Shown here piece after piece: positions 1 to 52,263 of a DNA stretch of 52,263 nt (the stretch's first letter is position 1; each line of letters opens with the position of its first letter). Location of the stretch: positions 1 to 52,263 of the IMG/VR virus record IMGVR_UViG_3300028025_001613, one strand, 5' to 3'. A program made the translations under genes and the position numbers. Source of the DNA: a virus. The notes beneath the pieces are model-generated. The model saw nothing but the letters and a program-made list of their open reading frames with translations, made no database searches and was not told where the DNA came from.

Positions 1-123
1 AATCACCGCTTAACAGCTGATGTAGCAGAACTAAAGGATCATTTTGAGAAAGCTCAAGAGTCTCTTATGAATGCATATCAGTTAATAGGTAATATAATGC
101 CAGATAATGATTCAGTATACTAA
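1..123 (+). CDS. 3' end of an unidentified gene (partial)
   Basis: The first 40 codons are open in frame 1 and end at TAA 121-123; the start lies before the window. The visible tail is hydrophilic and probably helical (charged Glu/Lys/Gln run followed by a short acidic end). It overlaps the next gene by 17 bases, which fits translational coupling in a dense phage operon. No family could be assigned from the tail alone. Confidence 0.6.
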   Translation, partial: NHRLTADVAELKDHFEKAQESLMNAYQLIGNIMPDNDSVY

Positions 124-670
124 ACTTCCTATACCTGATGATACAGCATGGGATATTAAAAGAAAGCCAATATGGCTACGTCATATAAACTGGCGTATAA
201 AAGAATTCTTTAGATCTGTTTATAATGTAATTCGTTGGTTACCAACTATCTGGAAAGATAGAGATTGGGATGACTATTATATTACTAAACTTTTACAAAA
301 GAAAATTGAACATCAGCGTGAGTATTTAGTTAAAGCTAATAGACATGTTAATGTAGACAGAGATAATTTCTGGATGACAGTAGTACTTAATCTTTTAGAG
401 CGTAAGCATGAAGAGTATTATAATATGGAAAAGTATAAATATGTAGTTATGGGAGATGAAGTCTTTGCTGACTACAAATCAGATACACTAGATGAATATA
501 TTAAAAAATATCCTAGTGCTGAAAGAGCTGCTAAAAAGAAATACCCTAAGTATTCTCATTTTGATGACAGAGATGCTTTAGCACATTTTATGTGTCATAT
601 ACGTCAGAAAAAAGCTGATGACTTAATATTTGAAATTCTTAAAAGACATTCCGCTGAATGGTGGGATTAA
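107..670 (+). CDS. conserved phage protein of unknown function, Trp/Tyr-rich
   Basis: This 187-residue protein is rich in aromatic and basic residues. It carries the stretch PTIWKDRDWDDYY (about residues 46-58), a motif I associate with hypothetical proteins of many unrelated tailed phages. There is no signal peptide or convincing membrane segment, and the helical C-terminal half is highly charged. It starts inside the end of the preceding gene and is followed 10 bases later by the next, so it is part of a co-transcribed run. Function unknown; the call rests on coding character and the recalled motif. Confidence 0.75.
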   Translation: MIQYTKLPIPDDTAWDIKRKPIWLRHINWRIKEFFRSVYNVIRWLPTIWKDRDWDDYYITKLLQKKIEHQREYLVKANRHVNVDRDNFWMTVVLNLLERKHEEYYNMEKYKYVVMGDEVFADYKSDTLDEYIKKYPSAERAAKKKYPKYSHFDDRDALAHFMCHIRQKKADDLIFEILKRHSAEWWD

Positions 671-680
671 ATAATTTATT

Positions 681-1232
681 ATGACAGAAGAAAAATATAT
701 AGACTTAAAAGATACCTATCTTAAAAACATTAAGAAATACATGACAGAAGAGGGAGGATTATTTTCTCATATCAGCATCTTTGCTGAAAAACTAAACTGT
801 GATGAAGATGATGATGAAGCAAATAAAACTGCTATCATTCATATTCCTTTACCTGATAAAATAGCTAATTCAGAAGAAGGTAAAGAATACTTTGTTACTA
901 AAATGCTACCTGAAATAGCTAATACATTAAAAGAAAGTTTTATAACAACAGGTGTAGCCTGGGCTTCTGAAGCTTGGTTAAGAACTTCTCATATTGATGA
1001 TAAAAAGTTTGAGAACTGGAAAGACATGCCTATAAAAAAAGAAGTGTTAATGGTTGCTATAGAATCTAAATTTGGCAATGAAGCTTCAATATACGAGATA
1101 GTTCGTAAAGGCATGCAGGTAACCGAGGACGGGTTAGCTGATACAATTGAATTAATTAAAGATGAAAAGTTAAGTGGTAATGATTTACCTTTACAAGGTA
1201 GATTTACTGGACTATATCAAAAATTTATATAA
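681..1232 (+). CDS. hypothetical acidic protein
   Basis: This is a 183-residue soluble, acidic protein with no signal peptide, membrane helix or recognisable catalytic motif. An Asp/Glu cluster (DEDDDEA) lies near residue 42. The stop codon overlaps the next start (TAATG), indicating coupling. The central part (about residues 60-135) looks like a compact mixed alpha/beta domain. I do not recognise the family. Confidence 0.7.
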   Translation: MTEEKYIDLKDTYLKNIKKYMTEEGGLFSHISIFAEKLNCDEDDDEANKTAIIHIPLPDKIANSEEGKEYFVTKMLPEIANTLKESFITTGVAWASEAWLRTSHIDDKKFENWKDMPIKKEVLMVAIESKFGNEASIYEIVRKGMQVTEDGLADTIELIKDEKLSGNDLPLQGRFTGLYQKFI

Positions 1233-1396
1233 TGACAAAATGGATTAAAGACTTATTTAAATCAAGTAAAGTAAAAGAATTAGAACTACACATAGTAGTT
1301 TTAGAAAGAGAGCTTTTAAAAAGACAAGAGGACATCAATAAAACCAATGCTTATTGGAAAAGAAAGATGCATAACCTCAAAAAGAAGGAGGATTAA
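1232..1396 (+). CDS. small basic coiled-coil protein
   Basis: The ATG at 1232 overlaps the preceding stop (TAATG) and opens a 54-codon frame to TAA 1394-1396. The product is Lys/Glu-rich with regularly spaced Leu and Val (KELELHIVVLERELLK), which suggests one amphipathic or coiled-coil helix, and a basic tail. Translational coupling and composition make it a likely real gene. Function unknown. Confidence 0.55.
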   Translation: MTKWIKDLFKSSKVKELELHIVVLERELLKRQEDINKTNAYWKRKMHNLKKKED

Positions 1397-1437
1397 TAGT
1401 TTATAGCTCTATTATCCAATGTATTAATAATCAACTG

Positions 1438-1468
1438 TTTGTAAATTAAGCTTTAGTAAGTAGTTTTA
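1438..1468 (+). promoter_or_regulatory. candidate Bacteroidota-type promoter
   Basis: A TTTG (1438-1441) is followed after exactly 19 bases by TAGTTTTA (1461-1468), which matches seven of eight positions of the TAnnTTTG -7 box used by Bacteroidota primary sigma factors. It sits 20 bases before the ATG at 1489 in the 92-base gap after 1396. No other structure is evident in that gap. Inference from the consensus only. Confidence 0.4.
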
Positions 1469-1488
1469 TATGAAATAATACTACAATT

Positions 1489-1746
1489 ATGCTTTATCAA
1501 TTGCCAAACGGAAAGGTAATAGAGATAAGTACAGAGCAATACATTGAAATGTCAGACGAAGAGTTTGAATACTTAATAGCTTATAACTATGGTGAGGTTG
1601 TTGAAGATCCATGGTTTGGTTCAGTGATAAGTAAGGCAGATAATTCTAAAGAAGATGTTACAGACGCTATTCCTGACTTAACAGATATACCTATATCAGA
1701 AAGACTTGTTAATCCTGATCTTGACATGCAAAGAGAAGAAGATTAA
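1489..1746 (+). CDS. small acidic protein in its own transcription unit
   Basis: The product is 85 residues and strongly acidic, with a disordered-looking C-terminal half (many Asp, Glu, Pro). It is bounded by a candidate promoter (1438-1468) and a strong terminator (1771-1804), so it may be transcribed alone. No signal peptide, membrane segment or metal-binding motif is present. A small acidic early phage protein could be a nucleic-acid mimic or a regulator of host polymerase, but that is speculation. Family not recognised. Confidence 0.65.
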   Translation: MLYQLPNGKVIEISTEQYIEMSDEEFEYLIAYNYGEVVEDPWFGSVISKADNSKEDVTDAIPDLTDIPISERLVNPDLDMQREED

Positions 1747-1770
1747 GACAACTTTTAATTATTACACTAT

Positions 1771-1804
1771 TCCCCTAGGTTTATAATCTAGGGGATTTTT
1801 ATTT
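1771..1804 (+). terminator. rho-independent terminator
   Basis: An 8-bp perfect stem, TCCCCTAG (1771-1778) pairing with CTAGGGGA (1788-1795), has a 9-base loop and is followed by a T-rich run (TTTTTATTTT). Confidence 0.85.
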
Positions 1805-1828
1805 TAAACAAAATACAAAACACGCAAC

Positions 1829-2290
1829 ATGCAGAAAGTTAAAGTGTCAGCAGACAAAAATGGTAACATTGTAGCCATTTCAGAAAGTAATCCAGAGTAT
1901 GGATATATCCGTGTAGAGCAAAATGCTTTAGAAGTAAACGGTAACAGTTGGTTAAAAATTGTAAAGAGATCCACCTTAATTAAAGGTAAGGTTACAGATT
2001 TAGTAGAAGCAGGATTTAAAAGTAATCAAGAGCTTCCAGGTAAGATTATTGTTATAGAATCATTTGAGCCATTCAATCCAGAAAATCCTGATAGGGATTT
2101 AAAGATTGCAGGTAAGACTGGAGTTATATGTAGATATGATGATCAACCTATTTATAGACAATCATTCTATACTACAAATCCAGATGCTGAGGATCAATTT
2201 ATTCCTCATAATAACACTGCTGAAATTAGAGAAGTTCAGTTAGCTCAGAGTGCTATTAATACATTAAATCCAACTGAAATAGACTTATAA
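1829..2290 (+). CDS. conserved phage protein of unknown function, likely beta-rich
   Basis: A 153-residue soluble protein with alternating hydrophobic and polar strands, probably a small beta-rich fold. Stretches such as RSTLIKGKV and LPGKIIVIESFEPFNPEN resemble a protein I recall in many Bacteroidota phages without a known role. It sits between two terminators (1771-1804 and 2311-2338), so it is likely a single-gene unit that may be strongly expressed. An A-rich leader precedes the ATG. An OB-fold or ssDNA-binding role is possible but not shown by any motif. Confidence 0.75.
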   Translation: MQKVKVSADKNGNIVAISESNPEYGYIRVEQNALEVNGNSWLKIVKRSTLIKGKVTDLVEAGFKSNQELPGKIIVIESFEPFNPENPDRDLKIAGKTGVICRYDDQPIYRQSFYTTNPDAEDQFIPHNNTAEIREVQLAQSAINTLNPTEIDL

Positions 2291-2310
2291 ATTTCAAATT
2301 ATACATAGAT

Positions 2311-2338
2311 AAAGGCTCAGGTAATCTGGGCCTTTTTT
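2311..2338 (+). terminator. rho-independent terminator
   Basis: The stem AAGGCTCAG (2312-2320) pairs with CTGGGCCTT (2326-2334) with one G-T pair, a 5-base loop, and six T following the two C of the right arm. Confidence 0.85.
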
Positions 2339-2371
2339 CTTATATTTACCAATCACATAATACATCACAAC

Positions 2372-2890
2372 ATGTACAATCATCACAAAACCGTATCTGC
2401 TAACTCTAGGGGAATAATAATTTCTTTTAGAGATATCAACAAACATAAGTTTATGGCTTATGACAATCAGTACGTAAATGAGCTTCAATTAAAAGGTAGA
2501 TCAAAATACCAACAGATTGAACCTCCAGTGTTTAACTTTAAACAACAACAGATTTATTCTGAAGCTGTATATGGTCTTAACATATTTAGCAAAGAAGATT
2601 TACAAAAAATGCCGGCTAGTAAAAAGTCAGCAATCCTTAGCCATTTTAATAAGGTGCAAAGGTTTTTAAATGCATGGAAACAAGAAATAGTTAATACTAA
2701 AGTTGATTCTTTCTTATTAAAGCTATTCCCACGATCATCTGTTATAAAACATATGGTGGAAATTAAAGGGTCTGATGACACTTTAAAAGACAAACATTCA
2801 TTTAAGGAACTTGGTATCAGTAAAAAGATGATAGCTAGCAAACTTATAGAAGCAAGATTATTACCAAAAGAATTTTTTAAACTTAGTTAA
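2372..2890 (+). CDS. conserved hypothetical protein
   Basis: This 172-residue basic protein has a possible beta N-terminus (residues 1-50) and a helical middle and C-terminus rich in Lys, Phe and Leu. The last 50 residues (KELGISKKMIASKLIE) read like a helix-turn-helix-like segment, but I cannot place a family. It is the first gene after a terminator, with an A-rich leader, and probably starts the run to the helicase at 4085. An ORF on the opposite strand across the same bases is not supported. Confidence 0.65.
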   Translation: MYNHHKTVSANSRGIIISFRDINKHKFMAYDNQYVNELQLKGRSKYQQIEPPVFNFKQQQIYSEAVYGLNIFSKEDLQKMPASKKSAILSHFNKVQRFLNAWKQEIVNTKVDSFLLKLFPRSSVIKHMVEIKGSDDTLKDKHSFKELGISKKMIASKLIEARLLPKEFFKLS

Positions 2891-2894
2891 ACTT

Positions 2895-3104
2895 ATGCAA
2901 AATATATTTGTAACAGACAATGATGTTCAGCTTGTGTTAGTCCCTGATAATGAATTAGATAGACTATTACTTAGTAAACTATTAGACAATGGTCCAGTAG
3001 AAATTATTAAAGTTAGTCAACCTATAGGTGTTATGGGGCAATCTATACAAGATGGAATTATTGTTAAAAGAAAAATATCCTCAGATGATTCAAGCAAAAC
3101 TTAA
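2895..3104 (+). CDS. small hypothetical protein
   Basis: A 69-residue acidic protein, 4 bases after the previous gene, with short alternating hydrophobic stretches (IFVTDNDVQLVLVPDNELD). Its last 20 bases overlap the start of the next gene. No recognisable motif. Confidence 0.5.
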   Translation: MQNIFVTDNDVQLVLVPDNELDRLLLSKLLDNGPVEIIKVSQPIGVMGQSIQDGIIVKRKISSDDSSKT

Positions 3105-3561
3105 AATATGTGCCGGCTGTAATCAGCCTAAACATATTTGGAAATCTGATGGTAAAGATAAATACTGTAAGGAGTGCTGGTATCAACATCAGCCTCCAAA
3201 AGGTATGCCTAAGCCAACCAAGAGACCTAATCCTGTTAGTAAAAAGATGAAAGAAACCATAGATGAGTATTCTAAACTTAGAAACTTATATATGATAGCT
3301 AATCCTAATTGTAAAGCAGGATTAATAGGCTGTACTAGTATAGCCACCGATGTTCATCATAAAGCAGGAAGAGGAGAAAACCATTTAAAAGTCTCTACTT
3401 GGCTTCCAGTGTGCAGATCATGTCACCGTTGGATTGAAGAAAATCCAGATGAAGCTAAAGAATTAGGCTTATCAGAATCACGTTTAAATAACCAAAAGCA
3501 ACACATCATTGATATTATGAAAGCTGATGAAGATGATGGATTGTATGATCAAAACAAATAA
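3085..3561 (+). CDS. zinc-ribbon HNH endonuclease
   Basis: Starting from the ATG at 3085, the 158-residue product opens with a zinc ribbon (CAGCNQ ... CKECW). It continues with a basic linker and ends in an HNH nuclease domain: DVHHKAGRGEN supplies the His pair and central Asn, and CRSCH supplies the Cys pair typical of phage HNH enzymes. A longer frame from 3028 exists, but its first 19 codons lie inside the previous gene and look unlike protein. The role may be recombination or DNA processing, as for NinG-like nucleases, or it may be a free-standing homing nuclease. Confidence 0.8.
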   Translation: MIQAKLKICAGCNQPKHIWKSDGKDKYCKECWYQHQPPKGMPKPTKRPNPVSKKMKETIDEYSKLRNLYMIANPNCKAGLIGCTSIATDVHHKAGRGENHLKVSTWLPVCRSCHRWIEENPDEAKELGLSESRLNNQKQHIIDIMKADEDDGLYDQNK

Positions 3562-3564
3562 CTT

Positions 3565-3768
3565 ATGAAAAGATTAATTGTCTTATTAGTATTATTTACA
3601 AGCTGTGGAGTAACAACAGCTTCTGAAGATATGGAAAGTCTTCAAAAGAAATATGATGTAGTATATCGTATATCTAATCATGAATACATAGTTATTGACT
3701 CTTTAGGTACATATGATATAAGAGTAGAAGATGACGGTACACCTTATTCTAAAGTTAAAATCAAATAA
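3565..3768 (+). CDS. small lipoprotein
   Basis: A 67-residue protein with a basic start (MKR), a hydrophobic core and the lipobox LFTSC followed by Gly, so Cys14 would be lipidated. The mature part is about 54 residues, hydrophilic and probably beta-stranded. It sits in an early-type operon between a nuclease and a helicase, unlike the other exported proteins, which lie in the 10-18.9 kb cassette. A surface lipoprotein made early could serve in superinfection exclusion; this is inference from location and topology. Confidence 0.7.
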   Translation: MKRLIVLLVLFTSCGVTTASEDMESLQKKYDVVYRISNHEYIVIDSLGTYDIRVEDDGTPYSKVKIK

Positions 3769-3770
3769 AT

Positions 3771-4085
3771 ATGACATTTGAAAAATTAAAAGAGACGTAT
3801 GCTCATCTAGTAATTGATTGGGCTACAAGAAACCAGTACACAATCTCAGATCATGTACAGTTTATAATCATTAACATCTTATTACATAGAGATAAGATTA
3901 TTGGTCATGGTGGAAGCTTTATTCAAGCTTTTATGGCTAATAACTTACATGATGTAATTAGATATGCAGACAATGAAGTAATGACTAACTTAAGAACTAT
4001 CTATCAAGCCTATCAAAATATAGATACTTATTATCCAGCTAAGGCATTTAGAGATGAGTTAGAAAAACAACAAACTACATTATAA
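3771..4085 (+). CDS. hypothetical helical protein
   Basis: A 104-residue soluble, mostly helical protein with no recognisable motif. It starts 2 bases after the lipoprotein gene. Its stop shares its last base with the start of the helicase gene (TAATG at 4083-4087), so the two are translationally coupled and may act together. Function unknown. Confidence 0.65.
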   Translation: MTFEKLKETYAHLVIDWATRNQYTISDHVQFIIINILLHRDKIIGHGGSFIQAFMANNLHDVIRYADNEVMTNLRTIYQAYQNIDTYYPAKAFRDELEKQQTTL

Positions 4086-5191
4086 TGTCTAAAAGAGAAA
4101 CTATCCAACAAGAAGCCTTAGATATGGCTATTAAACACAAACGTTGTGGTCTTGGTATATCTATGGGTGTTGGAAAGACACTCATAGGACTTAAATATGT
4201 AGATCATTTTAGAGATTTAAATTCAAAGCTTAGGGTGCTAGTAGTAGCCCCTAAGCTTTCTATATTTGATAGCTGGAAAGATGATGGAGATAAATTTGGC
4301 ATTAGCCATGATAATATGGAGTTTACAACTTATTTGTCAATAAATAAGTATAACCCTAATAATTATGATCTAATTGTATTAGATGAGTGTCATAGTTTAT
4401 TAGACTCTCATGAAATCTTTTTAGCCAACTTTACAGGTAGAATATTAGGACTCACTGGTACTCCTCCAAGATATACAAAATCAGAGAAGGGTCAGATGGT
4501 AAACACATATTGTCCTATACTATATACATATGTAACAGATAATGCTGTAGACGATAGTATTTTAAATGATTATAAAATTTTAGTACATAGAATGTCTATT
4601 AGTACAAGATTAAATATGTCTGTTAAAGCAAAGGTTGGTAGTTTTTATACTTCTGAAAAGAAGAATTATGATTACTGGACTAAAAGAATAATGGATGCTC
4701 AATCTAAAAAGCAGGAGCAGATAGCTTCTGTAATGAGAATGAGAGCTATTATGGATTTTCGTACTAAAGAAAAGTATACTAAACAGTTACTAGAAAATAT
4801 AGAAGATAAATGTATTGTATTTTGTAATACGCAAGATCAAGCTGATAGAATCTGTACATATTCATATCATTCAACTAATAGAGATTCAGAAGATAATCTA
4901 CAAAGATTTAAAGATGGAAAAATAGATCAACTATCATGTGTTATGCAACTTAATGAAGGTGTTAATATTCCTAATTTAAGAGCAGGAATAATTATGCATG
5001 CATTTGGTAATGAAAGAAAGTCCAATCAAAGAATTGGTAGATTGTTAAGACTTAATCCAGATGATACAGCTTATATCCATATACTATGCTATAAAGATAC
5101 TGTAGATGAGAAATGGGTTACAGAAGCTCTTAAAGACTTAGATCCTAAAAAAATAAAATACTTTGATGTAAATCCTTATGACAATGAGTAA
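4085..5191 (+). CDS. SF2 DNA helicase (DECH box)
   Basis: This is a compact 368-residue superfamily 2 helicase. Motif I is MGVGKT (residues 27-32), motif II is LDECH (Asp100-His103), motif III is TGTP (124-127), motif V lies around NEGVNIPNLRAG, and motif VI is NQRIGRLLR near residue 320 with the arginine finger. The central insert is short, as in phage UvsW/SNF2-like enzymes. Such helicases remodel branched DNA or restart forks in the cytoplasm. The gene is coupled to its neighbours on both sides (TAATG before, 14-base overlap after). Confidence 0.9.
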   Translation: MSKRETIQQEALDMAIKHKRCGLGISMGVGKTLIGLKYVDHFRDLNSKLRVLVVAPKLSIFDSWKDDGDKFGISHDNMEFTTYLSINKYNPNNYDLIVLDECHSLLDSHEIFLANFTGRILGLTGTPPRYTKSEKGQMVNTYCPILYTYVTDNAVDDSILNDYKILVHRMSISTRLNMSVKAKVGSFYTSEKKNYDYWTKRIMDAQSKKQEQIASVMRMRAIMDFRTKEKYTKQLLENIEDKCIVFCNTQDQADRICTYSYHSTNRDSEDNLQRFKDGKIDQLSCVMQLNEGVNIPNLRAGIIMHAFGNERKSNQRIGRLLRLNPDDTAYIHILCYKDTVDEKWVTEALKDLDPKKIKYFDVNPYDNE

Positions 5192-5579
5192 TCACTTAAC
5201 AGGTAAGTTTATAAAAAAAGGTGGACGTTTAGACTTTAGTAGTCTTGCGTCATCAAAGCAGTTTGAATTATTTGTATCAAACGTACCTGAGAACAGCATA
5301 GTAGAATTCTTCTATGAAGTTACTCATGATGATGGTACACTTCCACAGCTTGCTAAGCTACATGTAATGCTAAAACAATTAGCAACACATATTGGTGAGA
5401 CTGTAGAGAATATGAAGATACTAGTAAAAGATAGAGCTGGACTATGCATAGCTAGAGAAGTAGCTGGTAAAGAATATTTCTTAGCAAAAAGCTTTGCAGA
5501 GTGTTCTAAAGATGAGCTGTCCCTTGCTATACAAGCAGCAATTGAAATTAGTCACGAGGTAAATCACCCATTGGTATAG
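5178..5579 (+). CDS. phage protein of unknown function, possible recombination partner
   Basis: The 133-residue product starts inside the helicase gene (ATG 5178; a second in-frame ATG at 5184 is equally plausible). A conserved-looking core around residues 55-85 (LAKLHVMLKQLATHIGET, then a Lys-rich strand) is reminiscent of NinB-like phage recombination proteins, but the match is only by eye. Its 3' end overlaps the 3' end of the convergent gene by 32 bases. Its position after the helicase suggests DNA repair or recombination. Confidence 0.65.
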   Translation: MTMSNHLTGKFIKKGGRLDFSSLASSKQFELFVSNVPENSIVEFFYEVTHDDGTLPQLAKLHVMLKQLATHIGETVENMKILVKDRAGLCIAREVAGKEYFLAKSFAECSKDELSLAIQAAIEISHEVNHPLV

Positions 5580-5844
5580 TTTCTAACTCTTCTTGTACTG
5601 TTAATCCTTTGCTTTGAGCAACAACTTCTAAATGTCTTACAAAAAAAGATAAGAATGCAAAATGCTCAATCCATTCTTCAGGATACTGATTCTTTAGAAT
5701 ATGCTCTTGAGCTTTAATAATTTCATCTTCAGTTTTACCTTCTAAAATATATAGAAGCAGCTTTTGTAAGTTAATTAAAGTGTTACCTCCAACCTCAATA
5801 GGAAACGTGGTATCTCTTTTAATTGCTGTATAAGTATTAGCCAT
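5548..5844 (-). CDS. hypothetical protein on the opposite strand
   Basis: A 98-residue protein, the only minus-strand gene in the first 10 kb. It is acidic and helical with no metal-binding or membrane motif. Composition and a perfect TAnnTTTG box just upstream (5864-5871, minus strand) argue that it is real rather than a shadow. It overlaps the end of the plus-strand gene before it by 32 bases and is divergent from ung. A separately controlled small regulator or anti-host factor would fit; function unknown. Confidence 0.6.
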   Translation of the reverse strand: MANTYTAIKRDTTFPIEVGGNTLINLQKLLLYILEGKTEDEIIKAQEHILKNQYPEEWIEHFAFLSFFVRHLEVVAQSKGLTVQEELETIPMGDLPRD

Positions 5845-5863
5845 AAGTGTATATTTATTTATA

Positions 5864-5890
5864 CAAAAATAATCAAATTTATGTTACAAA
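5864..5890 (-). promoter_or_regulatory. candidate Bacteroidota-type promoter for the reversed gene
   Basis: Read on the minus strand, TTTG (5890-5887) is followed after 15 bases by a perfect TATTTTTG -7 box (5871-5864), 20 bases before the ATG at 5844. The spacer is shorter than the usual 19 bases, which lowers confidence. Confidence 0.4.
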
Positions 5891-6597
5891 CTGTAGATCT
5901 TGCAGATATAAAATGCAAACTAATAGAAAAATTAAAACCATCAGGCTGGTCAACTAAGCTTAAAAGCTTTGTGCAATCATCTGATTTTGATAAGATTTTA
6001 CAGAATTTATATGATTTAAGAGAATCAGGTAAAAGATTTACCCCGCCTCTTAAACAAGTATTTAGAGCATTTGAAGAATGCCCCGTAGATAAACTACGTG
6101 TAATTATAATAGGACAAGATCCTTATCCTCAGCTAGGTGTAGCAGACGGGTTAGCTTTTTCATGTGGTAACACTGATAAACCTCAACCAAGTCTACGAAA
6201 CATGTTTGAGGCAGTAGAACAAACTGTATATCAAGAGTTTCCAACTCATCAAGATCCAAATCTTACAAGATGGGCTAATCAAGGTGTGCTATTAATAAAT
6301 AAAGCACTCACTTGTGAAGTTGATAAGGTTGGATCTCACTATGAGGTATGGCATGAGTTCTTGATGTATGTGTTAGATATACTAAACTTTACAGACAGCG
6401 GTTTAATCTTTGTATTATTAGGTAAACCTGCACAAGAGCTAGAAAGTTTAATAGGTCCTAATCATTATATTATTAAAGCTAGCCATCCGGCTTCAGCTGC
6501 TTATACAAAAACAGTATGGGACTGCAATGACCTTTTTAACAAGGTGAATGAGATTATTACAAAAAGTAATGGTCCAGAATTTACAATCAATTGGTAA
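5881..6597 (+). CDS. ung: uracil-DNA glycosylase, family 1
   Basis: This 238-residue enzyme removes uracil from DNA. The water-activating motif reads IIGQDPYP (Asp80), with the family's usual final His replaced by Pro. The uracil-pocket region DGLAFSCG, the strand LLINKALT and the minor-groove loop SHPASAA with its His are all present. Length is normal for the family. The gene starts directly after a 36-base divergent intergenic. Together with the dCTP deaminase at 35640 and the dNMP kinase at 31117 it points to active control of base composition during replication. Confidence 0.93.
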   Translation: MLQTVDLADIKCKLIEKLKPSGWSTKLKSFVQSSDFDKILQNLYDLRESGKRFTPPLKQVFRAFEECPVDKLRVIIIGQDPYPQLGVADGLAFSCGNTDKPQPSLRNMFEAVEQTVYQEFPTHQDPNLTRWANQGVLLINKALTCEVDKVGSHYEVWHEFLMYVLDILNFTDSGLIFVLLGKPAQELESLIGPNHYIIKASHPASAAYTKTVWDCNDLFNKVNEIITKSNGPEFTINW

Positions 6598-6615
6598 TCA
6601 ATTAAAAACAATTTT

Positions 6616-7056
6616 ATGGCTATTCAGAAAGAAAACGTGTCAATTGATGTACAAGACATCATTGAATTATTACATAGTGGTTATACTTGGTATAAGAAAG
6701 ATGACTTAGGATATGGTTCCATCCAAGAGAAGTTTAACGCTCTAGATATTCATATCAAAACTATCCAAAAACATCCTGAATTAAAAGATGTGGATACAAT
6801 AGCTAAAGTATTTGTAATTACTAACAGAAACAAACAAACTAATGGAACAGGAACAACCACCAATACCGTTAATAACTCCACAGATGGAATCTCTATGGAA
6901 AGCTTACTTAAACCTGAGCAAAAATCTGATACTAGGATGCCAGGAGAGACAAGCTTACCTACAATCAGTAACAGAACTATTGATGAAAGAACAGACACTG
7001 TTCTTGCAGAAAACACAACAGTTACCTCTGATCTCTCAGCCTTTGCCAGCCTCTAA
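6616..7056 (+). CDS. hypothetical protein upstream of the MoxR ATPase
   Basis: The N-terminal 75 residues of this 146-residue protein form a compact helical domain (ELLHSGYTWYKKDDLGYGSI is its clearest stretch). The rest is a Thr/Asn/Ser-rich, probably disordered tail. It lies 18 bases after ung and 19 bases before the MoxR start chosen here. An alternative frame from 6842 overlaps the tail but has the weaker claim. It may be an adaptor for the MoxR/VWA pair; this is inferred from position only. Confidence 0.65.
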   Translation: MAIQKENVSIDVQDIIELLHSGYTWYKKDDLGYGSIQEKFNALDIHIKTIQKHPELKDVDTIAKVFVITNRNKQTNGTGTTTNTVNNSTDGISMESLLKPEQKSDTRMPGETSLPTISNRTIDERTDTVLAENTTVTSDLSAFASL

Positions 7057-7075
7057 TTTAAGACCAAGTCCTACT

Positions 7076-8416
7076 ATGAGTGCAACACAGTTTCCTATAG
7101 GACGTCAACTAATAGGTAACGATGGTAATACATGGGAAGTAAAACCTACACATTCAGGCGTAAAACGTTGGGTTAGAGCTTATACTAGACCTACTCCATC
7201 AATAAATACTAGCATTATTAATACAAATGCTCAACAATCATTTAAATACAAACAAAATAACATGTCTAAAGTAAAATCTATTACAAAGAAAACTACTCAG
7301 GAAGTAAGAACAATTGACACTTCATTAATCAATAAGGAAGAAGTGTTTAAAATGCTAGCATTAGCAGAAGCTACAGGATTACCATGTCTTCTTGTAGGTC
7401 AACCGGGAGTAGCTAAAACCAAAACAATTATTGATTATGCTAAAGCATGGTTAAATAGAGATGGCAATATGTCTGCAGAAGACTTTGCTAACAAGATTTA
7501 TATCTTGGAGACAGATGAAGGCACTAAAGCTTCAGAAATTAAGGGTATGCCTGATTTAGGTAAGTTATTTACTAATAATGAATATGATCTTAATACACCA
7601 ATTGCTGATGCAGAGATCGTTATTATCAACGAGGTTGACAAAGCAAGCTCTGGTATCAGAAATGCAATGTTAGGTGTAATGAACGAGAAGTTCTTATTTA
7701 ACGGTAAGCACAAGATCCCATGTAAATGGAAATTATTTGTAGCTACTTGTAATGAAATCCCTAAAGATGAGATTGGATCTCCATTCTGGGACCGTTTCAT
7801 GTTAAAGATGACCGTTAACCGTGTATCTGCAGGTGAATTAGCTAAATATTTTAGCAAAGGAGCTCGTAATTATAAAGAGAAATTCTCTATTGGTGTACCT
7901 AATAAGCAAGAAATTGAAAACTTAGAAGTACCACCAAACAAGTTAGAGAAGTACTTAGAAGTGGGTTATCAACATAGCTCAGATCGTACATTAACATTTG
8001 TGCCTAGTTTAACTAAGGCTGTTAGTTACATCTGGGATATTAGTCTTGATAAAGCTCTTGTAAAGACAGCTCAGATTATGATTTCTCAAGCTGCAGGTTC
8101 AGAGTTACAGAATAAGTTGATGAGTCCAGAAATTAAAGCAGTTATGTCTAAGGTGGAGATGTTACATTCTCATAGCTCTAATGAGCAATTAGAACTAGCT
8201 ATTGCAGAGATTGAAGGATTGATTAACACTTATACTTCTCGTGGTATTATGGATGAAGGTCAAGTAGAAGAGATTGAATTATCAATGCAATATATTCTAG
8301 AGAATCATCCTGCTAGAGAAGTTAAAGTAACTGAAGATTTTGAAGCTATGATGTCTGAGGCAGAAGTAGTAAATGATACTATGTTACAAGCAAACACTAC
8401 TAGTAACCCTTTTTAG
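7076..8416 (+). CDS. MoxR-family AAA+ ATPase
   Basis: With the ATG at 7076 the product has 446 residues. An N-terminal module of about 45 residues contains GNDGNTWEV and GVKRWVRAY, a strand-rich pattern seen in phage proteins. The AAA+ domain follows: Walker A GQPGVAKT (108-115), Walker B VIINEVD (Glu186) and sensor-1 ATCNE. The ATG at 7262, with an A-rich leader, would give a 384-residue ATPase without the module; 6842 is also open but overlaps the previous gene. MoxR ATPases act as chaperones for VWA partners, and one follows here. The TAG stop lies on a CCCTTTT slippery heptamer. Confidence 0.88.
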   Translation: MSATQFPIGRQLIGNDGNTWEVKPTHSGVKRWVRAYTRPTPSINTSIINTNAQQSFKYKQNNMSKVKSITKKTTQEVRTIDTSLINKEEVFKMLALAEATGLPCLLVGQPGVAKTKTIIDYAKAWLNRDGNMSAEDFANKIYILETDEGTKASEIKGMPDLGKLFTNNEYDLNTPIADAEIVIINEVDKASSGIRNAMLGVMNEKFLFNGKHKIPCKWKLFVATCNEIPKDEIGSPFWDRFMLKMTVNRVSAGELAKYFSKGARNYKEKFSIGVPNKQEIENLEVPPNKLEKYLEVGYQHSSDRTLTFVPSLTKAVSYIWDISLDKALVKTAQIMISQAAGSELQNKLMSPEIKAVMSKVEMLHSHSSNEQLELAIAEIEGLINTYTSRGIMDEGQVEEIELSMQYILENHPAREVKVTEDFEAMMSEAEVVNDTMLQANTTSNPF

Positions 8417-8556
8417 AACAGGGTTATATAAATATAAGAGGTCATGTCTATTTAAAAGACGGAATCGTATATAGTTTAAATGTGCTCACTGGTCAACTGA
8501 AAGAAGTTTTTTCTATGGCTGGTGAGCCCACTTTAAATAATAACCCTAAAAATTAA
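8407..8556 (+). CDS. -1 frame extension of the MoxR protein (candidate programmed frameshift)
   Basis: The heptamer CCCTTTT (8407-8413) is in the correct X XXY YYZ phase for the MoxR frame and is followed at once by its TAG (8414-8416). The -1 frame has a stop at 8404-8406, so it opens exactly at the heptamer. It then runs 47 codons to TAA 8554-8556 with protein-like, strand-rich sequence (INIRGHVYLKDGIVYSLN) and no ATG near its beginning. The arms AACCCT (8405-8410) and AGGGTT (8420-8425) can form a 6-bp hairpin across the site. Alternatives are a sequencing indel in the T run or a decayed small gene. Confidence 0.5.
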   Translation, partial: PFLEQGYINIRGHVYLKDGIVYSLNVLTGQLKEVFSMAGEPTLNNNPKN

Positions 8557-8560
8557 TAAA

Positions 8561-10072
8561 ATGGCACTAAGAAGTCTCAGTACAGGAAAGCAGTATAAAA
8601 ATGTTTATACCATCCTAGAGAAAGTAAAAAAGGGAGAAATCCAATCTCATTATAAAGACAGTGAAGGTTTGTTTGGTAAACTAAACTTCTATAAAAAGAC
8701 TGATCTTATCAAGCCACACATGCATTATATAGATGAGAAAAGACTAAAAACAGTAGTTGACACTCATATAAATGATGCTAACAATACTAGTAAATACTAT
8801 CAAAGATTTCAAAAAAGTGTAGGATTTGGTAATCTACCAGACGATCAAAAGCCTGACTGGCAAGCATTCCAAAAAAAGATGACAGAAACTTATAAGAAGT
8901 TCCCAACTCATGTAAAGAATGACATCTTTAAAATGTTCTATCATAGAATGGATAAACTAGAATTTGAAGAGCGTACAGATAAAAACTATACACAATATAA
9001 GTTCTTAGAGCGTTCTAATAATCCTGTAGGTAAGATTATGACAGAAACAAGTAGTCTTAAATCAGCTATCTTCACTAGAAATCTAATGCATTATTATATT
9101 ATGCAGATGACTATGATGGAATATATAGATCCAAACGGTGCACAAGAATTAATGAACGGTCTTGGTGGTGATTCAGAATTTGGTAATCAGAATATTGATC
9201 AACTTATGGATAAGATGCTTGATAATAGATTATCTAAAAACATGATGGATGATGCTATACAAGATGCTCAAGATACATGTAAAGCAATGGATGAGTCTAT
9301 TCCACAAGATCTTCAAGATGAGATGTTTAATAACGTTAAAGAAGGTGGTGGTGCAGGTAAACTAAGTCCTGATTATATAAATCAAGTAGCTGCAGATATT
9401 AGAAGAATAAATATGTCCATGGGTTCTCTTAAAGACAAGATTAAGAAGTTAATGGATAAGTCCAAGAACTATTTCTCTGCTAAGAAAGAAACGATTCAAG
9501 AAGACTTATTTAACTCTGATAATATAGCAGGATTAGATGAGTTTGTATTCTTACATCCAAAGCTAAGAAAGTTCATGATTGAAGACATTATGATTAAAGA
9601 TACAAAGTCTATAGGTAAAATTAATATCTATATAGACGTATCTGGTTCAATGTCAGATAGTTGTGGCGTAGGAACTGTTGATGGTACAAGAATAGATAAA
9701 CTAGATTTCTGTAAAGCATTTGCTCTTAAAATGCAAGACTTAGGTATGCTAAATAAGATATATGTATTTAATAATGCTGTAAAAGAACTTAAGACAGATT
9801 TATTTTCAATAGCAAATCTAGGAACTAGTGGTGGAACATCAATTAATGTAGTAGTAGATCACATCAAGAGACATCCTGATAATGCATTAGTTATTACAGA
9901 TGCTGAAGATAGCTGTCATAGCTATTCAGAAAAAGCATTTTTCATAGGCGTTAAAGGAGCAAGATTTGATCACTTTAACAAAGAAACTATGAAAAAGTAT
10001 TCTGAAGCTGGTCAAGCAGTAGTATTTGATGGTGCAAGAATATTTAATGTAGATTCAAAAGGTAAATACTAA
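8561..10072 (+). CDS. VWA-domain protein, partner of the MoxR ATPase
   Basis: This 503-residue protein has a long helical N-terminal region, an acidic/Met-rich middle, and a C-terminal von Willebrand factor A domain. The MIDAS metal site is visible as DVSGSMS (Asp359), a Gly-Thr-Ser loop (LGTSGGTSIN) and TDAED. MoxR and VWA proteins commonly occur as pairs, the ATPase remodelling complexes that the VWA protein recruits. It begins 145 bases after the MoxR stop. Its end overlaps the convergent gene by 4 bases, so no terminator separates the strands. Confidence 0.85.
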   Translation: MALRSLSTGKQYKNVYTILEKVKKGEIQSHYKDSEGLFGKLNFYKKTDLIKPHMHYIDEKRLKTVVDTHINDANNTSKYYQRFQKSVGFGNLPDDQKPDWQAFQKKMTETYKKFPTHVKNDIFKMFYHRMDKLEFEERTDKNYTQYKFLERSNNPVGKIMTETSSLKSAIFTRNLMHYYIMQMTMMEYIDPNGAQELMNGLGGDSEFGNQNIDQLMDKMLDNRLSKNMMDDAIQDAQDTCKAMDESIPQDLQDEMFNNVKEGGGAGKLSPDYINQVAADIRRINMSMGSLKDKIKKLMDKSKNYFSAKKETIQEDLFNSDNIAGLDEFVFLHPKLRKFMIEDIMIKDTKSIGKINIYIDVSGSMSDSCGVGTVDGTRIDKLDFCKAFALKMQDLGMLNKIYVFNNAVKELKTDLFSIANLGTSGGTSINVVVDHIKRHPDNALVITDAEDSCHSYSEKAFFIGVKGARFDHFNKETMKKYSEAGQAVVFDGARIFNVDSKGKY

Positions 10073-11352
10073 AGATTGATTTTAGAACCTACTACCATAA
10101 ATAATAGCATAGGAACTTGGGGATTAGTTGAAAGACTAGTCCTCAATCCTATGTTTAATTTAAAACGTTTAGTAAAAGAATAATCACCGGAAACTCCAGT
10201 GATAAAACCCATATCCTCGGATATAACAAAGTCCTTAGTATCAAACATATACATTACAGGACTCCCTGATACATAAAGTTCAGGAGATAGATTTAGCCTT
10301 CTATTAACAGGAATAGGCTTAGTATAAAATAAAAGAAGATTGTGCATTAGATTGTCTTTACTAAAAGACAAAGTGTAGTTAGCCCCCGTAACACCCCATT
10401 TACCCATAGGGTAGATATAAGCATATGTCAAGAAACTAGATAAGTTTCCAAACATATAAGCTGTAGTAAAACCATAGTTAGATATAGACTCTAACTTCCC
10501 TCCATTGAAATTCATTTTAGTATATCTAGAAGACAGTACAAACTGTTTTAGATTACTCCATACCATAGCACTTACGCCCCAAGAAGAAGCTCCAGTCATA
10601 GAAGACTGAGATATTCCCCCGCTAAGTACCAACGCTATACTAGCGTCAACATTTTGACCTGCAGTGAGATCAGAATTAAATAAAATAGGATTCATCCTAG
10701 CCTGAGTCTTGTTAGAGGATTTAGAATCCTTTTTACTATCAGACTTTTTTTCCTCAGATTTCTTTTCAGATTTAGACTCTGATTTAGATTCTGACTTAGA
10801 CTCAGACTTAGATTCTGAGCTACTAGATGATTCAGAACTTGAAGAACTTTCACCACTAGAGCTGCTACTACTAGATTCTGAGCTTGATCCTTGAGAATTG
10901 CTTGAACTACTAGTAGAGCTACTAGAAGGTGGAGCAGCAGTAGGAGGAGGTGCAGCCGCTGAAGAAGCAGCAGCAGAAGCCGCAGCTGATGCAGCACTAG
11001 AAGCTGCAGATGAAGTAGCTGAACTTACAGCAGCACTTACTGCAGCAGAAACAGCATTGGCTGTAACTTGAGTGCTAGTTTGTGCAGTTTGAGCCACAGA
11101 ACAGGGAGATAATCTACGATAATCTTCATATACTTGATTAATCCAAGTCTGAAATGCACCAGAAGATATATCAGCGGCAGTAAAAGTCCTAGACTTATTA
11201 TAGAACACAATAACAGTGCTGCCAGTAATAGGAATGCTAAACGTACTGACAACTTTAGTACAAGGGTCAGTAAACGTCTGTATAAGAGTTTGACTATACG
11301 CATAACATGGTAGTAATACTACTAAAATTAGTGCAAATATAAACTTTTTCAA
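10069..11352 (-). CDS. exported Ser/Lys-rich protein with a possible C-terminal beta-barrel
   Basis: The start codon is TTG (11352-11350), placed directly after the stop of the preceding small gene and giving a clear signal peptide (MKKFIFALILVVLLP..). The 427 residues comprise an N-terminal domain of about 80 residues, a low-complexity region (101-215: Ala-rich, Pro-rich, poly-Ser, SKSE repeats, then Lys-rich), and a C-terminal part of about 205 residues with alternating aromatic/polar strands ending in a hydrophobic strand, suggestive of an outer-membrane barrel. It is last in the envelope cassette. A surface-altering role is plausible; no family recognised. Confidence 0.7.
   Translation of the reverse strand: MKKFIFALILVVLLPCYAYSQTLIQTFTDPCTKVVSTFSIPITGSTVIVFYNKSRTFTAADISSGAFQTWINQVYEDYRRLSPCSVAQTAQTSTQVTANAVSAAVSAAVSSATSSAASSAASAAASAAASSAAAPPPTAAPPSSSSTSSSSNSQGSSSESSSSSSSGESSSSSESSSSSESKSESKSESKSESKSEKKSEEKKSDSKKDSKSSNKTQARMNPILFNSDLTAGQNVDASIALVLSGGISQSSMTGASSWGVSAMVWSNLKQFVLSSRYTKMNFNGGKLESISNYGFTTAYMFGNLSSFLTYAYIYPMGKWGVTGANYTLSFSKDNLMHNLLLFYTKPIPVNRRLNLSPELYVSGSPVMYMFDTKDFVISEDMGFITGVSGDYSFTKRFKLNIGLRTSLSTNPQVPMLLFMVVGSKINL
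10708..11052 (-). repeat. low-complexity Ala/Ser/SKSE-coding repeat region
   Basis: Inside the gene at 10069-11352, this stretch encodes Ala-rich blocks, poly-Ser blocks and about four tandem SKSE units (12-base period around 10760-10820), grading into Lys/Ser. Such repeats can change length by slippage. Confidence 0.75.
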
Positions 11353-11460
11353 TCACTTTAACTTATTTAAGATGAGTAGATTAGATTTAATTAAAGCTGA
11401 AGTTTTAACTCCAGATTTAACAGATCTCATAGCTCTCTTCTTTTTCTTAGCGTTTGCCAT
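11353..11460 (-). CDS. small Lys-rich basic protein
   Basis: A 35-codon frame from ATG 11460 to TGA 11353, directly abutting the TTG start of the next gene. The product begins MANAKKKKRAMRS and stays basic. The tight spacing (6 bases from the gene before, 0 to the gene after) supports translation. It resembles the Lys-rich small proteins at 16524 and 17284 in general character only. A nucleic-acid-binding role is possible. Confidence 0.5.
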   Translation of the reverse strand: MANAKKKKRAMRSVKSGVKTSALIKSNLLILNKLK

Positions 11461-11465
11461 AACAA

Positions 11466-12179
11466 TTATTTAGTAAATATACCTTTCTTAATCATACGAT
11501 CTAGGATACGAGCACAAGCTATATCTAATGCTTTCTTAGTAGAAATACTAATAGTAGATTGATTAAATTTAACAGGATCTAAAGCCGCATCAGATAAACC
11601 TGAAGTCTCTTTAGTAGTCTTTGCTTCTCCAAGTCCAGAACCACTAAAAACCACACCAGTTTCAGCATCAGTGAATCTAACTTGTAAACCAATCCTCGTA
11701 ACCATAAGTTGTTTTGTACCATCTTTAAGGCTAACACTTTCATCTTCTGATATACTATAATCATAACATTCAATAGTTACAAAGTATTTAGCAAGATTAA
11801 TCTTACCACGTCCATCTAACTTATTCTCAGAGATACCTGCTTGGGAAGCTTGAAACTGCTTCACCATACGATTTTTAATCTCTGTTTTATCCTCTGTAAA
11901 TTTGAATCTATTAAGATTCTCTAAATATTCCATAGAAATGTTAGCAACTCCTAATCCTACACGCTTTTCTTTAAGCTCCGGATACATTTCATACATTTCA
12001 TCCGATATACCACATTTAAGGATCTGTATAGGTATTTGTGGACCTTCATAGTCTAAAAATTGAGATATGTCAATAGCTTTTTCAAAGCTAGCTTTATAAT
12101 TTTCTGTCTGAGTCTTAGCTATTTGAGCTTTAGTATTTATAGTAAATAGTAAACAAGCTAATATTATAAAATATTTCAT
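11466..12179 (-). CDS. CsgG-like exported protein
   Basis: This 237-residue protein has a signal peptide ending in a Bacteroidota-style ..TKAQ site. The mature part follows the pattern of the CsgG/curli-secretion family: an early strand VGLGVANISM, a strand KYFVTIECYDY, paired strands IGLQVRFTDAETGVVFSG, and a C-terminal helix KKALDIACARILDRMI. CsgG forms outer-membrane pores for secretion of amyloid subunits. No convincing lipobox Cys is present, unlike classical CsgG. It overlaps the previous gene by ATGA. It may export or anchor the neighbouring secreted proteins; family call by pattern, not by search. Confidence 0.55.
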   Translation of the reverse strand: MKYFIILACLLFTINTKAQIAKTQTENYKASFEKAIDISQFLDYEGPQIPIQILKCGISDEMYEMYPELKEKRVGLGVANISMEYLENLNRFKFTEDKTEIKNRMVKQFQASQAGISENKLDGRGKINLAKYFVTIECYDYSISEDESVSLKDGTKQLMVTRIGLQVRFTDAETGVVFSGSGLGEAKTTKETSGLSDAALDPVKFNQSTISISTKKALDIACARILDRMIKKGIFTK

Positions 12180-12394
12180 GATTTAGTTTTTAAAGATTTG
12201 GACAGCAAGAAGTATGACAGCCAAAATACTCCTGACAGACAATAGAATATAATATCTGTAGCCCAAAAGCTCCCAGTGTAATCTAAGAGCGTCTTGAACA
12301 GCAGATCGTATCCCAGTGGGAGAAAGAACATTGCTGCCATTAAGCTGACATCCCGTGAGGAACGAAGTATTTTTATTCTCTGTCTTTTGGTCAT
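12176..12394 (-). CDS. small membrane protein with two TM helices
   Basis: A 72-residue protein with a basic N-terminus (MTKRQRIKILR) and two hydrophobic segments (about residues 17-35 and 43-64), ending in Lys/Ser. Its TGA overlaps the start of the CsgG-like gene (ATGA), which supports this frame over the competing frame 12183-12404. It could be a small holin-like or chaperone-like membrane partner of its neighbours; no family recognised. Confidence 0.6.
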   Translation of the reverse strand: MTKRQRIKILRSSRDVSLMAAMFFLPLGYDLLFKTLLDYTGSFWATDIIFYCLSGVFWLSYFLLSKSLKTKS

Positions 12395-12418
12395 CAGAAT
12401 CCATAGTGTTTAGTTAAG

Positions 12419-13027
12419 TTAACAATGTTCATCCTTGATTCTACCGCAATGGATACACTCTAAGTCTCCATCACCGTCAGTATCACCCCACTCATGTACA
12501 CACTGTTTATGCTCATGATGCAGGAATTCTAACTTTTCCATCTCTTGTTTATGCTCTTGTTGATCAGCTTCTAAAACCTGACGATGTTCTTGCTCATCTT
12601 TAGAAAGCTCAAACTTTTGTTTGTTCTCAGTAACAGCTAAATCAGAAGCACGCTCTGCAGCTTTAACAAATGCATCAGGAATAGTTGGAGCATATGGTTT
12701 ATTAGACTCTTTCATATCATTAGTATGAGAAAGAGTAGTACCATCTTCTTCATCCATTTTTTGTACAAGCATCTTGTCTTTATCTGTATCAGAGAACCAG
12801 TAATCAATAATCTTACCGTAAGAGCCAATAAAGGCACCTAACAATAACATTAATAACTCTTTCCATTCTCCAGCCATAGTGGCGTTATTAGATACAGCTA
12901 TAAAAATAGCTACAATGATCATCATAAATGATCCTAATACTAACGCTGTAATAAACCAGCGTCTTCTCATCATTGAGCCTAAGAGTTCTTTAAACCCTCC
13001 AGCTTCTGGTTGTTTTTTATCTTCCAT
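12419..13027 (-). CDS. putative holin with coiled coil and C-terminal zinc knuckle
   Basis: This 202-residue protein has two TM segments (about residues 24-45 and 56-73; LLMLLLGAFIGSYGKIIDYWF is similar to the 3-TM holin family of tailed phages). A long charged coiled coil follows, and the tail is Cys/His-rich (CVHEW ... CIHCG ... HC) and probably binds zinc. Holins control timing of lysis at the inner membrane; the endolysin at 16664 lies in the same strand cluster. The coiled coil and metal-binding tail are more than a minimal holin needs, so another membrane role is possible. Confidence 0.5.
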   Translation of the reverse strand: MEDKKQPEAGGFKELLGSMMRRRWFITALVLGSFMMIIVAIFIAVSNNATMAGEWKELLMLLLGAFIGSYGKIIDYWFSDTDKDKMLVQKMDEEDGTTLSHTNDMKESNKPYAPTIPDAFVKAAERASDLAVTENKQKFELSKDEQEHRQVLEADQQEHKQEMEKLEFLHHEHKQCVHEWGDTDGDGDLECIHCGRIKDEHC

Positions 13028-13054
13028 AAAAGTTTTTTAGTTCTTAATAATACA

Positions 13055-13360
13055 TTACCATTTAGGAGCTTCTTCTTTAAACTCGTCTCCTTCTTTCTTT
13101 TTAACAGGAGCAGCAGGTTTAGCTGCAGCTTCTTTCTCTTTAATGATAACTGTTTTACCACCACTAGCAGCTGCTTGCTGATTAGAATTAGTGATATTAA
13201 TAACAGGAGCTGCTGCAGCAGGAGTTTCTTTTTCATCTCCACCACCTGTTAATTTATTAGTAACAAATCCGCCTACACCTAGTGTAACCGTACTTACTAA
13301 AGTGATAAGAATCCCTTTAAAGGATTTACCAGTTGATTCTTGTTCTACTTCTTCTGACAT
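13055..13360 (-). CDS. single-TM protein with Ala/Pro/Lys-rich tail
   Basis: A 101-residue protein with an acidic N-terminus, one TM helix (about residues 15-36: GILITLVSTVTLGVGGFV), then a disordered Ala/Pro/Lys/Glu tail. The form is common among small phage inner-membrane proteins next to holins. It is 27 bases upstream, in transcription order, of the putative holin, so an accessory lysis role is plausible. No enzyme motif. Confidence 0.6.
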   Translation of the reverse strand: MSEEVEQESTGKSFKGILITLVSTVTLGVGGFVTNKLTGGGDEKETPAAAAPVINITNSNQQAAASGGKTVIIKEKEAAAKPAAPVKKKEGDEFKEEAPKW

Positions 13361-13378
13361 AATGTATGTTTTTATAGT

Positions 13379-13750
13379 TTATTTAATTAATATAGGAAAC
13401 TTTACTTCTTTACCGCTAATATCTATGAATATAAAATCATAGTGTTTTTTAGGTAAATCAACTAAGCTATAAGATTTAACAGTTAAACTATCTTTAGCTG
13501 TAAACCCCTCTTTCTTAGCAGGCTCTTCTGAACCAAATGGGATTATCTGTACAGAATACTTAGCTCCTGGAGTTGTTGCAAACTCTGCAGTGACTGTAGT
13601 ACCATTTTGTACAATAGATTTAATACTTGTAGATGTAGATTGTTTACCTAAATCAATTGTTTGAAAAGGTACAGGCTCTACTTTTCTACAACTTGCAACT
13701 ACAATAGTTAGCAAAAATCCTAAGTTCAATAATTTTTCTAATTTATTCAT
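13379..13750 (-). CDS. lipoprotein with an Ig/FN3-like domain
   Basis: A 123-residue protein with a signal sequence and lipobox VVASC (Cys21), followed by about 100 residues with the strand pattern of an Ig- or fibronectin-III-like domain (TVTAEFATTPGAKYSVQI, then alternating strands). It starts 1 base after the large cohesin-like protein gene, so the two are co-translated and may interact on the cell surface. Fold call is inference from pattern. Confidence 0.65.
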   Translation of the reverse strand: MNKLEKLLNLGFLLTIVVASCRKVEPVPFQTIDLGKQSTSTSIKSIVQNGTTVTAEFATTPGAKYSVQIIPFGSEEPAKKEGFTAKDSLTVKSYSLVDLPKKHYDFIFIDISGKEVKFPILIK

Positions 13751-13751
13751 T

Positions 13752-15857
13752 CTAAAAGTTGTTATAACCAGTTAATTTAATTTGTGTAGAATTTAGATTA
13801 ATACCTAATTGATTACCTTTAGCATCACTAGCATCCATAAGAGTTGATACTTTTACAGATGTAATAATATTTACACCTTCACCAATTGTGCTAAACTTAA
13901 GTTTGAATGGTGTACTTACACCAGATAAAGCAACTGATTTATTTTGATCTAATGCTCCAAATTTAACTCTGCCATTATTATCATTTGCAAAAATGTACCA
14001 AGTAGCAGGAATTGTAGGTATAAGCTCTTCAAACTTAATCTTTTTAGGATCGTATGTAAACTCAAACTGTAAACCAGATACATTTAAACCTTTAGTGTCT
14101 AAACCTACAGGTATTTCTATAGTGTTACTTGTAACAGTTAAGTTAGTTAAGTTTACATCTACAGAACTTACATCATATGGAGTGTTGATAAATCCTCCTG
14201 TAGAGAATGTAGACATGTTTCTAAATGCAGTGTTAGTTTGTAAACTATTAACGGCATTAGTTTGTACAGTAGAAGATCCTCCAGAAACAGTTACGACCTG
14301 AGAAGAGTGAGATCTGTTTACATCACCCCATAAAAGATATTTAAGATCTAAAACAGCATTTGTACCAAGAGCCCCTGTAGTTAAATAAGTTCTAGGATAT
14401 GTTATATTTTTCCAGTTAGTAGTATTTATAGCTCCCCATGAACTGTTCACAGAAGTATTAAAACTAGGTTCAGCTTGGAACATATAATCATTATTATTCT
14501 TTCTTATATATACAGAGTATAATGAACTACCATCTACAGCTTTTGGTATAGTAGTAGGAATTTTATACTGAGCCCAAGCAGCATCTTCTGTTATATATTC
14601 TATAGGTCCTGTGTATACATCAAATAATTGTATACTTTTTAAAGTACTAGCTACAGTTCCACTAGGAAACTTTCTCATATCAACATACAAAGTACTATTT
14701 GATGTTCCAACATTAACATATACCCATTCAACTTGACCAGCAAGTGTACGTATTTCAGCTGCATTCCAAGTAGGAATACTCATATATCCCGCACTACCTG
14801 CAACATAAGTACTTGGAAGTTTTGTTAGTGTGTCTATATTAGCTACTTGACCTAGTAATCTAGGTAAGTCACCTCCATCTATCTTTTGGTTTCTGTTAAT
14901 ATCAGCAGCATATAAAGATTGTCCGGTCTTTAAGTTTTGACCGTTAGATCCATCTAATCCCATTGAAGTAAATTCATTCTGAGCTGTAGTAAAATCTGAT
15001 ATAGTAATTGCATTACCATAGATATCATATAATTTATCCATGTCATGCATTAAACTAACTTCATAAACTTTATTAGCAGCTAACTGAGATTGATTTACAT
15101 CTACATCTCCTGTAGAAGTTACAGGAAACATCACTCCAGTATTTGTAACAGTATCTCTAAAAGATACTTTGAGATTAGAAAGATTAAATAAGTTAGAATT
15201 TAAATCCACCTTAGCTGTTACATATTTACCAAAGTTTTGGTTCATAGCTACAGCTGTAGTTAACGGAGCTTCCATTACTGTAGCATCATAAGCACCAGCA
15301 GCAGTCCAACCAGCTACAAAGTTTAGTTTAATAGGATTAAAAGTATATGCTGTAGAAGCAGCTTTAAGTCTAAACTTAATTTTTATAAAGTCACTATAGC
15401 CACTATAAGGCATAGATGAATTAGTAGACCAAGTAAGAGTAACTCTTAATATAGCATAAGGATTAGTATTACTATAGTTGTACTGTGCATATTGATAGTT
15501 AGTAGTACCATTAGTTGTATTATTAGCACTAGATCCTGAGCTCACTGTAAGAAAGTTATATCCAGGATAATCATAATAAGAAAGATTAATAGTAGAACCT
15601 TGAGGAAGAATGCCACCATTACCACCTGTACCAGTATGATTTACAGATACAATCTCAAAATTGTTTCTATCATATTGTAAATCAAATAGTAACTGACGAG
15701 TAGTAGCATTATTCATACCATTACCATAAATTACATAGTCAAACTCACCACCTCTATTAAGAGATGGACCACCTACTGATGCAGCAGCTTTAAACTTCTG
15801 TTGAGCAGATGCTTGAATAACAAATAAAAGAGTAAGAAAAAATAACAGTTTCTTCAT
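13752..15857 (-). CDS. secreted cohesin/dockerin-like protein
   Basis: The 701-residue product has a signal peptide ending QASAQ. Residues about 25-200 and 565-700 show the beta-sandwich pattern of cohesin-like domains (LQFEFTYDPKKIKFEEL in the second; a weaker version in the first). In the middle, residues 319-330 read DINRNQKIDGGD, a dockerin-type calcium loop, and a second half-site GDVNRSHSSQ starts at 511. Cohesin and dockerin modules hold extracellular complexes together in bacteria. It is coupled to the gene before it (shared base at 15857) and to the lipoprotein after it. It has no lipobox and no catalytic domain that I recognise. Confidence 0.65.
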   Translation of the reverse strand: MKKLLFFLTLLFVIQASAQQKFKAAASVGGPSLNRGGEFDYVIYGNGMNNATTRQLLFDLQYDRNNFEIVSVNHTGTGGNGGILPQGSTINLSYYDYPGYNFLTVSSGSSANNTTNGTTNYQYAQYNYSNTNPYAILRVTLTWSTNSSMPYSGYSDFIKIKFRLKAASTAYTFNPIKLNFVAGWTAAGAYDATVMEAPLTTAVAMNQNFGKYVTAKVDLNSNLFNLSNLKVSFRDTVTNTGVMFPVTSTGDVDVNQSQLAANKVYEVSLMHDMDKLYDIYGNAITISDFTTAQNEFTSMGLDGSNGQNLKTGQSLYAADINRNQKIDGGDLPRLLGQVANIDTLTKLPSTYVAGSAGYMSIPTWNAAEIRTLAGQVEWVYVNVGTSNSTLYVDMRKFPSGTVASTLKSIQLFDVYTGPIEYITEDAAWAQYKIPTTIPKAVDGSSLYSVYIRKNNNDYMFQAEPSFNTSVNSSWGAINTTNWKNITYPRTYLTTGALGTNAVLDLKYLLWGDVNRSHSSQVVTVSGGSSTVQTNAVNSLQTNTAFRNMSTFSTGGFINTPYDVSSVDVNLTNLTVTSNTIEIPVGLDTKGLNVSGLQFEFTYDPKKIKFEELIPTIPATWYIFANDNNGRVKFGALDQNKSVALSGVSTPFKLKFSTIGEGVNIITSVKVSTLMDASDAKGNQLGINLNSTQIKLTGYNNF

Positions 15858-16489
15858 TAATTAAGTTTCTTTACAAGTGAACTACATGCTTTTTTAATAG
15901 CAGTAGATAAATTTTGATTGTTAAATTTACCTCCCTCATCTATAAGAAGAGTAGACATTGATATCTCATCTGCAGATTCTTCTACAAGAATCTTTTTAAC
16001 GAGCTTATCACCTTTATATAAGAATCCTTGTAGTCTGATAACTACAGATTCCTTGTTATTATGTATTATAGAAAAGCTAGATTGTGTTTTTAATACATCT
16101 AGATATACTATATCAACCTTTAAAACATTGTCAGAAGCGTGATCTAAATCATAGCCCTCAGCTTGATACACTTCTTCTAAGACATTCTTTATACCAAACT
16201 CTAGTTTTCTATTACCAGCTAAGTTTCCAATCTGGATCTTGTTAGTAATCATTCCTATAGCAATTGTCTTAGGTTCTTCATACCAAATGTTTCCTGGAGA
16301 GTTTTTAAAAGTTCCATCAAACTTCCATGAAAATTCATTAGACATTTGTTGAAGCTTTTCTTGATTACCAGAAAATTCTAGATATAAAGCATAAGACATT
16401 AAGGATAAGGCAAATACTAACCATAATCCAAATAATGTTAAAAAGCTATATACTAAATATAACTTAGCTTTATCAATAATTGCTACCAT
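15857..16489 (-). CDS. membrane-anchored envelope protein
   Basis: A 210-residue protein with one N-terminal TM helix (about residues 9-36) and a mature domain of alternating strands ending in an amphipathic helix, TAIKKACSSLVKKLN. The overall order (short strand AIGMITN, central strands, C-terminal helix) loosely resembles the CsgG-like protein at 11466. It is the first gene after the terminator at 16503-16533 and shares its last base with the next start. Probably periplasmic; function unknown. Confidence 0.6.
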   Translation of the reverse strand: MVAIIDKAKLYLVYSFLTLFGLWLVFALSLMSYALYLEFSGNQEKLQQMSNEFSWKFDGTFKNSPGNIWYEEPKTIAIGMITNKIQIGNLAGNRKLEFGIKNVLEEVYQAEGYDLDHASDNVLKVDIVYLDVLKTQSSFSIIHNNKESVVIRLQGFLYKGDKLVKKILVEESADEISMSTLLIDEGGKFNNQNLSTAIKKACSSLVKKLN

Positions 16490-16502
16490 ATTCTATAATT
16501 TT

Positions 16503-16533
16503 AAAAAGAAAAAAGGGTAGAAATTATCTACCC
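16503..16533 (-). terminator. rho-independent terminator of the lysis operon (minus strand)
   Basis: On the minus strand GGGTAGA (16533-16527) pairs with TCTACCC (16521-16515) around a 5-base loop, followed by a T-rich run (forward-strand A run 16504-16514). The TAA of the 40-residue gene lies across the stem-loop junction. It separates the upstream lysis genes from the export cassette. Confidence 0.8.
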
Positions 16534-16646
16534 TGTCCTCTATATTTACTAACTTTTTTAGCCTTGGGGCCAGATGTTTTTGCAGCTTTTCCTCCTTTAC
16601 GCTTGCCAAAACTAATTTTACGACTGTCTGATTTTACTTTAGCCAT
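16524..16646 (-). CDS. small basic Lys/Gly-rich protein
   Basis: A 40-codon frame from ATG 16646 to TAA 16524 encodes a strongly basic peptide (MAKVKSDSRKISFGKRKGG, then Lys/Arg/Gly to the end). It follows the endolysin by 17 bases and ends inside the terminator hairpin, so it is the last gene of that operon. Composition resembles ribosomal-protein or nucleoid tails. It may bind nucleic acid or the membrane; no family recognised. Confidence 0.55.
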   Translation of the reverse strand: MAKVKSDSRKISFGKRKGGKAAKTSGPKAKKVSKYRGQGR

Positions 16647-16663
16647 TGTGGTTTTTTTAAATA

Positions 16664-17281
16664 TTATACAAGTAGGGTGTGAAACTCTTTAAAATGCTTG
16701 ATACGATCAGCAAGACCAATAGTACCACCATTAACTCTTTTAGTGATCTTAGTAACTACTTCATCAGAAGCTCCTGTATCAGCAATTTCATTAAGCTTGT
16801 TCTTAGACCAGAACCAAGCAGCTGAAGATAGAGCATGTGTTGAAGCTACTGAATCAGGATTAACTGACATATCTACACCAATTGATTTACCAAATGCTGT
16901 ATAGTTATCTTTACCAGTTAACTGGATATATCCACGACCTCTAAATTTATAACCATCACCTGATGCTTCAGGACCGTTACCCATACGTCCACCATATACA
17001 AGATTAGCAATCTTCTCAGGCTTCTTAGCATACGCTGCAGCCTTAGGTTCATCAACTGTACCATCAGGACGCTTAAAATATTTCTTAAATATTCCTGTTA
17101 ATCCTTTAGCAGAGTAATTAAGGTTTTCTTGTGTAACTCTAAAGCCACCAGATTCATGACCAGCTTGAGCTAAAAAATGTGCTAGACGCAATGGAGTTTT
17201 AATACCAAACTTTTCTTGTATAGAAGGAATCTGAGCAATAACTGTGTCAGGAACATGTCCTTTTAAACGAGATAAGTCCAT
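16664..17281 (-). CDS. GH19 endolysin (chitinase-class lysozyme)
   Basis: This 205-residue enzyme cuts peptidoglycan to release progeny. It has the glycoside hydrolase 19 layout: an N-terminal helix pair, the catalytic acid in AQAGHESGGF (Glu43), the NYSAKGL segment, and the substrate-cleft motif FRGRGYIQLTGKDNY. There is no signal peptide, so it would depend on a holin to reach the wall; candidate holins lie in the same strand cluster at 12419 and 18066. Length fits single-domain phage enzymes. Confidence 0.9.
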   Translation of the reverse strand: MDLSRLKGHVPDTVIAQIPSIQEKFGIKTPLRLAHFLAQAGHESGGFRVTQENLNYSAKGLTGIFKKYFKRPDGTVDEPKAAAYAKKPEKIANLVYGGRMGNGPEASGDGYKFRGRGYIQLTGKDNYTAFGKSIGVDMSVNPDSVASTHALSSAAWFWSKNKLNEIADTGASDEVVTKITKRVNGGTIGLADRIKHFKEFHTLLV

Positions 17282-17283
17282 GA

Positions 17284-17457
17284 TTAAGCCTTATTTTTAG
17301 GTTTGTAATATCTTTTCTTCTTTTTAGGAGCTGCTTCTTCAGCAACAACTACTTCTTTTTTAGCTTTAGGAGCTTCTTCTACTACTGGAGCAGGAGCCAC
17401 AACTGGTTCTACAGGTGCAGCAAATAAGCTCTTAAAAAATGCAATTACTTTTTTCAT
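17284..17457 (-). CDS. small Ala/Pro/Lys-rich protein
   Basis: ATG 17457 to TAA 17284 gives 57 residues: a hydrophobic start (MKKVIAFFKSLFAAPV), then Pro/Val/Ala/Glu-rich, then a strongly basic end (KKKKRYYKPKNK). Spacing is 1 base from the previous gene and 2 bases to the endolysin, so it is clearly in the operon. The N-terminus could insert in or lie on the membrane. Function unknown. Confidence 0.55.
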   Translation of the reverse strand: MKKVIAFFKSLFAAPVEPVVAPAPVVEEAPKAKKEVVVAEEAAPKKKKRYYKPKNKA

Positions 17458-17458
17458 A

Positions 17459-18079
17459 CTATTTTTTTAGTTTTATCTTCCAATAAGATTGAATACCATA
17501 AGTAATAGGACCATTAATTTCAGTACCTATATTCAATCCATATATATGATCTTTTTTATTCTTTAATAATACTCCGGCACTTGCTCCTGTAATTCCAAGA
17601 GTTTGATTACCGTTTATACCACCACCAAAAAACATTTGAGTTTTAGGCTTTTCATAATGCTGTATAGTAACAGTATTAGTTATTGTAGGAATCTTATAAT
17701 TAGATCTGACCGATCTTCCTCTAAGACTATTTTGATTAACTGTATCTATAATAGAAACATAACCAAGAGTATCAAGTCTGATAGTATCTTTAAACTCTAC
17801 AAGAGCCATATACTTACTTAACAAATCATTATATTGAGCTAAAAGCTTAGGGTAATTTGTATCAGCAATATATTCTGGAGGAGTAGCAATTGTATCATGT
17901 AATACTTTACCTTTTAAAGTTAGTGTTTTATAGATGGTAGTATCATGTACAGACCATGTAGTATCATGGACAACTGTAGTATCTGATTTCTTACCTTCAA
18001 AATTAACATAACCGCATCCTCCTTGTTGGAAGAATACCACTACAATTAATATTAAGATAATTATACTAAGATATTTCAT
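17459..18079 (-). CDS. envelope protein, possible spanin
   Basis: The 206-residue product has an N-terminal hydrophobic helix ending near QQGGCG, either a TM anchor or a lipobox. A Thr/Asp-rich extended region follows (repeated HDTT), then a helix (residues about 85-110), and a Gly-rich C-terminal strand domain that may reach the outer membrane. Spanins bridge both membranes in the last lysis step, and the position next to the endolysin suits that role. It overlaps the previous gene by 14 bases. No family recognised, so the spanin call is inference. Confidence 0.5.
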   Translation of the reverse strand: MKYLSIIILILIVVVFFQQGGCGYVNFEGKKSDTTVVHDTTWSVHDTTIYKTLTLKGKVLHDTIATPPEYIADTNYPKLLAQYNDLLSKYMALVEFKDTIRLDTLGYVSIIDTVNQNSLRGRSVRSNYKIPTITNTVTIQHYEKPKTQMFFGGGINGNQTLGITGASAGVLLKNKKDHIYGLNIGTEINGPITYGIQSYWKIKLKK

Positions 18080-18314
18080 CTGACTTCTTTTTTAATGAAA
18101 ACTTATCACCGGTATCACCAAGTAAAGCTGCTATACAGATATACATTACAGACTCTACCAAAGCATCTGAAGGTTTAATATCTCCATGACTAAAACTGTT
18201 AGCAGTTAATGTTACACATAAGAATAATGCACACATAAAACCTACTACAGGTTTGATTGATGTAGAACCACGCTCATCTTTAAAAAGATCTAAAACCCAG
18301 TCTTTAAAATTCAT
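18066..18314 (-). CDS. small membrane protein, holin candidate
   Basis: An 82-residue protein with two TM segments (about residues 21-40 and 52-66) after a short charged N-terminus (DLFKDERGSTSIK) and a Lys/Asp-rich tail. The pattern (Ser-Thr-Ser before helix 1, ALLGDTGDKFS after helix 2) is one I associate with holin-like proteins of Bacteroidota phages. It overlaps its neighbours on both sides (4 and 14 bases) in the lysis operon. Confidence 0.5.
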   Translation of the reverse strand: MNFKDWVLDLFKDERGSTSIKPVVGFMCALFLCVTLTANSFSHGDIKPSDALVESVMYICIAALLGDTGDKFSLKKKSDEIS

Positions 18315-18589
18315 CTTGTGTATTTTATCTTGTTATCAGGTAAAACAGCATATACTATTTCACGTTCCTTTTCAGGTATAGCCGGAATAGAAGCTGACGG
18401 AGCAGCTTTATAAAACTGTCTTTCTATATTATCAATCCTTGTTTTGTCTATATTAGACTGAGCCATAAGAAGCTTAACATCAGCTTTTATCTCATTGACA
18501 TCATTCCATATCAAAAGACTAACAAGTGATACTAAAGATGGGAATATCCACACCTTAAAAGCAGCTATAGAAGGATTCTCTTTAGTCAT
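18311..18589 (-). CDS. single-TM coiled-coil membrane protein
   Basis: A 92-residue protein with an N-terminal TM helix (about residues 11-29) followed by a coiled coil (NEIKADVKLLMAQSNIDKTR) and a Pro-rich tail. The layout recalls small phage membrane proteins that work with holins or act as i-spanins. It is 8 bases after the previous gene and overlaps the next by 4. No enzyme motif. Confidence 0.55.
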   Translation of the reverse strand: MTKENPSIAAFKVWIFPSLVSLVSLLIWNDVNEIKADVKLLMAQSNIDKTRIDNIERQFYKAAPSASIPAIPEKEREIVYAVLPDNKIKYTR

Positions 18590-18597
18590 TTAATATT

Positions 18598-18873
18598 CTA
18601 TTTTAAAAGTTTGAACTCATAAACAGAACCTGCTGGTTTCTTTAGACTGATAGTCAATGTGTTAGGTACAATATTTCCTTTTAAGTCTTTACGTACAAAA
18701 TAACGTAAACCTGAAGGTTGAGCTACCACTGATTGACCTGCTCCTGGAGTTACATTTGTTGCAGGAATAACAATAGTGTCAATAGGAGTTTTAGCTGTAC
18801 TAGCAACAGACATCAATGTACCCGGAATTGGGAACCCTAGAGCGTCTTTTTGGGCATAAAATTTCTTAGCCAT
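18598..18873 (-). CDS. small protein with an internal duplication
   Basis: The 91 residues contain two copies of a strand motif: FYAQKDALGFPIPGTLMS near the N-terminus and YFVRKDLKGNIVPNTLTIS at residues about 58-76 (shared pattern Y/F-x-x-KD-x-x-G-x-x-I/V-P-x-TL). It is the first gene of the minus-strand cluster, reading away from the divergent intergenic. There is no signal peptide or TM helix. It may be a small structural or decoration protein; unknown. Confidence 0.6.
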   Translation of the reverse strand: MAKKFYAQKDALGFPIPGTLMSVASTAKTPIDTIVIPATNVTPGAGQSVVAQPSGLRYFVRKDLKGNIVPNTLTISLKKPAGSVYEFKLLK

Positions 18874-18954
18874 TGTATAAATAATTTAATATAAACTTAG
18901 AATATGTAGAATTTGTACAATCCCTACAATATAATATACGAAATATTCAGGAAA

Positions 18955-18963
18955 TTATCTACA
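18955..18963 (+). promoter_or_regulatory. DnaA-box-like sequence
   Basis: TTATCTACA differs at one position from the DnaA box TTATCCACA and lies 22 bases before the gene for a protein with the DnaA DNA-binding signature. It could be an autoregulatory site or part of an origin. A single near-match in AT-rich DNA can arise by chance. Confidence 0.35.
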
Positions 18964-18967
18964 TTTG
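18960..18967 (+). promoter_or_regulatory. candidate -7 promoter box
   Basis: TACATTTG is a perfect TAnnTTTG box 18 bases before the ATG at 18986. No TTTG lies at the expected upstream distance, so this is a partial promoter match. It overlaps the DnaA-box-like site, which would allow autorepression. Confidence 0.35.
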
Positions 18968-18985
18968 TGAACATAAAATCTATAT

Positions 18986-19471
18986 ATGAATAACCAAGAC
19001 TACGCCACATACTTAGAGAAAAAGCTTATTGACAAGTTTAAAGAAGAGTTTTTTATTAAATTTGAATACTACCCTGTAGTTTTAACCAAAATCAACTTAG
19101 TTACAGACCCATCAGACAAGTCTCCTCTGATTAGTTTAGAGCAGTTAGAGGCCTATTTTACCCCCTTTTTACCTTCTAGACACGATAAGGTAATCCATTT
19201 AAAGCATAAAATTAGAATACGAGAAATTACAGAACTACGCTCAATTTTCTGCTTCCTAGCTAGAAACATGAAATACTCTCTTAAAACAATTGGAGAATAT
19301 CTTAATGGAAGGGACCATACAACAGTCATTCATTCAGTTAACACATTTAAAGACTTAATTGAAACCTGCCCTGTATTTAGAGAGAAATATTACAAAGTAT
19401 TAGATAACATTAAAAAAATAAATAATATAACAGATGAGTCACCAATTATGGACTGTTTGCAGAAAGTATAA
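18986..19471 (+). CDS. DnaA domain IV-like DNA-binding protein (candidate replication initiator)
   Basis: In this 161-residue protein, residues about 75-150 match the C-terminal DNA-binding domain of DnaA, including the signature GRDHTTVIHSVNTF (108-121) that reads DnaA boxes. The N-terminal 70 residues lack Walker motifs, so there is no AAA+ ATPase domain. It is the first gene of the replication cluster, beside a divergent intergenic with a DnaA-box-like site. It may mark the phage origin, recruit host DnaA/DnaB, or compete with host DnaA. The domain call is strong; the role is inferred. Confidence 0.8.
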   Translation: MNNQDYATYLEKKLIDKFKEEFFIKFEYYPVVLTKINLVTDPSDKSPLISLEQLEAYFTPFLPSRHDKVIHLKHKIRIREITELRSIFCFLARNMKYSLKTIGEYLNGRDHTTVIHSVNTFKDLIETCPVFREKYYKVLDNIKKINNITDESPIMDCLQKV

Positions 19472-19991
19472 TATAAGCCCTAATCAGCTTTACTATTTAG
19501 ATAGCTGTAGAGAAAAGATTGTACCTAGTCAGGTTATTAATGCTAATGCTCAAAGAGTTGTATGTGAACAGAGGGGTTGGATAGATCCTGAAGGCAATTT
19601 AACAGAAGGAGCATTATATATCTTAGATGAGTTTGAGACATTTTTAAAGAAGACTAAATCTAGAATTACAAAAGAAGTTTTAGGTGAAGATTTTATGAAA
19701 AATGTAAATGAATATAGGGAAATGTTCCCTGCTAATAGATTGCCTTCCAAAGAGTTAGGTAGACAAAGTGCTGCTGAGTTAACTAAGAAGTTTGTAGAGT
19801 TCTTTAAAAAGTATCCTCAATATGATTGGGAATTAGTTTTGGATGCTACAGATTATTACGTAAATTACTATAAGAAGATGGGCTTTAAATTTATGGCTAC
19901 TAGTAGTTACTTTATAAGTAAAAATGATACCTCTAAATTAGCGGACACTTGTCAGGCTATATTAGACGATCCTAAAATATTAAATATCTAA
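19434..19991 (+). CDS. phage replication-associated protein of unknown function
   Basis: This 185-residue protein overlaps the DnaA-like gene by 38 bases. The N-terminal half is mixed. The C-terminal half (AAELTKKFVEFFKKYPQYDW, then helices ending SSYFISK) has the helical pattern I recall from proteins encoded before DnaB-like helicases in Bacteroidota phages. A loader or primosome role is plausible. The stop codon lies inside the terminator hairpin at 19982-20011. Confidence 0.7.
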   Translation: MSHQLWTVCRKYNISPNQLYYLDSCREKIVPSQVINANAQRVVCEQRGWIDPEGNLTEGALYILDEFETFLKKTKSRITKEVLGEDFMKNVNEYREMFPANRLPSKELGRQSAAELTKKFVEFFKKYPQYDWELVLDATDYYVNYYKKMGFKFMATSSYFISKNDTSKLADTCQAILDDPKILNI

Positions 19992-20011
19992 AAATACTTT
20001 AGATATTTTTT
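19982..20011 (+). terminator. AT-rich rho-independent terminator
   Basis: An 11-bp perfect stem AAATATCTAAA (19982-19992) pairs with TTTAGATATTT (19998-20008) around a 5-base loop and runs into T. It is weak in GC but long, so it may be only partly efficient. Confidence 0.65.
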
Positions 20012-20069
20012 GGAAGCTGTAAGTATATATCTTAACTTCACATCCCTCAAAATTACAAAAACACAGTGT

Positions 20070-20273
20070 ATGACCAATTATGAAAAAGAGATAGAATCTA
20101 TGTTCTATCAAATTACTATTCCTCTTAATGAAAAGAAAACAGTTTATGGTATTGGTTTAGATGGCTTTAAATTAGCTGTCAATAACTTAATGAACAAAGC
20201 TGTTCTAGAAGGAAAGATGGAAGCTTTACAAGAAGTTAGAGTTGACCTTAACAAACTTATAACTTCTATATAA
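20070..20273 (+). CDS. small helical protein preceding the helicase
   Basis: The ATG at 20070, with an A-rich leader, gives 67 residues; a longer frame from TTG 20010 starts inside the terminator and is not credible. The product is helical, charged and soluble. Its TAA shares a base with the helicase ATG (TAATG at 20271-20275), so the two are translationally coupled. Possibly a helicase cofactor; unknown. Confidence 0.6.
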   Translation: MTNYEKEIESMFYQITIPLNEKKTVYGIGLDGFKLAVNNLMNKAVLEGKMEALQEVRVDLNKLITSI

Positions 20274-21328
20274 TGTCTGGGCAGAAAGAAAGACCTTATG
20301 GTGCCAGAAAGTATTCAGAGATCTTAAGGGAGACTGCTCAATACGTAGATGACAGACGTAAAGGAAATATCAAATCTTTATTAACACCTTGGCCTGGATT
20401 AAATAATGCCGGAGTCAATGGTATAGAATGGGGCTCTCTTATTACAATTGGTGCTAGACCTGGTGCAGGTAAGACACTTATTGTAAGTCAAATTTTAAGA
20501 GAAGCTCGTACATTAAATATTGGACAAGAATTTAATATTTTAGAGTTCCAGTTTGAAATGGGAGCTAAACAGTCAGGCTCTAGAGCTTTTGCTGCAGAGA
20601 CTGCTCTTGACTATAATCAAATCTTAAGTACTACTCAAGCTCTTGATGATTATAATTATAATTTATTATTAAAGTATGTTAGAGAGACAGAGATATTAGA
20701 AAGTCAAGGTATACATAGATTACAAATAACTAATCCTATTAATAATAAAGAGATCATAGATGCTATAAAGCAATACTATGTGGCTCTTGGTAACAAACCT
20801 TTAATAGTAACTATTGATCATAGCTGGTTAATTAAAAAAGCACCAGATGAGAAAGAAAAGATTGCTACATTGTATAATACTGTAGAAGCATTAATGCAAG
20901 TTAAAAAGGAACTTCCTGTTATCATATTTATGATCACTCAACTTAACCGTACAATTGATGAGCCGTCAAGAAAGGAGCCAGGTAAAATTGGTAACTATCC
21001 TGTATCATCAGATGTATTTGGTGGTGATGCTCTTATGCAAGGATCAGATATGTTACTAGCATTAAACAATCCTTTTAAAGCTAATATTCCTTTATATGGA
21101 CCTAAAGAGTATGATGTTAAAAAAAATCATATCTTTATGCACTTACTTAAAGTGAGAAACGGATCTGATGATAATAACTTATTATTTATGGATGCTAATT
21201 TTAACAGACAGAAATTAGTAGAAGTAGCAGAGTTTGATTCTCAGAATCCAACAGGTACATATCAAAGACGTTCAGCTAGAAATCAACAAGCTGGACAACA
21301 ATTTACAACAAATCAATTTCAACCATAA
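20273..21328 (+). CDS. DnaB-like replicative helicase (RecA-fold ATPase)
   Basis: This 351-residue protein corresponds to the C-terminal motor of DnaB/gp4-type helicases. Walker A is GARPGAGKT (about residues 63-71), the Walker B strand is PLIVTIDHSW (about 175-184), and the DnaB-like motif MITQLNRT is followed by the segment DVFGGDALMQGSDMLLAL. The usual N-terminal primase-binding domain is missing or replaced by about 45 residues. It unwinds DNA ahead of the family B polymerase at 27372. The C-terminus is Gln/Asn-rich and probably disordered. Confidence 0.87.
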   Translation: MSGQKERPYGARKYSEILRETAQYVDDRRKGNIKSLLTPWPGLNNAGVNGIEWGSLITIGARPGAGKTLIVSQILREARTLNIGQEFNILEFQFEMGAKQSGSRAFAAETALDYNQILSTTQALDDYNYNLLLKYVRETEILESQGIHRLQITNPINNKEIIDAIKQYYVALGNKPLIVTIDHSWLIKKAPDEKEKIATLYNTVEALMQVKKELPVIIFMITQLNRTIDEPSRKEPGKIGNYPVSSDVFGGDALMQGSDMLLALNNPFKANIPLYGPKEYDVKKNHIFMHLLKVRNGSDDNNLLFMDANFNRQKLVEVAEFDSQNPTGTYQRRSARNQQAGQQFTTNQFQP

Positions 21329-21339
21329 CAACACACAGT

Positions 21340-21933
21340 ATGTCAGATTTTAATTTTTTACAGACTGCTGAAGAGCAGAAAAAAGAATGGAAGCGTAGCA
21401 AGCTTGAAGCTATACGTACTTACCATAAAACATTAATTGATGATCTTGGTATTAGTATCACAGATTTCAATATGAAGATGCCATTCCACAATAAACAAGG
21501 AGTTCTTGTAGTTGGTATCTTTTCATCAGAGTTTAAGAAAGAAAAAGGTTTCTATTTTGAATTAGTCACTAGAGAGCTAGATCCTGTAGATCCTAAGCGT
21601 ACAGTGTACAGAATTCCATATAATGCAGCTTTTGAAGAAGAGTATGAATTAAATGAGAAAGGATCTTATTTAGTTCCTATTGAACAGTTAAGATCTGTTA
21701 ATCATCAAGCTGTTGCCATTAGTAAATATGAAGCAGTTAGAAGTACAGAAAATGTATTTACAACAAATCCTAATCCTGTTTTAAAGGATATGCCAATGTA
21801 TCCGGCTCCTGCTTCTATGGATATGTCAGATGCTCCTTATAGTGAAATGACTATAAGAGACTATTATGCTATTCATACAGGAAAAGCTGTAAGTGCTAAA
21901 ACTTGGTTAAATGAGCTTATAAAATCTAAATAA
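21340..21933 (+). CDS. hypothetical replication-cluster protein
   Basis: A 197-residue soluble protein between the helicase and the Sak4-like ATPase. Helices at the start are followed by a beta-rich middle (VLVVGIFSSEFKKEKGFYFE) and a Pro/Met-rich linker before a C-terminal helix (TIRDYYAIHTGKAVSAKTW). No catalytic motif is visible. Its location makes a role in replication or recombination likely. Confidence 0.65.
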   Translation: MSDFNFLQTAEEQKKEWKRSKLEAIRTYHKTLIDDLGISITDFNMKMPFHNKQGVLVVGIFSSEFKKEKGFYFELVTRELDPVDPKRTVYRIPYNAAFEEEYELNEKGSYLVPIEQLRSVNHQAVAISKYEAVRSTENVFTTNPNPVLKDMPMYPAPASMDMSDAPYSEMTIRDYYAIHTGKAVSAKTWLNELIKSK

Positions 21934-21950
21934 CACATAATAACAATCAC

Positions 21951-22634
21951 ATGGCACAAGGAGTATTAATTATTGCAGAGTCAGGTGCAGGTAAGTCTAC
22001 AGCTATTGAGACCCTGGACCCAAAAGAAACATTCATCATTAATGTGGCTAACAAACCGTTACCATTTAAAGGATGGAAGTCAAAGTATTCTATTTGGTCT
22101 AAAGACAATCCTGCAGGTAATATGTATGATAAGTCTGGTACCCAGAATATTTATGCAGCATTACAGTATGTAAATGACAAGCGTCCGGAAATCAAAACCA
22201 TAGTGGTAGATGATTTTCAGTACATGAGCTCATTTGAGTTCTTTGAAAGAGTAGATGAGAAAGGTTATGAAAAATTCACTCAGATTGGTGCAGGCTTAGC
22301 TCGTATAGCTAGAATGCCTAAAGACTTGAGAGATGATCTAACTGTATTCTTTTTAACTCATGCTGAAGAGTCTACTGATATGGACGGTAAGAGAAAATTA
22401 AAAGCTAAAACAATCGGTAAAATGGTTGATGAAAAGCTTACCTTAGAAGGTCTATTCTCTATTGTACTATACGGTAAGGTAAAGAAAGGCAAGGATGATG
22501 TAATCAGATATGTTTTTGAAACTCAGACTACAGGTGATAATACTTGTAAGTCACCTAAAGGAATGTTTGATACCTTTGAGATACCAAACGATTTAGGTTT
22601 AGTAAAGAAAGCAATCACAGATTTTGAAAATTAG
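21951..22634 (+). CDS. Sak4-like RecA-fold recombination ATPase
   Basis: This 227-residue P-loop ATPase has Walker A ESGAGKST (residues 9-16) and Walker B TIVVDDFQYM. A later strand, TVFFLTHAEE, and the segment KTIGKMVDEKLTLEGLF are typical of the Sak4/AAA_24 group of phage single-strand annealing or recombination proteins, which usually neighbour an SSB. A likely SSB gene follows. The product acts on DNA in the cytoplasm during replication-linked recombination. Confidence 0.78.
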   Translation: MAQGVLIIAESGAGKSTAIETLDPKETFIINVANKPLPFKGWKSKYSIWSKDNPAGNMYDKSGTQNIYAALQYVNDKRPEIKTIVVDDFQYMSSFEFFERVDEKGYEKFTQIGAGLARIARMPKDLRDDLTVFFLTHAEESTDMDGKRKLKAKTIGKMVDEKLTLEGLFSIVLYGKVKKGKDDVIRYVFETQTTGDNTCKSPKGMFDTFEIPNDLGLVKKAITDFEN

Positions 22635-22647
22635 TTAAACGTTTAAC
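22634..22647. promoter_or_regulatory. 14-bp perfect palindrome
   Basis: GTTAAACGTTTAAC is fully self-complementary and starts on the last base of the Sak4-like gene's stop codon, 18 bases before the SSB-like gene's ATG. With no loop or T run it is not a terminator; it could be an operator for a dimeric regulator of the SSB-like gene. Confidence 0.4.
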
Positions 22648-22665
22648 ATTTATAAAACAACACGT

Positions 22666-23277
22666 ATGTTTAGTACAAAAGGACAGGAAGTAAAACAAGG
22701 TGGTGGAGTACAGAAGTCTCTACAACCAGGAGTAAATTATGCACACATCTTTAGTGCATCAGTAAGAGAATCTAAAAACACAGGAAAGAAAGCTCTAGAA
22801 TTAGTTTTAGAGGGACCTGCGTTAGAAAACTTTGAAGGATGGACTATAGAAAAAGGTAATGAGAATGGCCCTAAATTTACAGGCCAATCTGCTAGAGTAT
22901 CTGCAAGTATGTGGATTGATTCTTACAATGAGACAAGTCCATCTAAGAATGAAATCATGAACAAACTTAGCATTATTGCTGTAGAATTAGGATTGAAAGA
23001 TGAATTAGATGCTATCAGTGCATCTAGTATTGAAGACTGGGTTGCTCAAGTATCTAAGTTATTAAAAGGTAAGAACTTATATTTCTTCCTTAAAGCTCAA
23101 GAAGAAGAGTACAACGGTAAAACTATTGTTAAGTTGTCACTTCCTAAGTTTAAGTTTGCAAATGCAGACGAAACTAAGTTAGAGAAGTTTGATAAAAACA
23201 ATCAGTATCATTATAGAGCTTTACAGAACAAAGCCGTATCTGGTTTTGAGCCTGTAAATGATGATTTTAACATGTAA
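22666..23277 (+). CDS. likely phage single-stranded DNA-binding protein
   Basis: This 203-residue protein has a beta-rich core consistent with an OB-fold interrupted by a helical insert. It ends in an acidic tail with an aromatic residue (PVNDDFNM), as SSBs use for partner binding. It lies right after the Sak4-like ATPase, the usual neighbour of phage SSBs, and has its own terminator (23303-23335), which suits an abundant protein. No sequence signature proves the family; the call rests on pattern and context. Confidence 0.55.
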   Translation: MFSTKGQEVKQGGGVQKSLQPGVNYAHIFSASVRESKNTGKKALELVLEGPALENFEGWTIEKGNENGPKFTGQSARVSASMWIDSYNETSPSKNEIMNKLSIIAVELGLKDELDAISASSIEDWVAQVSKLLKGKNLYFFLKAQEEEYNGKTIVKLSLPKFKFANADETKLEKFDKNNQYHYRALQNKAVSGFEPVNDDFNM

Positions 23278-23302
23278 GCTTTTCTTTCATATACATACAA
23301 GC

Positions 23303-23335
23303 GGGGAGGGTTTCTACTCTCCCCAATTTTTTTTT
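23303..23335 (+). terminator. rho-independent terminator
   Basis: GGGGAG (23303-23308) pairs with CTCCCC (23319-23324) across a 10-base loop, followed by AA and nine T. Confidence 0.85.
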
Positions 23336-23347
23336 AAATTCTAAATT

Positions 23348-24325
23348 ATGTTTAAAACTAAAAATCTGGTACACGATATAAAGGATGTACCAATACCTTG
23401 GGTATTTGAACATTTTTGCAAACTGAAAGGAAAGTTAGCTGGTGAAGATGTAAAGATTAAAAGCTTATTTAATAATAAAGAACGTACACCAAGTATGTGT
23501 ATATACTTTGATCCAAAAATTAAAGTGTATAAATACAAAGACTTCTCTACAGGTAGAGGCGGATCAGCCATAGATCTTGTAAAAGATTTAAATAATCTAT
23601 CTTATCATAAAGCCTGCAATCTAATTGTTGAGCAGTATAATGATTATGTCCTCCATAATAATGGTGGATACGACGTAAAAGAATTCAAAGAACAATCCAA
23701 GTATAAAGTACATAGTTATGTCTTTAGACCATGGACTACTCAAGATCAATATTTCTGGACTCAGTTTAATATTGGATCTAAAATATTGGATGAGTATTGC
23801 GTAAGACCCCTGTCTTACTACACTATGATAAAAGATGATAAAGAACTAGTAATTAGTGGAAACTATATATACGGTTACTTTACAAAAGGTGGTGAGCTGT
23901 ATAAAATATACCAACCTAAAACATCTGATAAGAAGTTTTTAAAAATTAGAGACTACTTGCAAGGAGAGCAGCATCTTGAAGACAATGATTATTTAGTTAT
24001 TCTATCCAGTCTTAAGGATATGATGTCTCTGAAGTCTCTTAAACTTTCTAATATAAATGTGATAGCTCCTGATAGTGAGAATTCTATGATAAAGAAGGAC
24101 ATTATGGAAGAGTTTATCAAAGAATATAAGAAAGTAATTATAATGTTTGATAATGATGAGGCAGGTATTAAAGCTATGGAAAAGTATAAAATTACTTATC
24201 CTGCAGTGGAAGTGCTTCTTCTTCCTATGAGTAAGGACCTATCTGACTCAATTAAAGACTATGGAGCTAAAGCTGTTAGAGACAGACTAGTTCCATTAAT
24301 AAATAAAAAATTAAATGGCAGCTAA
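23348..24325 (+). CDS. DnaG-like primase (TOPRIM)
   Basis: This 325-residue protein has an N-terminal part resembling the DnaG zinc-domain region (KSLFNNKERTPSMCIYF ... YKDFSTGRGGSAIDLV) but without its Cys ligands. The TOPRIM domain follows: the metal-binding Asp pair is clear in IIMFDNDEAG, while the usual acidic Glu of the first TOPRIM motif is replaced (VILSSLKDMM). It would make RNA primers for the replisome with the helicase at 20273. It overlaps the HNH gene by 11 bases. Confidence 0.8.
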   Translation: MFKTKNLVHDIKDVPIPWVFEHFCKLKGKLAGEDVKIKSLFNNKERTPSMCIYFDPKIKVYKYKDFSTGRGGSAIDLVKDLNNLSYHKACNLIVEQYNDYVLHNNGGYDVKEFKEQSKYKVHSYVFRPWTTQDQYFWTQFNIGSKILDEYCVRPLSYYTMIKDDKELVISGNYIYGYFTKGGELYKIYQPKTSDKKFLKIRDYLQGEQHLEDNDYLVILSSLKDMMSLKSLKLSNINVIAPDSENSMIKKDIMEEFIKEYKKVIIMFDNDEAGIKAMEKYKITYPAVEVLLLPMSKDLSDSIKDYGAKAVRDRLVPLINKKLNGS

Positions 24326-24710
24326 AAAGAAACCAACTAAAAGAGCAAGTAAAGCTATTAAAACTAGAAACTCCGGTACTATGACTGAATCGGCTTTCTG
24401 GTCATTTATAAGAAGTGCTCTTAGACAAAAGTCTAGATGGTGGAAACCTATTACAGAATGTAAAATGAAAGCTCGTAGGCCTTATAAAGGACCTAATAAG
24501 AGACAGAAGTTTGAATATGAATGTAACTGTTGCCATAGATGGTTTCCTGAAAAACAAATAAATGTGGATCATATTGTAGGAGCAGGTAGTTTAAACTGTG
24601 GGCAGGATCTTCCAGGATTTGTAGATAGACTCTTTTGTGAACAGGATAATCTACAGGTACTTTGTACAACATGCCACGATCATAAAACAAAATTAGAAAA
24701 ACTAAAGTAA
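24315..24710 (+). CDS. HNH endonuclease
   Basis: A 131-residue protein with a Lys/Arg-rich N-terminus and a Cys-type HNH domain: CNCCHRWF (zinc pair), NVDHIVGAG (catalytic region) and LCTTCHDHKT (second Cys pair with His). It begins within the primase gene. Such enzymes may cut host DNA, assist packaging, or be free-standing homing nucleases. It has no close similarity in layout to the HNH protein at 3085 beyond the domain. Confidence 0.85.
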   Translation: MAAKKKPTKRASKAIKTRNSGTMTESAFWSFIRSALRQKSRWWKPITECKMKARRPYKGPNKRQKFEYECNCCHRWFPEKQINVDHIVGAGSLNCGQDLPGFVDRLFCEQDNLQVLCTTCHDHKTKLEKLK

Positions 24711-24711
24711 G

Positions 24712-24918
24712 ATGGACGATTTACATAGAGACAGCTTCAGAGCTGAAGACTGTCAAGCAGAGTTAACTAGTATAACTCAAAAGCTTAAAAACTGTAATGA
24801 TCTAATTAGAGAATTGGTTCACTTCCTTGAATATGAGGAAGCTATGACAGTAGATACTAGATCTCAACAACGTATGAGTGAAAAGCTTATAGAGCTAGGA
24901 TTATGGCCTTCAAAATAA
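24712..24918 (+). CDS. small coiled-coil protein
   Basis: A 68-residue acidic protein, nearly all helical, with heptad-like Leu/Ile spacing (LTSITQKLKNCNDLIREL). It starts 1 base after the HNH gene. No catalytic motif; may be an adaptor. Confidence 0.55.
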   Translation: MDDLHRDSFRAEDCQAELTSITQKLKNCNDLIRELVHFLEYEEAMTVDTRSQQRMSEKLIELGLWPSK

Positions 24919-24930
24919 TAAACTAATAAT

Positions 24931-25266
24931 ATGGAAGATAATCAAGAATTGGATAGTACTCCTAATTTTAAAACAATATGGAACGATCCAGAATTAGCTG
25001 CAGCAAGAAAAGAGTTTAAAAAGCATTGGGATGAAGCTATGCAGCGTATAGAAGATAATATGACTCCAGAAATGGTACAATCAATTAGAGAATGGAGATG
25101 TGAGGAAGACTATACATGGAGAGCTGTATCAAGAGCTTTTTATGTATCTTATCCTGAGTTCTGTATAGAACATAAATTAGATGACGGTAATCAGATATCA
25201 GGTATGATGATCTGTGAGGTAGCACAAAAATTATTAAAACAAGAAAACTCAGAAGGATGGAATTAG
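24931..25266 (+). CDS. conserved phage hypothetical protein
   Basis: A 111-residue acidic protein whose second half (REWRCEEDYTWRAVSRAFY, then a helix ending MMICEVAQKLL) has a pattern I recall from many unrelated phages without a known function. It overlaps the nuclease gene that follows by 10 bases. Confidence 0.7.
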   Translation: MEDNQELDSTPNFKTIWNDPELAAARKEFKKHWDEAMQRIEDNMTPEMVQSIREWRCEEDYTWRAVSRAFYVSYPEFCIEHKLDDGNQISGMMICEVAQKLLKQENSEGWN

Positions 25267-26285
25267 AAGCGTTAATGGAAGAGACAGTCATTAAATTACA
25301 AGATGACTTTTATAGTAAGAAGTTTAACTTCTCTTATAGTAGCTTAAATAAGCTTATATGGAATCCTGCAGTGTTCTATCAGATGTATGTTCTTGGTAAT
25401 AAAGAAGAACGTACAGATGCTCACTTAATACAAGGTAAGATTATCCATGCACTTCTTTTAGAAGAGGAGAAGTTTAATGACCAGTTTGTTATTAGCCCAG
25501 GTAAACTTCCAGGTGATAATATCAAAATAATAGTAGATAGAGTTTATAACCATCATGTAGAAATAGCTGAAGATGGTGACACTCGTACTAACTTAGAAGA
25601 ATTTGGAGGAGCCATCTTAGATGTAATGAAAGATATAAACTACTTTCAGAACTTAAAGACTGACCAACAACGTATAGAAAAGGTTGTCACTATAGAAGCT
25701 ACAAACTATTGGGCATTTCTTAAAATCAAAGGATCTAAGATGTTAATTGATCAGGAAACCTATGACTACTGTAAAAGTGCTGTAGACTTAATCAAGACTA
25801 ACAAGTCAATTTGTGAGCTTATTGGCTGTGATCTAAATGATTTTAGTAATGTAGAAGTACAGAACGAGCTTCCACTAGATATAGAATTAGCTAATCAACC
25901 ATTTGGACTTAAAGGAATTATAGATAATCTTGTTATTGATCACGACAAAAAGACTATATTTGTTAATGATATCAAGACTACTAGTAAAGACTTAAAAGAC
26001 TTTCCTGAGACTATTGAATTCTATTCCTACTGGATGCAAGCTGCTATATATGTTACAATGGCTGCTACAGTGTACAAAGAATTAATAGAAAAAGGATATA
26101 CAGTTAAGTTTCATTTTGTAGTTATAGATAGAGCATTTCAAACATATGCTTTCCCGGTATCTAGTTCAACACTAAGCAACTGGGCCAACAGATTATTTGA
26201 AGTGATAGATAAAGCCAATTGGCATTATAGTAATAAAAGCTACGAGCTACCTTATGACTTTGCAACAGGTTCCGTAGTTTTATAA
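25257..26285 (+). CDS. PD-(D/E)XK exonuclease, RecB/Cas4-like
   Basis: The 342-residue product shows the RecB-type nuclease core. The N-terminal helix region is IQGKIIHALLLEEE (motif with the His), the catalytic strand is KGIIDNLVID (Asp), the D-x-K strand is IFVNDIKTT, and the following helix contains SYWMQAAIYV (Gln motif). Such nucleases resect DNA ends for annealing-type recombination, matching the Sak4-like ATPase and SSB upstream. The ATG at 25257 lies inside the previous gene. Confidence 0.82.
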   Translation: MELEALMEETVIKLQDDFYSKKFNFSYSSLNKLIWNPAVFYQMYVLGNKEERTDAHLIQGKIIHALLLEEEKFNDQFVISPGKLPGDNIKIIVDRVYNHHVEIAEDGDTRTNLEEFGGAILDVMKDINYFQNLKTDQQRIEKVVTIEATNYWAFLKIKGSKMLIDQETYDYCKSAVDLIKTNKSICELIGCDLNDFSNVEVQNELPLDIELANQPFGLKGIIDNLVIDHDKKTIFVNDIKTTSKDLKDFPETIEFYSYWMQAAIYVTMAATVYKELIEKGYTVKFHFVVIDRAFQTYAFPVSSSTLSNWANRLFEVIDKANWHYSNKSYELPYDFATGSVVL

Positions 26286-26295
26286 AGAAAACAAT

Positions 26296-26856
26296 ATGAT
26301 AGAAAATCTTTATGGGAAGTATTTTCAGAAATCACGATCATTTTTATATCCAGCTCTTGGTATTAGACGCACTAGTAACATTAGTCCAACAGGGACCTAT
26401 CTTTCTCTTGAGGGGAAGATAGATCCTGAGGATATGAAACTAGTTGTGGCATTTAAAGTTACTAACGATGAAGGATTTAAGACATTTGAAAAACAAATGT
26501 TGCTTACTAATCCTTTATTTGATAGTAAAATAGATGTAAAAGAATACACTCTTTATATATTTAGTTTTGAAATGTATAAAGATGACTGGTTCAACTTCTT
26601 ATTGGGAAAATATTCTAAGCTTTCTGTAGTTCTTAAAAGAGCTATTAAGGCTTACTATGGAGAAAACTCTTCTGAATATAAATATATGGATACTTATCTA
26701 TACCCCGAAAAGTATCACGGAGTCTATTCTAAATTACTAGATGTAGATGTAGATACCTTAAAGTCTATAAAGGAATTATGTGACCCATGTGATCTAGAAA
26801 AAGAAACTTTAAAAATTCCTGTAGAAGATACACAAATATTAGAAAAGACTACTTAA
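26296..26856 (+). CDS. hypothetical replication-cluster protein
   Basis: A 186-residue protein with a beta-rich first half (TYLSLEGKIDPEDMKLVVAF) and a helical, aromatic-rich second half. No motif is recognised. It follows the exonuclease by 10 bases, and its end overlaps the promoter box of the next gene. Probably a replication or recombination accessory. Confidence 0.65.
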   Translation: MIENLYGKYFQKSRSFLYPALGIRRTSNISPTGTYLSLEGKIDPEDMKLVVAFKVTNDEGFKTFEKQMLLTNPLFDSKIDVKEYTLYIFSFEMYKDDWFNFLLGKYSKLSVVLKRAIKAYYGENSSEYKYMDTYLYPEKYHGVYSKLLDVDVDTLKSIKELCDPCDLEKETLKIPVEDTQILEKTT

Positions 26857-26861
26857 CTTTG
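26854..26861 (+). promoter_or_regulatory. candidate -7 promoter box
   Basis: TAACTTTG is a perfect TAnnTTTG match 14 bases before the ATG at 26876, overlapping the previous stop codon. No upstream TTTG lies at the normal distance. With the terminator at 27303 it would define a one-gene unit. Confidence 0.35.
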
Positions 26862-26875
26862 TAAAAACAAACAAT

Positions 26876-27277
26876 ATGAATAAATCAATGATGTTAATTA
26901 CATCCGTATGGGGAAGTAAAAAGACATTTAAATTAATCCCTGTAACATCAGAATCTCCTTATAATGAGGCTATCTTTGACGTAGATAATAAAGTGTTAGC
27001 TGTTATCTCTAAAGAGAAAAAAGAATCTTTACATATGCTTGCCAAGCTTAATGAGTTTGGAGATCCTCAGACAATGAAGATCGGCAGAAGAGCTAATGGT
27101 AAAGACTATGCAGAAGAGCGTAAAACTCTAGAAACTTTCTATGAATACTATGTAGAAAACGTTCCTGAAGTGGAAAACTTTATTAATATGTTTGCTATTA
27201 ATGCAGACAGCTTTGATTATAAGCAATACTTTGTAGAAGAAAAACCTGCTACACCTAGTAGCATTGTGACCGTATAA
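26876..27277 (+). CDS. hypothetical protein in its own unit
   Basis: A 133-residue protein with an N-terminal beta region (SMMLITSVWGSKKTFKLIPV) and a helical acidic C-terminal half. A perfect -7 box precedes it and a strong terminator (27303-27327) follows, so it may be expressed separately and strongly. It lies just before the DNA polymerase gene. No family recognised. Confidence 0.65.
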   Translation: MNKSMMLITSVWGSKKTFKLIPVTSESPYNEAIFDVDNKVLAVISKEKKESLHMLAKLNEFGDPQTMKIGRRANGKDYAEERKTLETFYEYYVENVPEVENFINMFAINADSFDYKQYFVEEKPATPSSIVTV

Positions 27278-27302
27278 TCTAACCCAAAACAAAGACTGGA
27301 AT

Positions 27303-27327
27303 AGGGAAGAGAAATCTTCCCTTTTTT
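27303..27327 (+). terminator. rho-independent terminator
   Basis: GGGAAGA (27304-27310) and TCTTCCC (27315-27321) form a 7-bp stem closed by a GAAA tetraloop, then six T. Confidence 0.88.
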
Positions 27328-27371
27328 CAGCTTTAGTAATCAGGGGGAACAGCTTAACTGAACCAATATAT

Positions 27372-29312
27372 ATGAAACAAGACTTGCCTACCCATTGGGT
27401 TATGGATTATGAAACCCTTGTCAACTGTTTTGTAGGTGTATTTCAACACTATAAAGATGACAGTATTAGTGAAATATTTATCATCACTAAAGATCAAAAT
27501 GATTTACCTAAATTTATTGATTTTCTAAAGAAGTGTGTACAGCTTAATCAGTGGCATATATCTTATAATGGTCTAGCATTTGATGCTCAGATCTCTCAAC
27601 ACATGCTTAAAAATGAAACTAAGCTATTAAAACTTAGTGGATTAGAAGCAGCTCAGTATATTCATAAACTAGCACAAGATATTATTAACAGATCTGATAG
27701 AGGAGAGTTCCAAGAGTTTGCACCTAGACAGCTTAAAATTAGACAGATTGATTTATTTAAGATGAATCACTGGGATAATAAAGCTAAGATGTCTTCTCTA
27801 AAATGGATACAGTATTCTATGGACTGGGAGAATGTAGAAGAGATGCCTCATCATCACAGTAAGCCTGTTGAGAATAATCAACAACTACAGGATATAGTTA
27901 CTTATTGTATCAATGATGTACAATCTACTAAGAAGATACTAGAACATTCTAAAGAACAGATAGAGTTAAGAAAAACTCTTACTAATGAATATGGAATAGA
28001 TCTATATTCTGCTTCAGAGCCCCGCATATCTAAAGAGCTATTCTTATTTTTCCTTGAAAAGAAACTAGGATGGGATAAAGCAGAAATCAAAAGACTCAGA
28101 ACTAAACGTGATGAGATTTACCTTGGTCAATGTATTTTACCCTATATTAAGTTCCAGACGCCAGAGTTTCAAAAGATTCATGACTATTTTAGAACAAAGG
28201 TAGTTACATCTACTAAAGACAAGTTAAGATTTACTCTTGATTATAAAGGCGTAAAGACAGACTATGGTCTTGGCGGTATCCACGGTGCAAAAGATGCAGG
28301 AGTATATGAAGCTCATCCGGGATGGACCATCATGACTTCAGATGTAACATCATTCTATCCTAATCTAGCTATTAAGAACAAGTTTCATCCAGAACACTTA
28401 CCTCAGAAAGAGTTTGGGGACCTGTATGAGTGGTTCTTTGAAGAGAGAAAGAAGATACCTAAGACAGATCCAAAGAACTATGTATACAAGATTATTCTAA
28501 ATAGTACATACGGTCTCACTGGTGATGAGAACAGTTTCCTATATGATCCTAAGATGACTATGCAGATTACTATTAATGGTCAGCTACAGTTATCTATGTT
28601 GTATGAGATGTTATGTCTAGAGATTCCTGAAGGTATTCCTCTTATGCAAAATACCGATGGTCTAGAAATGATGATTCCTACATCAGCAATCTCTACATAT
28701 ATGGATGTCTGTGCTAAATGGGAAAAAATCACTCAGCTTAACCTAGAACATGATGAGTATTCTAAAATGATTATTGCAGACGTAAATAATTATATGGCTG
28801 TATATAAGAATGGAAAGGTAAAGTCAAAAGGTAAATATGAGTGGGAAGATCTAGAAAAAAAGAAGGTGGCAGTATTTCATAAGAATAAATCTTTTCTAAT
28901 TATTCCTAAAGCCGTCTATGCATACTTTGTTTATGGAACATTACCAGAAGAGTTTCTTGCACAGAATAGATCTGTATATGATTACTGTGGAGGGATTAAA
29001 GCAAAAGGTGGATGGTACTATGAAGAAAGAAGTTTAGTTAATGGTGAATTAGTTACAAATAAACTACAAAAGATTGTTAGATATTACGTAACTAAATCAG
29101 GAACTAAAATTATGAAGTGTCACCCAGATGGTAGAGAGATGCAGGTAGAAGCCGGGGAATGGATGCAAAAGATAGCTAATGAGATAGACCCTAATATGTC
29201 TTATGAAGCATATGATATAGATACAGAATATTATTTAGAAAACATATACAAGCAAATAGAGCAGATTAACAAAGTTAAACTTAGCTCTTTCACACAATTG
29301 TCATTATTTTAA
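27372..29312 (+). CDS. family B DNA polymerase with 3'-5' exonuclease
   Basis: The 646-residue enzyme has Exo I DYET (Asp12, Glu14), Exo II SYNGLAFD (Asp71) and Exo III YCINDV (Asp182). The polymerase motifs are A, SDVTSFYPN (Asp324); B, KIILNSTYG (Lys373, Tyr380); and C, QNTDG (Asp429), where the usual first Asp of DTD is Asn427. The catalytic second Asp is kept, so activity is expected. It is short for the family, without an obvious terminal-protein domain. It is the main replicase, working with the DnaB-like helicase, primase and SSB upstream. Confidence 0.9.
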   Translation: MKQDLPTHWVMDYETLVNCFVGVFQHYKDDSISEIFIITKDQNDLPKFIDFLKKCVQLNQWHISYNGLAFDAQISQHMLKNETKLLKLSGLEAAQYIHKLAQDIINRSDRGEFQEFAPRQLKIRQIDLFKMNHWDNKAKMSSLKWIQYSMDWENVEEMPHHHSKPVENNQQLQDIVTYCINDVQSTKKILEHSKEQIELRKTLTNEYGIDLYSASEPRISKELFLFFLEKKLGWDKAEIKRLRTKRDEIYLGQCILPYIKFQTPEFQKIHDYFRTKVVTSTKDKLRFTLDYKGVKTDYGLGGIHGAKDAGVYEAHPGWTIMTSDVTSFYPNLAIKNKFHPEHLPQKEFGDLYEWFFEERKKIPKTDPKNYVYKIILNSTYGLTGDENSFLYDPKMTMQITINGQLQLSMLYEMLCLEIPEGIPLMQNTDGLEMMIPTSAISTYMDVCAKWEKITQLNLEHDEYSKMIIADVNNYMAVYKNGKVKSKGKYEWEDLEKKKVAVFHKNKSFLIIPKAVYAYFVYGTLPEEFLAQNRSVYDYCGGIKAKGGWYYEERSLVNGELVTNKLQKIVRYYVTKSGTKIMKCHPDGREMQVEAGEWMQKIANEIDPNMSYEAYDIDTEYYLENIYKQIEQINKVKLSSFTQLSLF

Positions 29313-29323
29313 AACACAAAGAC

Positions 29324-30130
29324 ATGCCAGCAAAAACAGAATTTACAACAGAGCAGCGTATTAGAGCTGCTGTTTTACCTAATCATGGTAAGACGTATAC
29401 AGTTATCCCTCACGGATATGTTATAGACGAAACTAGAAAAGAGCTGCAATCTGCAGGCTTTCATATAGATAAAGAAATTTACAAGACTAACTTAGATGGT
29501 CAAGTTGCACAAGGAATATATCATTTAAATCACGGCAGTGACTCAGATATGGGTCTAATGTTTGCATGGTCAAACAGCTATAATAAAATGATGAGATTTA
29601 AATGTGCTGTAGGTGCTCAGGTATTTATATGTATGAATGGAGTAGTATCTGGAAACTTATCCAACTACTCAAGAAAACATACAGGTAATGCTTTACAGGA
29701 AGCTACAGATACAATCAGACATCAAATTGCTAATGCTAGAACATTCTATGATCAATTAGTTAAAGATAAAGAACTACTAAAAGGAATCACGTTAACTAAG
29801 AGTCAACAAGCAGCTATTGTAGGTCAATTACTAATTGAACAAGATATATTAACTCTTTCTCAAGTGGGAATAGTTAAGCGTGAATTAGAAACACCTAGTC
29901 ATACTTATAATTCTACCGCTGATTCAGCTTGGACATTATATAATCATGTAACATTAGCTCTAAAAGATTCACATCCAATGAGTTATTTAAATGATCATCA
30001 GAAGTTACACAACTTCTTTATAGATCAATATACAATTACTAAGAAGTTTGTACAACCAGAACTAAACTTTGAAAAAGAAGTTGAAGAAGAGTTGGTAGAA
30101 ACTAATGATAGTGGTGTAATCTTTTTATAA
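29324..30130 (+). CDS. DUF932-family phage/plasmid protein
   Basis: This 268-residue protein matches the DUF932 pattern: a central segment MGLMFAWSNSYNKMMRFK followed by VGAQVFICMNGVVSGN, SRKHTG, then helices. DUF932 proteins are common near replication genes of phages and plasmids, and their biochemical role is not known. It starts 11 bases after the polymerase gene and ends with an acidic tail. Confidence 0.82.
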   Translation: MPAKTEFTTEQRIRAAVLPNHGKTYTVIPHGYVIDETRKELQSAGFHIDKEIYKTNLDGQVAQGIYHLNHGSDSDMGLMFAWSNSYNKMMRFKCAVGAQVFICMNGVVSGNLSNYSRKHTGNALQEATDTIRHQIANARTFYDQLVKDKELLKGITLTKSQQAAIVGQLLIEQDILTLSQVGIVKRELETPSHTYNSTADSAWTLYNHVTLALKDSHPMSYLNDHQKLHNFFIDQYTITKKFVQPELNFEKEVEEELVETNDSGVIFL

Positions 30131-30137
30131 AAATTAT

Positions 30138-30476
30138 ATGGAAGACAGCGTTGGTTCAGTATTTAAAGCAGTACTGCAACATCTAAAGTGTATTGAAGTG
30201 AGACTAGACTTTGCAAAAGCTTTGACTAGTCAAAAACAGAAATACGCTTTAGGTAATGCTGTACAGAAAGTAAAGATAGCTATTAATCATTTATGTGATT
30301 TACTACCAAGCTCATCTGGTGCAATGGAAGTAAAGAAAGAATTAGACAGTGAGCATCTAGTTTATATAATGTTACTAACAGAGCAACTATATGATCTTGG
30401 TAGTGAAGACATAGAAGAAGTAATAGAGTTAATAGAAAATCATATAAATAAAAAATATGGTAAGGGAGAAGTGTAA
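30138..30476 (+). CDS. hypothetical helical protein
   Basis: A 112-residue soluble protein, almost entirely helical, with no motif I recognise. It starts 7 bases after the DUF932 gene and overlaps the zinc-finger gene by 20 bases. Confidence 0.6.
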   Translation: MEDSVGSVFKAVLQHLKCIEVRLDFAKALTSQKQKYALGNAVQKVKIAINHLCDLLPSSSGAMEVKKELDSEHLVYIMLLTEQLYDLGSEDIEEVIELIENHINKKYGKGEV

Positions 30477-30813
30477 AGTTACTGGTAAATCTAGGTTTCC
30501 AACACCTGGAGATGCTAAAGAAGCTATGAACAGTCTCAAGACAGCCATAAGATATTATGATACAACAGGTAAAAGAATAAACAGAAGAGCAGGTAAAGTA
30601 AAACAGTGTAGATATTACTACTGCTGTCACTGTAATGGTTATCATATGACTAGTAATGATGCTCCTTTAGGTCAAAAGAAAAGAGAAAAGATATTTAAAG
30701 AAAGAGTAGAGTCAACTAAGACTCTGGTAAAGAATAAGCAAGAGGCAGAAGAGTGGAGAAAAGACTCTTTGCCATTTCCTGAAACTAAAACTAATAACGA
30801 TGAGATGGTATAA
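30457..30813 (+). CDS. small zinc-finger protein
   Basis: A basic 118-residue protein with one probable zinc site: CKVTGKSRF near the start and YYCCHCNGYHMT in the middle supply Cys and His ligands. The layout (Cys, about 50 residues, Cys-x-x-Cys-x-x-x-His) is common in small phage proteins, probably nucleic-acid binding. The C-terminal third is a charged helix. It overlaps its neighbours on both sides. Confidence 0.65.
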   Translation: MVREKCKVTGKSRFPTPGDAKEAMNSLKTAIRYYDTTGKRINRRAGKVKQCRYYYCCHCNGYHMTSNDAPLGQKKREKIFKERVESTKTLVKNKQEAEEWRKDSLPFPETKTNNDEMV

Positions 30814-31120
30814 GTTAAATGAAGACCATACTACAGAAATGCTACCCGAAGGAGAATATCCTTTGAATGGAGATTTACGTAGTCCTATTAAACACATAGG
30901 AGATAATGTTGTAAATGATCAAAGAATATCTACAGTGTTTTTACATTTAGATCACAACTGGGACCCAGATGGTGAACCAGTATTATTTGAAACCATGATC
31001 TTTGGTGGAGAGTATGATGAAGAAATGTGGAGATACTGTACATGGGAAGAAGCTAAAGCTGGACACGATAGAATTGTTAACTGCCTTGAACAAGGTATAA
31101 ACCCAAATGAAGAAATATGA
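30800..31120 (+). CDS. conserved phage hypothetical protein
   Basis: A 106-residue acidic protein containing ISTVFLHLDHNWDPDGEP and ETMIFGGEYD, a pattern I recall from many phages and some bacteria with no known function. It overlaps the previous gene by 14 bases and the kinase gene by 4 (ATGA). Confidence 0.72.
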   Translation: MRWYKLNEDHTTEMLPEGEYPLNGDLRSPIKHIGDNVVNDQRISTVFLHLDHNWDPDGEPVLFETMIFGGEYDEEMWRYCTWEEAKAGHDRIVNCLEQGINPNEEI

Positions 31121-31755
31121 TTATAGGAATTAACGGATATGCCGGCAGTGGAAAAGACACTGTCGGTACTATTATACAATATCTACAAACTATCCCTAGT
31201 AATGTATCTTTAGTAGATGTATTAGATTTTCCTCTAACACATCAATGGTGGTTAGAAGAAGCATCTGGATGGGAAATAAAAAAGTGGGCAGGTAAACTTA
31301 AGACTATGGCTAATTTATTTACAGGAATCCCTGTAGAGAAGTTTGAAGACCAAGACTTTAAGAAAACTATGCTTGGATCTGAATGGAATATGTCAGTGAG
31401 AGACTTTTTACAAAGACTAGGTACTGATGCTATTAGAGATGGCTTACATACTAATGCATGGGTTAATGCTCTTATGGCAGATTATAAGAAGATAGATTAT
31501 AATGATGATGAACAACCTGAATTTCCTAATTGGATTATTACAGATACTAGATTTCCTAATGAAGCCCAAGCTATTAAAGATGCTGGAGGTCTAGTAATCC
31601 GTATAGATAGACCAGGTGTTAAACCTATTAATAATCATCCTTCAGAAGTTGGATTAGATGATTGGAAGTTTGACTATAAGATAGCTAATGTGTCTGATCT
31701 TAGAGCTCTTACTGGTACAGTAGAGACAATATTATTAAAAGAAAATATACTGTAA
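31117..31755 (+). CDS. deoxynucleoside monophosphate kinase
   Basis: This 212-residue P-loop kinase resembles T4 gp1: Walker A GYAGSGKDT (residues 7-15), then the segment LQRLGTDAIRDGLHTNAW and the strand WIITDTRFPNEAQAI typical of phage dNMP kinases. It phosphorylates dNMPs recovered from host DNA to supply the polymerase. The ATGA overlap before it and TAATG overlap after it place it firmly in the operon. Confidence 0.85.
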   Translation: MIIGINGYAGSGKDTVGTIIQYLQTIPSNVSLVDVLDFPLTHQWWLEEASGWEIKKWAGKLKTMANLFTGIPVEKFEDQDFKKTMLGSEWNMSVRDFLQRLGTDAIRDGLHTNAWVNALMADYKKIDYNDDEQPEFPNWIITDTRFPNEAQAIKDAGGLVIRIDRPGVKPINNHPSEVGLDDWKFDYKIANVSDLRALTGTVETILLKENIL

Positions 31756-32150
31756 TGTGTGACCAATGTGTAAACTATGAACTAGATGATAATGAGTTTC
31801 TTGAAGTTACTCAGGAAGACATTGATTATTGGAAAGAAAAAGGTAAGTATTATGGCTACCCTCAATGCTGTATAGATGCTTTTTGTAATAGAATAGATCT
31901 TAATCTAACACCAGCACAAGAGCAAGTACTTGATAATCATGGTTTTATACCATGTAATGATCATGCTCTTATGATAATAGATAGTAAAGTCACTTTAAAA
32001 AGTCTTATTGAAAATAGACAATGTATATATGATTATCCTATGGATGACCATGATGCTGAAATAGTAAAACTTATAATAGACAATGATGAAGAACTTAGAC
32101 AAGAATTTCTTGACGCAGGATACGTCTCTGAAGAAAAGGAAGAGATTTAA
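31755..32150 (+). CDS. Cys-rich conserved hypothetical protein
   Basis: A 131-residue acidic protein with CDQC near the N-terminus and YGYPQCCIDAFCNR at about residues 33-46. The GYPxCC motif recurs in phage and bacterial proteins of unknown role and may bind a metal. The C-terminal half is an acidic helix. It is coupled to the kinase gene before it. Confidence 0.65.
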   Translation: MCDQCVNYELDDNEFLEVTQEDIDYWKEKGKYYGYPQCCIDAFCNRIDLNLTPAQEQVLDNHGFIPCNDHALMIIDSKVTLKSLIENRQCIYDYPMDDHDAEIVKLIIDNDEELRQEFLDAGYVSEEKEEI

Positions 32151-32241
32151 AATACCTTATGTAAAGGTTAGTATTAAAGATAATAAAGTGGTCTATGCAA
32201 ATAATAGAACAGTCTACGAAGACTCTAAAAACAAGAGATAA
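32083..32241 (+). CDS. possible small basic overlapping protein
   Basis: A 52-codon frame from ATG 32083 (or 32086) to TAA 32239-32241. It overlaps the previous gene by 68 bases and the radical SAM gene by 47. The part filling the gap reads like protein (FKIPYVKVSIKDNKVVYAN), with a Lys/Arg cluster before it. This explains an otherwise empty 44-base gap, but the heavy overlaps leave it uncertain. Confidence 0.35.
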   Translation: MMKNLDKNFLTQDTSLKKRKRFKIPYVKVSIKDNKVVYANNRTVYEDSKNKR

Positions 32242-33049
32242 TGGAAGAAGCTCGGACGCTATTAGTCCGAACTTCATCTATGGATGCCTAGGTGGCTGTA
32301 TGAAGTCCTACTGCTATGTAGGCAGATATAACCACGATAAAGTATATGTTAATAAGAATACTGATGATATTCTACACTCTGTTTATGATTGGCTAGTAGA
32401 TAAACCATGGCCTAAAGTTCCTAATCAGTGTGATGAAAAGTATTATACTATAGATATAGGCTGCAGTACTGATGTAGCTTTGATGACTAAATATTATAAT
32501 TGGCAAAAGGTATTTGACTGGTTTGACTGTCATGTAATGGCTAAGTCTACTTTTGCCACTAAATATCCTAGTATGTTTCGTCCTAATGAAAAGTTTGTAT
32601 TCCATCCTGATAAACACCGTATCCGGGTAAGCTTAATGCCTCAGATATACTCTGATGTATTAGAACCAGGTACAGATAGTATAGCTCGTCGTATAGCTGA
32701 AATTCCTAGGCTACAACAGTATATGGAAGTACATATTAACTTTAGTCCTATCATCTATACAGATGGCTGGCTAGGTGAATACCGTAAATTATTCCAACAG
32801 CTTAAAGATGCAAGTATAGATGTTAAGTGTGAATGCATATTCCTTACACATAATATACAGCAGCATCAGCGTAACTCTGAGATTGTACAAGATCTAATAT
32901 GGAGACCAGATATTCAAGAGTCTAAAGACTCCCAGTATGCTCCTGATAATATTAGATATAAACACACTCTAAAAAGAGAAATGGTAAAAGATTTTGTATC
33001 TTTATACTCAGAATTTTTTAATCCAGTTAACATTAGATATATATTTTAA
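32195..33049 (+). CDS. radical SAM protein, spore-photoproduct-lyase-like
   Basis: This 284-residue protein has an N-terminal cysteine cluster GCLGGCMKSYCYVGR with Cys31, Cys35 and Cys40 (CX3CX4C, not the usual CX3CX2C). Following strands resemble a radical SAM barrel (YTIDIGCSTDVALM, VHINFSPI, CECIFLTHNI). I recall proteins with this GG-C-x-x-SYCYV pattern in other phages, annotated as photolyase-like. It may repair UV lesions or modify nucleotides using SAM and an Fe-S cluster. Family confident, reaction not. Confidence 0.72.
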   Translation: MQIIEQSTKTLKTRDNGRSSDAISPNFIYGCLGGCMKSYCYVGRYNHDKVYVNKNTDDILHSVYDWLVDKPWPKVPNQCDEKYYTIDIGCSTDVALMTKYYNWQKVFDWFDCHVMAKSTFATKYPSMFRPNEKFVFHPDKHRIRVSLMPQIYSDVLEPGTDSIARRIAEIPRLQQYMEVHINFSPIIYTDGWLGEYRKLFQQLKDASIDVKCECIFLTHNIQQHQRNSEIVQDLIWRPDIQESKDSQYAPDNIRYKHTLKREMVKDFVSLYSEFFNPVNIRYIF

Positions 33050-33052
33050 TAT

Positions 33053-33328
33053 ATGAAAGTAAAAGATAAAATACCTTATTGGAAATTACTAATTGTATTT
33101 ATATCAGCAATAGCATTAGAAGCTAATTCAATAGCAAGTTTTAGATATTTAATGGACAAACAATGGATAGGTATGGTATCAATGGTATTTATTAATCCAT
33201 TCTTAACTTTACCTATGAACCATTTTACTATTGAGGTAAAAACATTTAGAGGAAGATCCTTAATTGCACTAGCTTTTGCACTTGGTTTTAGTGTAGGTGT
33301 GCTACTTATAAGACCAGCATTTATATAA
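33053..33328 (+). CDS. small integral membrane protein
   Basis: A 91-residue protein with probably three hydrophobic segments (about residues 10-28, 38-52, 68-88) and a Pro in the middle one (INPFLTLPM). The pattern is like small phage membrane proteins of unknown function. Starts 3 bases after the radical SAM gene. Confidence 0.65.
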   Translation: MKVKDKIPYWKLLIVFISAIALEANSIASFRYLMDKQWIGMVSMVFINPFLTLPMNHFTIEVKTFRGRSLIALAFALGFSVGVLLIRPAFI

Positions 33329-33340
33329 AACAAACAATTT

Positions 33341-34033
33341 ATGAAAATTTTACACATTTCAGATACCCATGGATTCCATAATGCCTTTCCAGATTCTACC
33401 TGGAAGGGTATTGATGTAGTAGTCCATAGTGGAGACTGTTCTAACTACTATGATGTATTTAGAAATGAGCAGGAAGTAGTTAACTTCCTTAACTGGTATG
33501 AGCTTGTACCCGTAAAGTATAAAATATACGTAGCGGGTAATCATGATACCTGTATAGAAAGAAAAAGAATAACTAAGGAAGACTTTGAAAAACGTGGTCT
33601 TATCTATTTAGAAGATGGATTTACAAATATAGATGGGATTAAGTTCTATGGTTCTCCTTATACACCAACATTTGGTCAGTGGGCATTTATGAAAGCTCGT
33701 GATAAAATGCATAATGTGTGGCAAGCTGTACCAGAAGATACTGATGTACTAATAGTCCACGGCCCTCCTAAAACTATTAGAGATTTATCATTTGATAGAC
33801 ATGGTCAATTAGAGTTCTGTGGAGACATGGCTCTTTATAAAAGATGCATGCAATTAAAAGATACTCTTAAGTTAGTATGTTTTGGACATATCCATAATAT
33901 GGATGGTGTGCCAACTAACCAAGGTATATCTCGTTTTGCACATACCTCTACAGCATTTTCTAATGCAGCTTGTGTATATGATGGACGTTTTGATCTAGGC
34001 TTAGTATCATTTGGTAACAAATTTAAAATCTAA
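33341..34033 (+). CDS. metallophosphoesterase (calcineurin-like)
   Basis: This 230-residue enzyme shows all core metal motifs: DTH (Asp8, His10), SGDC, AGNHDT, IVHGPP and FGHIHN. It hydrolyses phosphomono- or diesters with two metal ions. The natural substrate cannot be read from sequence; phage members have been linked to RNA or nucleotide phosphates. It lies in the nucleotide/accessory operon. Confidence 0.88.
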   Translation: MKILHISDTHGFHNAFPDSTWKGIDVVVHSGDCSNYYDVFRNEQEVVNFLNWYELVPVKYKIYVAGNHDTCIERKRITKEDFEKRGLIYLEDGFTNIDGIKFYGSPYTPTFGQWAFMKARDKMHNVWQAVPEDTDVLIVHGPPKTIRDLSFDRHGQLEFCGDMALYKRCMQLKDTLKLVCFGHIHNMDGVPTNQGISRFAHTSTAFSNAACVYDGRFDLGLVSFGNKFKI

Positions 34034-34036
34034 CAT

Positions 34037-34267
34037 ATGAAAGACAAATGTATTTTATGTGATGCTGATACAGCATATGATAATACGACCCATGTAGACA
34101 TGAGAGTTGGTTATATAGAAGGTGCAGGACAGTTATGTCATGCATGCTGGATGAAAGGTACTGATAGAAGACATTTCTTAGTACCACATAGCTTAGTTTA
34201 CAATAATTCTAATGATGCAGAATTAGGAGCTAAAGTGAGAGAATTGTATTATAATATAACAGATTAA
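34037..34267 (+). CDS. small zinc-ribbon protein
   Basis: A 76-residue protein with CILC near the start and CHACW at about residues 34-38, giving a four-Cys zinc ribbon separated by a strand region. Starts 3 bases after the phosphoesterase gene. Probably a nucleic-acid or protein adaptor. Confidence 0.6.
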   Translation: MKDKCILCDADTAYDNTTHVDMRVGYIEGAGQLCHACWMKGTDRRHFLVPHSLVYNNSNDAELGAKVRELYYNITD

Positions 34268-34271
34268 TTAG

Positions 34272-34279
34272 TAAATTTG
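34272..34279 (+). promoter_or_regulatory. possible -7 promoter box
   Basis: TAAATTTG matches TAnnTTTG and ends 3 bases before the ATG at 34283, so a transcript from it would be nearly leaderless. No -33 element. Weak. Confidence 0.22.
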
Positions 34280-34282
34280 CGT

Positions 34283-34561
34283 ATGTACAAAGCAGAAGTT
34301 TTATATGAGGATACATGCATTAGAGTGTATGATCCAGAAAAGAAAGAGTTAATAGCAGTATTTAAAACCTTTTCTAAAGCATCTAATAAGCTTGGAGTAG
34401 GACATTCAACAGTTCAACATAAGTGTGAATCTAAACGTAGAATGTTTTCACCCATCTTAAATAGAGAGGTAGCTTGTAGAATAGGTGTTATGAAACCCGG
34501 TGATAAAGAATTAATAGAACAAACTGAAAAGTACTTAACAACGAAACAGTTAAAAAAATGA
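34283..34561 (+). CDS. small protein with a NUMOD1-like DNA-binding module
   Basis: The ATG at 34283 is preferred over the TTG two codons upstream. The 92 residues contain a segment (VYDPEKKELIAVFKTFSKASNKLG, read in two parts: strand pair, then a helix-turn-helix) like the NUMOD1 modules that guide homing endonucleases. There is no nuclease domain, so it is either a free-standing DNA-binding protein or a nuclease remnant. It overlaps the next gene by 4 bases. Confidence 0.6.
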   Translation: MYKAEVLYEDTCIRVYDPEKKELIAVFKTFSKASNKLGVGHSTVQHKCESKRRMFSPILNREVACRIGVMKPGDKELIEQTEKYLTTKQLKK

Positions 34562-34827
34562 AAAAGTACATAACAGCAATATTAAGTATAGGAACAGTAG
34601 CAATGCTGTTCTATACGCTGTTTGATTTAAAGAATCAAGTAAAACAAATATCAGTGTTGCAACATCAATTAGATAGTGTAACTATTCAGTTGGATAGTAT
34701 ATCTATAATTAACTTTGCAACAGAGGTAGAGAATGGTAGATATGAAATAACTTTGGAGCATCTTAAAGAGACTAATCCTAAAGCTGCTAAAGAGTTTGAA
34801 GAATTTATGAATACTCAAACTGAATAG
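34558..34827 (+). CDS. membrane-anchored coiled-coil protein
   Basis: An 89-residue protein: N-terminal TM or signal-anchor helix (residues about 4-22), a coiled coil (VKQISVLQHQLDSVTIQLDS) and an acidic helix. Coupled to the gene before by an ATGA overlap. It resembles i-spanin-like or host-membrane interaction proteins in topology only. Confidence 0.6.
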   Translation: MKKYITAILSIGTVAMLFYTLFDLKNQVKQISVLQHQLDSVTIQLDSISIINFATEVENGRYEITLEHLKETNPKAAKEFEEFMNTQTE

Positions 34828-34828
34828 T

Positions 34829-34951
34829 ATGAAGCAATGGTTTAATAGAATTAAAAAGTATAATTGGACATTTATAATAGTATGGGTGTCCATATTTACA
34901 CTATCATTTACATTGTGGTGGCAAATCTTTAAAATATTAAAAAACTTATGA
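34829..34951 (+). CDS. 40-residue single-TM protein
   Basis: ATG 34829 to TGA 34949-34951, starting 1 base after the previous gene and overlapping the thioredoxin-like gene by ATGA. The product has a basic N-terminus (MKQWFNRIKK) and a Trp-rich TM helix (FIIVWVSIFTLSFTLWW). Tight coupling on both sides makes it a credible small membrane protein. Confidence 0.55.
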   Translation: MKQWFNRIKKYNWTFIIVWVSIFTLSFTLWWQIFKILKNL

Positions 34952-35208
34952 GTAATTTAGAAGTAAAGACATTTGTAGAAGACTGGTGTGCTACCTGTCA
35001 AAAAGTAGCACCAGCCCTTATAAGCTTAGAAAATAAGTATAATAGACAATTGTCTTGGCAGAATTTAAGTATTGATCAGCATGGTGATGCTAATGCTGTT
35101 AGTGCGGTACCTACAATAATCTTTGTAAAAGATGGAATAGAAGTAGAAAGAATGGTTGGAGAAAGACCTCCATTCCTCTATGAAGAAACTATTCTTAAAT
35201 ACTTGTAA
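34948..35208 (+). CDS. thioredoxin-like protein
   Basis: An 86-residue protein with the thioredoxin fold in miniature: the active site DWCATCQKVAP (Cys14, Cys17), a central strand, and the cis-Pro segment SAVPTIIFVKDG. It would reduce disulfides, possibly for a nucleotide-reducing enzyme encoded elsewhere or to protect cytosolic phage enzymes. No signal peptide. Shorter than typical thioredoxin. Confidence 0.82.
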   Translation: MSNLEVKTFVEDWCATCQKVAPALISLENKYNRQLSWQNLSIDQHGDANAVSAVPTIIFVKDGIEVERMVGERPPFLYEETILKYL

Positions 35209-35211
35209 GAT

Positions 35212-35475
35212 ATGTCAGTATCTAGTAAATATAGATTAACAAGGTTAAATGATGGTCTTGTTAAAGAAGGTACACAGCTAGCTTGGATTAATTACAAGCT
35301 AACTGGTAACTCAATATATAAAAGAATAGCAAAAGGCAGGGGTCTAGTTATTTATAGAAGTATGGGTGACTACTGGCAAACTACACTAGTCCAGTCTTAT
35401 AAAAAGTTAGAGGACGGTACAATAATGTTTACTACAGAAAATAGTAATTATAAATTAGAGAAAATAAATAATTAA
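35212..35475 (+). CDS. hypothetical basic protein
   Basis: An 87-residue basic protein with predicted strands and Tyr-rich segments (GLVIYRSMGDYWQTTLV). It starts 3 bases after the thioredoxin-like gene. No motif recognised. Confidence 0.55.
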   Translation: MSVSSKYRLTRLNDGLVKEGTQLAWINYKLTGNSIYKRIAKGRGLVIYRSMGDYWQTTLVQSYKKLEDGTIMFTTENSNYKLEKINN

Positions 35476-35476
35476 T

Positions 35477-35677
35477 ATGACACCAATAGATAATAATACA
35501 CATTATTATTTAGAAAATGATAGAGTCATATTCACAGCAGCTTTCCATATAAAAAGGGGAAGCTGCTGTGGTAATGGCTGTAGACATTGTCCTTATGAGC
35601 CTAAACACACAAAGAACAATATAATAAAACAACAACAGTATGATACTATCAGACAAGACAATCCTAAAAGAGATTGA
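35477..35677 (+). CDS. DUF5522-like Cys-rich protein
   Basis: A 66-residue protein with VIFTAAFHIKRGSCCGNG followed by CRHCPY, the hallmark of the small DUF5522 family found in many Bacteroidota genomes, likely metal-binding. Its presence suggests acquisition from a host. The last 38 bases overlap the dCTP deaminase gene. Confidence 0.75.
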   Translation: MTPIDNNTHYYLENDRVIFTAAFHIKRGSCCGNGCRHCPYEPKHTKNNIIKQQQYDTIRQDNPKRD

Positions 35678-36173
35678 GAATGGTAACATTGTTATTTCTC
35701 CATTGGTAGAAAAGCATGTTAATCCTAATAGTGTAGACCTTACACTAGCTCCACAATTTAAAGTGTACCAGCAAGGTATACTTGATCCACGCAAACCTAA
35801 TCCTACAATTGATTTAGTAATACCCGAGCATGGTTTCTTATTAGAACCAGGAGAAGTTTACTTATATGCTTGTAACGAGCGTATAGGTGTTAAGAATAAT
35901 ATCCGTGCTAAGGTTGAAGGTAAGTCTAGTCTTGGACGTCTAGGTTTATTTATACATGTAACCGCAGGTTTTATAGACACAGGTTTTGAGGGTAGCTTAG
36001 TATTAGAACTAGTAGCTACTAGACCTATCATGATATATCCTGATATGAAAATCTGTCAAGTAGAATTTGCTAGAGTGGAAGGAGAGATTGGTGAGACTTA
36101 TGATCAGAAAGCTGGTTCTAAGTATCATAATCAAACTGGTGTACAAGAAAGTCTAATGCATAAAAACTTTTAG
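35640..36173 (+). CDS. dcd: dCTP deaminase
   Basis: The 177 residues carry the trimeric dUTPase/Dcd signature: KVEGKSSLGRLGL (Ser/Arg triphosphate site) and HVTAGFIDTGFEG (with the Glu pattern of dCTP deaminase), plus the N-terminal NPNSVDLTL. It converts dCTP to dUTP (or to dUMP if bifunctional) for dTTP synthesis. No thymidylate synthase lies in the window. It complements Ung and the dNMP kinase. Confidence 0.87.
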   Translation: MILSDKTILKEIENGNIVISPLVEKHVNPNSVDLTLAPQFKVYQQGILDPRKPNPTIDLVIPEHGFLLEPGEVYLYACNERIGVKNNIRAKVEGKSSLGRLGLFIHVTAGFIDTGFEGSLVLELVATRPIMIYPDMKICQVEFARVEGEIGETYDQKAGSKYHNQTGVQESLMHKNF

Positions 36174-36174
36174 T

Positions 36175-36633
36175 ATGATAACTGATATATTAAAAGAAAG
36201 AGAGGTAGATCAAAAACCTAGGTTCTTTCTGCACGATGAAATGATAACTTGGTTATCTGATACTTGTTATTTTACTACCAGTATATGTCCAGAAGGTAGA
36301 CAAGGAATAACTTTACCTTATATAGATTCTTATGGACAAGTGCACTCAACTGAGTATATAGAAATACCAACTTATTTTATTGTAGACAACAAGTGCTTAA
36401 TAGAAGGAAAACAGATAGGTCCATCTACTTCTTCTTATATAGATTTAACAAACCATACTAAAATTATTAAGAGCTTAATTACTAGAGTTAATTGGTTAGA
36501 AGAAGCTATAAAAATTAATAACCAAAAAATAGGTTCAGAAATAGCTCAACTAGTTAGCAATCAAGTAGTTATGCAGAATGAACTTGTAGAACTTAAAAGT
36601 AAATTAAATGAAAAAAGAACAGATAATCAATAG
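36175..36633 (+). CDS. hypothetical protein with C-terminal coiled coil
   Basis: A 152-residue protein; the N-terminal 90 residues are mixed, with several Cys/Tyr, and the C-terminal third is a coiled coil (IAQLVSNQVVMQNELVELKS) suggesting oligomers. Starts 1 base after dcd. No family recognised. Confidence 0.62.
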   Translation: MITDILKEREVDQKPRFFLHDEMITWLSDTCYFTTSICPEGRQGITLPYIDSYGQVHSTEYIEIPTYFIVDNKCLIEGKQIGPSTSSYIDLTNHTKIIKSLITRVNWLEEAIKINNQKIGSEIAQLVSNQVVMQNELVELKSKLNEKRTDNQ

Positions 36634-36769
36634 ACTTTCATCTACGCATATAGAAGATCTTTACATAAAAAGAATTCTTAAAAGAGCTGTTAGAAGACTT
36701 AAATGTAAAGGTATTAGATTAGTTATAAGACAGTCTAAAGAATCATTACTTAATATAGATTGGTTATGA
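36608..36769 (+). CDS. small Arg/Lys-rich protein
   Basis: ATG 36608 to TGA 36767-36769 encodes 53 residues, strongly basic (IKRILKRAVRRLKCKG in the middle). It overlaps the previous gene by 26 bases, and its TGA overlaps the next ATG (ATGA). Likely a nucleic-acid-binding helix-rich protein. Confidence 0.5.
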   Translation: MKKEQIINRLSSTHIEDLYIKRILKRAVRRLKCKGIRLVIRQSKESLLNIDWL

Positions 36770-36816
36770 AAAAAGCATTATATTTAGATGATCTTGATTT
36801 GTTTTATATAAAATAA
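36766..36816 (+). pseudogene. 5' remnant of the cyclic-phosphate receiver gene
   Basis: ATG 36766, coupled to the previous stop by ATGA, encodes only 16 residues beginning MKKALYLDD, then diverges to a stop just before the homing endonuclease. The first nine residues resemble the start of the receiver-domain protein that resumes after the endonuclease (LKTCLYIDD). This looks like the original gene start cut off by the insertion. DNA identity is low, so the event is not recent or the downstream copy came from elsewhere. Confidence 0.5.
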
Positions 36817-36821
36817 TTTTG
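36794..36821 (+). promoter_or_regulatory. candidate promoter of the homing endonuclease
   Basis: TTG (36794-36796), 17 bases, then a perfect TAATTTTG -7 box (36814-36821), 26 bases before the ATG at 36848. The element suggests the inserted gene carries its own host-type promoter. Confidence 0.4.
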
Positions 36822-36847
36822 TATCTTTATTATATAAAGAACTAATT

Positions 36848-37498
36848 ATGCCTTATAAACCTATTTGTGGTGTATATAAAATTACTAATCTAATAAATAA
36901 TAAGTACTATATTGGTAGTGCTATAAGTATTAAATATAGATTAAATACTCACAAAAGACTTCTTAGAGATAATAAACATTTTAATGCTCATTTACAATCA
37001 TCATATAATAAGTATGGTCTATCTAATTTTATATTTGAACAATTAGAAGTTACTACAAAAGAAACTATGATTGAAAAAGAACAATATTGGATAGACCATC
37101 TTAATGCTACAAATCATAAAAAAGGCTATAATAAAAGAAGTATTGCTTCAAGTAATCTTGGTGTAAAAGCTTCTGAAGAAACTAAAAGAAAATTAAGTTT
37201 AGCTCATATTGGTCATAAGAGATCAATAGAAGCTCAAAATAAAATATCAGATTCTCAATATAAAGCTGTTGTTCAAATGGACTTAAGTGGAAATATACTT
37301 AACGAATTTAGATCTATTAAAGAAGCAGCTTTATTAGTTAACTGTCAAAGGAGTGGTATATCAATGTGTTGTAAAGGTATTATTAAATCTCATAATGGAT
37401 ATTTATGGTGTAAAAAAGAAAATATAACAAACTTTAAAATACCTATTTTAAATCATAAATTCATATCTACTAAAGTAAAACAAAAATGGAAAAGTTAA
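36848..37498 (+). mobile_element. GIY-YIG homing endonuclease gene with NUMOD3/NUMOD1
   Basis: The 216-residue protein begins with a GIY-YIG nuclease domain (GVYKITNLINNKYYIGSA, then the Arg and Glu segments to about residue 95). Two NUMOD3-like repeats follow (SEETKRKLSLAHIGHKRS and SIEAQNKIS), and the C-terminus is a NUMOD1 DNA-binding module (QMDLSGNILNEFRSIKEAA). It is free-standing, with no intron features seen. It is more AT-rich in codon use than its neighbours by eye, fitting a mobile gene. Its end overlaps the next gene by 13 bases. Confidence 0.88.
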
Positions 37499-37929
37499 AA
37501 ACTTGCCTCTATATAGATGACCAGCGTACACCAACTGAAACTCTTCCTAACTATGACCCTTGGCATGTAGTTAGAAACTATGATGAGTTTGTAGAATGGA
37601 TAACTAAGAATGGAATACCAGACTTTATAAGCTTTGACCATGACTTAGCTGATGAGCATACTAATGATTATTTTAGTCAGCTAGCTCAGCATGGATATCA
37701 ACATCCTAAGTATACAGAGTATAAAGAGAAAACAGGTATAGACTGTGCCAATTGGTTAGTAGAATACTGTCAAAAGAATAACGTTAAGTTAGGACGCTGT
37801 GCAGTACATTCTCATAATCCAGTGGGAGCAGCAAATTTACATAGCCTATTAAATGGTTTTAAACGCCATATGGGCTGGGATGAGGATTGTTATATAGGCA
37901 GAGTGCCATTCACTACAGAAAATAAATAA
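37486..37929 (+). CDS. cyclic-phosphate processing receiver-domain protein
   Basis: This 147-residue protein matches the receiver-like cpREC/cPPIA family: LYIDDQRTP near the N-terminus, FISFDHDLADEH in the middle, CANWLVEYC and VHSHNPVGAANL near the end, with conserved Asp/His residues. The family is predicted to process cyclic phosphate ends of RNA or cyclic nucleotides. Its original start appears displaced by the homing endonuclease inserted upstream; the present ATG lies in the end of that gene. Confidence 0.8.
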   Translation: MEKLKTCLYIDDQRTPTETLPNYDPWHVVRNYDEFVEWITKNGIPDFISFDHDLADEHTNDYFSQLAQHGYQHPKYTEYKEKTGIDCANWLVEYCQKNNVKLGRCAVHSHNPVGAANLHSLLNGFKRHMGWDEDCYIGRVPFTTENK

Positions 37930-37931
37930 AC

Positions 37932-38102
37932 ATGCAAATAAGCTTAGCATTATTAAGTAAGAATGAAACACTGTTTGGTCTAATGGTAGACCAAGGTGAG
38001 TATGAAAGAACAAAAGAGGTATGGGTACCATTTAGCCGTCTAAGAGTAGGATTTATATTCCTAACCTTAGACGTCATGTGGTATCATAATATCAAAAAGT
38101 AA
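37932..38102 (+). CDS. small conserved protein at the strand switch
   Basis: ATG 37932 to TAA 38100-38102 gives 56 residues: a charged first half and a C-terminal strand region (VPFSRLRVGFIFLTLDVMWYH). It starts 2 bases after the previous gene and ends 3 bases before the convergent giant gene. Reads as genuine protein; family not recognised. Confidence 0.55.
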   Translation: MQISLALLSKNETLFGLMVDQGEYERTKEVWVPFSRLRVGFIFLTLDVMWYHNIKK

Positions 38103-38105
38103 TTG

Positions 38106-41100
38106 TTACTTTCTTCTTTGGAACTCTTGACCTTTAAGAGCTTTTACCGGGTCTATTTGAGATCCGGTAATACCAAAGATCTTAGCTGCATCATTAATAA
38201 ATTTAGGACTATCTTGTTTTTGGAAGCTATAAGGACCTGCATCTTTTTTATAGAATGCTCCTTTATCATCAGTCATATATCCTACAAGATGGTCTAAGAA
38301 ATCCATAGGTTGTTTTAATGTAACACCGTATATAGCATCAGGCATAATAATATTTCTACCTGTAGCTTTTACTTGAGACCATGAAGAAAACTGTTGAGTC
38401 TCGTTAAGTGTACCTAACATAACCACAATACCGTGGTTAAATAACCAACCGCTCAAGTTAAAGTCTTTTTCATTAAGAGCTCCACTACGCTTTCTCATCT
38501 TTTCAAAACGGTCTTCATCATCACCATCATATCCAAATACTAAACCTAGCATTGAGAATAATACTACTTGATGGGCAATGTCTGCAACAAACTTAAGGAA
38601 GTTTTTCTTCTCTTCTAGACTCATCATGTTATAGTTACCTACACCATATTTAAAGAAGTCTCTAGCAGTTTGTAATACAGAAGTATAATATCCTGTAGTA
38701 ACTGTTCCTAAAGCTGCACTAGGTCTTGTAGCACCCACTCTATTCATAAGCATAGAGGTAAAGAATTTCTTTAAGAATGCTACTAGTCTAAAGGCAGCAT
38801 AACGCTGAGCTTCAGGCTGATCCATTCTAGAATAAGTACCTTGCAATCTGTTAGATACTTCATGCATAGTGTTCTTAATTCTATTAAACTCTTCTCCTCC
38901 AAGATCGTATTTCTTATCTATACCTTCTTTTAACGTGATCTGACCATTAACTACTTCCCAAGCATCAATGTATCTAATATTCTTAGTTTGACCATTTAAA
39001 GTTTGTTCTACCTTAATATGATGCATCATTCCAGAAAACATTTCCATAGTAGCTTCTACCTCTAAGAACTTACGTGGAGACATGAAAAAGCTTAAGCTAG
39101 CAGTATCAGATGCAAAAGATCTACCAAACTGCTCACCTAAAGTTTTATCAAACATACCCTGTCCTGGATCAAATACTTGTATAAGCTGAGCATCTAATGA
39201 TCTATTACCAGTCTTGTATAATTGAGCACTATGTGCTAATATCATCTTAACAGCTCTAGGTTTTCCTAGTAAGTAACTTTGATAGTTTATATACTTAGAT
39301 CCGGCTGCTTCAATACTTAATTGAACAACTGCTCCCATTCTGTTTTTTAATGCAGATGGTAATACATTAAATGAGAAGAAACCAAAGCTAGCTAAACTCA
39401 TCACTTGACTTTGGAACTTAAGTAGTGCAGGACTGTTAGCAAACCAACCGGCTTGGTTAACACCTTCAAACTCACGCTCATATAATCTCTGTATAGCACT
39501 TGCTCTTACAGACTCACCTTTCTTAGTTAAATAAGATACACGTCCAGTCTTCTGGAACATCCACTTATTAATCTTACTCATGTCTTTTACAGCATTGTCA
39601 GGATCAGCTATAGAAGTTTTAAGTGCTTGAGCAAATGGATTAAGCTCAACCAGCTTCTTCTGTCTTAAACCTGAGTGCATATACTTAAGCATAGAGTCAC
39701 CAATATTCATACTAACTTGATCCAACTCTAGATTGTAAAGACCTGTAATAGGTACTTTCTTAATCTCTTCATCAAACATATTAGTATAAACCAACTGCTC
39801 AGGATTAAAGTTTAAACCATCTTCATAGTCATCATTAGCTTTAAAGAACATTTGTTTAACACCTCTCATCCACTCTTTAGCTTTACTAGCTTCTTTATCT
39901 GTACTAGTTCCTTGCAAGTATTCTAGTCTAGGTTTACGGTATCTAGGAATCTGTAGATATAATCTACTCTCTCTAGGTAAACCTTCTTGGAACTTAAGAT
40001 GGAACTGTTTCATTTTTTCTAGTACAGCAAAAGCAGCAGGTCTTTCCCTTCTTAATTTCTCATAAGCAGGATTGATATATTTATCATCAACCGCTCCTTC
40101 TGCTACAGTTTTAGGTAACCAGTTACCTTTATTGTCTACAGTTACACCCACTTCTTTTTGAGTTCTATAATCTTTCTTAACTGATCTATAGAAGTAAGAT
40201 AGGTTAGGCTTACCTAATATCTTTTCTCCATCAGCTAATGTAATAGTCTCAAATGAATCAGGGTCATTAGGACGAGTTCTATTCCATATAAATATACGCT
40301 CATATACTGTCTTAGTAGTTCCTAACTCAGCATCAAATACTTCCTTAGATACGTGGTTAGCTTTAAACCAAGCTTCATATTCAGCACTCTCATTAAATAA
40401 TGTAACATAAGAGTTAGGTTGTAAAAGACCTTGAACAGTTTCATTATCTAGCAAAGGAAGATCTAACTTTTCCATCCAGTTATTAGCTATATCTACATAA
40501 TAATCAGTAGCTTCTTTAGATTGTAGTTCACCAAGCTTTTGGTAAATACGGTTTAACTCAGCTTTCTGCATTAAGTTTAACTTAATCGTAATACCTTTAT
40601 TTACTAGCTCGTTCATCCTAGCAGAATCCTCAGGAGATAATCTAGTGTTTATACTTTGATCTTTTTTGTTAAACAAATCTGATAACTCTTCAGTTTCAGC
40701 TTTACTTAAACCACTATATAACGATTTCTTTTTCTCATTAATCTTTTCCTGTAAAGTCTTAGCTTTATCTTTACTCTTCTGAGTAATATCTGTTCCAATG
40801 ATCTGACCATCTTGATCTCTGAATCCAGTAGCCATATCTAGCATCTCCTCCATTTCTGTAGAAGAGTCAATCATGTCTCTAGTCTGTTGAGGAAGAGATT
40901 CCATAAATGCTCTAAGTTGATTTAACACTTTGTTTCTCTCATCAAAGAACTGTTGAGTGTAAGCTACAACTGTATTATTCTTAATCCATTTATCACGTGC
41001 CTCTATAAATTCAGGAGATCCTGCAGCAATACCATCATCTACAAGAGTTTGTTCCATTCTTCTTAAGCTAGACTCAAACAATCCTGGAGTAGGAACCCAT

Positions 41101-43454
41101 TCAAAAAACTCTCTAGACTCTTTTCTATACTGACGTTCTATTTTAGCAATTTCTAACTCCTCTCCTGTTTTAGGATTACCTTCAGCATCTGTTAAAGAAG
41201 CTAATTGAGAGTATTGTCTCCATAAAAGTTTCTTCTGTTCAGAGACTTCATCATAGAAGTTCTCATCATAGTTTTGACCATCTAGTTCCTTAACTGTATT
41301 TATGATAATCTGCTTTCTTCTATAAGCTTCCTTTCCTAATTCTGACTCATAGATCTTTTCCCTTTCATAATATTCATTAACATACTCTTGATGAAAGTAA
41401 TCTCTTCTATGCTTTCTCAAATCTTTAAGGATCTGATCAGCTAAAACCTCATCACCTTTCTGTAAAGCAGCATCATACTCATACTTTAAACGAGATGTTT
41501 CTAATGAAGCGTCTTTAAATCTATCTGTAAATGACCAAACATCTTTAGTCTCAAACTCTCCTTTTTCATTCAAGAATGGAACCTTTTCTACAGTGACTAA
41601 TGTTTTCATTAGTTCTGTATAGTTACTACGATTATATCCAGCAGCTTTTAATAATGGCTCCATTTCACGAAGGAAGTCATTCATATTAATCTGAGTCTGA
41701 GAATCAACATCATTGTAAGCGTTCTTTAAGAACATTGCAAATCCACCAATAACAGGATCAGGAGAATTAGTATAAGCTTCTAAGAAAGCTGAATAAGCAT
41801 TAGTATCTCCGGCTCTACCAGTAATAAGATCATTGATCTTTTTCTTAGTAAGTCTCATAGAGTCCCACTTCTGCTGCATATCTTTAACCTTTTGATCAGA
41901 TCCAGATATAGCTTTTAATCTTTCAATCTCATCAGAGAAGTGTTTGTCAATACCTTCAGCTAAAGGGGTTAAGCTTTCAAATAATACACTATCTACATTA
42001 TTTGCATATATCTTATGCACCTTCTTTGTAGTAGTATCTATAGTATATTTCAAGCCGGCAACAATTCTTCCAAACTCAGAATTTGTAGGTAAACCATTGG
42101 CAGCCAATCTATTATTAGTCTCATCTATAAAATTACTCCAGTTACGTAATAGCAAATCATAATAAAATAAATTACTAATCACTTCTTTACTTTCACCTTG
42201 AGTAGCTAACTGATCAATATGATTACTTATACTAACAGTTAATTTATCTAAACGAAGTATAGAGTGTACAAAGTTTTGGGTAGTCTTTTGTCTTATTGTA
42301 AACTGATCAAATATCTTCTGAAGCTCTTCATTAATTTCTGTATTATCTAATGTAGACTTTAACTCTTGTAACTGACCTCTTCCTGTTTCATCAACTAAGA
42401 ACTTTCTAGCTTCAGAGTAGTTCTTATTTTCTTTAATACGTCTTATATGGTTAGTAACTACATCATAGAAACGTTGTACAGTTTCAGATATAGCTAAGTA
42501 TTCTACGTTCTCTAGCTCATTAGTAAAATTAGTAATATCACGCACATAGTCTACATAGTCTTGCTGACTAATCACCTCGGTATTTATATCAAACTTATCT
42601 GATCTAAGCATATCTGCTAACTGAGATAGACTAGTATTAGCTGATAACTTTTCTACTTTAACTGCTGTACCAAAAGCTTTACGTAACATTTGCTTAAAAG
42701 CAAATAATAACTTATTAATAAAGTCTTTAAAACCTTTACTTGTTTGTTCAGCAGCATTATTAGTAGCTAAGGCCCTTACTAACACCTCTTGTCTAAATTG
42801 AGCAGATGTATCTTCTAAATCAGGATAGAGATTTCTTACATCAGATATAATGCTTTCTCCCTCAACTGTAGCAGATAAGTCACTATATATCTTATTAAAC
42901 AATGTAGGGTTTTCTATAAAGATAGATGCAGCTAAAGGGTGAGCATACTCATGCAAAACATTATCTGCAGTAAATCTTCCATCTAATAAATACACCTTAC
43001 CGTTAAAAAAGAAAGCAGCCTCTCCAGTCCAAGGATTAGTTGTATCTCTTGTTAACTTTCTAGCATCCTGAGCATTGATGACACTATAAGGTATACCAAA
43101 GGTAGTAGCTAATTGGTTAGCTAATGCAACTGCTGCAGTGTTACCAATGTCTATCTTTTGATCAGCTTCTGAAAATATAGGATTAGTCTCATCTACCTTA
43201 GTATCTAGACCTACAATATATTTAATAGATGGTTCTCCATTGGAGTCCTTTTCTAAATCAGAATCCATTACTTCCCAATAACCATACTTATCTTTAAAAG
43301 TTTGAGTATATGGCTGAGCCCAATATCTTAAAGCCTTTTCAGTATTAGGCTGAATAGCTAAAATATCTTTATAGAGGATTGACTCCTTACCATTAGGAGC
43401 CAACACCTTTTCAATGTCATTAGTTTCTTTATTACGAATTATGCTACAAGCCAT
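38106..43454 (-). CDS. giant crAss-like virion protein with zincin motif
   Basis: A 1782-residue protein whose N-terminal 300 residues hold a zincin-type metallopeptidase motif, VLHEYAHPLA (HExxH at His168), followed by a Glu-bearing helix (RQEVLVRALA). The middle is long, helical and highly charged. The last 500 residues contain hydrophobic segments (SLASFGFFSFNVLPSAL, VVLFSMLGLVFGY) that could enter membranes. In crAss-like phages, such giants next to the RNA polymerase are packaged cargo ejected with the DNA. It starts 3 bases after the polymerase gene. Proteolysis might process virion proteins; not shown. Confidence 0.8.
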   Translation of the reverse strand: MACSIIRNKETNDIEKVLAPNGKESILYKDILAIQPNTEKALRYWAQPYTQTFKDKYGYWEVMDSDLEKDSNGEPSIKYIVGLDTKVDETNPIFSEADQKIDIGNTAAVALANQLATTFGIPYSVINAQDARKLTRDTTNPWTGEAAFFFNGKVYLLDGRFTADNVLHEYAHPLAASIFIENPTLFNKIYSDLSATVEGESIISDVRNLYPDLEDTSAQFRQEVLVRALATNNAAEQTSKGFKDFINKLLFAFKQMLRKAFGTAVKVEKLSANTSLSQLADMLRSDKFDINTEVISQQDYVDYVRDITNFTNELENVEYLAISETVQRFYDVVTNHIRRIKENKNYSEARKFLVDETGRGQLQELKSTLDNTEINEELQKIFDQFTIRQKTTQNFVHSILRLDKLTVSISNHIDQLATQGESKEVISNLFYYDLLLRNWSNFIDETNNRLAANGLPTNSEFGRIVAGLKYTIDTTTKKVHKIYANNVDSVLFESLTPLAEGIDKHFSDEIERLKAISGSDQKVKDMQQKWDSMRLTKKKINDLITGRAGDTNAYSAFLEAYTNSPDPVIGGFAMFLKNAYNDVDSQTQINMNDFLREMEPLLKAAGYNRSNYTELMKTLVTVEKVPFLNEKGEFETKDVWSFTDRFKDASLETSRLKYEYDAALQKGDEVLADQILKDLRKHRRDYFHQEYVNEYYEREKIYESELGKEAYRRKQIIINTVKELDGQNYDENFYDEVSEQKKLLWRQYSQLASLTDAEGNPKTGEELEIAKIERQYRKESREFFEWVPTPGLFESSLRRMEQTLVDDGIAAGSPEFIEARDKWIKNNTVVAYTQQFFDERNKVLNQLRAFMESLPQQTRDMIDSSTEMEEMLDMATGFRDQDGQIIGTDITQKSKDKAKTLQEKINEKKKSLYSGLSKAETEELSDLFNKKDQSINTRLSPEDSARMNELVNKGITIKLNLMQKAELNRIYQKLGELQSKEATDYYVDIANNWMEKLDLPLLDNETVQGLLQPNSYVTLFNESAEYEAWFKANHVSKEVFDAELGTTKTVYERIFIWNRTRPNDPDSFETITLADGEKILGKPNLSYFYRSVKKDYRTQKEVGVTVDNKGNWLPKTVAEGAVDDKYINPAYEKLRRERPAAFAVLEKMKQFHLKFQEGLPRESRLYLQIPRYRKPRLEYLQGTSTDKEASKAKEWMRGVKQMFFKANDDYEDGLNFNPEQLVYTNMFDEEIKKVPITGLYNLELDQVSMNIGDSMLKYMHSGLRQKKLVELNPFAQALKTSIADPDNAVKDMSKINKWMFQKTGRVSYLTKKGESVRASAIQRLYEREFEGVNQAGWFANSPALLKFQSQVMSLASFGFFSFNVLPSALKNRMGAVVQLSIEAAGSKYINYQSYLLGKPRAVKMILAHSAQLYKTGNRSLDAQLIQVFDPGQGMFDKTLGEQFGRSFASDTASLSFFMSPRKFLEVEATMEMFSGMMHHIKVEQTLNGQTKNIRYIDAWEVVNGQITLKEGIDKKYDLGGEEFNRIKNTMHEVSNRLQGTYSRMDQPEAQRYAAFRLVAFLKKFFTSMLMNRVGATRPSAALGTVTTGYYTSVLQTARDFFKYGVGNYNMMSLEEKKNFLKFVADIAHQVVLFSMLGLVFGYDGDDEDRFEKMRKRSGALNEKDFNLSGWLFNHGIVVMLGTLNETQQFSSWSQVKATGRNIIMPDAIYGVTLKQPMDFLDHLVGYMTDDKGAFYKKDAGPYSFQKQDSPKFINDAAKIFGITGSQIDPVKALKGQEFQRRK

Positions 43455-43457
43455 ATG

Positions 43458-46400
43458 TTATGAATTACAGTTTTTAGATTCTTCTACTTTTTGTTCTATG
43501 ATACTTTCTATCTCTTCATCAGTTATAGGCTGACTAGATTGGAACTCTTTTCTAAAGCCTAAATTTGACTCTGCTCCTGGGTTTACATATCCATACTTTT
43601 TATAAAGCTCAGATACTAAATATGTATAAGTTCTAGGAGCCTTATCTTTTAATACATCAATTTGAGCATCATCTTTACCCAGTATTGTAGTCAATCCTGA
43701 AGAAGGAAATACAACTTTTGCACCATTACCTAAATGATTATCAATAACTTCTAAAGCTTGATTTATAAGAGCTATATTATTATCATAAGTCTCATCTGAC
43801 CAAGATTGTGAACCACCTTTCTGTTTGATAGGTATACCAACGCTATTTCCAGCAGTCTTATAAGGAGCAGTTAACACCTCAGCAATACCATCTTGGTTAG
43901 TAGGATATACAAATATACTTTCTTTATTACTATTAATAACAGTTTCAAAAGCTTTTATCTCAGAATTAGTTCTTGGGTTATCATACACAGTAGCTTTACC
44001 AGCTTCTCTAAAATCAGATTGACCCTCTTCCATATTTCTAACAACTGTTTCTTCTGTAGTCTCTGTATACTGAATATAGTTCCTATATCTTAAACGACTG
44101 CTACTAGAATTAGAACTCCAGTTAGAATCAAACATATCAGAATACTTATCTAAAAACTCTTGAGAGATACCTTTTTCTGATACATTCTTCATTGGCTCCT
44201 CTAGTAATTTCATTAGAGTTTCTGTAGGTAGTATAGAAGATAGTGTACTTCCTGACTTATTTATACCAGCTCTTAAGTACTCAGCTATTATTAATCTACT
44301 AAAAAATTTAGATATCTCTAGATTCCTGGTCTTGTCTGCAACTTTCAATGTTCCAACATCAGATAATCTTACTAGGTTTTCGTGCAAGACATTAATAATT
44401 TCTGAATCAAGTCTATCAGACTTTAACTTTAATGTTCTAAGTTTTCTACCCTTATTCTTACCTCCCTCACCAATAAAACTAATTTGATCCATAAGCATGT
44501 ATTCCTCTTCTAACTCAGAATAAACTCTTTTTATATTCAAGAAATCATCAGCAATACTGTTCTTAGACTTAAGAATAGTATAGAAGTTAAAAGTTCTTTC
44601 TAAAGCACGGTCAGCTAGTATTTGTTCATACTCCTCTCTACTTTGCTTTTCTTTCATTGGAATTACAGATCTTAAGTATTCTCTCTCTAATACAAAGTGA
44701 GTATACTCTTGTAAGTTCTGACTTCTCTTAGGTCCCATTTGAAAGGCTCCTATATCAGTTTTAGCTAATTGTAAAGACTCATACCCTTTTCCTGCATACT
44801 CTTTTTGATCAAAGTCTAATGCAATCTGTTGAGGATCAACATACATTACACCATCTTTTACAAACGCTCCATATTTAATTTGAACCTTTTCAATAGGAAT
44901 ACTCTTATTTATAAGTAATCCTTTATACTCTTTTATGTTCTTTAGATCTATACCTTTAATATAATTCTGCATTAAATACATAGGTATATCATTTTTAAAT
45001 GCTGCTACATATTTCTCAGCATCCTCAAATGTCTTCTTATACTTATTTGTATTAATCTTATTAATTAAATAATTGTTTACAGTTTCATCTCCTCTAAGTT
45101 TCATTAATGGCTTCCATAATTTTAACTGAAAGGCTTGTACAAGGAACGACTTGATAGGAGAATCATATAATATGTTTGTAACTAAGTCAGAAGGCACTGC
45201 ATCTACAATATTTAACTTAGATATTTTACTAAGTCTTTCTTGAGCAGAAAACAATGATTTAGAAGGAGCTGTGTCTAAGTTAACTGTTAATTTAATATTA
45301 GTTAGTTTAGCCATTAAATCTTCTAATTCAATAAAGTGTAACAAAGTAGCCTTAGATATATCAGATTCTGTATTCTTGTCTTTAATGTTATTTAGTAATT
45401 CTTCAGTAGTATATTCTTTTTTATCGTTATACTTATTAATAATTCTGTAAATATCAACATTACTTACAATAATCTCTCCAGTTTCAGTTTCTCTTGCACG
45501 ACCTGTCTTTTTATCTATAGTTAAGTCATCATAGAAATTACGAATAATAAATTCTTTTCTTACATTAAATTTATCATACCCCTTTCCTTTACTGGCTTCA
45601 TTACCAGCAGCTTCATAGAAAGGACTATTACGTTTGGCTCTATCTTTAATATATTTAATAACTAAAGGTTGTGATACAAAGTAAGCAGCTGTTTTAAAGT
45701 CTACACCAGTTTCTAGTAAAAATAGCAAAACTGGTCCGGCAACATTGTTACCATTAATGTTAAAGATCCAAGCATCTTTTTCAATGTCTACCCATCCGTT
45801 CATCAATTGAGAAATTAAGTCAGAGATCTTATCTCCTGTTACAGTTTCAACATCTGATAAAGATATGTAGCTCTTACCATCCTTAGTAACAGTGTTATGT
45901 TTCATACGGATATTAATAGGACGCATTTCAGTAACAACCTTTCCGTTCTTTACTTTATATTCTTTAGTAATAGGATCTATAGGATAGTGGGTATACTGCT
46001 TTTCAAGTCTAGCTCCTACTCTTTTAAAAATAGAAGAGTATTTATTATCTACAGCACCAATACCTAACGTTCTCTTACCGATGTTATTAGACTCATGTTT
46101 ATATAAGTTGTATCTAGGTTCTAAAGTACGAGTAGGACTAATCTTAGAACCTTGTTCTTTAGTCTTATTAGCTAAAGGATTATACCCTTGAATGTTTTCA
46201 ATAGATAACTCATCAGCTACACCTTTAACAATATCTGTATCGTTAGGACGGATAAGAGCATCAAAGTTATCAGGGTGTTCTAAGATCTGACGAATAGTTT
46301 CAATTATTTGATTTTCAACAGCTTTAACACCCTTACCAGTTGCATAAGTAGCTTCTTCATTATCATATTTATAATTAGGTTGGAAAATAGTTAACTTATC

Positions 46401-49400
46401 AATATCAAAGTCAGATCCTGACTTAGCTACAATTTCAGTTGGAGGTACAATAATAGACCCTGCTTCTTCAGGAAGAAACTCATAGACTTCCATGAACTCC
46501 ATAGAGTTAAATCCTTGCACAGGAATACGTACACCTACCATAGTAATAAGCTTACGGTTATCATTTTTATCTAACCACTCATCTTTCTTAAGCACTTCAT
46601 TCAAACGCTCTATTGTACCAATCTTTTTGCCATCAGTATGCTTAAGTTCAAGAAGTTTGTAGTAATCACCCTTCATTGCTATTTTTACTTTCATAGCAGA
46701 GGTAGATCCATTTTTACCTTTACCTGGACGGTAAGTAGGTAAGTCATTAGTACCATATCTAGCTAATTGATCTTCTGTAGGATTTTTAAATCCTGATTCA
46801 AAACCAGCACCTGATACTTGAACCAATTGCTCACCGTTCATCTTCTGACGAACCAATCGTTTTACTACAATAGAGTTTAATAACTTTTCTATCTTCTCAG
46901 CATTAAGACTGAAGCTTAAGTCACTTTGTAAACCAAAGTTTTTAATAAAGTCTATATCATGTTCAGGTAAACCTTGACGATCTAACTCTTTCTGTACAAA
47001 GTTCATAAGACTCTCTGTACTTCCAGATAGGTTTCCTTTAGCATCCTCTTTCCAACCTGCCTGTTCTAATAATTCTTTTTTCTTGCCTTCTTGTAAAGTA
47101 TCAAGTAATTTTTCAAATCTAGATACAAGCAATTCAAAGTCTTTAGATATAGGTATCCCTTGCTTAAATAAGTCATTGATAATCAACGTTCTAAGCTGGG
47201 TAGAGAATATAGTTTTATTCTTCCAAGTAGATTGGATATCAACTTGATCTTTTAAATATTGTATAAATACTCCGTTCTTAGTGTACTCAGCCTCTCCTTC
47301 ATTCCAAGACTTAACAGATCTAGTAGCATAGTCATCATTCTCATATAAAGAATCAGGCTTTCCGTTAGATGTAATAGTAGCCATCTTACTTCCAGACTCA
47401 AACAATGCGTAGTCTACACCTTGTTTAACTAGATTATCATGAAGAGTTTCCATGTTAGTTCCTTTAACCATAGATGGAATAAGAGGTACTAATGAAAACT
47501 TATGAAACGCCTGCATATGTAACTTCTCAGTTTTTAGAGGACCAGCATATTGAAACTTCTTTGTAGGAAAGAATTCAGTAATCTCAGCAGGATCTACAAC
47601 TTCATCATTAACAATCTTATTATATAGCTCGTTCTGCTTATCAGACCAAGCTCCCTCTAAAAGAGATAATATTCTATATGAGTCAAATGTAATCCATCCT
47701 TGAGCATCTCCTTCTGTCATTTCTTTATAAGGAGATAAAATCTTTTCAGCCTGCTCTTTTGTATATTTACCAGAACTTACTAAAGCATTTACATACTCTT
47801 CAAAGTAAGCTGACTCTACTTTGTTATCTTTAAATACTACAGAATTTAATATACCATCAAATGATCGTTTAGCTGCTCCAATCTTATTAGCGTATGCTCT
47901 ACCTATATTATTAATAAACATAGATGTAGATTCACTAGAAGAGAAAGATCTACCTGTAGATCCAATAGCAGCATTACGTTTATGAAATTCTTCTTTAACA
48001 TGATTGTACATAGCTAAGTCTCCATATAGTACAGAGACAGCTTCCATATTATGGATTAAAGCATTTACTGTAAATGATCTTAAAGCAATCATAGTAAGCT
48101 CTTGTTCCTTACCTTTACCTATATTTAAACCTGTATCTTTTCTAACTAAGTTGCTCAATGATGGTATACCCTTACCTCCAAATAATATCTCTTCAGACAT
48201 ATAAGGAAGAGTAACAAAACTTTCAAAGTTCTCGTCTACTAAATTATTAATATAGTTATTAATATCATTAGAAATTCTTTCAGCAAACTTAGGATCATCC
48301 AAAATACTTAAAGAATCTTCTTCATTAGCTACAGCTATTAAATCATTCTTAAGACTATCTGATAGTATATCATCAAACATTGTAAACGTCAAACCTCTCT
48401 CATTGAATCCTGGAACATTAGCCGCTTTACCTGACTTTACTATAGCAATACGTTCCATCTCAGCAGCAATCTTTGGCTTAAGAAGAGATACTGTAGCATT
48501 ATGACTTTTAACTTTATCTGCAAAGTAACCACTACTAATATATAAATGATTAGCATTCTGATTAAACTCGGTATCTACTTTAGATACACTAATACCATAA
48601 GCAGTAGATTTAGACGCATGTCTTGGAAGCTCCATAACACCACGAATTAGCATGGTATGAATATCCATTAAAAACTTACTAATAGGATCTAGCTGAGAAG
48701 TCTTAATACCTGTTGAGGCACTTTGAGCACCAACTATATTCTCTACTACATTCTTAATACCGTTTAAGTTATCAATGTTTATAGTAACATTAGTAGCTCC
48801 ATAAGAAGCTTTACTAGTCTTTCTTTTATTCTTATTACTTAAGTCAAATACTTTACCTACAGGAATATGAAACAAACTATTTAACCAGATAGAATACTTA
48901 GCAAAAGGATTCTTTCTATAGTCTAAATGAGACATATGAGGTTGACTAACCATTTCATTATAGTCCTTGTCTTTATCATTAAGTTCTGATAGCACCTTTG
49001 TACTAGTATTGTTTAATGATAGGTCATACTCTCTATCTCCTGCAACATTCTGCACAGAGTTATTACTATACTTGCCAGAGTCAGTAGCTTCTATTTCTAA
49101 AATCTTAGAAACACTACTAGACTCTCCTTTGTATACAGACTCTCCATCCATCTTTACTTCACTACGTAAAGCTGAAATAGGATTAGTAGTCTTTATATTA
49201 TACTTTTTAAGATCTTGAATTCCTTTATATAGATAATATACAGCAGTATAGTTATCGTACACTTTCTGTTTAACAGCTCTATTATCTGTTAAATAAAATC
49301 CTATTGCTCTTAAGAATTGGAATGCCTTATCTTCATCAATAATATTCTTAGTACCTCTTCCAAAAAGATCATTGTAAGGAAAAGCTTTAAGAATTGCATC

Positions 49401-52263
49401 TATGTTTAATTCATTACCCTGAGTTCCAGCTATAACAAAATTGCTATTCTTAATTCCTTGGAATTGTGAAAGAAACGTATCTTCTACTTGTCTAGTTGTA
49501 GGACTAGCCTCAGTAAATTCTATACGGAAACCACCAGTTTCAGCTGAATTAATAATACGAACTTCTTTAATTGGTACACGATATACACTAAAGTCACGTA
49601 CAAAACTGATCCACATCTTTTGATAAGGCCAATCTTTAGCTTGTACATGATCCATAGGATTACCTAAACGATCAACTAAATACTTTATCTCAGGATATTT
49701 AGCTGATGCTTCTATAAGCTTGTTATACATCTGAACATCAGAAGTAGCTCCTTGAACAGCATTAATAATAATCCCCCATGTTCTATTAAAGTCAGCTAAC
49801 TTAGCTACACCTAAACTATTTAATTTAGGCTTACCTGTTTTAGAATCAATTGCTGGAAGACTTTTTACTAAGTAAACACTTTCACTACTAGCTAATTCTC
49901 TAACAGATAGTTCATTACCTTTTCTTTCAAAAACATTTTTACCAAAGTTTTCTTCAAGTTGTTTTTCAGTTAGAGTTAAACCATCTTCTTCTTCAGCTTT
50001 ATTAACTTCTGCATCATCTTCAGCTTCTTCTATCTCTATAGGACTCATTTCAGAGTATCTATCTTCAAAAGTAAGATAGGAAGAACGTTTCTTATGGAAA
50101 GCCAATGTACCATCAGCTTGTTCATTTCTAGAAACCTTTTCAAATTCTCCCCAGTTATCTAATGCAAATTGAGCAATACGTTTAGCATTCTCTGATAACT
50201 CTGTATTATTTAAAATAGTTTTAAAATCATTTCTGATCTTTTCATATAATGGTCCTAGTAATTCAGGATTAGTAAATATAATCCCTACACTTTTATCATA
50301 TGAACTTAATGTAGATGCTATTAGAGAATCCATAGTTTCTACAAGAGTCATTGAATCTTGATAGTTTAATCCTTCAGCTTTTGTATCTAGACTCTGTATT
50401 CCTTTATTAAGTAATGAAAACTGTACATTCTTAATAGAAGGAGTATAGTCATTTATATTACCTACATACAACTTGTCATAAAGTTCTTGTATACTTTCTG
50501 TAGCCAAAGCATCTTCAGCAATTGATTTTAAACTAGCTCCTTTAAACACTTGCTTTAAGAAATTCCATATACGTCTAAAAATAGTATTACGAGCAGGCTT
50601 ACCGTTTACTACATAGTTACCATTAGCCATAGCGTATTTACGGAAGTCTTCAGCCATAAACTCTTCTAACTGTAAATCAGTAGCAGCATTAAACTTAACT
50701 GTTCTACCATCAGCAGTAGTAAAACTACCAGCTAACTTTCTAGCTTCAGAATACAATTCAACCTTTTGTTGTTTAGTTAAAAACATCTGAGTAAACGCAT
50801 GGAAAGCTTCATGATAAACATCAGTAAAGTTAGATCCAGCATATAAAACAATACCTGAGGTTGTCCATTCACCAACAGCATTACTATTAACTATGTTAAA
50901 TAAAGTCTGAAGTTCTACAAACTTTGAAAGAGGACTGTTTTTAAACCACTGCTCAGCTAAATCAATTTGTTCTTTAGTAGCTTCACTAGATAATAATAAG
51001 GATTTCTTTAAAGAAAAGTCTTTACTATCTAATAAACTTTTAAACTCATCTATAGAATTATCTGTAGGAGTAGATTGTTCTATTGTAGAAATCTTTTCCG
51101 CTTTACTTACTTTTAAGCCAAACAATTTAGTTTGAACTTCTGTAGTTGGAAAAAGAGTGTTATAAGCATTTAAGCTTACTAATTTACCTTCAGCATTCTT
51201 AGATAGATAAGTGTTAAAGTTTGCACTTAAGAAGTTATTATAACGTTCTTTCTGCAACTGCACCTTACCATCTAAATTAACAGGCATCTGCATAAAAGAT
51301 CCGATAAGATCTTTATTTACATTAACCGTTTGCTCTTTAAGGTTATTTACAAATGTCTCACGACCTGCAATATCTGTAGTGTCTAACTCCTGCTCTCCTT
51401 GTTTTACAAACACTTTACCATCACGCTCAAATACTTTAGTATCATTGCTAAAAACAAACTGCTTTAAAACATTAATCTTATCAATATTAGATTGTGTAGT
51501 ATCATTAAATAATAACTCACCTAAGTTTTCAGCTAGGTTAGTTATATCACCAAACTTTGGTCTTTGAATAAGAACTGGATAGTCATAACCTGGTACATTA
51601 AAATATACACCACCAGAAACAACTACACCAGAAGTTTGCTTAGATACCCATGGGTTAAATCCTTTTTCTAATTGTATAGAAGAGATGGGACTAGCTTTAC
51701 TAAAGTCTTCTTTAATATAACCACTTCTACCAGGAGTAATTGAAAACACAAGAGACTCACCAGGATTATTAATTACAAAACTACGAGCAGCATCTAATAC
51801 ATCTATCTCATTAGCTCTCTGCTCTTGTATAGTTTTAATATCTTCTTCCGTCTTATCAGACTTACTTATTAATTCTTCAACTGTTTGTACTCTTGGTATA
51901 TAACGTTGACCACTTCTATCTGTATAAACATTTCTTAACTTACCATAAGCTAATCTACCACCTTCTTCTTTAGTAGTAATATTACCTTCTTGATCAAAGT
52001 ATAATATATTTCCAGCCTTATCAGTGTATACTAATGCTAATCCTGTAGCATTATGTTTAGCTTTATTCTCTTCATTCTGATTAATATATGCTCTATCAGA
52101 TACATATAACTCATCTTCAGCTATTGTATTAGCTTTTACAAGCTTCATATAAATACCTTTAACGTTATTTAATTTAACGTTATCAGCAGTTTGAAAGTTG
52201 TATTTATCCATTAACTCATTAAGCTTTCTCACTACAGCATAGTAAGTCTTCTTAGCTGGATCT
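43458..52263 (-). CDS. giant zincin-RNA polymerase fusion (virion RNA polymerase), partial at the window edge
   Basis: At least 2934 residues are visible. A GTG at 52232 could start the frame, but coding continues in frame to base 52263 (..KKTYYAVV.. before the GTG), so the true start lies outside. With numbering from 52232: a zincin HEAFH at 474-478, then a long helical region, then a double-psi-barrel core with RIPVQGFNSMEF and the metal motif GSDFDIDKL (Asp1941, 1943, 1945; bases 46398-46412). This matches the single-chain RNA polymerase of crAss-like phages (phi14:2 gp66 type), related to QDE-1. It would be packaged and transcribe early genes. Confidence 0.88.
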   Translation of the reverse strand, partial: DPAKKTYYAVVRKLNELMDKYNFQTADNVKLNNVKGIYMKLVKANTIAEDELYVSDRAYINQNEENKAKHNATGLALVYTDKAGNILYFDQEGNITTKEEGGRLAYGKLRNVYTDRSGQRYIPRVQTVEELISKSDKTEEDIKTIQEQRANEIDVLDAARSFVINNPGESLVFSITPGRSGYIKEDFSKASPISSIQLEKGFNPWVSKQTSGVVVSGGVYFNVPGYDYPVLIQRPKFGDITNLAENLGELLFNDTTQSNIDKINVLKQFVFSNDTKVFERDGKVFVKQGEQELDTTDIAGRETFVNNLKEQTVNVNKDLIGSFMQMPVNLDGKVQLQKERYNNFLSANFNTYLSKNAEGKLVSLNAYNTLFPTTEVQTKLFGLKVSKAEKISTIEQSTPTDNSIDEFKSLLDSKDFSLKKSLLLSSEATKEQIDLAEQWFKNSPLSKFVELQTLFNIVNSNAVGEWTTSGIVLYAGSNFTDVYHEAFHAFTQMFLTKQQKVELYSEARKLAGSFTTADGRTVKFNAATDLQLEEFMAEDFRKYAMANGNYVVNGKPARNTIFRRIWNFLKQVFKGASLKSIAEDALATESIQELYDKLYVGNINDYTPSIKNVQFSLLNKGIQSLDTKAEGLNYQDSMTLVETMDSLIASTLSSYDKSVGIIFTNPELLGPLYEKIRNDFKTILNNTELSENAKRIAQFALDNWGEFEKVSRNEQADGTLAFHKKRSSYLTFEDRYSEMSPIEIEEAEDDAEVNKAEEEDGLTLTEKQLEENFGKNVFERKGNELSVRELASSESVYLVKSLPAIDSKTGKPKLNSLGVAKLADFNRTWGIIINAVQGATSDVQMYNKLIEASAKYPEIKYLVDRLGNPMDHVQAKDWPYQKMWISFVRDFSVYRVPIKEVRIINSAETGGFRIEFTEASPTTRQVEDTFLSQFQGIKNSNFVIAGTQGNELNIDAILKAFPYNDLFGRGTKNIIDEDKAFQFLRAIGFYLTDNRAVKQKVYDNYTAVYYLYKGIQDLKKYNIKTTNPISALRSEVKMDGESVYKGESSSVSKILEIEATDSGKYSNNSVQNVAGDREYDLSLNNTSTKVLSELNDKDKDYNEMVSQPHMSHLDYRKNPFAKYSIWLNSLFHIPVGKVFDLSNKNKRKTSKASYGATNVTINIDNLNGIKNVVENIVGAQSASTGIKTSQLDPISKFLMDIHTMLIRGVMELPRHASKSTAYGISVSKVDTEFNQNANHLYISSGYFADKVKSHNATVSLLKPKIAAEMERIAIVKSGKAANVPGFNERGLTFTMFDDILSDSLKNDLIAVANEEDSLSILDDPKFAERISNDINNYINNLVDENFESFVTLPYMSEEILFGGKGIPSLSNLVRKDTGLNIGKGKEQELTMIALRSFTVNALIHNMEAVSVLYGDLAMYNHVKEEFHKRNAAIGSTGRSFSSSESTSMFINNIGRAYANKIGAAKRSFDGILNSVVFKDNKVESAYFEEYVNALVSSGKYTKEQAEKILSPYKEMTEGDAQGWITFDSYRILSLLEGAWSDKQNELYNKIVNDEVVDPAEITEFFPTKKFQYAGPLKTEKLHMQAFHKFSLVPLIPSMVKGTNMETLHDNLVKQGVDYALFESGSKMATITSNGKPDSLYENDDYATRSVKSWNEGEAEYTKNGVFIQYLKDQVDIQSTWKNKTIFSTQLRTLIINDLFKQGIPISKDFELLVSRFEKLLDTLQEGKKKELLEQAGWKEDAKGNLSGSTESLMNFVQKELDRQGLPEHDIDFIKNFGLQSDLSFSLNAEKIEKLLNSIVVKRLVRQKMNGEQLVQVSGAGFESGFKNPTEDQLARYGTNDLPTYRPGKGKNGSTSAMKVKIAMKGDYYKLLELKHTDGKKIGTIERLNEVLKKDEWLDKNDNRKLITMVGVRIPVQGFNSMEFMEVYEFLPEEAGSIIVPPTEIVAKSGSDFDIDKLTIFQPNYKYDNEEATYATGKGVKAVENQIIETIRQILEHPDNFDALIRPNDTDIVKGVADELSIENIQGYNPLANKTKEQGSKISPTRTLEPRYNLYKHESNNIGKRTLGIGAVDNKYSSIFKRVGARLEKQYTHYPIDPITKEYKVKNGKVVTEMRPINIRMKHNTVTKDGKSYISLSDVETVTGDKISDLISQLMNGWVDIEKDAWIFNINGNNVAGPVLLFLLETGVDFKTAAYFVSQPLVIKYIKDRAKRNSPFYEAAGNEASKGKGYDKFNVRKEFIIRNFYDDLTIDKKTGRARETETGEIIVSNVDIYRIINKYNDKKEYTTEELLNNIKDKNTESDISKATLLHFIELEDLMAKLTNIKLTVNLDTAPSKSLFSAQERLSKISKLNIVDAVPSDLVTNILYDSPIKSFLVQAFQLKLWKPLMKLRGDETVNNYLINKINTNKYKKTFEDAEKYVAAFKNDIPMYLMQNYIKGIDLKNIKEYKGLLINKSIPIEKVQIKYGAFVKDGVMYVDPQQIALDFDQKEYAGKGYESLQLAKTDIGAFQMGPKRSQNLQEYTHFVLEREYLRSVIPMKEKQSREEYEQILADRALERTFNFYTILKSKNSIADDFLNIKRVYSELEEEYMLMDQISFIGEGGKNKGRKLRTLKLKSDRLDSEIINVLHENLVRLSDVGTLKVADKTRNLEISKFFSRLIIAEYLRAGINKSGSTLSSILPTETLMKLLEEPMKNVSEKGISQEFLDKYSDMFDSNWSSNSSSSRLRYRNYIQYTETTEETVVRNMEEGQSDFREAGKATVYDNPRTNSEIKAFETVINSNKESIFVYPTNQDGIAEVLTAPYKTAGNSVGIPIKQKGGSQSWSDETYDNNIALINQALEVIDNHLGNGAKVVFPSSGLTTILGKDDAQIDVLKDKAPRTYTYLVSELYKKYGYVNPGAESNLGFRKEFQSSQPITDEEIESIIEQKVEESKNCNS

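Follow-up and report, generated by a model that had tools for sequence, protein, structure and literature searches.

The closest described counterparts of the polymerase analysed here are phi14:2 gp66 (PDB 6VR4) and crAss001 gp50. Like it, both are single-chain two-barrel RNA polymerases with an aligned DFDID motif, large partner chains and terminal cysteines. The phi14:2 protein has 2180 aa and lacks an HExxH motif. In Suoliviridae (cr4_1, cr10_1, cr52_1 and cr1_1; 4460–4551 aa) and in cr108_1, a zincin orthologous to that of the present locus lies on the polymerase chain, whereas in Carjivirus communis the zincin ends the preceding chain, gp45, and the polymerase of gp44 is fused to the module that follows it; the order, zincin and then polymerase, is the same as here. 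GenBank entries from named Crassvirales already include a ‘putative RNAP associated protein fused to zincin protease’. In crAss001 virions many inter-subunit disulfides have been resolved, and the authors of that structure considered equal copies, six each, of three polymerase proteins (PMC10172136). No disulfide has been observed between the polymerase chains, which belong to the cargo that the crAss001 map leaves unresolved (PMC10172136).

Phage N4 provides a more distant comparison. N4 gp50 (3500 aa), likewise a giant ejected polymerase, contains an HExxH domain and is free of internal cysteines (PMC12633501), but it has a T7-like fold, carries its zincin-like domain after the polymerase, and is a single chain without terminal cysteines. 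Polyvalent proteins, in the part of Iyer et al. (2017; PMC5512222) that describes them, join a zincin to delivered enzymatic domains on one chain; the N4-like polymerases among them carry ART, lysozyme or RNase domains. Both crassviruses and N4-like phages face the problem of delivering megadalton protein cargo in the correct order through a narrow tail.

The window—the whole stretch of 52,263 nucleotides analysed here, from IMG/VR virus record IMGVR_UViG_3300028025_001613—contains a polymerase chain, R, encoded on the minus strand (Table 1). Its partner chains are designated A (upstream) and C (downstream); the A gene of the window’s own phage lies outside the window. The open frame of R comprises 2934 aa (2924 aa counted from the first GTG) and runs into the window edge without a stop; its 5′ end is beyond the window, and no start within the frame is trustworthy. 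The nearest contig (L001) encodes a complete R chain of 3252 aa with the N-terminus MACRLSDDQ, and alignment to this chain indicates that ~186 N-terminal residues are missing from the window, giving an expected length of ~3120 aa. Eighty relatives of R were taken from viral contigs, and 68 of these, with intact starts, were aligned with R itself. HEAFH and DFDID each occur once in R (at residues 474 and 1941 when counted from the GTG), against chance expectations from its composition of 0.02 for HExxH and 0.002 for DFDID, and both motifs are invariant in all 69 aligned sequences, the latter as D[FY]D[IV]D. The earlier note had seen both motifs in one chain of more than 2930 residues, with the domain order zincin, helical region, polymerase and C-terminal domain, and was right on each count. 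Its expectation that this chain would be among the longest of phage polymerases was mistaken: relatives reach 4904 aa, those complete at both ends measuring 3103–4903 aa from the first Met, polymerase chains of named crAss-like phages measure 4250–5794 aa, and P23-45 gp96 has 5002 aa (PMC10770324). A weak match of the N-terminal to the C-terminal part of R, at 24% over 130 aa and with E=0.07, was taken as chance.

Table 1. Features of the polymerase locus. Positions are those of the window; residues of R are numbered from the beginning of the open frame.
Feature	Position	Strand	Basis
Chain R: zincin, virion RNA polymerase and C-terminal tail	43458..52262	(-)	6VR4 homology
Zincin-like domain of R, residues 441-600; HEAFH 484-488 (50799-50813), EE 533-534, E538	50463..50942	(-)	conservation 69/69
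Acidic, gap-rich linker after the zincin, residues 681-800	49863..50222	(-)	conservation profile
Polymerase core of R, residues 1391-2240; DFDID 1951-1955 (46398-46412)	45543..48092	(-)	AlphaFold2 + Foldseek
DUF7831 domain within the tail of R, residues 2774-2884	43611..43943	(-)	Pfam PF25176, E=1.2e-10
C-terminal Cys codon of R, Cys2932 of 2934, sole Cys of the visible chain	43467..43469	(-)	
Chain C, RNA-polymerase-associated protein (phi14:2 g065 / crAss001 gp49 type), 1782 aa	38106..43454	(-)	profile matches
N-terminal Cys codon of chain C, Cys3, sole Cys in 1782 aa	43446..43448	(-)	
Second HExxH domain, in chain C: HEYAH, residue 168	42939-42953	(-)	conserved across clade

Homology and predicted structure both place R among the crAss-like virion RNA polymerases typified by phi14:2 gp66. 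In a phmmer search of PDB chains R matches 6VR4 (E=3.5e-23) in an alignment that pairs the DFDID segments, and a profile of the R family matches the same structure at E=2.2e-47. An AlphaFold2 model of residues 1330–2400, built from 39 sequences, has a pLDDT of 84.4 and a pTM of 0.83. With this model Foldseek ranks 6VR4 at the top (E=2.3e-31, TM 0.71) and QDE-1 second (E=1.8e-3); the T7-like fold of the N4-type polymerase was not recovered, N4 structures appearing only at E ~1. The earlier note had proposed a single-chain two-barrel polymerase on the strength of DFDID and had named QDE-1 and phi14:2 gp66 as the folds to compare; phmmer, profile and predicted fold agree on gp66, and the two Foldseek matches point to the two-barrel fold on which that proposal depended.

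With R as query, tblastn found 113 records, nearly all of them named or probable crassviruses, with 21–27% identity among the matches listed. The R gene adjoins a gene for a g065-type partner and is convergent with the replication block; the window also encodes a DNA polymerase, a DnaB-like helicase, a primase and an SNF2-like helicase. Homologues of the crAss001 major capsid protein gp32 are present on 11 of 14 relatives’ contigs (23–27% identity over ~110–220 aa) and absent from the window fragment. In the polymerase tree a 100/100 branch separates the window group, a single clade, from the Steigviridae, Intestiviridae and Suoliviridae that were sampled, and the group thus does not fall within a named Crassvirales family there. 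A scan of bacterial genomes returned a 46%-identity relative on a 3.4-kb contig labelled Bifidobacterium breve (L095), which is most likely a misbinned phage fragment.

The N-terminal part of R contains a zincin-like domain in which H484, E485, H488, E533, E534, A537, E538 and R541 are invariant in 69/69 sequences. HExxH and the downstream third-ligand motif EExxAE are also kept in named Crassvirales. A profile of the domain matches cr4_1 (E=9e-24), cr10_1, cr52_1, cr108_1 and cr273_1, in every case on the polymerase chain, as well as the C-terminus of crAss001 gp47. HExxH and DFDxD are separated by ~1430–1530 residues in cr4, cr10, cr52 and cr1 and by 1401–1687 residues (median 1499) in the window clade. 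The structural model of the domain is weak (pLDDT 64.6), and its Foldseek search against the PDB gave nothing below E=0.9. By profile, its nearest PDB entries are Pro-Pro endopeptidases, a weak match (E=0.07) in which HExxH and EExxAE line up; Pfam and PHROGs yielded nothing consistent. We regard the R zincin as a probable metal-dependent protease that would act during or after delivery. The linker that follows it lies at about the position of the gene split in Steigviridae and Intestiviridae. The fusion of zincin to polymerase noted earlier therefore stands as an arrangement, with an HExxH domain N-terminal on the same chain, but not as a novelty, given that for named Crassvirales GenBank already annotates a zincin protease next to the polymerase or in fusion with it. 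What is new here, as read from the gene layout, is the segmentation only, with its boundary upstream of the zincin: in the fused chains of Suoliviridae A is joined before the zincin, whereas in the window clade A is separate and R starts ~670–1280 residues before it.

The conservation profile shows R to be hypervariable beyond residue ~2720. DUF7831 is the only domain in the window’s tail, while those of relatives contain, alone or combined, DUF7831, a cpYpsA-type SLOG, NADAR, a 2OG-Fe(II) oxygenase, an AAA_33/zeta-like kinase, ART-PolyVal and a RecD/PIF1-like helicase. Swapped-domain tails are found in L016, L025, L027, L033, L043, L046, L055 and others; that of L046 is 2082 aa long and has oxygenase, NADAR and helicase together. 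R tails thus carry what, from their domain matches, are exchangeable effector-like domains, a feature absent from the earlier note. The swapping suggests that the delivered polymerase may also bring anti-defence or repair enzymes with it. Judged by its predicted domains, R of the relatives resembles the polyvalent proteins in having several unrelated domains and a zincin, while R of the window has zincin, polymerase and DUF7831; from the polyvalent proteins described in that part of Iyer et al. (PMC5512222) R differs by its two-barrel crassvirus polymerase.

It was during comparison of these hypervariable tails that a second regularity was noticed: each chain ended in a cysteine. All 42 non-redundant R chains of the clade have a cysteine within the first 6 and within the last 10 residues, and only 2 internal cysteines occur in their 149,643 aa. 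The upstream A chains end in a cysteine in 40/40 cases, a single one at that end. Every complete C chain begins with one (30/30) and none ends with one (0/30), internal cysteines numbering 0 in 53,494 aa. By comparison, the remaining open reading frames of the window average 1.0% cysteine, and of 208 control frames from the same genomes only 8 have a cysteine within their first 8 residues and 19 within their last 11, with no frame having both. Terminal cysteines are kept across five unrelated R endings and six unrelated beginnings of the next chain. Some loci have an extra frame, X, between R and C, with cysteines at both ends (seen in L013, L016 and L064); a cysteine start was predicted for the frame after X and then found in 9/9 loci with X. 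An exception, L028, has a start without the cysteine. A full-text literature search found no earlier report of such a terminal-cysteine rule, although other papers on crAss-like phages may mention it. As far as the literature searched shows, the rule, which had also escaped the earlier note, is unreported.

The same regularity extends to named phages. Across 24 genomes, a terminal cysteine is present at 54 of the 57 chain ends that abut another chain and at none of the 47 free ends (Fisher p=2e-26, a value that ignores the kinship of the genomes and so overstates the evidence). The phi14:2 chains follow it exactly: g067 ends in its one cysteine, g066, of 2180 residues, carries Cys3 and Cys2179, and g065 has Cys3 only. 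Where A and R are fused, as in Suoliviridae, cr108 and Fpv1, the chain has no N-terminal cysteine and, cr273 excepted, retains the C-terminal one, and C starts with a cysteine; where R and C are fused, in Intestiviridae, there is a cysteine at the start and none at the end. At the fused junctions themselves, A with R in Suoliviridae and Fpv1 and R with C in Intestiviridae, the cysteine pair is missing. Of the three junction ends that have no terminal cysteine, two have MSC at an internal Met, so their annotated starts are probably wrong. These are crAss002_33 and cr110_23009 (L088 12227-24964 and L094 12527-25780), which probably start too early, MSC lying at Met33 and Met15. Among the exceptions, the last cysteine of cr273 is 49 residues from the annotated end and that of cr10 is 10 from the end; gut crassviruses retain 2–17 cysteines in some chains. 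The rule is obeyed by the A chain of ctcc615 and by cr3, cr53 and cr60, all added after it had been formulated, and it also holds in crAss001, cr85, cr116 and cr128, in which the A gene lies on the other strand. Because the genomes share ancestry, and just four architectural changes in the whole order account for the tree, the junction counts cannot be treated as independent. Support that is independent of kinship, again from sequence comparison, is provided by the clade’s junction in a new place, the insertions of X, and the five unrelated R endings with a cysteine. As a means that uses only sequence, the rule could serve to delimit giant crassvirus chains and to mend their starts. Separately, Intestiviridae virion proteins upstream of A (L101 843-3116, L088 1532-3205 and L087 4031-4825) have RCGG near their C-termini, possibly a further terminal cysteine.

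The reading that we favour, with a probability of roughly 0.55, is that R is the central chain of an A–R–C virion polymerase complex in which neighbouring chain ends are bonded to each other, most likely through disulfides, so that ejection is ordered. A would be joined by its final residues to the initial residues of R, and R in the same way to C, the disulfides forming within or after the finished virion. The result would be one covalent string of ~5400–6600 residues, longer with the extended tails, which would be threaded in order through the narrow tail with A leading. The host cytoplasm would then reduce the links and free R to transcribe early genes. That the polymerase is delivered as such a disulfide-joined, head-to-tail string, with fusion and cysteine pair interchangeable and the reducing cytoplasm releasing the parts, is put at about even odds. 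Cysteine is entirely absent from N4 vRNAP and from gp51 and gp52, which are ejected with it, so ejected chains seem to avoid this residue, and cysteines confined to junctions need a reason. If the chains are linked through cysteines, order, stoichiometry and release would all come from simple redox chemistry.

The pattern itself shows only that facing ends need a cysteine, and the ends could instead be connected through a metal ion, a thioester, another form of ligation or a shared docking partner. This is the less likely course, although not an implausible one, given that oxidation is less obvious in anaerobic gut hosts. A single cysteine without CxxC or His pairs makes a metal site unlikely, the position of the cysteine at residue 3–6 rather than residue 1 disfavours native ligation, and a common docking partner would leave both the cysteine-free free ends and the loss at fused junctions unexplained. 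It is very improbable that the cysteines have no role in the protein and reflect inherited sequence or a stop/start signal in the DNA. The codons do flank the stop/start junction, ~20 bases apart in the window between R and C, and independent architecture changes are few; on the other hand, TGT and TGC are both in use, the rule is kept with A genes on the opposite strand, and unrelated chain ends all carry the cysteine while internal ones are nearly all lost.

The earlier note suggested that the zincin could free the polymerase after ejection, which would mean cutting its own chain in the manner of a polyprotein protease, and a comparable proposal for N4 vRNAP was made by Iyer et al. (2017; PMC5512222). 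The catalytic-type residues are invariant (69/69), the gene boundary of split lineages (crAss001, Carjivirus, crAss002 and cr110) falls ~185–215 residues past HExxH, and a cut at the acidic linker would yield the product that these lineages encode as a gene of its own. Self-cleavage is nonetheless rather doubtful: the split lineages keep the zincin on the other chain, where release in cis is unneeded, phi14:2 g066 and g067 have no HExxH, and according to PMC5512222 the vRNAP of N4, which has an HExxH domain too, enters the virion unprocessed. A better, if still tentative, case can be made that the zincin does not process its own chain and that its targets are host proteins reached on delivery, or that its role lies in encapsidation or regulation. 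Of all the domains in polyvalent phage proteins the zincin is the most frequent, and it may be an effector, and the N4 region that holds the HExxH domain is required for encapsidation, both according to PMC5512222. A second zincin in chain C and the effector-like domains of the R tails fit the same idea. The N4 parallel is weakened in that the N4 C1 domain has no detectable sequence relation to the R zincin, no N4 chain appearing in the profile search.

The C-terminal part of chain C matches crAss001 gp49 (E=2e-63) and phi14:2 g065 (E=7e-38) by profile, and a HEYAH-type domain near the N-terminus is also present in phi14:2 g065 and cr4 gp27. Elsewhere in the window a small thioredoxin (34948-35208) has a WCATC motif and a Pfam match at E=3e-11; thioredoxin as a general disulfide-reducing partner was considered and dropped, as Pfam matches occur in only 3 of 20 crassvirus records. 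A spore-photoproduct-lyase-like protein (32195-33049; Pfam SPL, E=6.5e-11) is unexpected in a phage early region. A GIY-YIG homing endonuclease (36848-37498) lies between the replication and polymerase blocks, and a cREC_REC domain (37486-37929, E=2e-21), a receiver-like domain that Pfam links to cyclic-phosphate processing, adjoins the polymerase block.
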